This document shows, in pieces, positions 1 to 45,859 of a stretch of DNA of 45,859 nucleotides (positions are counted from its first letter, which is position 1; the number at the start of each line of letters is the position of its first letter). The DNA is from a virus. The position numbers and the translations under genes were made by a program. The stretch is taken from positions 1-45,859 of IMG/VR virus record IMGVR_UViG_3300034272_000724; one strand, 5' to 3'. The notes below the pieces were generated by a model that saw only the letters and a list, made by a program, of their open reading frames with translations, was not told the origin of the DNA and did not search any database.

Positions 1-127
1 GTTGCTGCTATTGTCCGCGAACTCCAAGTGGAACCCGTTGGTGCCGTAGCTGCCGGTGTACGCCTTAGGCATCCACACGCCGGTGGTGGCGGAGAACTCG
101 CCGAAGCTGGTGGGGTCTAGGGCTTGG
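1..127. repeat. Terminal direct repeat, left copy
   Basis: These 127 bases are identical to positions 45733-45859. The overlap means the sequence closes into a circle of 45,732 bp. The length equals a common maximal assembly k-mer, so I infer an assembly overlap on a circular or circularly permuted genome, not a packaged terminal repeat. The repeat lies inside the tail-fibre gene that spans the break. Confidence 0.95.
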
Positions 128-678
128 CCGTCGATGAAGTGGATGTCGGCGAGGTAGCCATCAAAATACAGTGAATCAACAGTATCTCCTGCGATTTGGT
201 GCTGATTTGAAGTGGAATTTACACCCGTGTCGTCATTTTGCGGTGGATAGGTTTGCCCTAATGGACCAGACGCTGTTACTTGGACTCCATTGACGTATAG
301 CTTTTGACGATCCGCTGCTGTCGATTGGGTTGTATCTACCGCTAAAACGATGTGATACCAAGCCGAGGGGTCTCTGTAGACGTTTGCATACGAGATGAAG
401 TAGTTAGTAGAGGCTCCTCGCAGATTTGTATATAGAGTCCCCGTAGTAGAATAGTAACTTAAATAAGTATCTGCGGCTTTAAATACTCTTTGGGTAGTGC
501 CAAGTTTGCCTAGCTTCACCCACCCCGCCCAGGTCCACGTCTTGCGGTTACCGGCTGATGCAGGCGTTCTGGACAAGTAGGCACTGTCGCTACTGTTGAA
601 ACGAACGCTTCTGCTAATGGAATATCCTCCGGCTGCAGCAGTAGCAAGCAGGAGAGGATTAGCGCTTCCAGGAATCAT
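1..678 (-). CDS. Tail fibre/adhesin, N-terminal 226 residues (gene crosses the break)
   Basis: The ATG at 678 opens a stop-free minus-strand frame to position 1, which continues in phase at 45732 after circular closure and ends at 44032, giving about 792 residues in all. This N-terminal part reads as a concanavalin A-like/LamG jelly-roll domain: it has a W-A-G-W-V-K-L segment, an A-W-Y-H-I-V strand, and the motif F-D-G-Y-L-A-D-I-H-F-I-D-G-Q followed by L-D-P-T-S-F-G-E-F. Such domains are common in marine and freshwater phage adhesins that bind host glycans. The start lies 4 nt after the stop of the upstream fibre gene, which suggests coupled translation. Its role in host recognition is inferred. 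Confidence 0.85.
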   Translation of the reverse strand, partial: MIPGSANPLLLATAAAGGYSISRSVRFNSSDSAYLSRTPASAGNRKTWTWAGWVKLGKLGTTQRVFKAADTYLSYYSTTGTLYTNLRGASTNYFISYANVYRDPSAWYHIVLAVDTTQSTAADRQKLYVNGVQVTASGPLGQTYPPQNDDTGVNSTSNQHQIAGDTVDSLYFDGYLADIHFIDGQALDPTSFGEFSATTGVWMPKAYTGSYGTNGFHLEFADNSSN

Positions 679-682
679 TAGC

Positions 683-3544
683 TCAGCTCAGGTTGGTGAT
701 CAGGGTGGCAGTGATCTTGGTGCTACTTTGCACCGCATACACCAAACAATCAACCGCGTTGGCAGTGGTCGTTAGCGTCGGTGCGGTTCCTCCGGTGAAG
801 TCCCACTGACTGCCGTAAGCCAGTGTCCGGGAGCCGGTGCCATCCTGCGTGATCCAAATGCAGCCCGACTGACCTGCGGTGAGATTAGTCGGGTTTGCAA
901 GGGTCCGATTGCCACCAAGCGTCACGCTGAAGTTATTGGAGTCAGCAAAATCAGGCGTGATCGTGGCGCCGTCGGTTAGGGCAGTAATTTCACCGCGCTG
1001 GCCCTTTGTCCAAGTCTGCGCCGTATCCAGTGCCGCATAAGCACTTAGGTCGCTGGTAAGCGCAACTGTGCCAGAAGCATTAGGCAGGCTGATGGTGCGG
1101 TCAGCCGTTGGATCGGTGGCGCTCAGCGTGGTTTCAAAAGCATCAGCAGTGGTGCCTTCAAATACCAGGCTGACGTTGGTATCAAGGTTGATGTTGCCAG
1201 TTACCGTGCCACCCGCTTTAGGCAGTGCAGCATCAGCAAGGTCATAGGCAGCCTTAACCGCTGTAGAAGTCGCCGCCAGAACGGAACTGGTGGTGCTAGT
1301 CGAATCACTGAGTTGAACGACACCGACAACAGAGGTGCTAGCAGAGGCGACACTGATTGCCGGGGTGGTAGTTCCGTTGGCAACGCTGATTGCGCCAGAG
1401 CCTGAAACGCTGGTAACAGTTCCAACAAAGTCAGCGCCCCACTCCAAACCAGTCGCGGTTGCACTGTTCGCACGCAATACCTGACCGTTGGTGCCAACGC
1501 CAAGCTTGTTGAGCGTGGTGCTAGCCGATGCCGCCAGCAGATCACCCTTGGTGTAAGAGGTGACGCCAGTGCCGCCTCGGCCAACAGCAACAGTGCCGCT
1601 TGTCAGGTTTGTGGCGTTAGCCGCCTCAGTCGCAACCTCTTCAATTGCGGTTTGAACGTTGGTGGCAGCAATCGTGCCTGCAGGTGTAAAGCCAACGTTT
1701 GCAGCGGTCTGCGCCACATACGTACTGGACACGTCAATTTCAGTCCAGCTGGCGCCATCGCAAAGGATGATGTCAGGCGGTGCCAGTGCAACAGCAGGTG
1801 CAGGCGCCACACCCGTACCAGCCTCAGCAACCACCACGTAATAAGAGGTGAGGGTGCTAGATGCAGCAGGCAGCGGATCACCAGCCACCAAGCCGACAGC
1901 AGCGCCGACCGTTGTAGTAGTAACAACCTCATTCAGGGTGGCGTCATAGGTGCCGGCAAATACCAGCTCACCCAGCGAAACACCGACCGGCTGCCAGACG
2001 TTACCGTCCCAGAGATAGATGTTTTTATCAAGCGGGTTGAAGAACAACTGACCGATAAAGTCAGCCGTTGGCAGTGCCTCACCAATCTGTGCGGTGGAGT
2101 AATCCGACAGCTTCGCGCCAGTGATCGCGTCATTAGCAACCAATGCCGTGGCAAAGGTGCCGGTTGTGATCTTGCTGGCGTCAAGGCTTGGTACATCAGA
2201 TGCACTCAGCGTGGTGCCGGCGCTGACGTGACCCTGCGCGTCAACCGTGACTTTGGTGTAAGTACCAGTTGCAACGCTGTTGGAGTGATTGAGCGTGCCG
2301 CTGCTGACGCTTAGACCCGTGCCAGGAACGATGATGCCCTTGGCGACGCTGGTGGCATCGGGGAGATCGCCGGGAACCAATGCGCGGAAACTAGGCGCAG
2401 CATCAGAGCCAGTGGTCGGTCCAGCCCAGACGCGGTTGGCGGCTTGAGTGTCAAGCGTTACATCAACGTTGGCGCTGAAGTTATCCGGGTACGAAACCGA
2501 AAACGCCAGTGGCGAGGCGTCGCTGACCGTAAGCGTGTTGACCGCTGCCTGACGCTGCCATGCGCTGCCGGTCCAGGTGTACTCAATACCTGTTGCAGTG
2601 TTCAGCCACTGCTGACCCGTAAATGCGCCAGAACCGCTCGGGGTGGCATTGCTGACAATGATCGCGCTGTTGTCTGCCAGTTTTGCGGCGGTTACCGCGT
2701 CGTCAACGATCTTGGCGGTAGAAACCGCGTTGCTAGCCAGCTTGGCTTCGGTGACTGCTGCGCTTGCGATGGTGGCAGCAAACGATCCCGTGCCAGAGCC
2801 GGTAACGTCGCCGGTCAGCGTGATTGTCTGGTCGCCCGTGTTGGTGCCGGAGCTAGTACCACTGAAGGTGCCGCTGAAGGTGCCGGATTGTGTGGCGAGT
2901 GTGCCGAGCCCCAGCGTGGCGCGTTGTGCTGCAGCGTCAGCATCGTCAAGTAGTGCCCGTCCCGCTGCGGTGCAGGTAATTTCTTCTACGTCGCCGGATC
3001 CTGCGCTGCTGCGACCCAGCAGTTTGTCCGTGGCGGAAACGTCTTGGATCTTGGCGTAGGTGACTGCACCGTTAGCCAGTGCTGCCGTGTCAAGGCTGCT
3101 GACCTTGGCAGTCGTTACGGCGCCGTCAAGGATTTTGGCGGTGGTAACTGCGTCGTTGGCAATCGTCGCATTTACGTCGGCATAGGCACCAGCCGCATAA
3201 ACCTTCAGGATGCCGGTACTGCTGTTGTAGTAGCCGCGACCCTCAAAGTTGTCGCTAACAGGAGCGGTGGTATCAACCGCAATGCTGGAATCAGCCGCAA
3301 GCTTGGCTGCAGTGACAGCGCCAGAAGCAAGGGCAGTAGCGCCGATCTTGGTGGTGCTGGACTGATCCAGTTTTGATAGATCAATGCTGCTGGCATCTAC
3401 AAGGTCGAGACCGGCATCTACCAGATCCTTGACCGTGATCTTTTTGGTCTGACTGGCCGATACGTCGGCAACAGGCAATACGTCGGTGGCCGCCGCAGAC
3501 GCAGCCGAAAGGGCAGGTAACTGCGTAATGCGTTGGTCGGACAA
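683..3544 (-). CDS. Tail fibre protein, repetitive (953 aa)
   Basis: A long, Ala/Thr/Ser/Gly-rich protein built from diverged repeats such as A-V-T-A-A-K-L, G-R-G-G-T-G-V and L-S-L-P-N-A-S-G-T-V. This composition is typical of phage fibre shafts. The N-terminus (MSDQRITQLPALSAA...) is the type that joins cyanophage fibres to the tail tip, and the C-terminal 80 residues look like a compact beta domain. The gene lies between the tail-tip genes and the LamG/SPRY fibre, so I infer a shaft or side-fibre role. The repetitive DNA creates several long antisense open frames that are not genes. Confidence 0.85.
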   Translation of the reverse strand: MSDQRITQLPALSAASAAATDVLPVADVSASQTKKITVKDLVDAGLDLVDASSIDLSKLDQSSTTKIGATALASGAVTAAKLAADSSIAVDTTAPVSDNFEGRGYYNSSTGILKVYAAGAYADVNATIANDAVTTAKILDGAVTTAKVSSLDTAALANGAVTYAKIQDVSATDKLLGRSSAGSGDVEEITCTAAGRALLDDADAAAQRATLGLGTLATQSGTFSGTFSGTSSGTNTGDQTITLTGDVTGSGTGSFAATIASAAVTEAKLASNAVSTAKIVDDAVTAAKLADNSAIIVSNATPSGSGAFTGQQWLNTATGIEYTWTGSAWQRQAAVNTLTVSDASPLAFSVSYPDNFSANVDVTLDTQAANRVWAGPTTGSDAAPSFRALVPGDLPDATSVAKGIIVPGTGLSVSSGTLNHSNSVATGTYTKVTVDAQGHVSAGTTLSASDVPSLDASKITTGTFATALVANDAITGAKLSDYSTAQIGEALPTADFIGQLFFNPLDKNIYLWDGNVWQPVGVSLGELVFAGTYDATLNEVVTTTTVGAAVGLVAGDPLPAASSTLTSYYVVVAEAGTGVAPAPAVALAPPDIILCDGASWTEIDVSSTYVAQTAANVGFTPAGTIAATNVQTAIEEVATEAANATNLTSGTVAVGRGGTGVTSYTKGDLLAASASTTLNKLGVGTNGQVLRANSATATGLEWGADFVGTVTSVSGSGAISVANGTTTPAISVASASTSVVGVVQLSDSTSTTSSVLAATSTAVKAAYDLADAALPKAGGTVTGNINLDTNVSLVFEGTTADAFETTLSATDPTADRTISLPNASGTVALTSDLSAYAALDTAQTWTKGQRGEITALTDGATITPDFADSNNFSVTLGGNRTLANPTNLTAGQSGCIWITQDGTGSRTLAYGSQWDFTGGTAPTLTTTANAVDCLVYAVQSSTKITATLITNLS

Positions 3545-3580
3545 GGTAAAGCCTCCAGTGCCTGCGGCCGTAAAGTCAGT

Positions 3581-4456
3581 TTAATCAGTCGTTTCCTGTA
3601 GCAGGAAGTTGAGAGACTGTTCCAGTTGGATGCGGTCGTCGTCTTCCTTGAGGATGTAATCGGCAGGGCGTCCCACCAGCAACCGAATCTCGCCTGTGGT
3701 TACAAAATCAATCGCGCACTGGATTGTGTCAGTTGTGTTGACCGTGACGCCAGCCCGCGTGACCATCGCGGTTGCTTGGTAAAAGATCGTTTCTGTTTCA
3801 GGCGTAATTTCCGAGTCGGTCAGATAAAACGCGCATTCAAATTCGCTGCCGATATCAAGACGCTGGATCAACTGCAGCATCACCAAGGGCGTTTCTTTTT
3901 CGCCGTTAGTGGTGTAATCAAACAGGCAGTCAATCGTTCCACTGCCGCTGATTAGTCCTGCTGCAAATTGGCTGCGAAACTTATCGCTTAGGGTTGTTGC
4001 GTCAAGTGCTTCGCGGTCGGTGTTGAGCTGATAGCTGGTTACGTTGCCAAGCGTGTTGTAATTAACGTCTCGGATTGTGTAAGTAATCGGCAGCGGCGCA
4101 CCAGTGAAGGCGTAAGTTGTCAGTTCAGCAGATCTGTTGTTATTGACCGCATCAGAAAAGGTAGTGAAAAAGCGCAGACCGCCTGCGTTGTTGACGTTGA
4201 CGTAAGCCGAAATCGAAGGCTCCACCACGCCTGACGCCCATGCACTGCTGGCGAAACACTCCAAACCGCGTGCGTCCGTGGTCGCAATGTCTACGCGGTC
4301 GCCGGTAAGGATATTGTCTAGGGATGTGTCAAAACCAATGCGATTAAGGCTGGTGTTTACATCCGCTGGGTCAATACTGTCTGCAACCTCAATCGGAATG
4401 ACGCCTGTATTGCGACGCAGTTTTACCGAGCCATGAACGCCTAGGAATACCGTCAT
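3581..4456 (-). CDS. Tail-tube-like protein, tail tip region (291 aa)
   Basis: No firm family is recognised. The protein is beta-rich with no signal peptide or membrane segment. Its last third (residues about 215-270) has the strand pattern of phage tail-tube proteins and resembles the C-terminal half of the neighbour at 4453-4890. It overlaps that gene by 4 nt, so the two are probably translated together. Position between the J-like hub and the fibres suggests a distal-tail or fibre-attachment role; this is inference. Confidence 0.6.
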   Translation of the reverse strand: MTVFLGVHGSVKLRRNTGVIPIEVADSIDPADVNTSLNRIGFDTSLDNILTGDRVDIATTDARGLECFASSAWASGVVEPSISAYVNVNNAGGLRFFTTFSDAVNNNRSAELTTYAFTGAPLPITYTIRDVNYNTLGNVTSYQLNTDREALDATTLSDKFRSQFAAGLISGSGTIDCLFDYTTNGEKETPLVMLQLIQRLDIGSEFECAFYLTDSEITPETETIFYQATAMVTRAGVTVNTTDTIQCAIDFVTTGEIRLLVGRPADYILKEDDDRIQLEQSLNFLLQETTD

Positions 4457-4890
4457 TCGATTACGCCTCCAGCAATAAAGTCGCCGTCAACCGTAAATTG
4501 AATCGGCACTGAAGTCAGCTCACCAGTTGATACCGCAACCTGCGCCGATGTGATGTAGGCGTAAAACTGGATGTTGTCGTTGGTGTTGGTGCCGACTTTC
4601 AGTTCCATCAGCACGCGGTCAGATTCGGCAACCGCGCCAACCTTTTGGATCTTGCCCAGCAATGCCGTGAACTGGCTGTAGGTGGCAGACTCACCAGCCT
4701 CAAGCCTGTAGTACACCAGCGTGGCGCTGCCGGTGGCGCTTTTGATGCCAGGGACAAACGTGTTGCTGGTGCTATCGACGGTGTTGGTACTGATCAGTTC
4801 AACCGTCGTATCAAGCGACCAATCACGGATCTTGGCGACAGGCTTCCCGTCCACCACCAAGGAACCGGAGCGACCTGTATAGAAGCCCAT
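4453..4890 (-). CDS. Second tail-tube-like protein (145 aa)
   Basis: A short protein whose segment IRDWSLDTTVELISTNT (residues about 20-36), followed by a G-x-K-S-A-T-G-S-A-T-L strand, matches the equivalent VRDWSFEISRAEIDVTT stretch of the major tail protein at 12976-13749. This points to a second copy of the tail-tube fold placed beside the fibre genes. The start at 4890 lies 26 nt after the stop of the J-like gene. It may build an adaptor ring at the tail tip. Confidence 0.7.
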   Translation of the reverse strand: MGFYTGRSGSLVVDGKPVAKIRDWSLDTTVELISTNTVDSTSNTFVPGIKSATGSATLVYYRLEAGESATYSQFTALLGKIQKVGAVAESDRVLMELKVGTNTNDNIQFYAYITSAQVAVSTGELTSVPIQFTVDGDFIAGGVIE

Positions 4891-4916
4891 CAGACCGTGT
4901 TATGCGTAGTTTCAGG

Positions 4917-7900
4917 CTAGCGGATGACAAATAGCCCGTCGCTAAAGTCAGCAATCAAGCTCTGGCCGGAGTTATCACAGGGATGCTCCACAGCCCGAAC
5001 ACTGACTTCGCCTTCCTCATCCATCTGGACTTCAACCACGCGGAAGGTGCGCTTCGCCTTGGCAGGTGTTCCAAGCACAAATAGCCAGCCTTCGTAACCG
5101 GCAAGTGAGCTAGCCACGTTGGAGCTGATGCTGGCGGTTGTGGTGATGACGCTTTGACCATCTTTGTAAAGCAACACGCTGTAGCTGCCGTTGGGGATGG
5201 TGTCTGCCAGCGGGATGTTTAACGCGCCACCCGATTCAACCTGTCCGCTGTAAATGCCCTGCCATTCCTGTAAGCCGGCATCGACGTAGATGTAGGCGCC
5301 AGGGGACAGCGGGCTGTCGGTTGGGAAGGTTTTGAACTCGATATTGCGGCGGATGTTGCGGCGCTGCTGGCACAACAACTTGGCGTACATGATCGCTTGG
5401 CTTCTGTTGGTGACGTACTGCGACAGATCAAACGTTTGGCGGATTGCGGTTGCTTCAGTTACGCCAACAAGGCTTACATCCACGCTGGCATTACGCGGGA
5501 ACACACCGTCGCGTTCGGTGTTGCGATAAATGACCGTGGCAATTAGATCCTGAACGCTGCTGCCGTAGTCAATAAATTCTTCTTTGTAGGAATCCTCAAG
5601 AATGTTGCCGGCGGTAAACATGGCGCGGATCTGGACCGTGCGGGTGATGTTGCCGGCGTTGTCGCAGGGCACTGCAGGAATAAGGGTTTCCTTGCCGCCA
5701 ATCCGGCCAAGTTCCAGCAGGCTGTACGGTGCAACTTCTGCCCAGAATTGACGCCAGGCAGTCGGCTCAGCAATCACACCATCAAAGAACAGATTGTTGC
5801 GCTGGCAGAAACGCTTAGCCAGTGCCAGGGCAGGCAGGTCAATACCTTCAGCTTTGGCGTACTGCCCGATGCCGTCAACGTTATCGAGAATAGTGTCTAG
5901 GAAAATTTCGGGTGCAAAGCTGGAGGCGGTGTCCGGATTTGCGCTGTAAGTGCCGTCGTCATTGAGGCGGCGCACCAATCGGCCTTTGTTGACGAAGACG
6001 CTCATGGAGCGCAGATCTTGTACGCCTTGACCGCTGTAGACGTTGAAGCCCAGCATTGTCAGGTTGTTGTAGAGCTGCGGGTAATTACTGAACGCCTCGG
6101 TTGATTGTTCGGTGACAGCTTTAATTTCTAGTTCTGGTCCGTTATCAAAGCTGAAGTTCAACTGCGTGTCTGAGCGCATGGAGAACAGGCCCCATTCGTC
6201 AAGTTCAGATGGGTTGCGGTTGATGGGTGCCAGCAGTCCATCGCGGTTGCGTAGTTTGCCGGTGAAGGTAAACGTACCGCCTGCAGGTCCGCTGATGGTT
6301 TGAACGTTGCCGGCGTTTTCGATGTAGGCAAAATCAGTGAAGCCGTACTGGCGCATTTCAGCAGCAGTTTCAGCAATCGGCTCAAACTTGAATTGCCAGT
6401 TGCCGGTGTTGTCGTTTGCGATGAATTTGAGCGAAATGAAGTTGTCTACGTCTGCGCCACGGCGGACAACAAAGATGCGTGGTACGCGAGTCCAGTCATT
6501 GCCAGTGCGGCGATACCAGACCCAGAAGAACATGGAGCGCAGTTTGTATCCGTTATCGCTTTCCTTATAGTTGTCCATGGTGACTTCGCCATAGACCTTT
6601 TGCCGCCCTTGCACTCGCTTGAATACGCGAGCTTTTAGCGCAAAATCAACAACACGGCAGGGGGTAATTGTTTCGTAAGTTGCTTCCTCAATTTTCACCA
6701 AACATTTGGTGTTAAAGAAGTCGTTCAGCAGCTCCGGGTTGCGAAGAACAGCTTCGTAATATGCCTTTTCGGCTTGCTTTTGGTTGATTTGATTTTGCCA
6801 ACCGCTAGAGCGGCTATTTGTGGCGTCTAGATCAACGTTGCTGGTGCCACCGTAGATTTCTGCCAGCTCTTTGTTGAGGTTGTTTTGCTCACGTAGCAGA
6901 CGTTTGCGATCTTCACGCAGATTGCGCCCCTTGCGATCAGCAAAGCCATATTGACGAATTGCCTCGTCTAATTTCGCCTGCAGGTTTTTCAGGCGGCGGT
7001 TGACGCCACGTATTTCTTCTTTCCATTGCCGGATTTTGTCTCTGTCCCGCCTGTTGCGTTCTTTGTCAAGTTCGTCGTCAATTTTACTTTGTAGTTCACG
7101 ACGGCGTTCGCGGGCATCTTCTACCTTGTTTGCAAAGTGAATTGTTTCTCCACTGAAATTACTGCCGTCATCTCCAGCAATTTCTTCGATTTCAGCGATT
7201 GTCCATTTGCGGTCACGCAGTTCCTCAATCTGATCAATACGGTCGTTGATTTGATTGATTCGATTGGTGATTTCGCCAGCGCGGGCTGATGCAGAGCCAG
7301 TAAGAATCGGCGGCGTCTGCGAAATAAGCCTGTTCAGCTCTACGATTTCTGCATTAAGGCGTTTAATTTCATCTGTTGCCTCGCGCTCATTGGCCTTGTA
7401 GTTGAGCGTGCCGTAATCTTCCTCTGGGCAAATGCCGGGTTCGATACATTCCAGATCAATGGTGGTCGCATCGTTATCCAACTCCAGATCTTGAATTTGA
7501 CCCTTAACGCGAAACTTGGCGCTGCCTAGCTTGTAGGTGCTCGCCGCGTCTATGTAGCTCAGCAAAGTACGACGCAACTCGGATGCGGCTTGGCGTACAT
7601 CGCTGGCACCATTGCTGGCAAGCCCTTTGAAACGCAGGGTAAATACAGTCCCAACAGGAACAACCGGGCGTGAGTTATCTAAAACGTTGTCGGGCCAATA
7701 TCCACCGCGTCCGTTCAGTTCAATCCCTAGATCTGCCCGCAGGCTGGATGAACCCCTTTCGTCACGATCCAGATAAACAACGTTGATTGGAATTGGCGCC
7801 GTAACGCCGCACCGTGTCATCGTGGACGGTGAAAACGCTTGGCTAAAACCTTCTGCTTTTTGCGCTCCAGTTAAGGCAGCACGGTAAACAAACGCTGATG

Positions 7901-8525
7901 CAGGCTCGTTGACGCTCGTTGGATCTGTGCCAGCGCCGAAACGTTGATCACTAAAACGCAGAATCCCGTTTTGCCGTAAATACAGCCAATACTTTTGCGC
8001 GCCAAACTGACGCAGGGTTGCCTGACCAAAGGCTGTGCGGGCTACATCAATGCCGGTGGGATCAATGTTTGACGCGCCAATCACTGCAGCCATCTGCATG
8101 AACTGACTGGAGCCAAAGCTGCTGACAGCGGACCACACCATTGAGGTGTTGACGCGAACGCCGCCCGTTGTGTTTTGGTCGGTGTTGCAATAAACCAGAT
8201 TGACGGGATCGCCGTACTTCGCCAACTCCTGTGCGCTGTTAAATCCGAAACGCGGGGAAAATGCTTGATCGCGTCTACGGCGTTGGTCCTGTTGCGAAGG
8301 TAGTTCTGGCTTTGGTGCTAATAACGCGGCGCCTACCTGAAACAGGATGCCAACAATAGTTAGAACTAAACCGATTGTTCCCGGATCGTTTTGTGGCAGT
8401 AACAGGCGATCTTCAGGCAGTTTTGTGTGATCAAATTGCGCCTGTACAAAGTTCAGATATTCCTGCTCGCTAATGCCCAGCTCAGCAATCAGCTGGTGTT
8501 CGTAGGGCAGTAGGCGGCGGGTCAT
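4917..8525 (-). CDS. Tail tip/central hub protein, lambda J-like (1202 aa)
   Basis: The largest gene. It follows the tape measure and the M-, L- and K-like genes in the lambda order, which marks it as the central tail-tip (host specificity, J-like) protein. Residues about 45-75 are hydrophobic (L-T-I-V-G-I-L-F-Q-V-G-A-A-L-L). Residues about 380-590 are charged and Arg/Glu/Gln-rich with coiled-coil character, an insertion that is larger than usual. The C-terminal half has the beta-rich hub pattern seen in J-type proteins. It overlaps the K-like gene by 4 nt. Confidence 0.85.
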   Translation of the reverse strand: MTRRLLPYEHQLIAELGISEQEYLNFVQAQFDHTKLPEDRLLLPQNDPGTIGLVLTIVGILFQVGAALLAPKPELPSQQDQRRRRDQAFSPRFGFNSAQELAKYGDPVNLVYCNTDQNTTGGVRVNTSMVWSAVSSFGSSQFMQMAAVIGASNIDPTGIDVARTAFGQATLRQFGAQKYWLYLRQNGILRFSDQRFGAGTDPTSVNEPASAFVYRAALTGAQKAEGFSQAFSPSTMTRCGVTAPIPINVVYLDRDERGSSSLRADLGIELNGRGGYWPDNVLDNSRPVVPVGTVFTLRFKGLASNGASDVRQAASELRRTLLSYIDAASTYKLGSAKFRVKGQIQDLELDNDATTIDLECIEPGICPEEDYGTLNYKANEREATDEIKRLNAEIVELNRLISQTPPILTGSASARAGEITNRINQINDRIDQIEELRDRKWTIAEIEEIAGDDGSNFSGETIHFANKVEDARERRRELQSKIDDELDKERNRRDRDKIRQWKEEIRGVNRRLKNLQAKLDEAIRQYGFADRKGRNLREDRKRLLREQNNLNKELAEIYGGTSNVDLDATNSRSSGWQNQINQKQAEKAYYEAVLRNPELLNDFFNTKCLVKIEEATYETITPCRVVDFALKARVFKRVQGRQKVYGEVTMDNYKESDNGYKLRSMFFWVWYRRTGNDWTRVPRIFVVRRGADVDNFISLKFIANDNTGNWQFKFEPIAETAAEMRQYGFTDFAYIENAGNVQTISGPAGGTFTFTGKLRNRDGLLAPINRNPSELDEWGLFSMRSDTQLNFSFDNGPELEIKAVTEQSTEAFSNYPQLYNNLTMLGFNVYSGQGVQDLRSMSVFVNKGRLVRRLNDDGTYSANPDTASSFAPEIFLDTILDNVDGIGQYAKAEGIDLPALALAKRFCQRNNLFFDGVIAEPTAWRQFWAEVAPYSLLELGRIGGKETLIPAVPCDNAGNITRTVQIRAMFTAGNILEDSYKEEFIDYGSSVQDLIATVIYRNTERDGVFPRNASVDVSLVGVTEATAIRQTFDLSQYVTNRSQAIMYAKLLCQQRRNIRRNIEFKTFPTDSPLSPGAYIYVDAGLQEWQGIYSGQVESGGALNIPLADTIPNGSYSVLLYKDGQSVITTTASISSNVASSLAGYEGWLFVLGTPAKAKRTFRVVEVQMDEEGEVSVRAVEHPCDNSGQSLIADFSDGLFVIR

Positions 8526-8902
8526 TTGTGAAGCCTGAAATAATGGCCGTGATTAGGCGGAAGCGGAGCCAGCACCACGCCGGATCTCTCGCTGATAAAC
8601 AAAACGTTGCCGTCGTCTAACACTGTACCCATGGCGCCGCCCTTTGTACCAGGCAGCAACACAACCGCGTGACGCTCAGGACCATCTAGCCGCGTGCCGT
8701 TTTGTAGCAGCCATTTCGCCATGATCCGACGCGGAAAGGTGTCGTCGGTATAGCGCTCAAAGTACCAAGCAAAATCTGGTGTGTGATCGTAGTAGCCGAG
8801 CCGGCGGCGAACCTCGGCAAACAGCAGGCAACAATCGACCGTGCCTGAACCATCGCCGGGGTAGGCGCCCCACGCACGCTTCAAGCCGATCAGGTCGTTC
8901 AC
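8522..8902 (-). CDS. NlpC/P60-like tail peptidase, lambda K-like (126 aa)
   Basis: The segment T-V-D-C-C-L-L-F-A-E-V-R-R-R-L-G near residues 21-36 fits the D-C nucleophile motif of NlpC/P60 cysteine peptidases. A later R-H-A-V-V-L-L stretch could carry the catalytic His. Such proteins act in tail-tip assembly or local peptidoglycan cleavage on entry. The gene sits exactly where lambda K does, before the J-like gene, with 4-nt overlaps on both sides. The His assignment is tentative. Confidence 0.7.
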   Translation of the reverse strand: MNDLIGLKRAWGAYPGDGSGTVDCCLLFAEVRRRLGYYDHTPDFAWYFERYTDDTFPRRIMAKWLLQNGTRLDGPERHAVVLLPGTKGGAMGTVLDDGNVLFISERSGVVLAPLPPNHGHYFRLHK

Positions 8903-9363
8903 CGCAAGTACAGCTCGCTGTTAAGAGGCAGCGGGCCAACGTTTTCGCGTGTCAAGGTTCGAGCTGGGAAGGCGCTGCCCACGCTGTCGATTGCAGAGCG
9001 GAAACGCAGTTCAACTGTGGTCTCGCTAAAGCTGGCGCCAATGCCAATGTAGTAATCCGTCAGCGGCGTCAGGATTTGATCGCTGGCATTAAGCCACGCT
9101 GTTGTAAACGCCAAGGTGCTCAGGCGGTTGCCGTTGGCTTGCTCTACCAGCCGCAGCACAACCTCAAGATTCGGAAACAGGACCTGTAGCGTTTCGTTGT
9201 CGCCGTTAAGCGTGGCAAGCGCACCAGATGCCTGAAACGGAGCAAAGCTGTAGGACTCGCTCAAATATGTACTGCTGGCGCCGACAAAATAATTCTGGTA
9301 GCGATGAACAACACCACCAGCAGTTGTCAGCTTGAAATACTGTGCGATGCGGATTTCGCTCAT
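8899..9363 (-). CDS. Minor tail protein, lambda L-like position (154 aa)
   Basis: A beta-rich protein without catalytic motifs. Order (tape measure, M-like, this, K-like, J-like) and size suggest a distal-tail protein of the lambda L/DUF1833 kind. It overlaps both neighbours by 1-4 nt. Identification rests on synteny more than on sequence motifs. Confidence 0.65.
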   Translation of the reverse strand: MSEIRIAQYFKLTTAGGVVHRYQNYFVGASSTYLSESYSFAPFQASGALATLNGDNETLQVLFPNLEVVLRLVEQANGNRLSTLAFTTAWLNASDQILTPLTDYYIGIGASFSETTVELRFRSAIDSVGSAFPARTLTRENVGPLPLNSELYLR

Positions 9364-9752
9364 CAGTAATCAAGCTCCCCGGCGAGGCTGATCGTCACAG
9401 TGTTACGTCCGACGTAAACCGAGCGCACTTCAGGCGGGCTGGTGTATTCCCACTTGATTTGCGTGGGCGATTGGATCTTGCTGGTTAGCGTCGCATCCAT
9501 CCCGGCAAATGTTTCGGCGGGTAAGGTGAACCGACTGAAGCCGCCAGATGTGCCGTTGTAATGGTCGATCAGCTGGGACGCTGCGGTATCGGTGATGTTG
9601 GTGAAGGTCAGTTGCAGTTCGTAGCCGTAGGCGCGGTTGCCAAAGGCTCGTTTGACTGTGGCGCCAGACAGAGCGCGATACACCTTTGTAGGGAACTGAC
9701 CGAGACGGAAGCTCCGCTCTGATGGTTTGATGCCGGGGAATTGAGCAGTCAT
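9363..9752 (-). CDS. Minor tail protein, lambda M-like (129 aa)
   Basis: This protein directly follows the tape measure, as lambda M does. It has the segment F-P-T-K-V-Y-R-A-L-S-G-A-T-V and, later, Y-E-L-Q-L-T-F-T-N-I, a pattern I associate with the M-type distal-tail family. It is translated from an ATG that overlaps the tape measure stop by 1 nt. Probable role: connecting the tail tube end to the tip complex. Confidence 0.7.
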   Translation of the reverse strand: MTAQFPGIKPSERSFRLGQFPTKVYRALSGATVKRAFGNRAYGYELQLTFTNITDTAASQLIDHYNGTSGGFSRFTLPAETFAGMDATLTSKIQSPTQIKWEYTSPPEVRSVYVGRNTVTISLAGELDY

Positions 9753-12298
9753 CAGCGGAGACCCACGCGGCTACGGGTGCCAGGGCTTTGCTGCAGTTTA
9801 TCTAAGGTCATTGTCATCCCTCGTTTTGCCCCGTCGCTGGCAGCTTGGCGGCGGGTGGCTGCCATGGCTTGCTCCAGTTGATCACGGCTGACGTATTCGA
9901 CCCCGCCGATGCTGGTGGTCTGGAAGCTCATGTTGAGCACTGGTGCGCCTGCTGCAGCAGAGCTGGAACCCATGGCGGAACGCAGGTCGTTGTTTGACAT
10001 GACGTTGCCGCCTGTGCTGGGCAAGAACAACTCAGGTCCGCGCTCCCCAACGATGTACGGCTTACCACCAGTAACGGGACCGCCCGCAGCTCTTGCACCA
10101 AAACCACCGCCAAATCCCAGGAACGACAACACACCCTTTCCGTCAGTGCCGGCAAGAAGATTTAGTCCTGCCATCATCAATAAACGGCCTACGGCCATTA
10201 AGGAATCACGTAAAACATCGTTCCAGTCTTTTGTTTTGCTTATCAAATTATCAAAAGCGTTCGTCAATAAATCGCCAACGCCAGCGCCTATAGCTGCAAA
10301 CTGCTGTTCAATAAATTTGGCTTGGTCTTGGGCTGCTTTTTGTTCTTTTGTTACTTTTTGAATTTCTGCTATTTTTCGGCGAATTGCCTCGGCATCTTGA
10401 TCTGTTAAAACAATGCCCTGTGCTTTTAGTTGATTTTCTATTTCAAGAAATTGAACTGCTTGTTTTTGTATGTCTGTTGTAGCTGTCAGCTGTATAAGCT
10501 CCATGTCTAGCTTGTCCATTATCTCTTTAATACGCTCTTGTTTATCTCGTGCAAGCTCTCTTAATTTATCTTCGCGTTCTAGTTCTGCATCTTTTGTCCG
10601 CACAATTTCTTGCGCGCGAATTACAGCTTCTTCTGTTTGGTAATTAGCATTAAGCAGTGCTTTGGCGGTATCACGGTTAATATCTGCAACTTTTTGATCG
10701 TACTCAAGTCTGATTGCCAGTTCTTTATTCCCTTCAAAAAGAGCATCGCGTATGCCGTCTTGCGTGACGGACATAAGCTTCATAGCCTCTAAGTCTTCTT
10801 GAAGAAGTGCTGTGCGGTCTTCTGGGGGTTTGGGACCTTTTGCCCCAGCGCCACCTGACGGTGCCGCTTGGGACGGTACTTGAAAACTTGTAAGTGGACC
10901 TGCAGCTGGGGCAGTCGGAGCAAAAGCGCCAGGGACTAAACGCCGCAGCTCTGCTTGTTTTTGGCTTTCATAAAACTTTTGTGCTGCTGGATTAAACGCA
11001 CGTATTCCGCCAAGTACGCCAAACTTACGTTGCGTCGTTGTTTCAGCAGCACGTGCCGCTTGTATTTCCGCTTGAGCCATACGGCCCCCATTCATTAAAT
11101 CGGAAAGTCTTGAAATAGCTCTTGATACCGCGTTGACAAAATCAGTAACGCGATCAGTTAGCCACTGCATAGCCGGCCCAAACGCACGCACTAGATTTGT
11201 GGCTAAACCTGCTAAAGACTGTCCTAGAGCATTGACGCTAGCGGTCAACCGCTCCATCGCTGTTTTAGGTTTATTTGCTGCTGTTACACCTTCATTACCC
11301 ATTTTTACCAGTGTATCAATAAGTGTTTGTACTGAAATGTCGCCGTCCTTTGCCATTTTTAGAATGGCATCGCGGCTGACACCGTATTTATTTGCTAGCT
11401 CTCCTTGGATATTTATTCCTTGACTTGTTAGTTGATTAAGTGTTGCTTGCGTTACTTTTCCGGATTCAAGAGCTGATGTAATAGCGTTACCTGTTTTCTC
11501 AAATGATCCACCGTACTTATCTGTAAGTGTAGTAACAAGCTGGATTGCTTTGGCTTGATCTTCAAGCTCTAGCCCCAGTCCTCGGATATTCTGGATTACT
11601 GCTGTAAATTTTTCTACATCAGTATTGGCGGTCTTAAACGCAGCAGCTAATTGCTTAGTTTGCTCTGCAGAGAAACCTAAATCTTCTCCAAGTTGTTTAA
11701 CTGCTTGTCCTCTAGACGCAATATCGCCGATCAATGTTCCAAGTAATGATCCGGCAAAGCTTCCCCCAGGGCCTGCTAAACCTCCTACAAGACCACCGAT
11801 AGCACCACCAGCGGCGGCTCCACCACTTTGGCCAAATAACAGTGGAAAAGCTCCGCCGATAACTGCGCCGCTTACTGCTCCTCCTAAACGTCCTCCGATA
11901 CCGCGACTTGTCCGCGCAGCTGCGCCGGTCGCCGGAGGCAGAGCTGGACCTTGTACGCCAAAACCTGCGTTTGCTGTAGGAACGGCTTTGCGCTGTAAGG
12001 CTATTTGCTGTTGAATTAAACGATTTTGTCTGTCTCTTGCGGCATTAGCTTGGCCCAATGCTTGCACGTATTGCCGTACTGCGTCTGCTTCAGCAACTGT
12101 CCCAGCGTTTACTTTATTAAGTGTTGCAGCAGCTTTTGCAAGATTTGCATTGTAGGCATTGAGACTTTGCGAGGCACCGGCTAACCGCTTGTTTACACTA
12201 TCTACTCCTGTAGAAAGGGTATTTATTTGTTTTGTAATAGCCTGAAGCTGCTGTATGCCCTTTACGCCAATCTCAATATCGGCTCTGTAGGCAGCCAC
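9752..12298 (-). CDS. Tail tape measure protein (848 aa)
   Basis: Residues about 5-110 are helical and coiled-coil-like. They are followed by a very Gly/Ala-rich hydrophobic region (about 130-200), then a conserved tape-measure domain (about 205-370), and a long helical stretch (about 480-680). The C-terminus has the G-E-R-G-P-E-L-F motif usual in these proteins. Length close to lambda gpH (853 aa, tail about 135 nm) predicts a tail of roughly 130 nm. The start is GTG. A strong terminator lies 40 bp upstream, after the chaperone gene, so this gene may depend on read-through or its own promoter. Confidence 0.93.
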   Translation of the reverse strand: MAAYRADIEIGVKGIQQLQAITKQINTLSTGVDSVNKRLAGASQSLNAYNANLAKAAATLNKVNAGTVAEADAVRQYVQALGQANAARDRQNRLIQQQIALQRKAVPTANAGFGVQGPALPPATGAAARTSRGIGGRLGGAVSGAVIGGAFPLLFGQSGGAAAGGAIGGLVGGLAGPGGSFAGSLLGTLIGDIASRGQAVKQLGEDLGFSAEQTKQLAAAFKTANTDVEKFTAVIQNIRGLGLELEDQAKAIQLVTTLTDKYGGSFEKTGNAITSALESGKVTQATLNQLTSQGINIQGELANKYGVSRDAILKMAKDGDISVQTLIDTLVKMGNEGVTAANKPKTAMERLTASVNALGQSLAGLATNLVRAFGPAMQWLTDRVTDFVNAVSRAISRLSDLMNGGRMAQAEIQAARAAETTTQRKFGVLGGIRAFNPAAQKFYESQKQAELRRLVPGAFAPTAPAAGPLTSFQVPSQAAPSGGAGAKGPKPPEDRTALLQEDLEAMKLMSVTQDGIRDALFEGNKELAIRLEYDQKVADINRDTAKALLNANYQTEEAVIRAQEIVRTKDAELEREDKLRELARDKQERIKEIMDKLDMELIQLTATTDIQKQAVQFLEIENQLKAQGIVLTDQDAEAIRRKIAEIQKVTKEQKAAQDQAKFIEQQFAAIGAGVGDLLTNAFDNLISKTKDWNDVLRDSLMAVGRLLMMAGLNLLAGTDGKGVLSFLGFGGGFGARAAGGPVTGGKPYIVGERGPELFLPSTGGNVMSNNDLRSAMGSSSAAAGAPVLNMSFQTTSIGGVEYVSRDQLEQAMAATRRQAASDGAKRGMTMTLDKLQQSPGTRSRVGLR

Positions 12299-12337
12299 GG
12301 CGTTCCACGCATACTCTGGTACTTCAGTTTACGGTGT

Positions 12338-12363
12338 AAAAAAGCCGCCGGGTTAGCGGCGGC
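12338..12363 (-). terminator. Intrinsic terminator after the tail chaperone gene
   Basis: On the minus strand a perfect 7-bp GC stem (GCCGCCG/CGGCGGC, loop of 6) is followed by six T. It overlaps the stop codon of the frameshifted chaperone product and precedes the tape measure, so it should reduce downstream transcription. Confidence 0.8.
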
Positions 12364-12544
12364 GTCTGGCCTTGTCCATCTCCTTCTGCTGGTCTTCGTT
12401 CAGGATCTGGAAGTAAGCGCTCCAGCCGAGTAACTCCTCGGCGGTCATGGTCGTCCGAACTTCGGTAAGGGTTAGGCCCAGTTCTTTGGCGACGCCAAAC
12501 TGGAGCATGAGCCAGTTGTCCTTGCGGAGTTCGGCGCTCAGGAT
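12353..12544 (-). CDS. Frameshift extension of the tail chaperone (lambda T-like, 63 aa)
   Basis: After a -1 slip on CCCAAAA at 12550-12544, reading resumes with ATC at 12544 and adds 63 residues (I-L-S-A-E-L-R-K ... D-K-A-R-R-R-R) before the TAA at 12353. The long product is about 175 aa. The extension has no convincing start codon of its own. It contains E-E-L-L-G-W-S-A-Y-F, typical of T-like extensions, and is thought to recruit the major tail protein. Slip site, position and conserved extension agree well. Confidence 0.88.
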   Translation of the reverse strand: MLSAELRKDNWLMLQFGVAKELGLTLTEVRTTMTAEELLGWSAYFQILNEDQQKEMDKARRRR

Positions 12545-12879
12545 TTTGGGTCGATGGGCTCGGCGTCGTCGGTCAGGATCGCCAACATCAGAGCCTGCAA
12601 GTCTTTGTCCTTGACCTCGTTCTTCAGCACATCGACTTCGCCGACGCTGAACAGTTTGGAGCCGGATTCATCGAGGGCCTTGGCGATAAGCAGTTGAAGT
12701 GCGAAGGCGTTGGCGTCGTCAGATTTGGCCTGCTTTTGGGCGCGTTCACGCTCGGCCATCGTCAGCGGTGCCACCCACATTTCAAATTTGCTGCCGTCGG
12801 ACAGCTCTACTACTTTTTTGACTGGCTCCAGGTTGGCGGCCTTGCGGAGACGGTCGATTGCGCGTACAGGAACGGGCAT
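12538..12879 (-). CDS. Tail assembly chaperone, short form (lambda G-like, 113 aa)
   Basis: The gene lies between the major tail protein and the tape measure, the classical place of the tail assembly chaperone. It is a small, charged, mostly helical protein. Near its end the minus strand reads C CCA AAA (12550-12544), a canonical -1 slippery heptamer, one codon before the TCC TGA end of the zero frame. The protein coats the tape measure during tail assembly and is not expected in the virion. Confidence 0.88.
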   Translation of the reverse strand: MPVPVRAIDRLRKAANLEPVKKVVELSDGSKFEMWVAPLTMAERERAQKQAKSDDANAFALQLLIAKALDESGSKLFSVGEVDVLKNEVKDKDLQALMLAILTDDAEPIDPKS

Positions 12880-12922
12880 ACCAGTGCTTGGGGTATGGGA
12901 TTAGTGTAGCGGAGTAGAAATG

Positions 12923-12946
12923 AAAAACCCCGGCTGGGGGCCGGGG
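12923..12946 (-). terminator. Intrinsic terminator after the major tail protein
   Basis: Minus strand: CCCCGGC stem, 5-nt loop, GCCGGGG, then five T. It begins about 30 bp after the major tail protein stop. It would let the abundant tail-tube message end here while a fraction reads into the chaperone. Confidence 0.85.
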
Positions 12947-12975
12947 CTTGCTGAACTGACTGCGACAGCAGACTA

Positions 12976-13749
12976 TCAGGCGGAGGTGCTGAAGTCGAAG
13001 GTCGGGGTGCCAGCAGGGCGGAAGTTGACAGTCACCGATTGGGCGTCGTCGGGGTTGATGTTCAGGCTGGCCGAGGTCAGCACTGCATCGAACGAGATGG
13101 AGCGGCTCAGGCTTTCGCTCAGGGTGCCGCCGCTGAACACGCGGTCGGTGTAGAGCTTGAAGGCAGCGCCGTTTTGCTGGCGCTGGAGCACGTCCTCGAT
13201 CATGCGGTTGGACAGGGCGGCGTCCTCGTTGGTCATGTAGACCGTCGCGGTGCCGGTGCCATCGCCGAAGCCGCTGATGTAGCTGCGGAAGGGCACGTAC
13301 TGGCCAGGAGTTTGACCGATGGTGGTGACGTCGATCTCAGCGCGGCTGATCTCGAAGCTCCAGTCGCGGACTTGGCCGACAACGGCGAAGTCGGCGTAGT
13401 ACACCTCGAACTCGTTGGGAGCAGCTACGGTGCCATCGTCGGTGATGGCAAGGATGGTGCCGCCGGCAGAAGTCGATACGGTGAGCGCACCAGTTGCAGC
13501 GGTATAGCTCAGGACGTAATAGGTGGTGGCGTCAGAGATGGGCGCAGGCAGGGTGCCGGTGCCGGAGCCGCCCGTCTGGCTGTTCACCACGCGGAATTTC
13601 ACCGGGTCGCCTGCCTTGAAGTTCAGGTAGGGGGCGACGGTGATTACATCGGTGCCAGTGTTGACGCCGGCTTCGCCGAAAGTGCCGGTGGTGCCGGCGG
13701 GTTTGTAGTAGAGGGCGCCGGACGTGCCGGACAGAACGGTGGTGGCCAT
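12976..13749 (-). CDS. Major tail (tube) protein (257 aa)
   Basis: This follows the tail terminator gene and precedes the chaperone, the standard place for the tail-tube subunit. It is beta-rich. An N-terminal extra domain (about residues 10-130), rich in Gly/Thr, precedes the tube core, which contains VRDWSFEISRAEIDVTT and G-T-G-T-A-T-V-Y. I prefer the ATG at 13749 (M-A-T-T-V-L-S) over a GTG 33 nt upstream, because the latter has no better ribosome site. A strong terminator follows. Confidence 0.85.
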   Translation of the reverse strand: MATTVLSGTSGALYYKPAGTTGTFGEAGVNTGTDVITVAPYLNFKAGDPVKFRVVNSQTGGSGTGTLPAPISDATTYYVLSYTAATGALTVSTSAGGTILAITDDGTVAAPNEFEVYYADFAVVGQVRDWSFEISRAEIDVTTIGQTPGQYVPFRSYISGFGDGTGTATVYMTNEDAALSNRMIEDVLQRQQNGAAFKLYTDRVFSGGTLSESLSRSISFDAVLTSASLNINPDDAQSVTVNFRPAGTPTFDFSTSA

Positions 13750-13824
13750 AGGGCGTACCAAGTGGACGTTGTGGGCGGGCACTGCCCGGCTTAATACAGG
13801 TTAGCGCCTGTTGTTAAGCATTAC

Positions 13825-14256
13825 CTATGACAGGACAGTTGCAACGTAGGAGGTATCAATCCTTCCAACAAAATGCGGGGCTTCTTCTGTTGCTGAAAAA
13901 GTTGGGCCGTTAATTTCGCCCACACGGAAAAATACGCCGCTTGTTGTTTTGGCGGTGTTGTTTAGTGTCTCCAGTGCGTTGACTGCTGTGGTGATCAAGG
14001 TTTGATTGCGGGCTGGTCCTTTGCCTTTTTCCGTGAAAATGCGGATAACAATCGCGCCACGAGCGTTGTCAACGCTGCTGGTAAGCGTGGGTTCGTTGGT
14101 AATACCGAAAGTAACATTGACGCGAACGTACTCAGTGGTGGTGTTAGGCGGGACTGCTGTGATGTTGTCGAAATACACTGGTACTGGTGGCACCAGTGCG
14201 CCAAACGCTGTAAGCAGCGGGTTTTCGACAGCGGCGCGGATCGCTTGGTAGTTCAT
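13825..14256 (-). CDS. Tail terminator-like protein (143 aa)
   Basis: The segment P-V-P-V-Y-F-D-N-I-T followed by Y-V-R-V-N-V-T-F-G and V-I-R-I-F-T-E-K-G-K-G matches the tail-terminator (lambda U-like) fold family. It should cap the tail tube at the head-proximal end. It overlaps the preceding connector gene by 4 nt. Confidence 0.78.
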   Translation of the reverse strand: MNYQAIRAAVENPLLTAFGALVPPVPVYFDNITAVPPNTTTEYVRVNVTFGITNEPTLTSSVDNARGAIVIRIFTEKGKGPARNQTLITTAVNALETLNNTAKTTSGVFFRVGEINGPTFSATEEAPHFVGRIDTSYVATVLS

Positions 14257-14792
14257 AGTTTCACGCTGCGAAGTGCTTGATCCATGTAGAGACTTATCGT
14301 CTTGTCTATTTTCCCACCGCGTAGATATGTTGTGTACCAGTCCAAAGGTGCTGTGCGTTGATTAGGTCCATCCGCTTGCAGGGATAGATCACCGCGAGTG
14401 CCGCTAGTGCGATTACCTCTTTCGGCTTCTTTAATCGGCCCAAAGCCTGGGTATCTGTAGGTACTTTCGACTAAATCAAGTGCTACATCCGCATGTGGGG
14501 CTTTGTTTGCGATGTAGTATTTTACTTCGGGCTTAAATTTATACTCTTTTGGAGTAAGAATAGGTGCCAGCAATCTTTGCGGTGCTCCTGGTGATCCACT
14601 GCCGCTGGATACCTTACTTTCGCTGGCTATTTCCCAAGAGTTAGAAAATTCACCGGACCATGCAGGTCCTAGTTCTTGTAGATCTTTTACTACTCCTTGT
14701 GCTGACCGTGCGGCTCCCAAAATGAGCGGCGCTAAAACTGCCGCTTCTAGTTTCTCGGCAAGTTTCATAAAATCGTTGCGGCGTCGTGCCAT
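14253..14792 (-). CDS. Head-tail connector, HK97 gp10-like (179 aa)
   Basis: Position between the head-closure and tail-terminator genes, length, and the helical N-terminus with a mid-region A-P-H-A-D-V-A-L-D-L suggest the HK97 gp10-like neck/tail-completion family. The DNA here looks somewhat more AT-rich than that of its neighbours. It has 1-4 nt overlaps with both flanking genes. Confidence 0.68.
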   Translation of the reverse strand: MARRRNDFMKLAEKLEAAVLAPLILGAARSAQGVVKDLQELGPAWSGEFSNSWEIASESKVSSGSGSPGAPQRLLAPILTPKEYKFKPEVKYYIANKAPHADVALDLVESTYRYPGFGPIKEAERGNRTSGTRGDLSLQADGPNQRTAPLDWYTTYLRGGKIDKTISLYMDQALRSVKL

Positions 14793-15169
14793 TACTGGGG
14801 CCTCACGATTAGGGAGTGGTAAACCGGGTTGTCGCCGCGATAGGTGGTAATGGCGATGATCTTTGCCTCGCGGGTTGCTCCAGCTTGTTGGTACTGGATG
14901 CGGTCGGCTTCGGTTGGGTAGTAAGTGCCAAGCTCTCCCGCTCCGATGATGACTTTGAGATCGGTTGTTTGGTAAAGACCCTCCGCCTCACGAGGACTTA
15001 CGCGCGTAATAACGGCTTTGATCGTGACGGTGGTGTCGGAACCAGTGACTGCTCCGGTGGTTGGGTTGTAGGTGCGAGGTGTTGCGGTTTTGATGTACGT
15101 GATGTTTTGGCCCCAGTCGGCGAGGACTGAGGTGGGAATTGGGGCGAAGGTGGTGTCGATCAGGCCCAT
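14792..15169 (-). CDS. Head-tail stopper/closure protein (125 aa)
   Basis: A small beta-rich protein. I choose the ATG at 15169 (M-G-L-I-D-T-T-F), which has a GAGG site 5 nt upstream and lies 1 nt after the preceding stop. A longer frame from 15211 would overlap that gene by 41 nt. Synteny (adaptor, this, gp10-like) suggests a head-closure protein; no diagnostic motif was seen. Confidence 0.65.
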   Translation of the reverse strand: MGLIDTTFAPIPTSVLADWGQNITYIKTATPRTYNPTTGAVTGSDTTVTIKAVITRVSPREAEGLYQTTDLKVIIGAGELGTYYPTEADRIQYQQAGATREAKIIAITTYRGDNPVYHSLIVRPQ

Positions 15170-15170
15170 G

Positions 15171-15701
15171 TCAGCCTCGACGTAGACGGACGGCGTAGTT
15201 GGTGGCGCCACCCATGCAGTAGGCGCCGAGGTAAGTCTGCAGCCAGGGGTAGAGGTCGAATACGTTGTTCACCATGCCTGGTGTTGTCGAGCTGGACTTG
15301 TATTTGACCTTCAGTTCGCCCAGTTCCACTTGGTCGTATAGGCCGGTGGTGCCAGTGCTGCCGGTGATGGCGTCGGTGTCGTTGGCGAGGGCGCGTGCCA
15401 GTTCGTAGGTGGCGACTTTGATTTCTGTTGGGATGACGGTGCAGACCAGTTCGATGCCGTCAACCTCGAAGTCCTCGCGGGGCCACTTCAAGGCTTGGGT
15501 TGTGGTGCAGCGGTCGCCGTAGAAGCTGAGGGCGTCGATCCAGCGGGTGGCGCTGATGAGGGCGCGGTTTTTTTGGTCGTCGGTCTTATTTGTCCAAGTG
15601 GCTGAGTCTGGGACGGTCTCGAAATATGTGTTTGCAGCGGCCAGCGTCACGTAGCTATTGGCTGACGCGCCGGCAACAGTGGCATCAATGACGGCAGCCA
15701 C
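15171..15701 (-). CDS. Head-tail adaptor (176 aa)
   Basis: The protein starts with a short beta segment and G-A-S-A-N-S-Y-V-T-L-A-A-A-N-T-Y-F, then helices with R-A-L-I-S-A-T-R-W-I-D and A-L-K-W-P-R. This is the pattern of phage adaptor proteins often annotated as DnaT-like. It should dock on the portal ring and connect to the stopper. It is the first connector gene downstream of the capsid gene in transcription order, apart from the small gene at 15704. Confidence 0.75.
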   Translation of the reverse strand: MAAVIDATVAGASANSYVTLAAANTYFETVPDSATWTNKTDDQKNRALISATRWIDALSFYGDRCTTTQALKWPREDFEVDGIELVCTVIPTEIKVATYELARALANDTDAITGSTGTTGLYDQVELGELKVKYKSSSTTPGMVNNVFDLYPWLQTYLGAYCMGGATNYAVRLRRG

Positions 15702-15703
15702 AA

Positions 15704-15898
15704 TCAGTACATCCTTTGTTTGAGTCTAGCGCCAGTGCGTGATTTCCTCTGTTTGGGTGGATCGCGCAGCACCATTGAGTGATAAACCTTGGCGCCAAAC
15801 ATTTCCAGTTCAGCTTGGGCTTCTAGGTGTTGGCCATATTGGACGTCGACAAAGCTGCGACAGTTATCCTGTAGTACGAAGAGACGCACTGTACTCAT
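15704..15898 (-). CDS. Small hypothetical protein (64 aa)
   Basis: Starts with M-S-T-V-R-L-F-V-L-Q-D at 15898 and ends in a basic tail. No family recognised. The frame extends further upstream, but that part overlaps the opposite-strand gene. Its ATG and the ATG of the plus-strand gene at 15897 share one CATG. It probably belongs to the connector operon. Confidence 0.55.
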   Translation of the reverse strand: MSTVRLFVLQDNCRSFVDVQYGQHLEAQAELEMFGAKVYHSMVLRDPPKQRKSRTGARLKQRMY

Positions 15899-16172
15899 GC
15901 CTGCTCGCAAAGCTGCTGACAGCCTAGAAGTAAAGGAGAAATCCGCACCGTCCGCGCTGCCCGGTGACACCGTTCGCTCACTGGAGCCCGTCGCTGAGGC
16001 AATCCGCGAAATGTTTTCCGCCGGTAAAGATGCAGAGACGATCCAGCAGGAGCTGGCCGTTAGTCCACATGTGTTTCGTGAACTGCTCAGCCACTCTTAC
16101 AAGATGGTGGGTCGTGCTCCAGAGATCTTTGAGTATCAGGAGCGGATTCGGATTGGTGAGATTGAGGGTTAA
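15897..16172 (+). CDS. Plus-strand gene inside the structural operon (91 aa)
   Basis: The product contains the segment A-E-A-I-R-E-M-F-S-A-G-K-D-A-E-T-I-Q-Q-E-L with V-S-P-H-V-F-R-E-L-L. This looks like a small helix-turn-helix or coiled helical protein. It is the only plus-strand gene between 1 and 25 kb. Its start shares CATG with a divergent minus gene and its stop shares TTAA with the convergent HNH gene, so it fills the gap exactly. A strong SD site is lacking. Function unknown; a regulator is possible. Confidence 0.6.
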   Translation: MPARKAADSLEVKEKSAPSALPGDTVRSLEPVAEAIREMFSAGKDAETIQQELAVSPHVFRELLSHSYKMVGRAPEIFEYQERIRIGEIEG

Positions 16173-16675
16173 ATATGCGTCCATGTACGCCGCAAAAGTA
16201 TTTTTGATGCGGTAGACGGCGTAATCTTGTACTTTTCAGCTAAACGTTTTAAGTATCCTGGCTTGCGGTCATCTTCGCCCCGTAAAGCCAGGACTTTTTG
16301 TTCGTCAAGTTTTGCCAAACGGCACTCAGAACCTTTTCGTGTAGGCGGTTTCGGGCTTAAACCGTAGCCGTATGCATGTGCCATGTTCTCGCTTTGTGTG
16401 CAGTATTCCAAGTTTTCTAACCGGTTATCTGTTTTATTACCGTTCTTGTGATTAGTTACACAACCATCAGGACAGGGACCTACCCACGCTTCTAGAACAA
16501 GGCGGTGCACCAGTTTATTTTTTATGCCCGCAGGAGTTTTTACGGATACTTTTTTATACCCTTGGCGGTGATCTGCTTGTTTTAGTTCAAACGGTTCTAA
16601 ACGGTGATAGCTAATTATTTTTCCGCACCGTGATGCGCTATAGCCAATAGCGGATGGAATGGGTCGAGTTTCCAT
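16169..16675 (-). CDS. HNH homing-type endonuclease (168 aa)
   Basis: Residues about 55-110 hold an HNH nuclease of the free-standing phage type: H-R-L-V-L-E-A-W-V-G, then T-N-H-K-N-G-N-K-T-D-N-R-L-E-N-L-E-Y. The C-terminal 50 residues form a helix-turn-helix-like DNA-binding region (L-A-E-K-Y-K-I-T-P-S-T-A-S-K-I). The ATG lies directly after the T-run of the capsid terminator with no usable SD site. The coding DNA is AT-richer than its surroundings, which fits insertion between the capsid and connector genes. Confidence 0.9.
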   Translation of the reverse strand: METRPIPSAIGYSASRCGKIISYHRLEPFELKQADHRQGYKKVSVKTPAGIKNKLVHRLVLEAWVGPCPDGCVTNHKNGNKTDNRLENLEYCTQSENMAHAYGYGLSPKPPTRKGSECRLAKLDEQKVLALRGEDDRKPGYLKRLAEKYKITPSTASKILLRRTWTHI

Positions 16676-16702
16676 GAAAAAAAGGGGCTCCGAAGAGCCC
16701 CT
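16676..16702 (-). terminator. Strong intrinsic terminator after the capsid gene
   Basis: Minus strand: AGGGGCTC, TTCG tetraloop, GAGCCCCT, then a run of seven T. A perfect 8-bp stem with the very stable UUCG loop lies about 25 bp after the major capsid stop. Confidence 0.93.
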
Positions 16703-16727
16703 ATCCTACAGCACTGATAACGAGTTA

Positions 16728-17834
16728 TCAGTATGCCGAGACATCGAAAGGTGTATTGACCAGCAGGCGAGCAATGGGCACTTGCTTGGTGGTGCTGTAC
16801 ACCAGGCTCCAGCTTTCGGTAGCAGCCAGGTTGCCGGAGGTGGAGGCGTTGGTGGGGTTGTCGCCGGCCACGTTCCACTTGGTGCCGGTCACGTGATAAC
16901 CGTAGTGGTAGTCAACGGCCAGGATGTCCTGCATCGACAGGATGTTGCGGTCTGCAGCCAGACGCAGATCCTGTTGGATGCCCTCGGAAACGACGCCGCT
17001 CTGGAAGAGGTACACGGGGTACTTCTTGGCGTGGGTCGAGGTGCCGCCGGTCAGAGCGGTCAACTGGTCGTCGATCACAACGCGGAGACCGGCGAAGAAC
17101 GGGGTCTCGGTTTGGGTCACGCCCACACCGCCACCGCCCCACACAACGGCGCCACCTGCAGACAATGCAGAGGTGCTGAAGGTCAGCATCCCTACCTGCT
17201 GGAGGTAATACGCAACGTTGGAGTGCATTGCGATGGAGTCGAGGTTGTCGCCTCGCTCGCCCAGCTTGGCCTTAGCGGCCACCACGTTGGCGACGTTCAG
17301 GAAGTTGGCCTCGGTCATTGAACCGGGGACACCAGCGAACGACTTGTCGGTCTGGTTGGGACCGAGCACACCGTTACCGGCAATCGGACCAAAGAGGCCC
17401 AGCAGCTGAGCAGCCAGAGTGGCGGTCTTCAGCTTGTTGATGGCAGCGGTCAGCTGGTTGCGGACGTGGGCCAGAGGATCGGCGCCAGAGCCGAGCTTGC
17501 TGAGGTCGTCTGCGGCGTAGGCAAAGCCACGGTGCAGAATCGTCATGATCTGCTCGTCGGCAGTGACGTTCTGGGCGGTCAGATAACCCAGGCCACCGTT
17601 CCAGCTGGAGGTGGACAGGATTTGGGTCTCGCTAGGGGCGATGGGGTCGAAGAAAGGCACGCGCACGCGGGTGCCGCCAGCGCGGGCGTCGAGGGCAGCG
17701 TTGCGCTGCACGATGCCGCTCTGGATCCACTTCGATTGCTCGAAGATGCCCTCAGCGGTGTACTGAAGAAACTCGGGACGAGTTACAAGGTTCGAGAGAA
17801 AAGTTCCCCCGAAGTTGCTGTTAGAAGCAGACAT
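16728..17834 (-). CDS. Major capsid protein, HK97-fold type (368 aa)
   Basis: This follows the scaffold gene and has the size and composition expected of an HK97-fold capsid subunit. Characteristic segments are V-R-V-P-F-F-D-P near residue 57, a helix A-A-I-N-K-L-K-T-A-T-L-A-A-Q-L, the A-domain stretch M-H-S-N-V-A-Y-Y-L-Q, and a late V-Y-L-F-Q-S-G-V-V. No protease gene is seen nearby; a separate scaffold gene replaces a delta domain. A strong terminator downstream fits high expression. Confidence 0.88.
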   Translation of the reverse strand: MSASNSNFGGTFLSNLVTRPEFLQYTAEGIFEQSKWIQSGIVQRNAALDARAGGTRVRVPFFDPIAPSETQILSTSSWNGGLGYLTAQNVTADEQIMTILHRGFAYAADDLSKLGSGADPLAHVRNQLTAAINKLKTATLAAQLLGLFGPIAGNGVLGPNQTDKSFAGVPGSMTEANFLNVANVVAAKAKLGERGDNLDSIAMHSNVAYYLQQVGMLTFSTSALSAGGAVVWGGGGVGVTQTETPFFAGLRVVIDDQLTALTGGTSTHAKKYPVYLFQSGVVSEGIQQDLRLAADRNILSMQDILAVDYHYGYHVTGTKWNVAGDNPTNASTSGNLAATESWSLVYSTTKQVPIARLLVNTPFDVSAY

Positions 17835-17881
17835 TGGGTAGCTCCAGTGGAGTCAAGGTTGGGGAGGTTGCCCCACAGGGG

Positions 17882-18589
17882 CTAGAGGCCGGCCTCAGCT
17901 TTCAACAACCGGGCCTTGTCGGGGTCGCTGTTCAGCATCAGCATTTGCTGAGTGACGTTCCAGCTGTCCTTAGACCAGGGGTTGGTTTGGCCGGGGAGGG
18001 AGGTATTGCGGGCACTACCCGTAACACCCATGCCGGCACGGTTCGTAGCTGCAAAATGATGCTCGTAACCGCTGCCGGGGTTTTTTAAGTTGGCGATGTA
18101 CTCGCCAACTGGAACTTCCACGCCGCCGACAACAGCCACAGGCTGTCCTTCTTTAGCGCGTAGGTTCTCCTGAAGTAAACGATACAGCTGATCAGGTGCC
18201 AGTGCACCAGCTTGGGAAAGCTGTGCGATGGCGGCAGATTTCACTTGTTCTTGTGTAAACCCTTGGCGGATTTGTTCGACTTCGGATTCTTTTGATGCGA
18301 GTTGTTGCTTGAGGTCAGCAACAGTTTGCTGGGCTTCTTCCCAGAGAGTTTTGAACTCGCCGGATTCGGCTAACTTTGCGGTTTTTGCCGACTCTTGGGC
18401 TATACGCAGCTCATCGAGCTGCTTTTGGAGGGTTTCGCGGTTTTCGCGGTCTTTGCGACGTTCGGCGATCAACTCTTGGTTTTTCGCACGAAGCGCTTCG
18501 AGTTGGGTGGCCAGATCGGAGCTTTCAGCCACAGGCTGATGGGCAACAGGCTCCACAGGAGTCACTGGTGCTTGCTGTTCTTCGGGCAC
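17882..18589 (-). CDS. Capsid scaffold protein (235 aa)
   Basis: Residues about 25-115 are a Glu/Lys/Gln-rich coiled coil, preceded by a Pro/Glu/Val-rich disordered N-terminus. The C-terminal 60 residues are compact with N-P-W-S-K-D-S-W-N-V-T. The gene lies between portal and major capsid protein, the usual place for the scaffold, which guides procapsid assembly and is later lost. Confidence 0.85.
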   Translation of the reverse strand: MPEEQQAPVTPVEPVAHQPVAESSDLATQLEALRAKNQELIAERRKDRENRETLQKQLDELRIAQESAKTAKLAESGEFKTLWEEAQQTVADLKQQLASKESEVEQIRQGFTQEQVKSAAIAQLSQAGALAPDQLYRLLQENLRAKEGQPVAVVGGVEVPVGEYIANLKNPGSGYEHHFAATNRAGMGVTGSARNTSLPGQTNPWSKDSWNVTQQMLMLNSDPDKARLLKAEAGL

Positions 18590-18624
18590 AGTTGTGTATT
18601 ACTTGGACGTTTCTAGGTTAGCAG

Positions 18625-20064
18625 TTAAGAGTTAAGTTCTTCCTCGCGGCGATCCATGTCCTCGTCGCCTGTGTTCTCTGCGGTTTCCGGTAATGCGAGT
18701 GCGTTGCTGGTGCTGGCCGCCAGTTCGTCCTCAATGTTGATGTTGTCTGGGAGAACTTCGCCACGGCGGAGGATCTCCAGCAGCATCGCGTCGCTGATTT
18801 TGCCCATCTGGTTCAGTTGTGCCAGTACGGAGACGTCTTGGCCGATCAGGCGGTAGTAGTCGAAGTCGCGGTCAATTGTGATCTCGGGTGGTTCCATGCC
18901 CACGTACTGGGCGGCGAAACCGAAGGCTTGGTTGAGGGCGCTTTCCAGTTCTTGGCTGATGATCGAAAGCACACTGTTGGATTGAGCTTGGTCGATGCGC
19001 TTGGCCTCGGCAGACTCGGCGACAAACTTCTGGCCGAAAAGTTTGGTGACGCCGAGTGTGGACATTTGGCCCTCCAGTGCTTGGAGTTCTTGCATTTGGG
19101 CGTCGAAGCTGGTGGCGTCGGCCTGTACGTAGTACGCCTTGTTGCCCGGCTGCATGGCGATGGCGTAGTTGACGCCCATCGTTGCGGAACCAGTCGTGTC
19201 ATCCCAGCCCTCTAGGACAAGGGTGGGCATGGCGGCAATGTGTAGGGCGTGGATTAGGTCGGCTTGGCGTTGGTAGTGCGTGATATTCAGGTTGGCAATG
19301 TCCAGTAATGGGGGCTGGGATACCAGCAAACCACGGCGGTTGCTGTAGATCGGGACTAGGGGGATTTCGTCGAGGCTGTAGCCGCCAGTGGCGGTGAACT
19401 CCACGAGTTCTTGGCCGAGGGTGTAGAGGTCGTAGCGGCCGGGGTAAATGACGCGCATTTCCTCGACCTGTTCTTCGCCGAATTCGTTCAGCGGGCGAAC
19501 GTCGTAGTCGTGGATGCGGACTTGCAGCAGGCGGTTGGTGCCAGATTCCTTGCGCCAGCCCCAGATCTGGGGAGCGTCGACGTGGACAAAGTAGGGGCGG
19601 CGGCCCATGGCGCGTTCTTCGGCCAGATTTCGAGCTTCGCTCGCGGCCGGATAATCCACCAAAATGGCGCTGTGGCCGTAGGTAAGACTGCTTACTAGGG
19701 CGCGGCGGGCGTATTCGTTGATGTTCGAGCCGAGGCCGTCGATGTTTTGTGCCAGCTCCAGCCAGTAGGGGTCGCCCTCAATGTGGATAGGCTTGCGGAG
19801 GATGGCGCCAGCAGCGGTTTCGATCAGGCGGCTCGTGTACGGGCTGAGGACGCTGCGGTCGACGCGGGTTTGATAAGCGTCATCGTCTTCACGCGGTTCT
19901 TGAGGGAGATAGGTCTCGCTCATGTCGCGGATGTAGTTCGTGCCGCGAGTGACAGCTGCCATGACGCCCCAGTCCGGCATCATGCCGATGACTTCGAGGC
20001 TGCGGACGAACGGGGATTCGCTGACTACAGCTCCAGTTGGCGGGATGTTGGCGCTGTAGACCAC
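18625..20064 (-). CDS. Portal protein, DUF4055-like (479 aa)
   Basis: Starts with GTG at 20064, with AGGAG 7 nt upstream. Features seen are an N-terminal R-G-T-N-Y-I-R-D-M-S-E-T-Y-L-P segment, a central portal core with Y-G-H-S-A-I-L-V-D-Y-P, and a helical crown region (Q-E-L-E-S-A-L-N-Q-A-F). The C-terminus is acidic and disordered. It lies downstream of the large terminase and upstream of the scaffold. It forms the DNA entry ring at one capsid vertex. Confidence 0.88.
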   Translation of the reverse strand: MVYSANIPPTGAVVSESPFVRSLEVIGMMPDWGVMAAVTRGTNYIRDMSETYLPQEPREDDDAYQTRVDRSVLSPYTSRLIETAAGAILRKPIHIEGDPYWLELAQNIDGLGSNINEYARRALVSSLTYGHSAILVDYPAASEARNLAEERAMGRRPYFVHVDAPQIWGWRKESGTNRLLQVRIHDYDVRPLNEFGEEQVEEMRVIYPGRYDLYTLGQELVEFTATGGYSLDEIPLVPIYSNRRGLLVSQPPLLDIANLNITHYQRQADLIHALHIAAMPTLVLEGWDDTTGSATMGVNYAIAMQPGNKAYYVQADATSFDAQMQELQALEGQMSTLGVTKLFGQKFVAESAEAKRIDQAQSNSVLSIISQELESALNQAFGFAAQYVGMEPPEITIDRDFDYYRLIGQDVSVLAQLNQMGKISDAMLLEILRRGEVLPDNINIEDELAASTSNALALPETAENTGDEDMDRREEELNS

Positions 20065-20096
20065 GGCTAGGCTCCTACTTTGTACTTATTTTGGCA

Positions 20097-20294
20097 TCAA
20101 TCATCGTCGTCTTCCTCGTCGTCGGGATCGGAGATTGGCACCAGTACTTCGATGCCTTGGGCGAGCATGGAGACGAAGCCGCCCAAGATTTCTGGGTTTT
20201 GGGGTGATTTGAAGACGAATGTGGCATGGGTGAGGCCGTCTTCAGCATCAATTTCGATGTGAACACAGCCTCCGTTTACTGTTTGGATTGCCAT
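20097..20294 (-). CDS. Small acidic protein (65 aa)
   Basis: No family recognised. Residues 1-50 look like a small beta/alpha domain, and the last 12 residues are almost all Asp/Glu. It overlaps the preceding gene by 1 nt and lies 32 nt before the portal. An acidic tail next to packaging genes could interact with basic partners, but no function can be given. Confidence 0.6.
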   Translation of the reverse strand: MAIQTVNGGCVHIEIDAEDGLTHATFVFKSPQNPEILGGFVSMLAQGIEVLVPISDPDDEEDDDD

Positions 20295-20644
20295 TAGCCG
20301 TGATAAGCGACTGCAATGTGAGGGACGACAGTGGGCGTGCCAGAGCTGATGGAGGCAATACGCATACGAATCTTGGCGGCAGGTTTGCCGTCATAGAAGT
20401 AGACGTATTGACCGTTGGAATTGATGGTTTTGCCGTTGTCTACGGTGAACCAGTTGCCGTTGCCATTGAAGCTGCACTCCAGGGATAGTTGGAAATTGGC
20501 GCCGCCGGTTACGGTTGCAGCAAAGGTGTAACTGGAAGATTGGGCGGGGACTTCCATCCAGTCGTCAACGGCAGTCATGTTGCCGCCAGTGAACTCAACA
20601 ATGTTGGTGAAATGGTCCTTGGCGGTGATAGCGACGGCAGCCAT
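20294..20644 (-). CDS. Beta-rich hypothetical protein, possible virion component (116 aa)
   Basis: Predicted all-beta, with F-T-N-I-V-E-F-T-G-G-N-M, W-M-E-V-P-A-Q and A-K-I-R-M-R-I-A-S segments and no membrane or signal region. Its ribosome site GGAGG lies in the end of the preceding basic gene. Location between terminase and portal and the jelly-roll-like composition suggest a capsid accessory protein, but this is only inference. Confidence 0.6.
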   Translation of the reverse strand: MAAVAITAKDHFTNIVEFTGGNMTAVDDWMEVPAQSSSYTFAATVTGGANFQLSLECSFNGNGNWFTVDNGKTINSNGQYVYFYDGKPAAKIRMRIASISSGTPTVVPHIAVAYHG

Positions 20645-20646
20645 GG

Positions 20647-20802
20647 TTATTTCCTCCGTTTTTTGGCGGTTTTGGCGGCTGCTTTGAAGGCAGCAGCGGT
20701 GGGGGCACCTTTAGTGCCAGGTTTGCGCATCTTTTCGCCGCTGCCGGCTGCGATGCGCTTGCGTTTTGCAGCGATGTTGCTGTAGAGGCCGCGTTTTGCC
20801 AT
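20647..20802 (-). CDS. Small basic protein (51 aa)
   Basis: Reads MAKRGLYSNIAAKRKRIAAG and continues with S-G-E-K-M-R-K-P-G-T-K-G-A-P-T. It is very Lys/Arg/Ala-rich. Its ATG overlaps the stop of the upstream gene as TAATG. Short basic proteins of this type are common in cyanophage packaging clusters; their role is unknown. Confidence 0.75.
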   Translation of the reverse strand: MAKRGLYSNIAAKRKRIAAGSGEKMRKPGTKGAPTAAAFKAAAKTAKKRRK

Positions 20803-20975
20803 TACTTTTTCCTCTTTTTGCGGGTCATGCCGGCCTCGGACATGGCAATAGCACGAGCTTGGGCGGCATTTTTTACGATTGGTCCCTTTTTACTGCCGGA
20901 ATGAAGTTTGCCTGCGCTGTATTCGCGCATGACCTTGGCGACCTTTTTCTGGGCTTTAGTCGGCTTTTTGGCCAC
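20802..20975 (-). CDS. Small basic protein, DUF6496-like (57 aa)
   Basis: Uses a GTG start at 20975 (M-A-K-K-P-T-K-A-Q-K-K). It contains K-V-M-R-E-Y-S-A-G-K-L-H-S-G-S-K-K-G-P and A-I-A-M-S-E-A-G-M, which I recognise as the DUF6496-type motif. It lies 13 nt after the large terminase stop and is coupled to the next gene by TAATG. Function unknown; DNA or RNA contact is plausible from its charge. Confidence 0.72.
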   Translation of the reverse strand: MAKKPTKAQKKVAKVMREYSAGKLHSGSKKGPIVKNAAQARAIAMSEAGMTRKKRKK

Positions 20976-20988
20976 TATATTTCAGCTG

Positions 20989-22239
20989 TTACCACACACG
21001 ATAGGACGTTTTGCCCAGACTCTCTGGTTTGGCCAAGTTGAAGGTTTGTAGGCATAGATAACCAAGAGCGTCAAATGCGTGGTCTACACCGAGATTTTTG
21101 TTGGGGAGGCCCGTTCCAGGGGAGTAGGTGAGGGTGCGGAGGGATTTGATTAACTCCTTGCAGCGCGGGTGGATGAACAGGCGGCGGGTTCCAGTTGCGT
21201 CAAGGAGGGCGGTGTTGACGCAGGTGATCTTGTCGCGGATTTTCCAAGGGTTGCGGGGGCTGGAAACGGTGAAGCCGCTTTTGCGGAGGATGTTGTGGTC
21301 GGTGGCGCCAACGCCGCTGGTCTTGCGGGCGCCGCCTGTGGGGTCGGGGCAGGCGATGATGCGGCGCTCCACGCCATAGCGGGACTGGATTTCTTCGCAT
21401 AGGTCCCAGGTGGTGGCGCCGCCGGTCATGATGATTTCGTCGAAGACCCAGAGCACGTCGCCTTTTTTCACTGCGCAGACGGCGCTCATTGGGTCCACGT
21501 TGAAGTCCACCCCAAGTAGGAGGGGTAGGACGGGGAGATCTTGGACTTGTTTGTCGATGTTGTCGTCGCCAAATGAGATTGCGACGAGACCGCTGAGATT
21601 CTCGAAGCTCGCCTCGAACTCTTGGCGGAATGTGCGAGGGTCGAGTTGCGCGCGGGCGGCTTCGATCTCTTCTGGTGGGACGTTATCGCCGTCGATTGTT
21701 GTGAATTGCCAGCGGTTCCAGTCCTTGTCGCCGCTATCGGCGTATTGCCAGAGTTCGTAGAACCAGCTAGCCGTGCCGTCCGGGGTGGAAATAAACAATG
21801 CCCAGCCTTGTTTGTCCGCGAGGGCTGGGCGGATTACCTCGAACCAGACCTCCGCGTCCATGAACGCGGCTTCGTCGAGCACCACGCCAGCGAGGCTTCT
21901 GCCTCGTAGGGCCATTGCGTTTTCAGTGCCCTTCAGTTCGATCGTCGAGCCGTTCACTAGCTCGATCTTGAGGTCCGTTTCGTTCTTTGCCTTGATCCAG
22001 GCTTTCGGGACGAGGCGTTTCAGGACTTTCCAGGCAATGTCTTTCGCCATCCGGTATGTAGGGGCGGCATAGAAAAAGGTTTCGCCCGGCCTTTCGATCG
22101 CCCCACGCAATAACTCGATACATGACAGGTAACTTTTGCCGAATCGCCGGCCAGCTACCAATACTCTGAAGCGTTTTCGACTGGAGAAAACTTCGCCCTG
22201 GGCGTAGCGAAGGGTGAGTGCTCCAGCAGAATCGGGCAT
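20989..22239 (-). CDS. terL: Terminase large subunit (416 aa)
   Basis: An ATPase domain with Walker A-like A-G-R-R-F-G-K-S (residues 29-36) and Walker B V-V-L-D-E-A-A-F (about residue 117) is followed by an RNase H-like nuclease domain with L-G-V-D-F-N-V-D-P, C-P-D-P-T-G-G and D-H-A-F-D-A-L-G-Y carrying the metal-binding Asp residues. The protein pumps DNA into the prohead and cuts concatemers. Somewhat short for the family but all key motifs are present. Confidence 0.95.
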   Translation of the reverse strand: MPDSAGALTLRYAQGEVFSSRKRFRVLVAGRRFGKSYLSCIELLRGAIERPGETFFYAAPTYRMAKDIAWKVLKRLVPKAWIKAKNETDLKIELVNGSTIELKGTENAMALRGRSLAGVVLDEAAFMDAEVWFEVIRPALADKQGWALFISTPDGTASWFYELWQYADSGDKDWNRWQFTTIDGDNVPPEEIEAARAQLDPRTFRQEFEASFENLSGLVAISFGDDNIDKQVQDLPVLPLLLGVDFNVDPMSAVCAVKKGDVLWVFDEIIMTGGATTWDLCEEIQSRYGVERRIIACPDPTGGARKTSGVGATDHNILRKSGFTVSSPRNPWKIRDKITCVNTALLDATGTRRLFIHPRCKELIKSLRTLTYSPGTGLPNKNLGVDHAFDALGYLCLQTFNLAKPESLGKTSYRVW

Positions 22240-22261
22240 TTTTTGGGGTATGGGTACCTTC

Positions 22262-22290
22262 TAGGGTATTACAGGAATCGAACCCCTGCC
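22262..22290 (-). other. tRNA 3'-end-like sequence (T arm plus acceptor strand), possible attP core
   Basis: On the minus strand a perfect T-arm pattern (CAGGG, GTTCGAT, TCCTG) is followed by TAATACCC, as at the 3' end of a tRNA gene. No matching acceptor 5' half (GGGTATT) or D arm is present within 120 bases, so it is not a complete tRNA. Integrative phages often carry the 3' end of a host tRNA as the attachment core, and this phage has an integrase, though that gene lies 21 kb away. Confidence 0.4.
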
Positions 22291-22378
22291 CCCGGTGTAG
22301 TACAGAAGAAGGAATTGAGGATATGTCAGTAGGTTCCCTGGGTGCCGCCCAGCCCCGGGCAGCGCCGAACCCTACCCC

Positions 22379-22396
22379 CTAGTGCAGTTGTACTAG
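22379..22396. repeat. Palindrome between the HTH-membrane gene and large terminase
   Basis: CTAGTGCA and TGTACTAG pair with one G-T wobble. It lies just after the stop of the gene at 22401 and has no T-run, so it is not an ordinary terminator. The 160-bp gap 22240-22400 also holds the tRNA-like element and a GC-rich hairpin at about 22337-22350. It could be a regulatory or packaging site. Confidence 0.4.
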
Positions 22397-22400
22397 CCCG

Positions 22401-22592
22401 CTAGGCCGCCAGCAGCCGGCGCACCGTGGTGCGCGAGCAGCCGAGACGGTCGGCTATGGCTTGCTGCGTCAGTCCGTTGCGACGCCAGCGCTTGGCGCGT
22501 TGCTGGCGAGACTCGCTGGCCCAAGCCAGCACGAGAAGGGGGAGCAGGATCAGCGCCAGCAGAATTGCGGCGGTGGTGGTGATGGTTGCCAT
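22401..22592 (-). CDS. Membrane-anchored helix-turn-helix protein (63 aa)
   Basis: The ATG at 22592 gives M-A-T-I-T-T-T, then an 18-20 residue hydrophobic segment (A-A-I-L-L-A-L-I-L-L-P-L-L-V-L-A-W), then a basic resolvase-type HTH (R-R-N-G-L-T-Q-Q-A-I-A-D-R-L-G-C-S-R-T-T-V-R-R-L-L). Only one membrane pass is possible, with the HTH probably cytoplasmic. A longer open frame exists upstream but lacks a protein-like composition. It could tether DNA or a terminase complex to the membrane, or be a regulator. Confidence 0.65.
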   Translation of the reverse strand: MATITTTAAILLALILLPLLVLAWASESRQQRAKRWRRNGLTQQAIADRLGCSRTTVRRLLAA

Positions 22593-22608
22593 GGTGTGGC
22601 TGTGTGTG

Positions 22609-22625
22609 CTCTCGTATTGTAGCAC
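22609..22625 (-). promoter_or_regulatory. Extended -10 promoter candidate
   Basis: On the minus strand TGC-TACAAT (22621-22616 for the hexamer) matches an extended -10 element at 5 of 6 bases. It lies about 24 bp upstream of the ATG at 22592. No -35 consensus is seen. Confidence 0.45.
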
Positions 22626-22678
22626 AGCAGAGCCGCGCAGTGCGGCCCTACTGTCACACAGTGTAACATTAGCAGAGC

Positions 22679-22825
22679 TTATCGCCCGAGCACCACCAGG
22701 CGGCATTCGGCAGCGGAGCGACCGGCAGACTCGCATCGTGCCAGCTGGTTTGCGTTGTCGGCGCCCATAGCGAGCACACCGCAGGCGGTGAGCAGAGCGG
22801 CGAGGGTAAGGAGGCGGGAAGGCAT
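22679..22825 (-). CDS. Small lipoprotein-like secreted protein (48 aa)
   Basis: Starts M-P-S-R-L-L-T-L-A-A-L-L-T-A-C-G; the stretch L-T-A-C fits a lipobox at residues 12-15. The remaining 33 residues contain two Cys (C-E-S-A-G-R-S-A-A-E-C) and end in L-V-V-L-G-R. A lipid-anchored or secreted role is inferred. It could resemble a small spanin, but it lies with packaging genes, not with the lysis genes. Confidence 0.5.
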   Translation of the reverse strand: MPSRLLTLAALLTACGVLAMGADNANQLARCESAGRSAAECRLVVLGR

Positions 22826-22877
22826 AGGGAAGCGTGGTGAGCTTACATCCCATTGTTGCACACTATCGGCCGTTTGC

Positions 22878-23333
22878 CTAGCCCTGGCGCTTGTCTTCCA
22901 CGGTGATATTCAGCGTGGGTGCAGCGGCTGCCTGCTGTTCGGGTGCAGCCTCGCCAATCACCGCGCCCATGTCTTTGAGCAGCATCGCCACAGTCTGCAA
23001 CTGACCCTTCCTGAGAGCCTTATGCACGGTCGCCAGGCGCAGCGCCTGTATTTGGTTAAGTAGATTCTCACGAGTCTCGATTTGCTCCGTTTTAAGAATC
23101 TGCATCGCAGCTGAATAATCCCTTCCAGCTGTAACCTCAGATACTCCAAAGCGATCCATCACCTTCTGCAGTACCTGGCGACGGGTTCCGCCCTCCAGCA
23201 TCGCTGCATAGGCGAAGTTCATCCGTTCATCCATCCGCACCGATGAACCCTTACCACCACGCCACCGTTTGGTGGGATCGTTCGCCACCGTGAGCGGTTC
23301 GTTCTTTACATCTTGTGCCTCAGAATCGGCCAC
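22878..23333 (-). CDS. Probable terminase small subunit (151 aa)
   Basis: An N-terminal helical DNA-binding region contains a helix-turn-helix-like stretch (R-R-Q-V-L-Q-K-V-M-D-R-F-G-V-S-E-V-T-A), followed by long helices and a C-terminal Ala/Pro linker. Size, fold pattern and position upstream of the large terminase suggest TerS, which recognises the packaging site. A terminator precedes the gene, so transcription may restart in 23334-23380. Confidence 0.7.
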   Translation of the reverse strand: MADSEAQDVKNEPLTVANDPTKRWRGGKGSSVRMDERMNFAYAAMLEGGTRRQVLQKVMDRFGVSEVTAGRDYSAAMQILKTEQIETRENLLNQIQALRLATVHKALRKGQLQTVAMLLKDMGAVIGEAAPEQQAAAAPTLNITVEDKRQG

Positions 23334-23380
23334 GTTAGGATCACAAACCCATTGGCTCCATGCTAACCTCTCACGCCAGC

Positions 23381-23406
23381 AAAAAAGCCCAGCGCTAAGG
23401 CCGGGC
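23381..23406 (-). terminator. Intrinsic terminator upstream of the small terminase
   Basis: Minus strand: GCCCGGC, 6-nt loop, GCTGGGC (one G-T pair), then six T. It closes the small operon 24915-23428 before the packaging genes. Confidence 0.8.
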
Positions 23407-23427
23407 CGTTGATCGGTGGGAATGCCA

Positions 23428-23664
23428 CTAGGCAGGTGGCGGGCTGTATGGGAACCGCGCAGCCTTGCGAGCTTCTGTCAGAGTCCGGCAAGCCTTGCGC
23501 ACGTAAACAGCGCCAGGGTCAGAACCGAGCCAGCCTGTCACGTGGTAGGTGCAGTCTTGCCACCAAACCACTAGGCCGGTGCGGTGATCAGTCTCTATGT
23601 ACCCGCACCGAAACGCGTAAGGGGTGAGCGTGCCAGCAGCGGTAAAGAGGGAAAGGGTAGCCAT
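23428..23664 (-). CDS. Hypothetical protein (78 aa)
   Basis: No family recognised. A compact, Trp/Tyr-rich domain (V-V-W-W-Q-D-C-T-Y-H-V-T-G-W) suggests a small beta fold. It is the last gene before the terminator at 23381 and follows its upstream neighbour by 3 nt, so the two form one operon. Confidence 0.6.
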   Translation of the reverse strand: MATLSLFTAAGTLTPYAFRCGYIETDHRTGLVVWWQDCTYHVTGWLGSDPGAVYVRKACRTLTEARKAARFPYSPPPA

Positions 23665-23667
23665 CGC

Positions 23668-24000
23668 TCAGCCCTCCAGCGCATTAGTGCGCTCGAAATA
23701 ATCCGCGACAGCAAGCCAAACCTCTAAGCCCGGATACTGGCAAGCGGTAAAGTCGATCTCACCGCTAGCCGTAACCTCTAGCCGGGTGCCCCAATACGTG
23801 CCAGGCACAAGCGGTTCGGCACTGCGGCAGCGTCCGGGCCAGCTGCGCAGAACTGCCAGCCGCTGCCGGTCGCGCTTGCTTTTGTCGTTGCGCCACGCTC
23901 GCACTTCGTCAGCACGAGTGCAACGAGGGTCGAAATAATCCTGCTGTCGGATTGTGGCGTGGCGGCTGGCGTAAGCCAGCAGATCCTGAACTGTTGTCAT
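23668..24000 (-). CDS. Hypothetical protein (110 aa)
   Basis: No family recognised. The middle is Arg/Trp-rich (R-A-W-R-N-D-K-S-K-R-D-R-Q-R-L), and the C-terminus ends in a helix with V-A-D-Y-F-E-R. A promoter-like sequence with perfect TTGACA lies just upstream (24061-24032), so this and the next gene may be expressed separately from the 285-aa gene. Confidence 0.6.
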   Translation of the reverse strand: MTTVQDLLAYASRHATIRQQDYFDPRCTRADEVRAWRNDKSKRDRQRLAVLRSWPGRCRSAEPLVPGTYWGTRLEVTASGEIDFTACQYPGLEVWLAVADYFERTNALEG

Positions 24001-24031
24001 GAGTGAGCCTTAGGGTGGGGTCTCGTGTGAA

Positions 24032-24061
24032 ACAATAACGCCGGTACGCGCCGGCTGTCAA
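24032..24061 (-). promoter_or_regulatory. Sigma-70-type promoter with palindromic spacer
   Basis: Minus strand: TTGACA (24061-24056), 18-bp spacer, TATTGT (24037-24032). The spacer contains the inverted repeat GCCGG-N6-CCGGC, which could be an operator. The -35 box overlaps the stop codon of the upstream gene. ATG at 24000 lies about 30 bp downstream. Confidence 0.55.
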
Positions 24062-24915
24062 GCCAAGGCAGGCGCCAGGGCATCGCGGGAACCGTCCGGC
24101 CAAGGGTAGGCCTCCCGGCGCCATTCCTGATCATGCGGCAGGAGTGCCAGGCCAGTTAGCGCCACCAGATCTGAGCGGTCGATCCCGCGTGCGACCTTTT
24201 CAATCCTGATGTAGGCGCCGCAGCTGAGATCCTCCACCAGCCAGCCTTCTCCGCTCCAATCCAGGCACACCTGGAATAGTTCCTGCAGTTCCCGCTCCAG
24301 CTTGTCTTCAGGTAGGGAGTCCAGCTGATCATCCGCCCAATACTTCGCGGTGCTCGGGCCGTAAGCGTTACGCTCCAGCACGTCCATAGGACAGTAAGCA
24401 GCCAGCTGATCTCGGATTGCGTCGCGCCAGTCTGACGCGTAGCAGTCTTGCCAGGCCCGGTCGATCTCTTCCATCTCCAGTGTGGAGTGCTCGTCTTCAG
24501 AGATCAGCGGATAATGCTCCAGTGCTTCAACAGTTTCAATGACGTCAGCCGGAACCCGCAGCAGATCCAGCACAACGCCGGAACCGTTCCACCCATAACC
24601 AACGGTGAGGATGCCGCCGTGCGGGTCGGGTGTGCTGGCCGGATCGGTAAGCACGTTGTAATTAGCCTTGCCCACTAGGCCGGTGCTGGCGTAATCGCTC
24701 CAGCTGCAGTAGGTGGGCACGAAACCTAGGGAGACGCCGCGCCAGCGCTCGGATAGGCAGGTTTCGAGATGGCGCTCTGGGGTCTGGTGCCAGGAGCCGA
24801 AACCATCGCGCTCGGGTTCGCCGTCTCGGATCAGCAGCCAGTGGCCGGAGCATCCGGCGAGACGATCAATACGCTCCAGCAGAGCGGGGCTGGCTTTGGG
24901 TGTGGTGGTTTGCAT
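24058..24915 (-). CDS. Hypothetical protein (285 aa)
   Basis: No family recognised. The protein is acidic, Trp/Tyr-rich and lacks membrane segments. Two segments, L-E-R-I-D-R-L-A-G and Y-A-S-D-W-R-D-A-I-R-D-Q-L, look helical. It is the first gene of the leftward arm, divergent from the plus-strand gene at 25021. Position suggests early or middle expression and a host-interaction role, but nothing in the sequence shows this. Confidence 0.65.
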   Translation of the reverse strand: MQTTTPKASPALLERIDRLAGCSGHWLLIRDGEPERDGFGSWHQTPERHLETCLSERWRGVSLGFVPTYCSWSDYASTGLVGKANYNVLTDPASTPDPHGGILTVGYGWNGSGVVLDLLRVPADVIETVEALEHYPLISEDEHSTLEMEEIDRAWQDCYASDWRDAIRDQLAAYCPMDVLERNAYGPSTAKYWADDQLDSLPEDKLERELQELFQVCLDWSGEGWLVEDLSCGAYIRIEKVARGIDRSDLVALTGLALLPHDQEWRREAYPWPDGSRDALAPALA

Positions 24916-24994
24916 GGCAGGGTGTGCCTTGGTTACTTCCCCACAATACTACATCAGAGCCAGCTGGCAAGCCTTGCGCCTGGTGGTAGTGTTA

Positions 24995-25008
24995 GAGGGT
25001 AAACCCTC
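24995..25008. promoter_or_regulatory. Operator-like palindrome GAGGGT-AA-ACCCTC
   Basis: A perfect 6-2-6 inverted repeat in the 105-bp gap between divergent genes (24915 and 25021). On the minus side TTGCCA-N16-TATTGT resembles a promoter. The palindrome lies 12 bp before the plus-strand start. Confidence 0.5.
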
Positions 25009-25020
25009 ACCCATAGGGAG

Positions 25021-25431
25021 ATGCTCACCAGCCAGAAGGAACGGCAGCAGCTTGCCCGAGATCAGCGAGAGGCTGAGCGGGAGATGACGCGCCAAGAGAA
25101 ACGGGCGCTGCGAGACCTGCGCTACTGCGCGGAACGCTCCACCCTCTCAGAGATCGAGTGGCGCGATCTGCTGCGGCTCCACCAGTTGCACGGCAAGGAA
25201 GGGATCCGGGAGCTTTGGGAGTCCGTCATTCCATACTGGAATCAGTGCCAGCTGCTAAATGGCGGGGAGCCCTGCCCGAGCGATCTCGTGCCAGCCGGTC
25301 TGAAATTAAGTGCAAAAAAAGCGCGCACAACACCCACTACACGCAAACCACCGGGCGCCCCACGCAAACCCCGCGCCGATGCCGGTAAGCCTCGCGCCAG
25401 TTACAGGCAACGCACCAAGCCTGCAGGCTGA
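25021..25431 (+). CDS. Basic, partly disordered protein (136 aa)
   Basis: No family recognised. The first 80 residues are helical and highly charged (K-E-R-Q-Q-L-A-R-D-Q-R-E-A-E-R-E, then R-L-H-Q-L-H-G-K-E-G-I-R-E-L-W-E). The last 40 are Pro/Lys/Arg/Thr-rich and resemble histone-like or nucleic-acid-binding tails. AGGGAG touches the ATG at 25021 directly. A terminator follows 6 bp after the stop, so it is a single-gene unit. Confidence 0.65.
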   Translation: MLTSQKERQQLARDQREAEREMTRQEKRALRDLRYCAERSTLSEIEWRDLLRLHQLHGKEGIRELWESVIPYWNQCQLLNGGEPCPSDLVPAGLKLSAKKARTTPTTRKPPGAPRKPRADAGKPRASYRQRTKPAG

Positions 25432-25437
25432 GTTACA

Positions 25438-25466
25438 GGCTCCCACCATGGGAGCCCTTCCTTTTG
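25438..25466 (+). terminator. Hairpin terminator of the 25021 gene
   Basis: Plus strand: GGCTCCCA, CCA loop, TGGGAGCC, followed by a pyrimidine-rich CTTCCTTTT tail. Perfect 8-bp stem; the tail is not a pure T-run. Confidence 0.65.
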
Positions 25467-25474
25467 CCTTGGCT

Positions 25475-25489
25475 TGAGAATGATTCTCA
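25475..25489. promoter_or_regulatory. Fur-box-like 7-1-7 palindrome
   Basis: TGAGAAT-G-ATTCTCA is a perfect 7-1-7 inverted repeat, matching the layout and much of the consensus (tgataat-n-attatca) of bacterial Fur boxes. It may instead belong to the TGAGA/TCTCA half-site family present at 25497 and elsewhere. It lies in the 261-bp gap 25432-25692, which holds no convincing gene. Confidence 0.45.
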
Positions 25490-25496
25490 TTCCCCT

Positions 25497-25510
25497 TCTC
25501 AGTGAGACTC
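25497..25510. promoter_or_regulatory. TCTCA-N-TGAGACTC palindrome, site 1
   Basis: Inverted TCTCA/TGAGA with a 1-bp centre, extended by CTC and followed by ATGAGAC. The same extended motif occurs at 27304 and 33962. It lies 7 bp from the Fur-box-like element. Confidence 0.5.
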
Positions 25511-25600
25511 ATGAGACACACCACGAGACAGCCGTAGGCGGAAATACCGGCCACGCTCCAGCAGACCTCCCATGCTGGGAGGAAGTATTAGCAGAATCGC

Positions 25601-25621
25601 CAATAAATACCAGGTATTGGC
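25601..25621. repeat. Palindrome AATACC-A-GGTATT with outer CCAATA/TATTGG
   Basis: A perfect 6-1-6 inverted repeat at 25607-25619. CCAATA at 25601 and TATTGG at 25616 provide an alternative pairing. It precedes the TGAATGG array by 6 bp. Operator or origin-like arrangement is inferred. Confidence 0.5.
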
Positions 25622-25626
25622 ATTAT

Positions 25627-25712
25627 GAATGGCCGAAACAATACATGAATGGCCTTGAATGGCGTTCCAGTGAATGGTTTTTGCCGAGGCCGTTAGGCCG
25701 AGGCTTGAATGG
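25627..25712 (+). repeat. Five TGAATGG direct repeats
   Basis: TGAATGG begins at 25627, 25647, 25657, 25672 and 25706, in all three reading frames, so the repeat is at DNA level. The array is next to the palindrome at 25601 and reaches the 3' end of the exonuclease gene. It resembles a small iteron set or protein-binding array. Confidence 0.55.
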
Positions 25713-26541
25713 CATCGAAGTATCTGTGACAACGTTCCATAAATGAATCTTCGGCGTCGGCGAGTTCACGAGTCGACATCCAGTGAACGTTAGGCTTACC
25801 ACAACGGCGGGCTAAAACCACAGCTGCTCCAGTGGGTTTCAAACCTGTTAGGTGTTTCAGTCCCAGTGAATAGGCTCCGCATTGGTCGATGTAAGTGTGA
25901 CCGGGAGGTAGACGTTCCAGTCCTTCATCGTCCGTTTTAGTCTTTCTTGAAACGCTAGTTTTCCAGTCCATTAACACTAAGTTATTGTTTTTTACGCCTA
26001 CTAATGCATCACAAGTCCCCGCAAATCCTGCGGGGTGGTGAATAGAAAATTCCGAGGCGAAAATCTCAGTAACGTTCTCAGAGATCCAGTCGCAGAGACC
26101 GCGTGCATAACCGGCAGCGCTCCAGCCAACCCTGGGTACGTTCGGTCTGACGCGCTTGATAGCCCACTTGGTTATGGGCGCTGGGATGCGCGCCAATCCC
26201 TGTTCGTCCCAGCGGATGGAGTTGCGTTTGTTGGCGGCTGAGCGTGCCAGTTGCTGGGAACACTTCAGGAGATACTCAGCTTGTGAATGGGCCATGTTGC
26301 CGCGTGTTGCGGCAATGTTGCGCTGGCAGCTTGCCTCGACGGGTCCCAGACGGGCTTCCCAGCGCTCCAGTCCGGTTTTGTCGCTTGTTTCCTTTAGGAT
26401 GTGTGTAACACTATGGTAAATGTTGCCATTAATGTCTCGGTAGACCCGGAAGGGGCCAGAGTTGTCTTGTTCCAGCCTCCATTTACGCAGTGATGCCAGT
26501 GTGTCTTGCGTATTGGAGGCCATTTGAATAGATTTTCCCAT
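25693..26541 (-). CDS. PD-(D/E)XK (RecB/Cas4-like) exonuclease (282 aa)
   Basis: The core is A-G-F-A-G-T-C-D-A-L-V, then L-V-L-M-D-W-K-T-S (Asp and Lys of the D-x-K motif), then Y-I-D-Q-C-G-A-Y (the Q-x3-Y motif), the standard order of RecB-family phage exonucleases. It probably works with the adjacent ssDNA-binding protein in recombination and DNA processing. I use the ATG at 26541 (a second ATG is at 26523); neither has a good SD site. A frame extending to 26778 overlaps the neighbour and ignores a terminator. Confidence 0.82.
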   Translation of the reverse strand: MGKSIQMASNTQDTLASLRKWRLEQDNSGPFRVYRDINGNIYHSVTHILKETSDKTGLERWEARLGPVEASCQRNIAATRGNMAHSQAEYLLKCSQQLARSAANKRNSIRWDEQGLARIPAPITKWAIKRVRPNVPRVGWSAAGYARGLCDWISENVTEIFASEFSIHHPAGFAGTCDALVGVKNNNLVLMDWKTSVSRKTKTDDEGLERLPPGHTYIDQCGAYSLGLKHLTGLKPTGAAVVLARRCGKPNVHWMSTRELADAEDSFMERCHRYFDAIQASA

Positions 26542-26556
26542 ACTGATAGTACCACT

Positions 26557-26581
26557 AAAAAAGGGGCTTGTTAGGCCCCTT
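26557..26581 (-). terminator. Intrinsic terminator after the ssDNA-binding protein gene
   Basis: Minus strand: AAGGGGC, 7-nt loop, GCCCCTT, then four more T. It lies 20 bp after the stop at 26601 and 16 bp before the exonuclease start. Confidence 0.85.
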
Positions 26582-26600
26582 GAAAATTTCAGTGTGTTAA

Positions 26601-27182
26601 TCAGGCAGCCTTGAAGGGGTTGCCGCCAGTGAGCAGGCGTCCCAGATCGAAGCCTTCCGCTTTTGCCTCGATCCAGGCGGCGTCGATGTGCTCTTGGCTG
26701 CCCTTTTTGCGAGGAACTGGGCGGACGGTGTACTCGGTGGTGAGGCCGCTGCCTTTCTTGCTGATGGTGAAGTCCCACTCCAGCAGGTTGGAGTAGTCCT
26801 CCATTTGGGAGATCTGGTCGATTTCCTTGAGGATTGACTTTTGGGTGATCTGCAGGACTTGGACTTTGCCGGACTCGTAGTTGTAGACCGGGCAGGCGAT
26901 GGCGAACTTCACGTCTGCTGTTCCAGGGCCGCCGCGTCCTTCGCGGGGCTCGAACTCGCCCATCTCGGCAACCACGTCCTCGTAGGTGGGCTCGAAGTCG
27001 AAGCGGAAGGGCTTGTTGGCGCCGTTGGCGGCACCCCAGGCTTCGTAGAACTCCAGAGGTTCGTCAGTGAGTAGGGCGAAGCGGACGGATCCACCATCGG
27101 GGAGTTTGCTGAGGCTCAGGTAGCCGCCGCCGCTGTTGCCGCCGTTGACGTTTGCAGATGCGGATTTTGAAAGGAAGGCCAT
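26601..27182 (-). CDS. Probable single-stranded DNA-binding protein (193 aa)
   Basis: A Gly/Ser-rich N-terminus is followed by an OB-like beta-rich domain: S-V-R-F-A-L-L-T-D-E-P-L-E-F, then V-K-F-A-I-A-C-P-V-Y-N-Y and W-D-F-T-I-S-K-K-G-S-G-L-T-T-E-Y-T-V. This last stretch is typical of phage gp32-like ssDNA-binding proteins. Its own terminator and its position beside exonuclease and primase-helicase support a replication/recombination role. The expected acidic C-terminal tail is absent. Confidence 0.72.
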   Translation of the reverse strand: MAFLSKSASANVNGGNSGGGYLSLSKLPDGGSVRFALLTDEPLEFYEAWGAANGANKPFRFDFEPTYEDVVAEMGEFEPREGRGGPGTADVKFAIACPVYNYESGKVQVLQITQKSILKEIDQISQMEDYSNLLEWDFTISKKGSGLTTEYTVRPVPRKKGSQEHIDAAWIEAKAEGFDLGRLLTGGNPFKAA

Positions 27183-27260
27183 GGTTTAGGTGTTTGGTGT
27201 GGTCGGCAGGAGTGCCAACGTCTTACACAGTAACACGTGCTTGACCCGCTGGCTACCATG

Positions 27261-27294
27261 AAAAAACGCCCCTACAGCTGAGCTGCGGGGGCGT
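27261..27294 (-). terminator. Minus-strand terminator in the divergent gap
   Basis: ACGCCCC and GGGGCGT enclose an inner CAGC-TGA-GCTG hairpin, followed on the minus strand by six T. It lies in the 140-bp gap between divergent genes and would stop antisense transcription coming from the right arm before the ssDNA-binding gene. Confidence 0.75.
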
Positions 27295-27303
27295 GGATTC
27301 CAT

Positions 27304-27318
27304 TCTCATGTGAGACTC
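27304..27318. promoter_or_regulatory. TCTCA-TG-TGAGACTC palindrome, site 2
   Basis: Second perfect copy of the extended motif. Its last base is 4 nt before the primase-helicase ATG, so binding of a protein here could block translation or transcription start. Confidence 0.55.
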
Positions 27319-27322
27319 TAAC

Positions 27323-29758
27323 ATGTCGCAAAGTAAGACGCAGGACCTGCTGGCTTTTGTGCGCCAGCTGCCTGTGGGGATGGCGTATGCGCCGATTTAC
27401 GCCAAGGATCAGGCGATCCAGTCCGGGAAAATCTCAAAGGGCAAGACCCCTCTAGAGCGCAGTCACCATCAGGTGATGGCGCCGTCGGATGTGGCGCTCC
27501 AGATCGAGCGGAAGCCTGAGGTGTTCCAAGCGGTGGGCGTCTTTACAGGCGGTCGCAGCATGGGACTCGTGATTCTCGATGTGGATCGGAATCTCAGCCG
27601 TCTCAAAAAGAAGTGGGGGGACTCGCTGGAGGGTGCTCCAGTCGTTACGTCGACTAAGGCGAACGCTGCGAAGTACCTGTTCCGCGTTCCTGAGGCCCTG
27701 TGGGGCTCGGTTAAGGGTTTTGGGCTGTCGGATACCGGCGCTGGGTACGAAGTGCTCTGGGGCCGTCAGGGCGTCATTTACGGGGCTTATCCGGGCTCCA
27801 GTGATGGGAAGGCACCGGAAGGGCAATACGGCTTTGAAGGGGACCTGGAGGCGATTCCTGATGCGCCTGAGTGGTTGCTGGCGGAGATGCGGGATCACGC
27901 CGGTAAGGAGATCCAGGACGGTGGGTTCATCAAGAACCGCAAGGCGCTGGATTTCTCGGATCGGGATCCAGCTGAGGTTGCCGAGATCATTCAGTCGGCG
28001 CTGAAGGTGATTCCGGGGCAGGGCAATGGCAGCCGGGATCACTGGGTCAAGGTGGGGATGGCGATCCACTCGGAGCTGCCAACTGACCTTGGTTTGACGC
28101 TTTGGTCGGCTTGGTCGGCGGAAGACCCTGAATTTTCACAGGATTGGGCAGACGGCAATCCTTGCGAGGAGGTCTGGAAGTCCTTTCGGAAGGGGCCAGT
28201 CAGCCTTGGGACGCTCTTTTGGATGGCGGACCAGCAGCTTCCGGGCCGCATGTGGCTTTCGGAGGATCTGCGGCGGATTGTTACTGACGCTGAGCAAGAT
28301 CGGGTTCAGCGGTTCCGTACTACAGGACTTCCTCACGAGGAAATTGTTAGGCGCGGTGAAGCAGCAATGAAGCTGCCTAACCCGTCGGAAGTGCAGCACA
28401 AGCTCCACGAACTTGCCTTAGAGGCTGGTTATCGGGATGCGGCGGCTGTTGTTCGGCTACTTATTGCGGATCAAGAGTTTCGCCGTGGGTCACATGGAGG
28501 ATCGCTCCAAGAAATTTTTGCTGCGGAGGAAACGCCCATCGAATACCTTATTCCGGATTTGCTGCCGAAGCCTGGGACTGTGCTCATGCACGGGCGTGGC
28601 GGTTGCGGCAAGACGATGGCGGTCCTGACGCTGGCAAAACACATCGCTCGTGGCATTCCGTTCTCAGTTCAAGGGCAGGAAGTGCCAGTTGAACAGGGCA
28701 CGGTGCTCTGGTTGAACGGCGATCAAAACAGCCGTCGGATTCGCAAGCAGTTCAAGGACTTGGATTTCACTGCGGACGATCCCGTGATCGTGCGGAACAA
28801 GGTCTCAATGCTCTGGTACCCCTGGTTCATCCAGCAGATTGAGGAGCACCGTCCCAAGCTCGTGGTGTGGGATTCCGTGACCGCCTGTATGCGCGGTTGC
28901 GCCTTTGATCAGAACAAGGCGGAATACGCCGAGCCTTTGTACTGGTACAGCTCGGAGAACGGCGAGAGCTTCCCGGCGACCACCATCGTCTTCATCCACC
29001 ACGCCAACAAGGAGGGCGGCTTTAGGGGCACCACAGCGCTCGAAGACGGTGTGGATGAGTCTTGGGCTATCCGGCGGCCTGACAAGGGCGAGAAGGAGCG
29101 TGTAGGGGCCTCTGCGCGGCTTATCACGATCAATAAGAGCCGTGAGGGCAACGAGGGCAAGCAGTTGGTGCTGCGCCAGCAGGCTGACCTGACCTTTGAG
29201 CTGAAGGACTTGCCTGCAGAGGGCGTGGAGGAGGGCTCACCGGCTTCCGTAGTGGATCGGGTGCTCCAGCGCCTTCGCACACGCGGAGAGGCGATGACAC
29301 GGAAGGAGCTGAACGCCGACCCGCTCGTAGGCGGCAGCGTTGAGGGGATCCGTAAGGCGCTGGACAGACTGGTTGACCGGGGGCTGGTTACGTCCCAGGG
29401 CAAAGCCAGCTATCGGACGTTCCAAGCAGTCTCCGCGCGCAGGGGGGTCGGACATAAACCTGTCCTAAATGAGGAAGAAGACTGCACTGGAGCTGGATCT
29501 GACGAATCGGGTTGTCCGGATTTGTCCGGATCTGTCCAAAACCTGTCCGTTTTTTCGCCGGAAATGGACACAACGGACAAAAAGGACAAAAAACGGACAG
29601 GTTCGGACAAAAACGGACAGGTCATTTCGGCAGATCAATTCCAGGGCAACGGCTCTGAGCAGATCGGACACGATTCCGGCGGGATATTCACGCGCGAGGA
29701 GCGCACACAGGAGGAATTGGACCGCTTGATGCGCGAAGCCGCTGATCTCTGGAACTAA
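27323..29758 (+). CDS. Primase-helicase (prim-pol plus RepA-like ATPase, 811 aa)
   Basis: Residues about 1-195 form a prim-pol-type domain with the catalytic L-V-I-L-D-V-D-R-N motif near residue 85. Residues about 215-310 form a PriCT-like linker (R-D-H-W-V-K-V-G-M-A-I). From about 410 to 640 there is a RecA/RepA-like ATPase: Walker A G-R-G-G-C-G-K-T near 425, Walker B L-V-V-W-D-S-V-T, then I-V-F-I-H-H-A-N-K. A winged-helix region follows (about 660-710). The C-terminal 100 residues are low-complexity, because their DNA carries a GGACA/TGTCC array. It opens and primes the replication fork. Confidence 0.88.
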   Translation: MSQSKTQDLLAFVRQLPVGMAYAPIYAKDQAIQSGKISKGKTPLERSHHQVMAPSDVALQIERKPEVFQAVGVFTGGRSMGLVILDVDRNLSRLKKKWGDSLEGAPVVTSTKANAAKYLFRVPEALWGSVKGFGLSDTGAGYEVLWGRQGVIYGAYPGSSDGKAPEGQYGFEGDLEAIPDAPEWLLAEMRDHAGKEIQDGGFIKNRKALDFSDRDPAEVAEIIQSALKVIPGQGNGSRDHWVKVGMAIHSELPTDLGLTLWSAWSAEDPEFSQDWADGNPCEEVWKSFRKGPVSLGTLFWMADQQLPGRMWLSEDLRRIVTDAEQDRVQRFRTTGLPHEEIVRRGEAAMKLPNPSEVQHKLHELALEAGYRDAAAVVRLLIADQEFRRGSHGGSLQEIFAAEETPIEYLIPDLLPKPGTVLMHGRGGCGKTMAVLTLAKHIARGIPFSVQGQEVPVEQGTVLWLNGDQNSRRIRKQFKDLDFTADDPVIVRNKVSMLWYPWFIQQIEEHRPKLVVWDSVTACMRGCAFDQNKAEYAEPLYWYSSENGESFPATTIVFIHHANKEGGFRGTTALEDGVDESWAIRRPDKGEKERVGASARLITINKSREGNEGKQLVLRQQADLTFELKDLPAEGVEEGSPASVVDRVLQRLRTRGEAMTRKELNADPLVGGSVEGIRKALDRLVDRGLVTSQGKASYRTFQAVSARRGVGHKPVLNEEEDCTGAGSDESGCPDLSGSVQNLSVFSPEMDTTDKKDKKRTGSDKNGQVISADQFQGNGSEQIGHDSGGIFTREERTQEELDRLMREAADLWN
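29450..29670. repeat. GGACA/TGTCC iteron-like array, candidate replication origin
   Basis: Thirteen copies: GGACA at 29450; TGTCC at 29461, 29513, 29523, 29533 and 29544; GGACA at 29566, 29575, 29584, 29595, 29605, 29615 and 29666. Four TGTCC at 10-11 bp steps face six GGACA at 9-11 bp steps. CCTGTCCGTTTTTT and AAAAAACGGACAGG form a perfect 14-base inverted repeat. The steps shift reading frame each time, so selection acts on DNA. The placement parallels the lambda origin inside gene O. Confidence 0.72.
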
Positions 29759-29775
29759 ACTCCACGCACGGCAAA

Positions 29776-29797
29776 GGGAGGGGCAGCCACCCCTCCC
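29776..29797. repeat. GC-rich hairpin after the primase-helicase
   Basis: GGGAGGGG, loop CAGCCA, CCCCTCCC: a perfect 8-bp stem 18 bp after the stop. No T-run follows on the plus strand. Further small hairpins (CCGC/GCGG, CGGAGC/GCTCCG) fill the 107-bp gap. It may stabilise or end the message. Confidence 0.5.
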
Positions 29798-29865
29798 AAT
29801 GCGTCGCCGCTCCAGCGGCCGCATTGCCCCGTCCACCTACGTCCGGAGCTTGCTCCGCAGATCCT

Positions 29866-30519
29866 ATGCCTTTCAAGAATCCTTACACGGAAGTACTTAG
29901 AGCCGAACAGGCCAAATCCAACCTAAAACCGCAGCACTTCAAGCCAGTGTGTTTTGCTGATTTACCAGAAGTTCATGTAAAAAGCCCTACAAACTTGAAC
30001 AAAACATGGGGACCGTGGTCTTTTGAGGTAACAGAAATTGATAACGCTATCTATTACGAACTTTATCACGAAGCGATGGATTACGGTATTGAACTTAACG
30101 ACATAAATAGTATTGCAGACATATATAGATGGGTTGTACATATGTCTGCTAAAAGCACTTACCATTACGGCGAAGGCTTTCTGTACTTTTTATGTGGTGC
30201 TTTTCAGGATATATGGGAGCAGTCTGGGATAAACTTACGTTACGATAATACAGAGTTTAAGGGTATACAAGTAGCTGCAAAGTACAACAAACTTATCCGA
30301 GTTAAACGTTACATCTCTGCACGTACACGGCATAAAATCTTGGAGAGAGACGGTTTTAGGTGTCTTGACTGTGGCGCGTCACCGGTAAACGGCGCATTAC
30401 TTGAAGTAGACCACACAATCCCGATTTCTAAAGGCGGCAGTAACGAGCCAAGTAACTTGCGCACTCTCTGCTCAGACTGCAATCGCGGGAAATCCGACCG
30501 CATCGTGCAATACGACTGA
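29866..30519 (+). CDS. HNH endonuclease (217 aa)
   Basis: The C-terminal 60 residues are a classical HNH domain: R-H-K-I-L-E-R-D-G-F-R-C-L-D-C-G, then L-E-V-D-H-T-I-P-I-S-K-G-G, then L-C-S-D-C-N-R-G-K. Cys pairs C-x2-C bind zinc and H of D-H is catalytic. The N-terminal 150 residues match nothing I know. The gene is AT-rich compared with both neighbours, which suggests recent arrival. I use the ATG at 29866; an upstream in-frame ATG lies within the hairpin region. Confidence 0.88.
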   Translation: MPFKNPYTEVLRAEQAKSNLKPQHFKPVCFADLPEVHVKSPTNLNKTWGPWSFEVTEIDNAIYYELYHEAMDYGIELNDINSIADIYRWVVHMSAKSTYHYGEGFLYFLCGAFQDIWEQSGINLRYDNTEFKGIQVAAKYNKLIRVKRYISARTRHKILERDGFRCLDCGASPVNGALLEVDHTIPISKGGSNEPSNLRTLCSDCNRGKSDRIVQYD

Positions 30520-30529
30520 ACCACCGACC

Positions 30530-30865
30530 GTGTTTGCCACGCCTAACTTTTTCCTAGGGCTCATGCGGGTTGCCGCGTGGGTGTTTTGGAGAGATCCCGT
30601 GAAGTCGGAACCACCCCAGCCGAAACGCCCCAGGAAGCCGACCCTGGGGTACACCGTCGGCGACATTCCTTACGAGCTGCTCGCCGTGGTCCGCGTCTCG
30701 TGGTTCCGCAAGGGCATGGCCTACGAGGTGGAGGAGTACCAGATCGAGGAGTCCGACGACGCCCCAAAGCAGTTTGCCTACATCGTTGGGACAGCACTCC
30801 GCCAAGGCGCTGACGTCTGCGTGCTCACGCAGTACGAGCCAGAAGCTTTAGGTGTGCAACAATAG
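30530..30865 (+). CDS. Hypothetical protein (111 aa)
   Basis: No family recognised. Starts GTG at 30530, with ATG at 30563 as alternative. After a hydrophobic N-terminus (F-F-L-G-L-M-R-V-A-A-W-V-F-W) and a Pro/Lys linker, residues about 40-100 look like a small beta domain (Y-E-L-L-A-V-V-R-V-S-W-F, V-E-E-Y-Q-I-E). If the GTG is used, the N-terminus could be a short membrane segment. Confidence 0.6.
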   Translation: MFATPNFFLGLMRVAAWVFWRDPVKSEPPQPKRPRKPTLGYTVGDIPYELLAVVRVSWFRKGMAYEVEEYQIEESDDAPKQFAYIVGTALRQGADVCVLTQYEPEALGVQQ

Positions 30866-30902
30866 AAGGGTTCCCGCTCTGCTTCGGCATCGGGCTAATA
30901 GA

Positions 30903-30944
30903 GCCCAAGCCCCTGTGCGTCCTTGAGGCGTCTCACGCTTGGGC
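30903..30944 (+). other. Structured intergenic element
   Basis: GCCCAAGC at 30903 pairs with GCTTGGGC at 30937 (8 bp) around a loop with its own pairing potential. A second hairpin, GCAGC/GCTGC, lies just downstream. The 230-bp gap 30866-31095 has no open frame with protein-like content, so a small RNA or a structured leader is possible. Confidence 0.4.
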
Positions 30945-31056
30945 CATCAAATTCGAGGGGTGCAGCTCGGTCGGGGCTGCATTAAACGCGACTCGCCCAT
31001 AAACCTTTGTACGCCCCTCACCCCAAATCCACTGGTGCGACTAGCTTTCGTACCTA

Positions 31057-31074
31057 ACTTAAAAACTCTTAAGT
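31057..31074. promoter_or_regulatory. Palindrome ACTTAA-N6-TTAAGT before the 31096 gene
   Basis: A perfect 6-6-6 inverted repeat in AT-rich DNA, 22 bp upstream of the ATG at 31096 and at the end of the structured gap. Probably an operator or promoter element for the small-gene operon. Confidence 0.45.
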
Positions 31075-31095
31075 AGTCATTACCACTAATCACCC

Positions 31096-31461
31096 ATGAC
31101 ACAGCAACACCCCATCACCCCACCAGAAGAACTGGTGGCATCAATGATTGAACAGGCGTTCGGTCCGCTTGGGGCTACTGGGCTCAGTAACCCGGACCAG
31201 CTGACTGGTGCGTTTGCCGATCTTGTGACACGCGCCGCCCAGTACGGCGCCGACCAGGAGCTGGAGGCGTGCTGCTCACTGCTGGAGCTGTCTGACGACA
31301 ACGCCCGCGAGTTCCTGCAATCCGCACGCCGCCCCAAGCCACCGAGCTTGAAGGAGCAGGCGCTACAGGCCCTTGCCGAAGCTGACCTTGGTTCAACGGA
31401 AGCGGAGTGGTCTCAACGTTTCGACACCATCCGCCGCGCACTGGAGCAGCTCGATGACTGA
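31096..31461 (+). CDS. Small cyanophage-type protein (121 aa)
   Basis: Starts M-T-Q-Q-H-P-I-T-P-P-E-E-L-V, a start type I associate with small conserved cyanophage proteins. The rest is helical and acidic, with A-R-R-P-K-P-P-S-L-K-E-Q-A-L near residue 77. Overlaps the next gene by 8 nt (ATGACTGA). Function unknown. Confidence 0.65.
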   Translation: MTQQHPITPPEELVASMIEQAFGPLGATGLSNPDQLTGAFADLVTRAAQYGADQELEACCSLLELSDDNAREFLQSARRPKPPSLKEQALQALAEADLGSTEAEWSQRFDTIRRALEQLDD

Positions 31462-31969
31462 CTACAAAGCAAACCCCGAACAGTGGGCACATTGTGAAGA
31501 CTGGGCTAGAAGTTCCGTTGTGGGTGCCAGTAATGCTTGCATCCTTGAACTCCGCGCCAGGGTCGAGACACTGGAAGCTGCGGCTCACAAGCACATCGTC
31601 GAAACCAGCGACAACATCTTGAAATTGGCCAGTCGGATCGAATCACTGGAATCCGCCGAACGTGAAGCATCAAAGGTTTACCAAATTAGTAAACCGCTAA
31701 AACTCACTTCAAAACAACAAGATCAGTTAAACGCATTGCTGCGGCCCAACTCCAGCCCCACCCCTAATTCTTCTCAAGGTGGTAGGTCACTGGTGAAGCG
31801 CGTGGCACTTGCCATTAGCGGGATTGAGTACGGCTCGGAAACGGATGAGGAAGCCGTCAACTGGTCACCTGAAGCCCGCGCCGCGATTCGCGAGGTGGCA
31901 ATGTGGATGCGTGAGAACGAAGTCGGCTATACAGCCGCTCGCTGGCTGGAGCAGGAGGCAAATCAATGA
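31454..31969 (+). CDS. Hypothetical protein (171 aa)
   Basis: The ATG at 31454 (M-T-D-Y-K-A-N-P-E-Q-W) is embedded in ATGACTGA, which also holds the upstream stop. Residues about 28-70 look coiled-coil; the C-terminal 60 residues are compact and helical with W-S-P-E-A-R-A-A-I-R-E-V-A and A-R-W-L-E-Q. No family recognised. Confidence 0.62.
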   Translation: MTDYKANPEQWAHCEDWARSSVVGASNACILELRARVETLEAAAHKHIVETSDNILKLASRIESLESAEREASKVYQISKPLKLTSKQQDQLNALLRPNSSPTPNSSQGGRSLVKRVALAISGIEYGSETDEEAVNWSPEARAAIREVAMWMRENEVGYTAARWLEQEANQ

Positions 31970-32148
31970 CTGACTACAAGTTTGTGCCACTGGACACGCT
32001 GGAGAATCGCCTTGGCGATGCTTTGGGCTTGGCAATCAGCATAATCCGCAAGCCTGAGACTATCGACAACAAAGCCATGGCTCAGATTGAAGCACCGTTC
32101 AAGGAGTGGTGCGACGGTCTCGTTGATGGAGGACTGCTTGATGACTGA
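31966..32148 (+). CDS. Hypothetical protein (60 aa)
   Basis: Starts with the same ATGACTGACTACAA as the preceding gene and overlaps it by 4 nt. Short acidic helical protein ending D-G-G-L-L-D-D. No family recognised. Confidence 0.55.
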   Translation: MTDYKFVPLDTLENRLGDALGLAISIIRKPETIDNKAMAQIEAPFKEWCDGLVDGGLLDD

Positions 32149-32245
32149 CTTCTGGCTCATTGGTAAAAGCATTAAAAAGCGGCAGGATGCCACCCCCGCC
32201 GCTCTTGCAACTGGATCTCACCCCAGTCGCTTTGCTGCTTTCTGA
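32141..32245 (+). CDS. Possible tiny protein (34 aa)
   Basis: A third ATGACTGAC start again overlaps the previous stop by 8 nt. The reading frame gives M-T-D-F-W-L-I-G-K-S-I-K-K-R-Q-D and runs to TGA at 32245. It may be a degenerate remnant of the ATGACTGAC-type genes. Confidence 0.3.
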   Translation: MTDFWLIGKSIKKRQDATPAALATGSHPSRFAAF

Positions 32246-32286
32246 TCAGCCACAGCACTGTAGCACACGGCAGGTATCAGCATGTA

Positions 32287-32314
32287 TTACCTGAAAACAG
32301 GTGTCAGCTAATAC
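32287..32314 (+). promoter_or_regulatory. Promoter with overlapping palindrome
   Basis: TTACCT, 16-bp spacer, TAATAC gives a plausible promoter 28 bp upstream of the ATG at 32343. The palindrome ACCTG-AAAA-CAGGT (32289-32302) overlaps the -35 box and spacer and could be an operator. CAGGTATCAGC and CAGGTGTCAGC nearby form a near-direct repeat. Confidence 0.45.
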
Positions 32315-32342
32315 TTGCCCGCTTACCACCGCCTCAAATTCC

Positions 32343-32588
32343 ATGTCTGAACTTTCACCCGCTGCAACTGCAGTTTTAAATGCCTACATGGATAACTGTG
32401 GCTGGCTGGATGGCCCTCTGCAGAAAGATTACCAATGCGCGGCTGCCGTCTTGCGAGCTGCTGCGGATGAGGTGGTGCCTCTCGGCTATGAGGACGTGTG
32501 GACCGACGGAAAAATGCTTCAGTACGAAAAGCACGATCCCATCCGCGAACGACTTCTTGCCATCGCCACCGAACTAGAAAACCAATGA
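32343..32588 (+). CDS. SPAA family small protein, copy 1 (81 aa)
   Basis: Starts M-S-E-L-S-P-A-A-T-A-V-L-N-A-Y-M. The first 35 residues are nearly identical to the copy at 32827, also at DNA level. It contains A-A-V-L-R-A-A-A-D-E-V-V-P and ends in A-T-E-L-E-N-Q. Small proteins of this type occur in several cyanophages and cyanobacteria; their function is unknown. Confidence 0.65.
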   Translation: MSELSPAATAVLNAYMDNCGWLDGPLQKDYQCAAAVLRAAADEVVPLGYEDVWTDGKMLQYEKHDPIRERLLAIATELENQ

Positions 32589-32812
32589 CTAAACTTTCCC
32601 CCGCTGCACAGGCGGTGCTAGATGCCGCATACCGAGAAATGGACTACGCCCCGCGTCGTCACGTTCAGTGGGTCACCGCCGCCGCCCTGCGAGCTGCTGT
32701 GGATCAGGTGGTACCAGCGCCACGCCTTCCGTATGACTCTTGCTGTGATGTAAACGCAGCAGCAATACGCGCCGAACTTCTGGCCATTACTATTGAACTT
32801 GAAACCCAGTAG
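32585..32812 (+). CDS. SPAA family small protein, copy 2, diverged (75 aa)
   Basis: Starts M-T-K-L-S-P-A-A-Q-A-V-L-D-A-A-Y and carries A-A-A-L-R-A-A-V-D-Q-V-V-P and I-E-L-E-T-Q, so it shares the family's start, middle helix and end. It overlaps copy 1 by 4 nt. Confidence 0.65.
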   Translation: MTKLSPAAQAVLDAAYREMDYAPRRHVQWVTAAALRAAVDQVVPAPRLPYDSCCDVNAAAIRAELLAITIELETQ

Positions 32813-32826
32813 TCGCTTCCACTTCT

Positions 32827-33036
32827 ATGTCTGAACTTTCACCCGCTGCAAATGCAGTCCTAGATGCCTACATGGATAACTGTGGCTGGCTGGATGGCCC
32901 TCTACAAAAGGATCATCAATGCGTTGCCGCCGTCTTGCGATCTGCTGCGGATCAACTCAAATACAAGCTCCTCGATGTGGAAGTTGTTGATTGCTCACAA
33001 CTACGCTTGCTTGCCGCTGAGCTTGAAGCCCAGTAG
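32827..33036 (+). CDS. SPAA family small protein, copy 3 (69 aa)
   Basis: Starts M-S-E-L-S-P-A-A-N-A-V-L-D-A-Y-M. Its first 100 bases are close to copy 1, with only a few differences, so duplication was recent. The C-terminal part differs but keeps the A-A-E-L-E-A-Q end. Confidence 0.65.
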   Translation: MSELSPAANAVLDAYMDNCGWLDGPLQKDHQCVAAVLRSAADQLKYKLLDVEVVDCSQLRLLAAELEAQ

Positions 33037-33052
33037 TCACCTTCGTTAATAG

Positions 33053-33230
33053 GGGTAGCCGGTGGTGGGTCCTCGCGCGGTGTCCACCTTGTTTCCCGCA
33101 GCCGGCTGCTGCTGGACCGCCTAGATCCCTCAAAAAAGGTCTAGGGCCAAAAGCGTAGCTCGCCCCAGCCGCCTTCGCGGTTGTGAAGAAAAGCGACAGC
33201 CCGGCCTTGCGCTTGGGCGGCTTGTGTGCA
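33053..33230 (+). other. Structured intergenic region
   Basis: This part of the 242-bp gap 33037-33278 has several nested inverted repeats: AGCCGG/CCGGCT enclosing GGTGG/CCACC, then CCTAGA/TCTAGG, then AGCCGCC/GGCGGCT. The longest open frame in the gap has no protein-like content. It could be a noncoding RNA or leader of the following genes. Confidence 0.4.
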
Positions 33231-33278
33231 ACACTAAGGGCAAGCCCGCCCCGGCGAGCCCTTCATTACTGATTAACA

Positions 33279-33521
33279 ATGTACGAACCATTCCAAGCCA
33301 AAGTCGCCAACACAGACCTCAGCCCCTGGTACTACGCCGTCGGCTGGGCCAGGCACTCGCTCCAGTTGCAGATCACCCGTTACAAGGGCCTCGGTCTCAA
33401 CACCAACTACGAGGAGAAGCAGGTGGCCCAGCTGCTGGAGCTGGAGCAATTCTTGAAAATGTCGTGGGATCAGTGGATGGAGTCCCTGCTTCCCAGCGAA
33501 ACTGCACAGGAGGTCAAGTGA
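33279..33521 (+). CDS. Hypothetical protein (80 aa)
   Basis: A small helical protein with S-P-W-Y-Y-A-V-G-W-A-R-H-S-L and V-A-Q-L-L-E-L-E-Q-F-L. No family recognised. Its end carries AGGAGGTCAA, a strong ribosome site for the next gene. Confidence 0.62.
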   Translation: MYEPFQAKVANTDLSPWYYAVGWARHSLQLQITRYKGLGLNTNYEEKQVAQLLELEQFLKMSWDQWMESLLPSETAQEVK

Positions 33522-33775
33522 GCCAGGTACAAAGCATTGAGGAGCTGCGATTTGAAGGCGACCATCTTGTTGTCGATGCCGTTGTTGACGACATGGTGGT
33601 GCGCTATGCGCAGACCGCCTTCGAGCCAGCGGAGTGGGGGCCTGCCCTGTGCCGAGGCACCCTCTACTTTTCAGATGAAGACTTGATTCCAGCGACAGAT
33701 GCCGAACTCCGGGCCATGCTCACAGATCGGGTCGACGACTGGACTCCACTCGACACGTCTGATTGGGACGTCTGA
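33518..33775 (+). CDS. Hypothetical protein (85 aa)
   Basis: Starts GTG at 33518, overlapping the previous stop as GTGA, with AGGAGG just upstream. An open frame reaching back to 33224 would overlap the preceding gene out of frame and is not used. The protein is acidic with Y-F-S-D-E-D-L-I-P-A-T-D-A-E-L-R and ends in D-W-D-V. No family recognised. Confidence 0.62.
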   Translation: MSQVQSIEELRFEGDHLVVDAVVDDMVVRYAQTAFEPAEWGPALCRGTLYFSDEDLIPATDAELRAMLTDRVDDWTPLDTSDWDV

Positions 33776-34025
33776 AGCTCGTGACCTACGTAACCAGGAC
33801 GACTATGACGACTGGGAAGTAGGTCTAGAGCCCATTCCGGGGGATACGCACTGGGTCCGGGTTCGCACCTTGACCCAGCTTTATCGCCACCTCATCTACG
33901 TGTTCGCCACCAGCGACACCATCAGCTCCACTCGACTTGCACAGCTGGCGATCCACGAGATTCTCAAGTTGAGACTCACGGATCTCACCCGAATACGCCA
34001 GCAAGATCCCAACTACTTCGCATGA
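33699..34025 (+). CDS. Hypothetical protein with uncertain start (108 aa)
   Basis: Protein-like content begins near residue 31 (N-Q-D-D-Y-D-D-W-E-V-G-L-E-P-I-P-G), after the stop of the upstream gene. No ATG or GTG lies closer than 33699, so either it overlaps the upstream gene by 77 nt, uses a rare start, or a +1 frameshift joins the two. The 3' part contains a TCTCA-N3-TGAGACTC palindrome. Confidence 0.55.
   Translation: MPNSGPCSQIGSTTGLHSTRLIGTSEARDLRNQDDYDDWEVGLEPIPGDTHWVRVRTLTQLYRHLIYVFATSDTISSTRLAQLAIHEILKLRLTDLTRIRQQDPNYFA
33962..33977. promoter_or_regulatory. TCTCA-N3-TGAGACTC palindrome, site 3
   Basis: Third perfect copy of the extended motif, inside a coding region and 45 bp upstream of the start at 34022. 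A near copy with TCTCG lies at 35014-35029. Confidence 0.45.
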
Positions 34026-34207
34026 CTGACTGGTACGCCGACTACTACCGCCAATCGCGGGGTTACAACGACAACGACTTGCGCGAGCTGCGCAGTGTTC
34101 CACGCAAGCCCTCAACTGAGGTGCCCGACGTTTTTAAGCACAGGTTTGCTGATCCAGCTGAGTACGATGCCTGGGTCGAAGAGCGCCGCCGCGCCTACTT
34201 CGGCTGA
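34022..34207 (+). CDS. Hypothetical protein (61 aa)
   Basis: Starts ATGACTGAC and overlaps the preceding stop by 4 nt. Acidic and Tyr/Arg-rich (W-Y-A-D-Y-Y-R-Q-S-R, A-E-Y-D-A-W-V-E-E-R-R-R). No family recognised. Confidence 0.58.
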   Translation: MTDWYADYYRQSRGYNDNDLRELRSVPRKPSTEVPDVFKHRFADPAEYDAWVEERRRAYFG

Positions 34208-34223
34208 ACTCGATCCAACACGA

Positions 34224-34481
34224 ATGACTGAAACTTCAATGGTGCCCTTCTACCGCTCCTACCTACTGGGCGGGAAGCTGGTGTACCTCGATAAGTTGTC
34301 CGAGCTGTCTGATAGCGAGCTGAACATGCTCAACATCGAGACCATGGCTTCCCTGGAGGAAGCACGGCGTGATTACGACGCCATCGAAAACAAGCAAAGC
34401 GAGGAGGGCGGTTCTGTCTACCGCCGCCTCAAGGTGGCCGGCTATTTCCAAGCTGCCATCAAACTGGAGCTTCAAAACTGA
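34224..34481 (+). CDS. Hypothetical protein (85 aa)
   Basis: The ATG at 34224 (M-T-E-T-S-M-V-P-F-Y-R) is preferred over a start at 34095 that overlaps the upstream gene. Residues about 30-70 are helical (L-S-D-S-E-L-N-M-L-N-I-E). No family recognised. Confidence 0.58.
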   Translation: MTETSMVPFYRSYLLGGKLVYLDKLSELSDSELNMLNIETMASLEEARRDYDAIENKQSEEGGSVYRRLKVAGYFQAAIKLELQN

Positions 34482-34514
34482 CCATCCCCTACTACACTGC
34501 ACCCGTTCTTACTC

Positions 34515-34925
34515 ATGAGCATGTACGTCCTCTCTGAATCCCAGTTCGATCAAATCTCCAAAGCACTCGAAGCAGCACGCTTTGCTCTGGAGACGTCCCA
34601 GCACGTTCAGCTGGATCTGACTAAGCCCAAGCAGACAATCCCACTGCCCGCTGGCGAAAAAATTGTCCGGGCAACGTCCGTACAAAAAACCCAGTCTCAA
34701 AGTAAGACTCGTAAGTCCAGCCGCAAGGGCAAGCGTGGTGTAGCGGTGCTGAACGAGGGGCAGGTGTTGGAAATTAAGCGGCAGATCGCGTCTGGTGGGA
34801 AGTCCGTCGCAAAAATTGCTCGTGACTTTGGCGTTCACGTCACCACCATCAACTGCATCAAGTCCGGCAAGACTTGGAAGCATGTGGCGCTCCAGCAGCC
34901 CACTCCGGTTGTGGTGGCTGACTGA
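34515..34925 (+). CDS. HTH DNA-binding protein, candidate regulator (136 aa)
   Basis: Residues about 1-35 are helical, about 50-75 form a basic Ser/Lys linker, and about 78-125 form a resolvase-like helix-turn-helix (V-L-E-I-K-R-Q-I-A-S-G-G-K-S, then I-A-R-D-F-G-V-H-V-T-T-I, then S-G-K-T-W-K-H-V). This HTH end resembles the I-x-x-G-x-x-W-x-H-V type found in phage and HNH proteins. It could be a transcription factor. Confidence 0.7.
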   Translation: MSMYVLSESQFDQISKALEAARFALETSQHVQLDLTKPKQTIPLPAGEKIVRATSVQKTQSQSKTRKSSRKGKRGVAVLNEGQVLEIKRQIASGGKSVAKIARDFGVHVTTINCIKSGKTWKHVALQQPTPVVVAD

Positions 34926-35437
34926 TGGCGATCTTGTGTGATCATGAGATCCACAACCTGGCGCGGCGGGGCTTGGTCTCGCCGTTTCTCCAGGAGCTGG
35001 TGAATCCCGCCAGTCTCGATGTGAGACTCGGTGAGAATCTGCTGGTGGAGTTACCGACCACCACCAGCTTGGTGCCTTACTCCATTGCTGGGCACACGAA
35101 GGAAAAGCCGTTCATGCTCCAGCCCCACGAATTTGTGCTGGCCGAGACCATGGAGGAGTTTGATTTCCCGGATTGTGTCGCTGGGCAGCTGGCTCTTAAG
35201 TCGAGTCGTGCCAGAGAAGGGATTGAGCATCTTCTTGCCGGGTACATCGACCCCGGTTACAAAGGGCGGCTAACGCTGGAACTGCAAAACGCTAGGTCCT
35301 TGCACGCTGTTCCGCTGTGGCCCGGTATGCGTATCGCGCAGATTGTGTTCCACAAGATGTCGATGTTGCCCGGCAAAAGTTACTCCGTGACTGGTCGCTA
35401 TCAAGGCGACACTGCTGTTCAGGCTTCTAAAGGATGA
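34925..35437 (+). CDS. dcd: dCTP deaminase (170 aa)
   Basis: Family motifs in order: N-P-A-S-L-D-V-R-L-G (about 28), L-K-S-S-R-A-R-E-G (about 92) with the catalytic Ser/Arg pair, G-Y-I-D-P-G-Y-K-G (about 108), L-T-L-E-L-Q-N with the catalytic Glu, and Y-Q-G-D-T at the C-terminus. The enzyme turns dCTP into dUTP; some family members also act on dUTP, giving dUMP. It supports nucleotide supply for phage DNA. It overlaps the HTH gene by 1 nt and the next gene by 4 nt. Confidence 0.9.
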   Translation: MAILCDHEIHNLARRGLVSPFLQELVNPASLDVRLGENLLVELPTTTSLVPYSIAGHTKEKPFMLQPHEFVLAETMEEFDFPDCVAGQLALKSSRAREGIEHLLAGYIDPGYKGRLTLELQNARSLHAVPLWPGMRIAQIVFHKMSMLPGKSYSVTGRYQGDTAVQASKG

Positions 35438-35676
35438 GTAATTCAGTTGACCATCCCTCGCACTACACGGCGGGGAAGACTGAGGTGATTGAGGTGCTTG
35501 AGGATTGGGTGCGACATGCGCCTGATGCTCGTACTGGTTCGCTCCAGTGGCAGTGCCTTAAATACCTCAGTCGGATGTGGCTGAAGAAAGATCCGCTGGA
35601 GGATGCGATGAAGTGTCGCTGGTATCTGAACCGCTTGATTAACACCTTGGCAACGGAGCCCTATCAGAACCGATGA
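35434..35676 (+). CDS. DUF3310 protein (80 aa)
   Basis: The segment V-D-H-P-S-H-Y-T-A-G-K-T-E-V-I-E-V-L-E-D-W (about residues 5-25) and C-L-K-Y-L-S-R-M-W-L-K (about 42) define DUF3310, common in phage nucleotide/replication modules. The His residues suggest a metal or nucleotide site. Function unknown. Confidence 0.85.
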   Translation: MSNSVDHPSHYTAGKTEVIEVLEDWVRHAPDARTGSLQWQCLKYLSRMWLKKDPLEDAMKCRWYLNRLINTLATEPYQNR

Positions 35677-35837
35677 GGTACTGGTGGCGGATTGTCGCCA
35701 AGGCGTTGGGTGAGAAGGCGCACCAGCACAATCGGATTGCTGATCAGGTTGCACTGGTGCGTTTTTGCATCTTGCTGGCTTACATGATTACAAACATTTT
35801 CATTTGCGCAGGAGTTATTCGTCACTGGAATGGCTAA
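35673..35837 (+). CDS. One-TM small protein (54 aa)
   Basis: Starts with the ATG inside ATGA at the DUF3310 stop. It reads M-R-Y-W-W-R-I-V-A-K-A-L, then a polar stretch, then a hydrophobic segment of about 22 residues (V-R-F-C-I-L-L-A-Y-M-I-T-N-I-F-I-C-A-G-V). One membrane pass predicted. Overlaps the next gene by 8 nt. Function unknown. Confidence 0.6.
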   Translation: MRYWWRIVAKALGEKAHQHNRIADQVALVRFCILLAYMITNIFICAGVIRHWNG

Positions 35838-36333
35838 CTATTGCACTCACAGTTTTCGCAGAATCATCAACACGTACAACTGGAGAAACGGGTCGACGAT
35901 CCGCTCGTATCGCTTCCGTTGTAAGTGTTGTGGGTACAGGTGGAATGTCTACTACGACAAGAAACTCAAGCGGGAAGTTGTTCCAACGCACAAATCGGAC
36001 AACAAACCCCTGGAGACAAGGAAGCTGACGCCGGAAGAAGTTAAGTTGATCCTTACGGATCAGCGGGACAACGTAAAGCTGGCGCGGCTCTTAGGTGTTG
36101 TGCCCCAGTCGGTTAGTCAGATCAGGACAGGGCGGGCGTACAAAGATTTGTGGCCTGAGCTTCCACGGCGAGCTGCGCAAGTTAAAGCTTCTGGGCCTGT
36201 ACCGACAATTCGCAGCACGAAAATTACGTGTCGGGATTGTGCGCACTGGTGGCAGAAGCGGTGCAGCTTGGATGTTCCAGAAGCTGGTGGGACTTTTGCC
36301 ATCGAATGTTCTTTCTACCAAGTTGATGAGTAA
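35830..36333 (+). CDS. Cys-rich/HTH DNA-binding-type protein (167 aa)
   Basis: An N-terminal C-K-C-C-G-Y-R-W zinc-ribbon-like part (about 31-38), a central HTH-like region (L-A-R-L-L-G-V-V-P-Q-S-V-S-Q-I-R-T-G), and a C-terminal Cys-rich module (C-R-D-C-A-H-W-W-Q-K-R-C, P-E-A-G-G-T, E-C-S-F-Y). The last module recurs in the following gene. Possibly a regulator. Confidence 0.68.
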   Translation: MANYCTHSFRRIINTYNWRNGSTIRSYRFRCKCCGYRWNVYYDKKLKREVVPTHKSDNKPLETRKLTPEEVKLILTDQRDNVKLARLLGVVPQSVSQIRTGRAYKDLWPELPRRAAQVKASGPVPTIRSTKITCRDCAHWWQKRCSLDVPEAGGTFAIECSFYQVDE

Positions 36334-36608
36334 TGGCCATCACGATCAACAGCAGAGCGTGCCAGGGCTGTGGTACGCAGACGACAAACCCGGTGCTGTG
36401 CATGAAGTGTTACCGCACCAGTCCCGCAGGGCGGGAAGAGGAGCGGATGGAGCGACTGCGGCGTGGTTACAAGCCCCAGTTGGATGGTGGCCCATGCAAG
36501 AACTGCATCCACTGGAAGGCGCGGTGCCTGCTTGGGTTTCCCGAGGGTGGGACACTCGCGGCGGCGGTGCTGTGCTCGGCGCGGGAGGTTGACAGCCTGC
36601 TAGAGTAG
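36333..36608 (+). CDS. Cys-rich small protein, paralogous module (91 aa)
   Basis: N-terminal C-Q-G-C-G and C-M-K-C form a zinc-ribbon-like pair. The C-terminus has C-K-N-C-I-H-W-K-A-R-C, F-P-E-G-G-T and L-C-S-A, the same pattern as in the preceding protein. Starts in TAATG overlap. Zinc binding is inferred. Confidence 0.65.
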   Translation: MAITINSRACQGCGTQTTNPVLCMKCYRTSPAGREEERMERLRRGYKPQLDGGPCKNCIHWKARCLLGFPEGGTLAAAVLCSAREVDSLLE

Positions 36609-36633
36609 TAGGGTACAAGCTGCCCTACCAGGC

Positions 36634-38460
36634 ATGACAATCCTTCAAGGCATCGAGCACCTGCACACGCTCGATGACGCAAGCTTCGTGGCGTTTGATG
36701 TCGAGACCACCGGGCTCCAGCCGAAGTTCGGTGGCCTTCGTCTTGTGCAGTTGGCGACCTTTGGTAAGCCTCCAGTAGTGCTGGATTGCTGGAACTTCAG
36801 TGATGAAGACTGGATCACACTGGAAGAGTTCTGCAGCGTTTCAAGGCAGTGGCTGGCGCACAACGCGGTTTTTGACCTCGGCTGGTTGCAGGAGCATGAG
36901 ATCTATCCAGAGGGCAAGATCTACTGTTCGATGCTGGCCAGTCGGATTCTGACAAACGGGCTGCCGAATCTGAAGCACGGGCTCCAGCACGTCGTTCACC
37001 GCTACCTCGGCCAAGACATTTCCAAGGAAGAGCAAAAAAGCGACTGGTCGGCTGATCTGCGCGTGGAGCAGATCGAGTATGCGGCTAAGGATGTGGTTGT
37101 GTTGACCCAGCTGTGGGAACAAATCACCAAGCGGATGGCAACTGGTGCGTTGATGCCAGCGTGGGAGCTTGAGTGCAAGGCGCTTCCGGCAATGGCGCAG
37201 CTGTGGCGTACAGGGCTGCCATTTGATAAGAAGATGCTGGAGCAGCTAATTGAAGATCTTGATATTGAAAATGTTGAGGTCGGTGAGAAGTTCATCGAAG
37301 ATTTCGATGCAGCACTTCCGCCAGAACACAAGCTGCGCCGGGGGCTTGACGGGAAGTTGTTGTATCAGACGAAGCCGGGTCCGAAAGGTAAGAAGCCGGA
37401 CCCGAATGTATTTAACCTCAATAGTCCGGCGCAGTTACTTAAAAAGTTCACTGCTTTGTTGGGTGAGCCGCCGATGGATATGAAGAACGGGAAGCCCAGT
37501 GCTAGTCGTTCTGCGCTCCAGGAATACGTCGGTGATCACAAAGTTGTGGCGGATTATTTGCGGTGGAAAAAGATTGAAAAGCGGCGGCAGATGGCGGAAA
37601 CTCTGTTAAAGAATTACTCGCCTGATGGGTTTATTCGTGCCAGCTACATGCAGCTTGGGGCTGATACTGGGCGCATGTCGTGTATTTCACCAAATCTCCA
37701 GCAAGTACCAAGGGATCCACGGTTTAGGGCTGCCGTTCAGGCTCCAGCTGGTTGGAAACTGGTTGTTGCAGACTATGGGCAGATGGAACTGCGGCTTGCG
37801 GCGGCAGAAGCACAGGATGACTTAATGACTCAGGTGTTCCAGCAGGGGGAAGACCTGCATACGATGACTGCTGTGCAGATTTATGGGGTGGAGCCGGGTG
37901 AAGTTACAAAGGAGCAACGACAAATCGCAAAATCGGCAAACTTCGGATTGTTATACGGAAGTGGGGCAAAAGGGCTCAGAAATTACGCAGCAGCAACAGG
38001 AATCCAGATGGATCTTGATGAGGCGGCGGAGGTGCGGCAAAAGTTCCACGCTGCATATAAAGGCATCTCCAAATGGCAGCAGCAAAATGCTCGCGCTGCT
38101 GATGCGGCTAAGGACAATCCATCTATCCGCATACGCATCTCGGGCTTGCGGCGGTTTCTACCGGGTGAGCACAACAAACTCACTACCCGTTGCAACACAC
38201 CAATCCAAGGCGCAGGTGCCGCAGTCCTCAAACTTACTCTCGGCAAATTGTGGCCGCTACTCCACGCCGACGGGGAAGACGTGGTGCGTTTGGCCGGCGT
38301 GGTGCATGACGAAATCATCTTGCTCGTCCGCGAAGAACACGCAGATGTCTGGGCGCTCCAGCTGCAAACCGTGATGGAGGAAGCTGAAGCTCGTTGGTTG
38401 GGCAAAATTCCACCGCTTGCTGAAGCTAAGGTCGGGGATAGCTGGCAAGAGGCCAAGTGA
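36634..38460 (+). CDS. Family A DNA polymerase with 3'-5' exonuclease (608 aa)
   Basis: An exonuclease domain (about 1-175) with F-D-V-E-T-T-G (D22, E24), H-N-A-V-F-D-L and Y-A-A-K-D-V is followed by the polymerase. Motif A is V-V-A-D-Y-G-Q-M-E-L-R-L-A (Ser of the usual D-Y-S-Q replaced by Gly), motif B is R-Q-I-A-K-S-A-N-F-G-L-L-Y-G, motif C is V-V-H-D-E. No 5' nuclease domain. It replicates the phage genome. Size is typical for T7-like and cyanophage enzymes. Confidence 0.94.
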   Translation: MTILQGIEHLHTLDDASFVAFDVETTGLQPKFGGLRLVQLATFGKPPVVLDCWNFSDEDWITLEEFCSVSRQWLAHNAVFDLGWLQEHEIYPEGKIYCSMLASRILTNGLPNLKHGLQHVVHRYLGQDISKEEQKSDWSADLRVEQIEYAAKDVVVLTQLWEQITKRMATGALMPAWELECKALPAMAQLWRTGLPFDKKMLEQLIEDLDIENVEVGEKFIEDFDAALPPEHKLRRGLDGKLLYQTKPGPKGKKPDPNVFNLNSPAQLLKKFTALLGEPPMDMKNGKPSASRSALQEYVGDHKVVADYLRWKKIEKRRQMAETLLKNYSPDGFIRASYMQLGADTGRMSCISPNLQQVPRDPRFRAAVQAPAGWKLVVADYGQMELRLAAAEAQDDLMTQVFQQGEDLHTMTAVQIYGVEPGEVTKEQRQIAKSANFGLLYGSGAKGLRNYAAATGIQMDLDEAAEVRQKFHAAYKGISKWQQQNARAADAAKDNPSIRIRISGLRRFLPGEHNKLTTRCNTPIQGAGAAVLKLTLGKLWPLLHADGEDVVRLAGVVHDEIILLVREEHADVWALQLQTVMEEAEARWLGKIPPLAEAKVGDSWQEAK

Positions 38461-38627
38461 CCCAGGAGGATTTTGAGTACCGCGTTCGGATGCACACGCG
38501 CCACGGCGGTACTCACGATCTGTTCATCGTTGCTCCAGATGCTTTCTCCGCACGGATGAAGGCACTGGAGCTTTGTCCTGAGCATCGGCCCCAGTCGGTG
38601 ATGCGAGTCTCAGATTGCGTCTCATGA
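38457..38627 (+). CDS. Hypothetical protein (56 aa)
   Basis: Uses GTG at 38457 overlapping the polymerase stop (GTGA). Reads M-T-Q-E-D-F-E-Y-R-V-R-M-H-T-R-H-G-G-T, then F-I-V-A-P-D-A-F-S-A-R-M-K. A compact alpha/beta start; no family recognised. Overlaps the next gene by 4 nt. Confidence 0.58.
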   Translation: MTQEDFEYRVRMHTRHGGTHDLFIVAPDAFSARMKALELCPEHRPQSVMRVSDCVS

Positions 38628-38833
38628 GTCCAGCCCGCACGGGAAGAGAGCTGGTGCTCGAATGGCTGAATCGGGAAATTCGTGCGGCGAAGACGGCGGA
38701 TTTGCAGCGGGCTGCAGCGTTTTTGGAGTGGGCGCGGGGTATTCGGAAGGGTTGTTCCAAGCAGAGGGGTGGGGCGCGGGTGGCGCAGGCCAATGCGTGG
38801 CGGAAGCGGGTGGATGACGACGTGCGGTGGTGA
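38624..38833 (+). CDS. Small basic helical protein (69 aa)
   Basis: Starts ATG at 38624 inside ATGA (M-S-P-A-R-T-G-R-E). Arg/Ala-rich helices (R-A-A-K-T-A-D-L-Q-R-A-A-A-F-L-E-W-A-R) suggest nucleic acid binding. No family recognised. Confidence 0.58.
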   Translation: MSPARTGRELVLEWLNREIRAAKTADLQRAAAFLEWARGIRKGCSKQRGGARVAQANAWRKRVDDDVRW

Positions 38834-38851
38834 GACTACTGTGACTCAGTA

Positions 38852-38860
38852 TGCTATTGT
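38852..38860 (+). promoter_or_regulatory. Extended -10 promoter candidate
   Basis: TGC followed by TATTGT (38855-38860), 22 bp upstream of the ATG at 38883. The same -10 hexamer occurs at 24037 on the minus strand. No -35 consensus. Confidence 0.4.
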
Positions 38861-38882
38861 GTAGCAGACTAGACCGCAGGCC

Positions 38883-39152
38883 ATGCCCCTGAACCACGGA
38901 AACAAGTATTACTGCCAGCTCCTGATTGACCCCAACCGTTACAAGCTGGCGGAGAATCTTGCGTCCCAAGAGGGCAAGAAGGTTACGGCGTATCTGCGGG
39001 AGCTGGTTTACGCAGGATTGGCGCTGAGATCGTCGGAGTACAAGACTGCTCAGGAAGCGGATGAGGCGGCCTGGCGCGAATCGGTGAAGCGGCGAGTTGA
39101 GGGGCGGATGCGTTCCAAGCAAGAGGGCAAAGTGTCAGAAACTGACGCATGA
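38883..39152 (+). CDS. Ribbon-helix-helix-type DNA-binding protein (89 aa)
   Basis: The segment Y-Y-C-Q-L-L-I-D-P-N-R-Y-K-L-A-E-N-L-A-S-Q-E-G, then K-V-T-A-Y-L-R-E-L-V-Y-A-G-L, has the strand-helix-helix pattern of the CopG/Arc/MetJ fold. The C-terminal 35 residues are charged. It is probably a regulator; its own upstream gap contains a promoter-like element, so autoregulation is possible. Confidence 0.65.
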   Translation: MPLNHGNKYYCQLLIDPNRYKLAENLASQEGKKVTAYLRELVYAGLALRSSEYKTAQEADEAAWRESVKRRVEGRMRSKQEGKVSETDA

Positions 39153-39229
39153 GACTCAGTTGTGTTTCGTGATATACCGACAGCGTGCGCAGATAGCCTT
39201 TAACCTTACACAGTAGTCACTTGAGAGCA

Positions 39230-39445
39230 ATGACGCGCTATGTCGTCATGGTCGAGGATCGCTGGGTTACGGCGGTTTACGACTCTGGTAAAGGAATCGG
39301 TTTCACCAGATCCAAGGAGGACGCATCCTCGTGGGTCACATACGAGCGGGCTGTCGCTGCGGCGAGAACTGTTGCTCAGTCTTGTAACTGCGACGCTGCT
39401 GTGCATTGCGTTGATGAACCCGCCTATCCCCAATCATGGAAGTAG
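39230..39445 (+). CDS. Hypothetical protein (71 aa)
   Basis: Starts ATG at 39230 (M-T-R-Y-V-V-M-V-E-D-R-W-V-T-A-V-Y-D-S-G-K-G-I-G-F). Small beta/alpha protein with two Cys (C-N-C-D). Overlaps the next gene by 10 nt. No family recognised. The 77-bp gap before it holds no clear signal. Confidence 0.58.
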   Translation: MTRYVVMVEDRWVTAVYDSGKGIGFTRSKEDASSWVTYERAVAAARTVAQSCNCDAAVHCVDEPAYPQSWK

Positions 39446-39759
39446 TGCCATTCCAGGAACAGCAGGACCCCGAACTGAGGCTCGGTGAAGGTCGCTCGCG
39501 TACCAGTGCAGAAAAAGCTCAGCTGTTCGAGCTGATGATTTGGCTGCCTGGCCAAGGCGCCATGCGGGACTTGGTGCGGGCGGAGTCGCTCCAGCAGGCG
39601 ATTCAGTTTGCGCAAAACCGCTACCCGAACTGCAAGGTGGAGGTGCCGACGGCGGCGGCGAAAAAACCTAAGCTGGCTCGTGCCAAAAATGGGCCGCGTG
39701 AAACGGCCCGTAGGCGTCTCAAACTCGTGGAGAAAAGGAATGAGCCAGCAGATCGCTGA
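39436..39759 (+). CDS. Hypothetical protein (107 aa)
   Basis: Residues about 28-70 form a small domain (L-F-E-L-M-I-W-L-P-G-Q-G-A-M-R-D-L-V, A-I-Q-F-A-Q-N-R-Y-P-N). The C-terminus is a Lys/Arg-rich tail typical of nucleic-acid-binding proteins. No family recognised. Confidence 0.6.
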   Translation: MEVVPFQEQQDPELRLGEGRSRTSAEKAQLFELMIWLPGQGAMRDLVRAESLQQAIQFAQNRYPNCKVEVPTAAAKKPKLARAKNGPRETARRRLKLVEKRNEPADR

Positions 39760-39910
39760 CTGGGCACGCCAGTCGTGGGGTGAGGTCATCGTCGACCAGA
39801 ATCGCGCTGACCTTTTGGACAAGCTCTACTTCTGGGATGGGCGGGACAAAAAAGACCACCCGCTCCACGCCACATATACCGGGCTGTATCGCAAATACAC
39901 CGCCAACTAG
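39740..39910 (+). CDS. Hypothetical protein (56 aa)
   Basis: Starts ATG at 39740 with GGAGAAAAGGA upstream. Reads M-S-Q-Q-I-A-D-W-A-R-Q-S-W-G-E-V. It ends in CTAG shared with the stop of the convergent gene at 39907. Last gene of the rightward operon; no terminator is visible. Confidence 0.58.
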   Translation: MSQQIADWARQSWGEVIVDQNRADLLDKLYFWDGRDKKDHPLHATYTGLYRKYTAN

Positions 39911-40128
39911 GCGGAGTCGCGGTCCATCCCAAACTGATCGGCCAGGTTATCTGCAGCTTCGCGGATAGCCCAGGCCGATTTTGTGCGTTCCAGCTGGTGG
40001 AGCGTATTGAGGACAAGGGCGGCTTCAAGTAGGCCGCGATAGTCCTGTTTGTTGAACAGGTTGACTAACCACTGGTCAGTGGCGGCCTTGTGGAAGCTGG
40101 ACTCAGCGCTGTGTTCGATGGGGCGCAT
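39907..40128 (-). CDS. Hypothetical protein, downstream of endolysin (73 aa)
   Basis: A helical protein (L-V-N-L-F-N-K-Q-D-Y-R-G-L-L-E-A-A-L-V-L-N-T-L-H-Q-L-E-R-T) translated 2 nt after the endolysin stop. No membrane or signal region. Possibly linked to lysis timing by position only. Confidence 0.58.
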   Translation of the reverse strand: MRPIEHSAESSFHKAATDQWLVNLFNKQDYRGLLEAALVLNTLHQLERTKSAWAIREAADNLADQFGMDRDSA

Positions 40129-40130
40129 GA

Positions 40131-41258
40131 TTAACCTTTGCGGATTCGCATGAACCAGCCTGTGTCGTTGCCTTCAATGAGCCAGCGAGGCAGCCAGTTC
40201 TTTCTGGAGTAGGCGATGCCAGCTCCACCTTTGTTGCTGACGTAGCCGCCGTTTACCAAATCCGCTTCACCGAAAGGATCGTTGTGGATGAAATGTGTAG
40301 GCGTATATCCGACCACTACGGTCCAGTGACCTGTTCCACTCGGGTTGGGTATAGCCCCCCGATGTAGCCAGCCGACGGGAACCGGATGACCGTTAGCGAT
40401 TTCAGTTTCTAAGTCCTCGACTGTGCCATCCATCTCGAAGGTGGCAGTCAGCCCCAGTGCTTTGAGGGCAGCAATCTGTGCTTTGGGGTCGGTTGTGTCG
40501 CCGAAACGAGCGCGTAAGGCGTTGTACTCATAATCGCCGTTTACTTTTCCGTAGTAGCGAGCCACCATCGCGCAGCTGGAACTAAAGCACTGACGCCAGC
40601 CCTTGGGACCGTCATCCGATCCAAGCTGGTATTCGTAGGGAACTTTGAGTAGCTTTTGGTTTGGCGGAACGACAGGTTTAGCGCCTGCATGTTGTTCCAT
40701 CAGTTGGATTAGCTTCCCTGGGTAGTTCGGGTCTGTTGCGTAGCCCTCTTTGTGAAGCCATCTAGCGGCCTCTTCACGGGTAGCAGCGTTATTGCAGCCC
40801 TTGTAGTTTTTGTAGTCTTTGTACCAGTGATCTACGAGGTAGATCACGCATGAGAGCAAATCTGGAAAGTCGATGAAACTGTCAGTGATTGTTACCCACT
40901 GACCGTTAATAAACTCTTGTGTTTTCTTGTCGCTGCCTTCACCTTTAAGACCGAAAAAATTGTTTCTTCCAGATACTAATTTGCCGTAATTTGATTCGAG
41001 TGCCCATTGGGCAGCTACGAGTTCGGGGAATTTTGCACCAGCAACTCTGGCAGCTTCAAGGATGCCTTCCCAGCTGTTGGGAAACTGGCTTTGTTTGCCG
41101 GCAACGCTCCAAGTTTTGAACCAGCCTTGGTCGCGGCCCAAGATATGCGGATTGGCCTTATTGATTGCTTGCTCCAGTTCGGTGACAGCCGCCATCTGAT
41201 GGGGCAGTCCCTTGTAGAAGCGAAACAGGTCGCTAAGACGGATTTTGTTGCTTGCCAT
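40131..41258 (-). CDS. Two-domain endolysin: glucosaminidase plus C39-like peptidase (375 aa)
   Basis: Residues about 60-190 form a FlgJ/glucosaminidase-like domain with A-A-Q-W-A-L-E-S-N-Y-G-K and N-N-F-F-G-L-K-G (catalytic Glu in A-L-E-S). Residues about 205-350 have a C39-like cysteine-peptidase pattern: W-R-Q-C-F-S-S-S-C-A-M-V, then G-H-W-T-V-V-V-G-Y, then H-N-D-P-F-G-E. Together these could cut both glycan and peptide bonds of peptidoglycan. No signal peptide, so release should need a holin. Confidence 0.85.
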   Translation of the reverse strand: MASNKIRLSDLFRFYKGLPHQMAAVTELEQAINKANPHILGRDQGWFKTWSVAGKQSQFPNSWEGILEAARVAGAKFPELVAAQWALESNYGKLVSGRNNFFGLKGEGSDKKTQEFINGQWVTITDSFIDFPDLLSCVIYLVDHWYKDYKNYKGCNNAATREEAARWLHKEGYATDPNYPGKLIQLMEQHAGAKPVVPPNQKLLKVPYEYQLGSDDGPKGWRQCFSSSCAMVARYYGKVNGDYEYNALRARFGDTTDPKAQIAALKALGLTATFEMDGTVEDLETEIANGHPVPVGWLHRGAIPNPSGTGHWTVVVGYTPTHFIHNDPFGEADLVNGGYVSNKGGAGIAYSRKNWLPRWLIEGNDTGWFMRIRKG

Positions 41259-41469
41259 CGGACCAAGGGGCGTGGATGCTCATGGCGCCGCCCAGTAGGC
41301 GGCTGTCGCCGGTTTGGAGCTGTTCATCAATTTCGTGGTGAACGATCACAGGAGGTGGATCGGTCGGTTGGGTTGCGTGCCAGTCCGCTTCAGCCCCGTC
41401 GAGCTTGCCGGGGAGTAGTAGCTCAAACCACCACTCCCGTACAGCCTGCTCCCAAGTTTTGTTTAGAGC
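41233..41469 (-). CDS. Frameshift extension of the one-TM lysis-region protein (78 aa)
   Basis: This frame (A-L-N-K-T-W-E-Q-A-V-R-E-W-W-F-E-L-L-L-P ...) has no ATG or GTG near its protein-like beginning. The upstream 46-aa gene carries A AAA AAG at 41475-41469 in the right phase, so a -1 slip would fuse residues 1-45 to these 78, giving 123 aa. A 9-bp hairpin (GGGAGTGGT/ACTACTCCC) lies downstream. The end overlaps the endolysin start by 26 nt. Confidence 0.6.
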   Translation of the reverse strand, partial: ALNKTWEQAVREWWFELLLPGKLDGAEADWHATQPTDPPPVIVHHEIDEQLQTGDSRLLGGAMSIHAPWSDGKQQNPS

Positions 41470-41603
41470 TTTTTTCCTTTGATAGCGCGGAGGGCGTGGA
41501 ACACCAGCTGGATGATGCTGTTGTCCTTCAGCGGCGACAGAGCAATCAGCTCGGAAGCGGCTGCGACGCAAATCCAGAAGGCTGGATGCTGGATGAAGTC
41601 CAT
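41463..41603 (-). CDS. Small one-TM protein, holin-like candidate (46 aa)
   Basis: Reads M-D-F-I-Q-H-P-A-F-W-I-C-V-A-A-A-S-E-L-I-A-L-S-P-L, then a second amphipathic helix and a basic end. This start type is common in small cyanophage proteins beside endolysins. Its TAA lies 3 nt after the A AAA AAG slip site. Both the short and the frameshifted product could take part in lysis. Confidence 0.68.
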   Translation of the reverse strand: MDFIQHPAFWICVAAASELIALSPLKDNSIIQLVFHALRAIKGKKL

Positions 41604-41619
41604 GGGAAATAGGAACCCT

Positions 41620-41655
41620 GCAGGAAGTTTAGCTGTACTAGAGAAGAGTTCCTGC
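41620..41655. repeat. Inverted repeat upstream of the 41603 gene
   Basis: GCAGGAA (41620) and TTCCTGC (41649) are 7-bp arms separated by 22 bp, in the gap between the minus lysis gene and the plus HNH gene. Possible operator. Confidence 0.35.
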
Positions 41656-41702
41656 GCACGTAATAGTTTCTACCGCTACATTCCGGGTAGCTACTGCTTG
41701 GT

Positions 41703-42023
41703 ATGGACCATCGCATTGAGGATGGCGAATACTTAAACAAGAAGGAAGCAAAAGCACGATTTAGGCAATCAATCCTTAACCATTGGAATAACTCTTGCGC
41801 CTATTGCGGGGTAGACCTGGGGCGATCTGCAACCCTGGATCATGTGCACCCCAAGTTCAGAGGAGGACATACGCACCAGCAGAATCTTGTGGCTTGCTGC
41901 TTTGGGTGCAATATCTCAAAGTCGGCGGAAGATTGGCTGGAGTGGTACAGGGACCAGCCTTTTTGGGAGCCGCATCGAGAGGACGCGATTATTGCGTGGA
42001 TTACTGAGGGGCTTGTTGCTTAG
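41703..42023 (+). CDS. HNH endonuclease, cyanophage type (106 aa)
   Basis: The segment N-N-S-C-A-Y-C-G-V-D-L, then A-T-L-D-H-V-H-P-K-F-R-G-G, then N-L-V-A-C-C-F-G-C-N-I-S-K-S is a compact HNH nuclease with zinc Cys pairs. It lies on the plus strand inside the minus-strand lysis cassette and overlaps the next gene by 23 nt at the 3' end. Probably a mobile nuclease; a packaging-associated role is also known for some phage HNH proteins. Confidence 0.88.
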   Translation: MDHRIEDGEYLNKKEAKARFRQSILNHWNNSCAYCGVDLGRSATLDHVHPKFRGGHTHQQNLVACCFGCNISKSAEDWLEWYRDQPFWEPHREDAIIAWITEGLVA

Positions 42024-42186
42024 GATCCCAGCCCATGCCTTCGAGGTACATCATTGCGATGTAGTGGTCTTCGGCGTAGCGGCAGATGCTGCCTTTGCAG
42101 GCGCGGTAGTACAGCTCGCCGCGTTCGTTTTCCAGCTGATCCAGGCTGTAGCCGTTGCCGTAGTCGGTGGTGCTGACGATGCTCAT
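42001..42186 (-). CDS. Hypothetical protein (61 aa)
   Basis: Tyr/Cys-containing small protein (Y-Y-R-A-C-K-G-S-I-C-R-Y-A-E-D-H-Y). Overlaps the preceding gene by 4 nt, so it is in the lysis operon. No family recognised. Confidence 0.58.
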   Translation of the reverse strand: MSIVSTTDYGNGYSLDQLENERGELYYRACKGSICRYAEDHYIAMMYLEGMGWDPKQQAPQ

Positions 42187-42434
42187 TTTTTGCTGCCGAC
42201 GGTCATTTCAATGTGGCGCACTCTGGTTTCGAGATCACTAAGCCTTTCTTTTGAGTCGTTCTTGAGTTCTTGAATATCAGCAGCGACCGTACTAACCGAT
42301 TGATCAAGCTTGGCAACCTGAATAAAAAGACCACCTAACCCGATGACAGCTGTGGCCAGCAATGCCGGCACAGCTTGGTTGATCAAGTTAGGTGGTTGTG
42401 GTGCGGCGGCGTGTACTTCCTCGTGATGTTCCAT
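42183..42434 (-). CDS. Holin-like protein, TM plus coiled coil (83 aa)
   Basis: The ATG at 42434 gives M-E-H-H-E-E-V-H, then a hydrophobic segment (A-V-P-A-L-L-A-T-A-V-I-G-L-G-G-L-F-I-Q-V) and a C-terminal coiled coil (about 45-75: D-I-Q-E-L-K-N-D, L-E-T-R-V-R-H-I-E). This arrangement occurs in phage holins and lysis accessory proteins. The frame extends upstream to 42527, but that part is read in another frame as the small basic protein. Confidence 0.65.
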   Translation of the reverse strand: MEHHEEVHAAAPQPPNLINQAVPALLATAVIGLGGLFIQVAKLDQSVSTVAADIQELKNDSKERLSDLETRVRHIEMTVGSKK

Positions 42435-42465
42435 TGCGAGGCATACTGCCGACCTTTTTACTAAT

Positions 42466-42603
42466 TTAGCGCCCTTGGCCGACCAGTTTTTTCTTGCCAC
42501 GGCGGCGCGGACGGCTGTGCTGGCCATAACCCTGCCTTGTGGTTTTGGGGCGTCCTGCCTTGTGATCGACGCGCCCCAGTGCGGTTTTACTCTTGGCCGC
42601 CAA
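42466..42603 (-). CDS. Small basic protein ending GQGR (45 aa)
   Basis: Uses TTG at 42603 with GGAGG 9 nt upstream. Reads M-A-A-K-S-K-T-A-L-G-R-V-D-H-K-A-G-R-P-K and ends R-G-K-K-K-L-V-G-Q-G-R. I recognise this as a small basic protein recurring in cyanophages. It overlaps the end of the preceding gene by 17 nt. Function unknown; nucleic acid binding is likely from charge. Confidence 0.7.
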   Translation of the reverse strand: MAAKSKTALGRVDHKAGRPKTTRQGYGQHSRPRRRGKKKLVGQGR

Positions 42604-43090
42604 TTTCAGGATCCTCCATTACAGGTTGAGGTGCGTAGGGATCAGCGGGCCACGCGGGATAATCGGGTCCGGTGATATATGCCGCCAGAGCGGCGGTGTC
42701 GGTAGTCTGCTGGATTTCGTAGACCTTACTGCCAGAGGCGAGACGGATTTCCTCGCGCCAAGTGCGCAGCACAGGATCAGCGGTTTTGCCGTTATCTGCC
42801 TCGCGGATGATGATCCAGTCCGTTGGTGCCAGCAGGGTGTTGGCCGTGTGGCGCGTCTGCTGAGTCCACTGCTCAACCAACTGAGTGTGGTCCTTAGGGA
42901 TCAGGTTGCCCTCGGCGTCGTAGCCCCAGTAGAAGCGTTGGTCCCAGGTGGCAGGATCGGGCACTTCAGTAATGCCGATAGCCTCGCGCTCCTCGGGGCT
43001 GGCCAGTCTGACCCAGTTAGCCGGGTACTGGACGCCGTTATGGGTGAAGGCCACGTCTGGGCTCAGTGGCTTGCCGTCTAACAGGAACAT
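42587..43090 (-). CDS. Tail fibre assembly-like protein (167 aa)
   Basis: N-terminal Y-P-A-N-W-V-R-L-A-S-P-E-E-R-E-A-I-G-I is followed by L-L-A-P-T-D-W-I-I-I-R-E-A-D-N-G and V-L-R-T-W-R-E-E-I-R-L, the pattern of phage fibre-assembly/DUF4376-like proteins. Probably a chaperone or tip protein for one of the two fibres. First gene of the lysis-side operon; divergent from the integrase across 64 bp. Confidence 0.72.
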   Translation of the reverse strand: MFLLDGKPLSPDVAFTHNGVQYPANWVRLASPEEREAIGITEVPDPATWDQRFYWGYDAEGNLIPKDHTQLVEQWTQQTRHTANTLLAPTDWIIIREADNGKTADPVLRTWREEIRLASGSKVYEIQQTTDTAALAAYITGPDYPAWPADPYAPQPVMEDPEIGGQE

Positions 43091-43154
43091 CTGTACTGGA
43101 CCTAGACAGGAGGCACGTATAGCGGTACTTTACTCGGCCCTGTAGGCGACTACT

Positions 43155-44009
43155 GTGCCACACACCCTCCAAAGCGCATGGGCCGAGTTCCACGCAGAGC
43201 GTTCTGCTGTCTTGTGTCCCACCAGTCTCATGGCGGACTACAGGCAAGTCGATAAGTGGATCGGGCGCTGTCCGGTTACGGAACTGGAGCAAGGCAGGCA
43301 GGTTCTTACATGGGTTTTGAGCCAGCAACCCGTCAAGTCCAGCCGCCGTGTGGAGATGTATGTCAAGGCTCTTTACCGCTGGGTCAGCAGCGAAGACATT
43401 GCTTACCTACCCAAGAATCCGATTGCCAGTTTTCGGATGCCGAAAGCACCCCAAATGGATGAAGAAATCATCGTAATTCCACGCAGTGAAGTAGCGCTTT
43501 TACTCACTGCTCTAGAAGCTCGCCAAACAAAATGTGGCGCACGTTGGTCGGCTTACTCTGAATTTATGCTCCAGACAGCAATGCGTACAGGTGAAGTTCG
43601 CGCTGCCAAATGGACTGACCTAAAGGATGGCAAACTATTGATCCATTGCAATTACACCCTTACGCATGGCCTGAAACTTTCTACAAAAACAAATAAAAAA
43701 CGTGTTGTGCCTTTGAACGAAAAGTGTTTAGAAATTCTTGATTCCGTAGACAAGGACAATGAGTACATTTTTCCGTACAACAGGTATGCGTTCCAGAGCT
43801 TCTTCTATGACAGAGCGAAGGAATTGCACAACGCTGGATTAACCAGCCATCGTTATCGGCCTTACGATCTGCGCCATACAGCAATCAGCCGTTGGATTGA
43901 GGCGGGAATACCTGTGGCGCAAGTCGCAAAGTGGGCCGGTAATACGGCTGAGGTTATTTGGAAGCACTACTGCAATACGACACAGGACTACGAAATGCCG
44001 ACGCTTTAA
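43155..44009 (+). CDS. int: Tyrosine integrase (284 aa)
   Basis: GTG start at 43155. An N-terminal SAM-like DNA-binding region is followed by the catalytic domain: A-M-R-T-G-E-V-R (Arg I, about 143), R-P-Y-D-L-R-H-T-A-I-S (box II, first His replaced by Tyr), then W-A-G-N-T-A-E-V-I-W-K-H-Y (Tyr nucleophile, about 271). It would catalyse site-specific integration. It is flanked by minus-strand genes on both sides, which suggests an independent unit. Confidence 0.92.
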   Translation: MPHTLQSAWAEFHAERSAVLCPTSLMADYRQVDKWIGRCPVTELEQGRQVLTWVLSQQPVKSSRRVEMYVKALYRWVSSEDIAYLPKNPIASFRMPKAPQMDEEIIVIPRSEVALLLTALEARQTKCGARWSAYSEFMLQTAMRTGEVRAAKWTDLKDGKLLIHCNYTLTHGLKLSTKTNKKRVVPLNEKCLEILDSVDKDNEYIFPYNRYAFQSFFYDRAKELHNAGLTSHRYRPYDLRHTAISRWIEAGIPVAQVAKWAGNTAEVIWKHYCNTTQDYEMPTL

Positions 44010-44031
44010 CCTTGTTCACTACGAGGGCGGG

Positions 44032-45859
44032 TTAGCGAGCGCGGGCGTATTGGAAGGGCGATTCGGCTACTGCGAAGTAGATGTAGGTAACGCCAGATCC
44101 GTTGGTGCCGTTGTTGGCGTTCTTTAGTTTGAACCCGTTGCTGAGAATGTCGATGTTGTCAGCTCCGGCACCGCCAAGACCGGAATCATTCTCTTGATAG
44201 CTTTGGCTTGGCCACAGTTTGTCATCCGCAAGGTTGTAGTCACTTCTGGCCGAATCAATGATCTGCCAGTTGCCACCAGCGGAAGATGCTTTCGTTAGGA
44301 CAAAGCGGGGACGGAAACCTGTGTGAACAAATGGGCCGTCTGTGCTGAAATTTCCGACATAGCTGCCCATCGAAGAGTACCCGACTACTGGGGCGAAGCA
44401 GTAGGCGACGAAATCCCCATCATTAAAGCTTTGAACAGTAAATACCTGTGAGGTTGGAGTAGTGGAGCCCCAAACACCGCTACCGTTTGTAACGGCACTT
44501 GTTTCGTTGAGCTGAAGGCGGGCAGCGTTACCGAGCACCTTGTTGTACACGTACCACGACTCAGAACCATTGCGCCGCTTAAGGATGATCATGTGCGGCT
44601 CGACACCAAGGCCGTGACCGAATGTCTGGGCTGTTGAAGATCCTGAGGATTTTGTGGCGGTAACAATCGAGAACCCCGCACTTGCATTAGCCCTCACCTG
44701 ACTAGAGATGGAGCCAGCGGTGTTCGTGACGGTGGAGCTGCCGGCGTCCCAGGCCCAGGCGGCGTATGTGAAACCGTTTTCGTTAACAAGACCTTGAGAG
44801 CCAACAGTAAAGCCCGTAGATGAAAACGCAGTCAGAGTGTTGTTGGCAGTTGCCTCTGCGTTTGTCGTGTTCGTACTTATGTATGCTTCCACTCCTCTGA
44901 TTGTGTCGTACAACGAATGCCATTCCGAGCCGCTGCGTTTCTTCAGCCATACCAAGTCCGGGCTAAACCCCAACCCCGAAATAGTCTGCGTGCTGCCATT
45001 GCCCGTGTAGAGCTTCACATCGAACAGGTCACTAGGCTTCGTGACTACTGGGGCCGGTAACGAACTGGTATTGAGCGCTTTGAAGCCCGATGGTGCTTGA
45101 TAGGCCCAACTTCTTTGGCCGAAGTTAACAGCAACAGAAGGTGTACCGTTCGCTCGTCCTACTGCTGGGAAATATGGGCCAGAAGTTAAACCAGTAAAAG
45201 CCGTGCCCTGACTTGTGTTGTTCTTGTAATAAGTTAGGGTGCCGTTATCGGCATCAAAAGCCACACCGATGACATCATTCGTTGTAGCGGTAGCTCCGTA
45301 AGCAGAGCCAGAGCCAGCGTTGTACTTATATCCATCAGCGGTGCTATAGCCCCATCCAGACGAGTCAGAGCCTGGATAGCTAGCAAGGTTAGCCCCTTGC
45401 TTGATGATCCCGATCATTGGGTTCGTAGCCGTAACAGTAACCTCCCAATACCACTTACCGGAAGACAGGCCAATCGTTGAGCTGGTTAGAGAAGCGGCAG
45501 AAAAGCTGGCATCAAGATTCCCATTAGCAAGCGTTGCATTCGCTCCTTTTTCCAAAGGATTCCAAGTGCAGTAATTCCCCCTTACCTGCCCACCAGCACC
45601 CGTATCAACCTCGCTGCCATTAGTGGGAACGTCTACGAGGCTGTCGTTGCCGGCGCCTGCGGTGACGCTCAGGTTGTTCGGGGTCCAGTTGTTGCCGTTG
45701 CCGCTGGTGTCCTTGCCCAGCGTGGTCGCGGTGTTGCTGCTATTGTCCGCGAACTCCAAGTGGAACCCGTTGGTGCCGTAGCTGCCGGTGTACGCCTTAG
45801 GCATCCACACGCCGGTGGTGGCGGAGAACTCGCCGAAGCTGGTGGGGTCTAGGGCTTGG
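44032..45859 (-). CDS. Tail fibre/adhesin, C-terminal part (gene crosses the break)
   Basis: This continues the fibre frame that starts at 678. Downstream of the LamG domain it carries a SPRY-like domain: G-K-W-Y-W-E-V-T-V near its start, then G-V-A-F-D-A-D-N-G-T-L and Y-Y-K-N-N. Two or three diverged copies of a beta-rich module follow, with signatures such as G-L-G-F-S-P-D-L-V-W-L-K and G-L-G-V-E-P-H-M-I-I-L-K-R-R, and the end reads Y-F-A-V-A-E-S-P-F. The architecture fits a receptor-binding virion protein. The gene ends 22 bp from the convergent integrase gene. Confidence 0.85.
   Translation of the reverse strand, partial: QALDPTSFGEFSATTGVWMPKAYTGSYGTNGFHLEFADNSSNTATTLGKDTSGNGNNWTPNNLSVTAGAGNDSLVDVPTNGSEVDTGAGGQVRGNYCTWNPLEKGANATLANGNLDASFSAASLTSSTIGLSSGKWYWEVTVTATNPMIGIIKQGANLASYPGSDSSGWGYSTADGYKYNAGSGSAYGATATTNDVIGVAFDADNGTLTYYKNNTSQGTAFTGLTSGPYFPAVGRANGTPSVAVNFGQRSWAYQAPSGFKALNTSSLPAPVVTKPSDLFDVKLYTGNGSTQTISGLGFSPDLVWLKKRSGSEWHSLYDTIRGVEAYISTNTTNAEATANNTLTAFSSTGFTVGSQGLVNENGFTYAAWAWDAGSSTVTNTAGSISSQVRANASAGFSIVTATKSSGSSTAQTFGHGLGVEPHMIILKRRNGSESWYVYNKVLGNAARLQLNETSAVTNGSGVWGSTTPTSQVFTVQSFNDGDFVAYCFAPVVGYSSMGSYVGNFSTDGPFVHTGFRPRFVLTKASSAGGNWQIIDSARSDYNLADDKLWPSQSYQENDSGLGGAGADNIDILSNGFKLKNANNGTNGSGVTYIYFAVAESPFQYARAR
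45733..45859. repeat. Terminal direct repeat, right copy
   Basis: Exact second copy of positions 1-127. When the genome is closed, one copy should be removed; the minus-strand fibre frame then runs without interruption from position 1 into 45732. Confidence 0.95.

Follow-up and report, generated by a model that had tools for sequence, protein, structure and literature searches.

The window analysed here is an IMG/VR virus record of 45.9 kb (45,859 nt). It contains a true intergenic gap of 261 bp (25432-25692) that is flanked by convergent genes and holds four of five closely spaced copies of a heptamer. The heptamer reads TGAATGG on the plus strand. Its meaningful sense is that of the minus strand, on which the exonuclease (exo) and large terminase (terL) genes are also read, and the word is given below in its minus-strand form, CCATTCA. 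Family-library scans covered selected neighbouring ORFs. The features of the region, in order of position, are:

20989-22239, minus strand: terminase large subunit, terL (Terminase_6N)
22881-23333, minus strand: gene X, encoding an HTH plus long helix protein and adjoining terL; putative small terminase
25021-25431, plus strand: convergent conserved gene of 136 aa with no assigned function
25438-25456, plus strand: intrinsic-terminator-like hairpin of the convergent plus-strand gene
25600-25620, no strand assigned: imperfect hairpin CCAATA..AATACCAGGTATT..TATTGG, the palindrome of the initial annotation
25626-25632, minus strand: CCATTCA copy 1 (TGAATGG on plus)
25646-25652, minus strand: CCATTCA copy 2 (TGAATGG on plus)
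25656-25662, minus strand: CCATTCA copy 3 (TGAATGG on plus)
25671-25677, minus strand: CCATTCA copy 4 (TGAATGG on plus)
25706-25712, minus strand: CCATTCA copy 5, within the final exonuclease codons (..AIQASA and stop)
25693-26541, minus strand: exonuclease, exo (phrog_298, PD-(D/E)XK), starting near MGKSIQMASN
26284-26290, minus strand: sixth CCATTCA, in the exonuclease coding sequence as the GCC CAT TCA of NMAHSQAE
26601-27182, minus strand: single-strand DNA binding protein, ssb
27323-29758, plus strand: primase/helicase (PriCT_2, AAA_25)

The exonuclease ORF as listed (361 aa, 25693-26778, minus strand) is too long: its first ~70 codons lie over the SSB gene in another frame, and translation probably starts near MGKSIQMASN, at 26541.

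The five clustered copies reported by the initial annotation are present, with TGAATGG starting on the plus strand at 25626, 25646, 25656, 25671 and 25706. They occupy only two reading frames (start modulo 3 of 0, 2, 0, 0 and 2) and not all three as was claimed. The description of a gene-free gap holds for copies 1-4 and fails for copy 5, since the minus-strand exonuclease coding sequence ends at 25693. Outside the array TGAATGG occurs in the 45.9 kb only at 26284 (plus) and 11088 (minus). The total of seven, against 5.65 expected, is not unusual; the clustering is. The highest count of any one heptamer per 87 bp is five in the window, and 120 Markov-simulated windows gave at most four (a best count of two in 70, three in 49 and four in one). 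The cluster at 25626-25712 is real and not a product of chance. The start-to-start spacings are 20, 10, 15 and 35 bp in the window and differ in relatives. Copy 3 is directly preceded on the minus strand by CTGGAACG at 25663-25670. At the site of the sixth copy (26284-26290), 42 aligned relatives also hold CCATTCA. Rfam and tRNA scans gave no matches, blastn against phage records found no match, and a literature search for CCATTCA with cyanophage found no relevant report.

The palindrome AATACC-A-GGTATT was also correctly located by the initial annotation, at 25606-25618 with outer arms CCAATA and TATTGG at 25600-25620. It is one of 14 palindromes of that size in the window. A simple pattern recovered the hairpin in 13 of 92 relatives, whereas the repeats are nearly universal, so the proposed palindrome-plus-iteron layout is not well supported. 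As a minority feature (about 13/92 relatives) the palindrome was rejected as a core element, and it is incidental to the array. In the minority of relatives that have the hairpin, its pairing is retained through compensating changes (CCCAATAC/GTATTGGG).

Conservation of the array was followed in three samples. The first was built on the exonuclease, whose relatives are encoded in 178 IMG/VR stretches; 80 of these were kept. CCATTCA clusters lie at and after the exonuclease stop in nearly all of these, and the reverse word is nearly missing, with a single TGAATGG in the nonredundant set and a CCATTCA to TGAATGG ratio of 283:1 in a further count. The copy number, spacing and spacers vary by lineage while the word persists; one relative, L053, has tandem copies every 9 bp. 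The second sample was drawn by the array only, as an IMG/VR scan for three consecutive CCATTCA(T) words, and gave at least 120 stretches. Among the matches listed, the majority have this exo-ssb or terL family, some of them in phages of 27-43% GC, and the array is mostly upstream of terL on the terL strand; a minority are unrelated tandem repeats.

The third sample was blind to the array. Nonredundant loci from the window's own clade were chosen by TerL alone, with at least 4.5 kb of upstream sequence (n=37), and a cluster was defined as three or more CCATTCA within 150 bp. Such a cluster lies upstream of terL at 34 of the 37 loci. The initial annotation had named conservation in relatives as a check, and the word is conserved. 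Upstream of terL the word was counted 321 times on the terL strand and 14 times on the other; downstream the counts were 0 and 4. A low-GC TerL clade gave 189:14 upstream in favour of the terL strand and almost none downstream. In the array-blind samples the distance peaks at 2-6 kb upstream of terL, and in 14 long relatives CCATTCA is almost confined to the region at and after the exonuclease stop. When heptamers were ranked by strand asymmetry, without the word being supplied, CCATTCA led the exonuclease set; in the terL set CATTCAT ranked second and CCATTCA third. The remaining top heptamers belong to TGGANCG. Any single-base substitution in CCATTCA removes most of the signal.

The array is shared by phages whose TerL proteins are only ~80% identical and whose GC content ranges from 27 to 61%. 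Beyond these, a TerL clade at 53% identity has no clear CCATTCA array (10:0 in 72 kb). The isolates S-CBS1 and DSL-LC07, which have a related endolysin, showed none in the sequence covered, which for DSL-LC07 was a part. The exo and gene X proteins found no match among phage records.

The position of the array varies among relatives. It may lie 3' of exo, inside exo, before or after gene X (between gene X and terL in L107), at other points of the exo-terL interval, or inside opposite-strand genes, and the terL orientation is always kept, even where gene X or an overlapping gene runs the other way. In low-GC relatives the word is dispersed over several kb, and in some relatives the copies span 1-6 kb. 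Three low-GC relatives (L084, L174, L184) carry copies inside the exonuclease coding sequence, 21 nt apart.

Several side observations concern what lies at and between the copies. HNH-endonuclease-like genes are inserted exactly at the array just after exo (L004, L007, L008, L034, L040 and others) and carry CCATTCA in their own coding sequence, where it encodes NPFTG. A 58-codon ORF (MDLPLGITCHSC...) downstream of exo in L014, L050, L061 and L145 contains the word four times, as CHS, RHS, NHS and PFT. The array spacers, for example in L012, L016, L031 and L048, hold recurrent hairpin modules (CTCGGCCTAACGGCCTCGACG, CTCGGGCTGGCGCCCTCGACG) with compensating changes that are shuffled among relatives, as are repeated GAGTCTCA words.

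Within the exonuclease, CCATTCA is coded in different frames, as AHS, GHS, SIH and AIQ. The exonuclease His-Ser pair is written CAT TCA in 111 of 212 cases, compared with ~4% expected from codon use elsewhere in exo, where CAT makes up 24% of His codons and TCA 17% of Ser codons. In six relatives (L087, L120, L140, L141, L168, L196) the array overlaps an opposite-strand gene or leader, so that TGAATGG encodes MNG or DEW, and the terL strand is kept. The array follows terL rather than the local transcript because its orientation holds over opposite-strand genes. Selection is suggested by the constant orientation, the wide spread in TerL and GC, and the codon-level retention at several separate exo sites. 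These sequence comparisons make the case well supported for a DNA-level, phage-specific, directional element, and they disfavour an mRNA signal. The initial annotation's central idea, a cis-acting DNA control site, stands up well on the same grounds: the word is conserved, oriented and kept at the nucleotide level inside coding sequences of either strand. That annotation had also held that absence from relatives, or a place within a real coding sequence, would count against the idea. The word is nearly universal; one window copy and many copies in relatives are indeed coding. The objection thus applies by half, and the choice of codons at the coding copies shows it to be the DNA word that is kept.

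Pairs of the word in the two-copy pattern CCATTCAT are absent from six cyanobacterial genomes. A host-derived repeat was rejected on the basis of these six genomes, and the reader of the word is probably encoded by the phage. The hosts are very likely Cyanobiaceae, as judged from sequence matches of two kinds. Of 400 genomes of the Synechococcus WH 5701 family, two have a TerL at 79-83% identity, one on a 10.6-kb contig and one on a 41.3-kb contig. The endolysin shares 57% identity with its counterpart in Synechococcus phage S-CBS1. The stretches obtained from both TerL-bearing contigs include one CCATTCA only, so these contigs support the host and not the array.

The candidate reader is the product of gene X (151 aa), a putative small terminase on the strength of its position and predicted structure. 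In relatives gene X lies beside terL even where its strand is flipped. The predicted structure has an N-terminal HTH, a long helix and a helical hairpin, with pLDDT of 87-97 in the helical part, and its fold resembles the small-terminase plan given in a review (PMC9611059). Sequence comparisons with Pfam, PHROGs and PDB gave no convincing small-terminase match. In a fold search the HTH domain alone was clear, and no small terminase was among the listed PDB fold matches, which does not count against the candidate identity; two BFVD fold matches, weak and at ranks 27 and 46, are named terminase small subunit. Gene X comes in two subtypes that are ~36% identical and differ in their HTHs, yet both occur alongside one and the same word, CCATTCA, and this disfavours gene X as its reader.

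Taken broadly, the array is probably a landing site on the DNA that serves packaging, or failing that replication, and the window repeats are the local copy of it. Orientation alone cannot separate the two: in all relatives seen, exo and terL run in one direction, and the fixed orientation relative to the terminase genes (321:14 and 189:14) is equally an orientation relative to exo. The constant neighbour in the sampling is the terminase region, which points to packaging no less than to replication. The array is tentatively read, at somewhat under an even chance, as a directional pac- or cosB-like packaging-recognition site of a Cyanobiaceae phage clade. Several short CCATTCA words on one strand would be bound by a DNA-binding subunit of the phage, probably the HTH protein whose gene adjoins terL. 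The bound subunit would recruit TerL and fix both a nearby cut in the concatemer and the direction of packaging, through terL into the structural genes. The binding by the HTH protein, its identity as small terminase, the cut and the packaging function are each putative.

The site upstream of terL, its orientation, its floating within the exo-terL interval and the HTH protein beside terL all favour packaging. Against it, the spread of copies over 1-6 kb in some relatives is larger than a usual pac, and gene X has no convincing small-terminase profile match. Contig ends may hint at a cut and are no proof of one: ten contigs begin in the 200 bp upstream of the array and none ends within 900 bp downstream of it, while by hand count four exo-bearing contigs end 100-407 bp after exo. 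The near-complete relatives begin at different genes of one circular order, which would suit circular permutation and can equally be caused by assembly.

Elements of this kind are known in outline. Lambda cosB R sites and P1 pac hexamers consist of several short, irregularly spaced direct repeats that are read by a small-terminase-type protein. In the present array the word, the copy number and the position differ from both, the Dam-methylation logic of P1 is absent, and the array is recognised from sequence rather than from a mapped cut. The pac sites of the headful-packaging phages SPP1 and SF6 share with the array direct repeats near terminase genes and an HTH small terminase, here a candidate. 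The sets of direct repeats in SPP1 pac are a precedent for repeats in a packaging site (PMC4737164). The SPP1 site, however, overlaps the small-terminase promoter and gene start, whereas the array floats 1-6 kb upstream of terL, and unlike SPP1 and SF6 pac it is built of one conserved heptamer able to lie in unrelated genes of either strand. In SF6, binding of pac DNA by the small terminase shows no clear sequence specificity (PMC4737164), which counts against the packaging reading. Weak binding and little preference for sequence are the rule among the known small terminases of headful phages (PMC9611059, PMC4737164). As a variant of such sites, the floating and conserved heptamer array of this unstudied clade is new, and it would bear on how these enzymes recognise the genome of their own phage. 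If the packaging reading is true, a single conserved, countable and oriented word that is kept inside coding sequences makes an unusually tractable recognition system. CCATTCA is also a simple marker for placing fragments in this clade of picocyanobacterial phages.

A replication origin is possible but on the unlikely side. The copies would be iterons to which an initiator binds, with a one-directional start in the exo-terL interval; the primase/helicase and a small HTH protein are the possible initiators. They are direct repeats in a single orientation beside ssb, exo and the primase/helicase gene. The SPP1 origins, which combine direct repeats with an AT-rich element and one of which lies inside a gene, provide a precedent (PMC6316719). 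GC skew on the terL strand is one-signed in nearly all 5-kb bins of seven genomes, as one-directional replication predicts, and flattens around 22-26 kb of the window. The array resembles SPP1 oriL and oriR also in its nearness to replication genes, but it has no convincing AT-rich unwinding element, its spacing is irregular and its position follows the terminase region. The maximum AT near the array is 0.53-0.67, at the 88th to 99.6th percentile and never the genome maximum. The regular, helically phased spacing expected of an iteron origin is not seen, the spacing being different in each relative, nor is the array bound to the primase gene; it can adjoin gene X or terL. The replication-site reading of the initial annotation is thus possible but less favoured, in view of the irregular spacing and of an AT content at the array that does not stand out strongly. 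A partition site, the other function that it named, finds no support among the selected neighbouring ORFs scanned. If the array were an origin, it would show where replication begins in a large group of uncultured picocyanobacterial phages.

CCATTCA is unlikely to be a guide word with strand polarity, for example a polar fork barrier, an exonuclease pause or a Chi-like site, acting on single-stranded DNA or a moving enzyme with CTGG[AC]NCG marking the direction. Words of the Chi and KOPS type are likewise short, non-palindromic and strongly strand-polar. The CTGG[AC]NCG family is polarised genome-wide on the same strand, even over antisense genes, and often abuts CCATTCA, which is itself spread over several kb in low-GC relatives. 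However, CCATTCA is concentrated near exo-terL, a single region of phage genomes of 40-47 kb, and the genome-wide polar word is CTGG[AC]NCG. Against a reversed control, CTGGANCG, considered as a possible host Chi, is over-represented in Synechococcus and not in Prochlorococcus, and codon use may explain part of this.

The polarity of CTGG[AC]NCG is a lead apart from the claim about the array. In the whole window CTGGANCG occurs 33 times on the minus strand and twice on the plus. In nine long genomes (385 kb), the terL strand is favoured 142:19 by CTGGAGCG and 85:12 by CTGGAACG, and the polarity along it extends over regions with antisense genes. A two-word polarity code, quite unlikely as it stands, would have CTGG[AC]NCG mark the genome strand and the oriented CCATTCA cluster upstream of terL mark the start, both read by a packaging motor or a one-directional replication machine.

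The array might instead have arisen as a side effect when recombination or homing took place at a hypervariable hotspot, with HNH endonucleases inserted beside exo and CCATTCA as a cut or junction word of no phage function. The shuffled modules between copies, and the HNH-like genes inserted at the array in many relatives with CCATTCA in them, would fit. This is very unlikely in view of the constant orientation, the persistence across TerL proteins ~80% identical and 27-61% GC, and the codon-level retention at several separate exo sites. An RNA element in exo mRNA, as a 3' UTR regulator or sRNA sponge, is highly improbable: in the window, as in many relatives, the array lies in sense at the end of the exo coding sequence and beyond it, yet the antisense overlaps on the terL strand in the six relatives above and the array between gene X and terL disfavour a tie to that message.

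Three further observations concern the surrounding genome. On the terL strand, GC skew in nearly every 5-kb bin is negative regardless of gene direction in the window and in G001, G004, G005, G006, G009 and G010, suggesting a one-directional process. Beside gene X and terL, the ORF at 22401-22853 (minus strand), when read from its likely start, encodes a short protein whose N-terminal segment is hydrophobic and which has a C-terminal HTH, possibly a membrane-anchored DNA-binding protein. The ssb-exo gap ranges from ~60 to >700 bp among close relatives (L016, L021, L022, L059), pointing to a second insertion hotspot.
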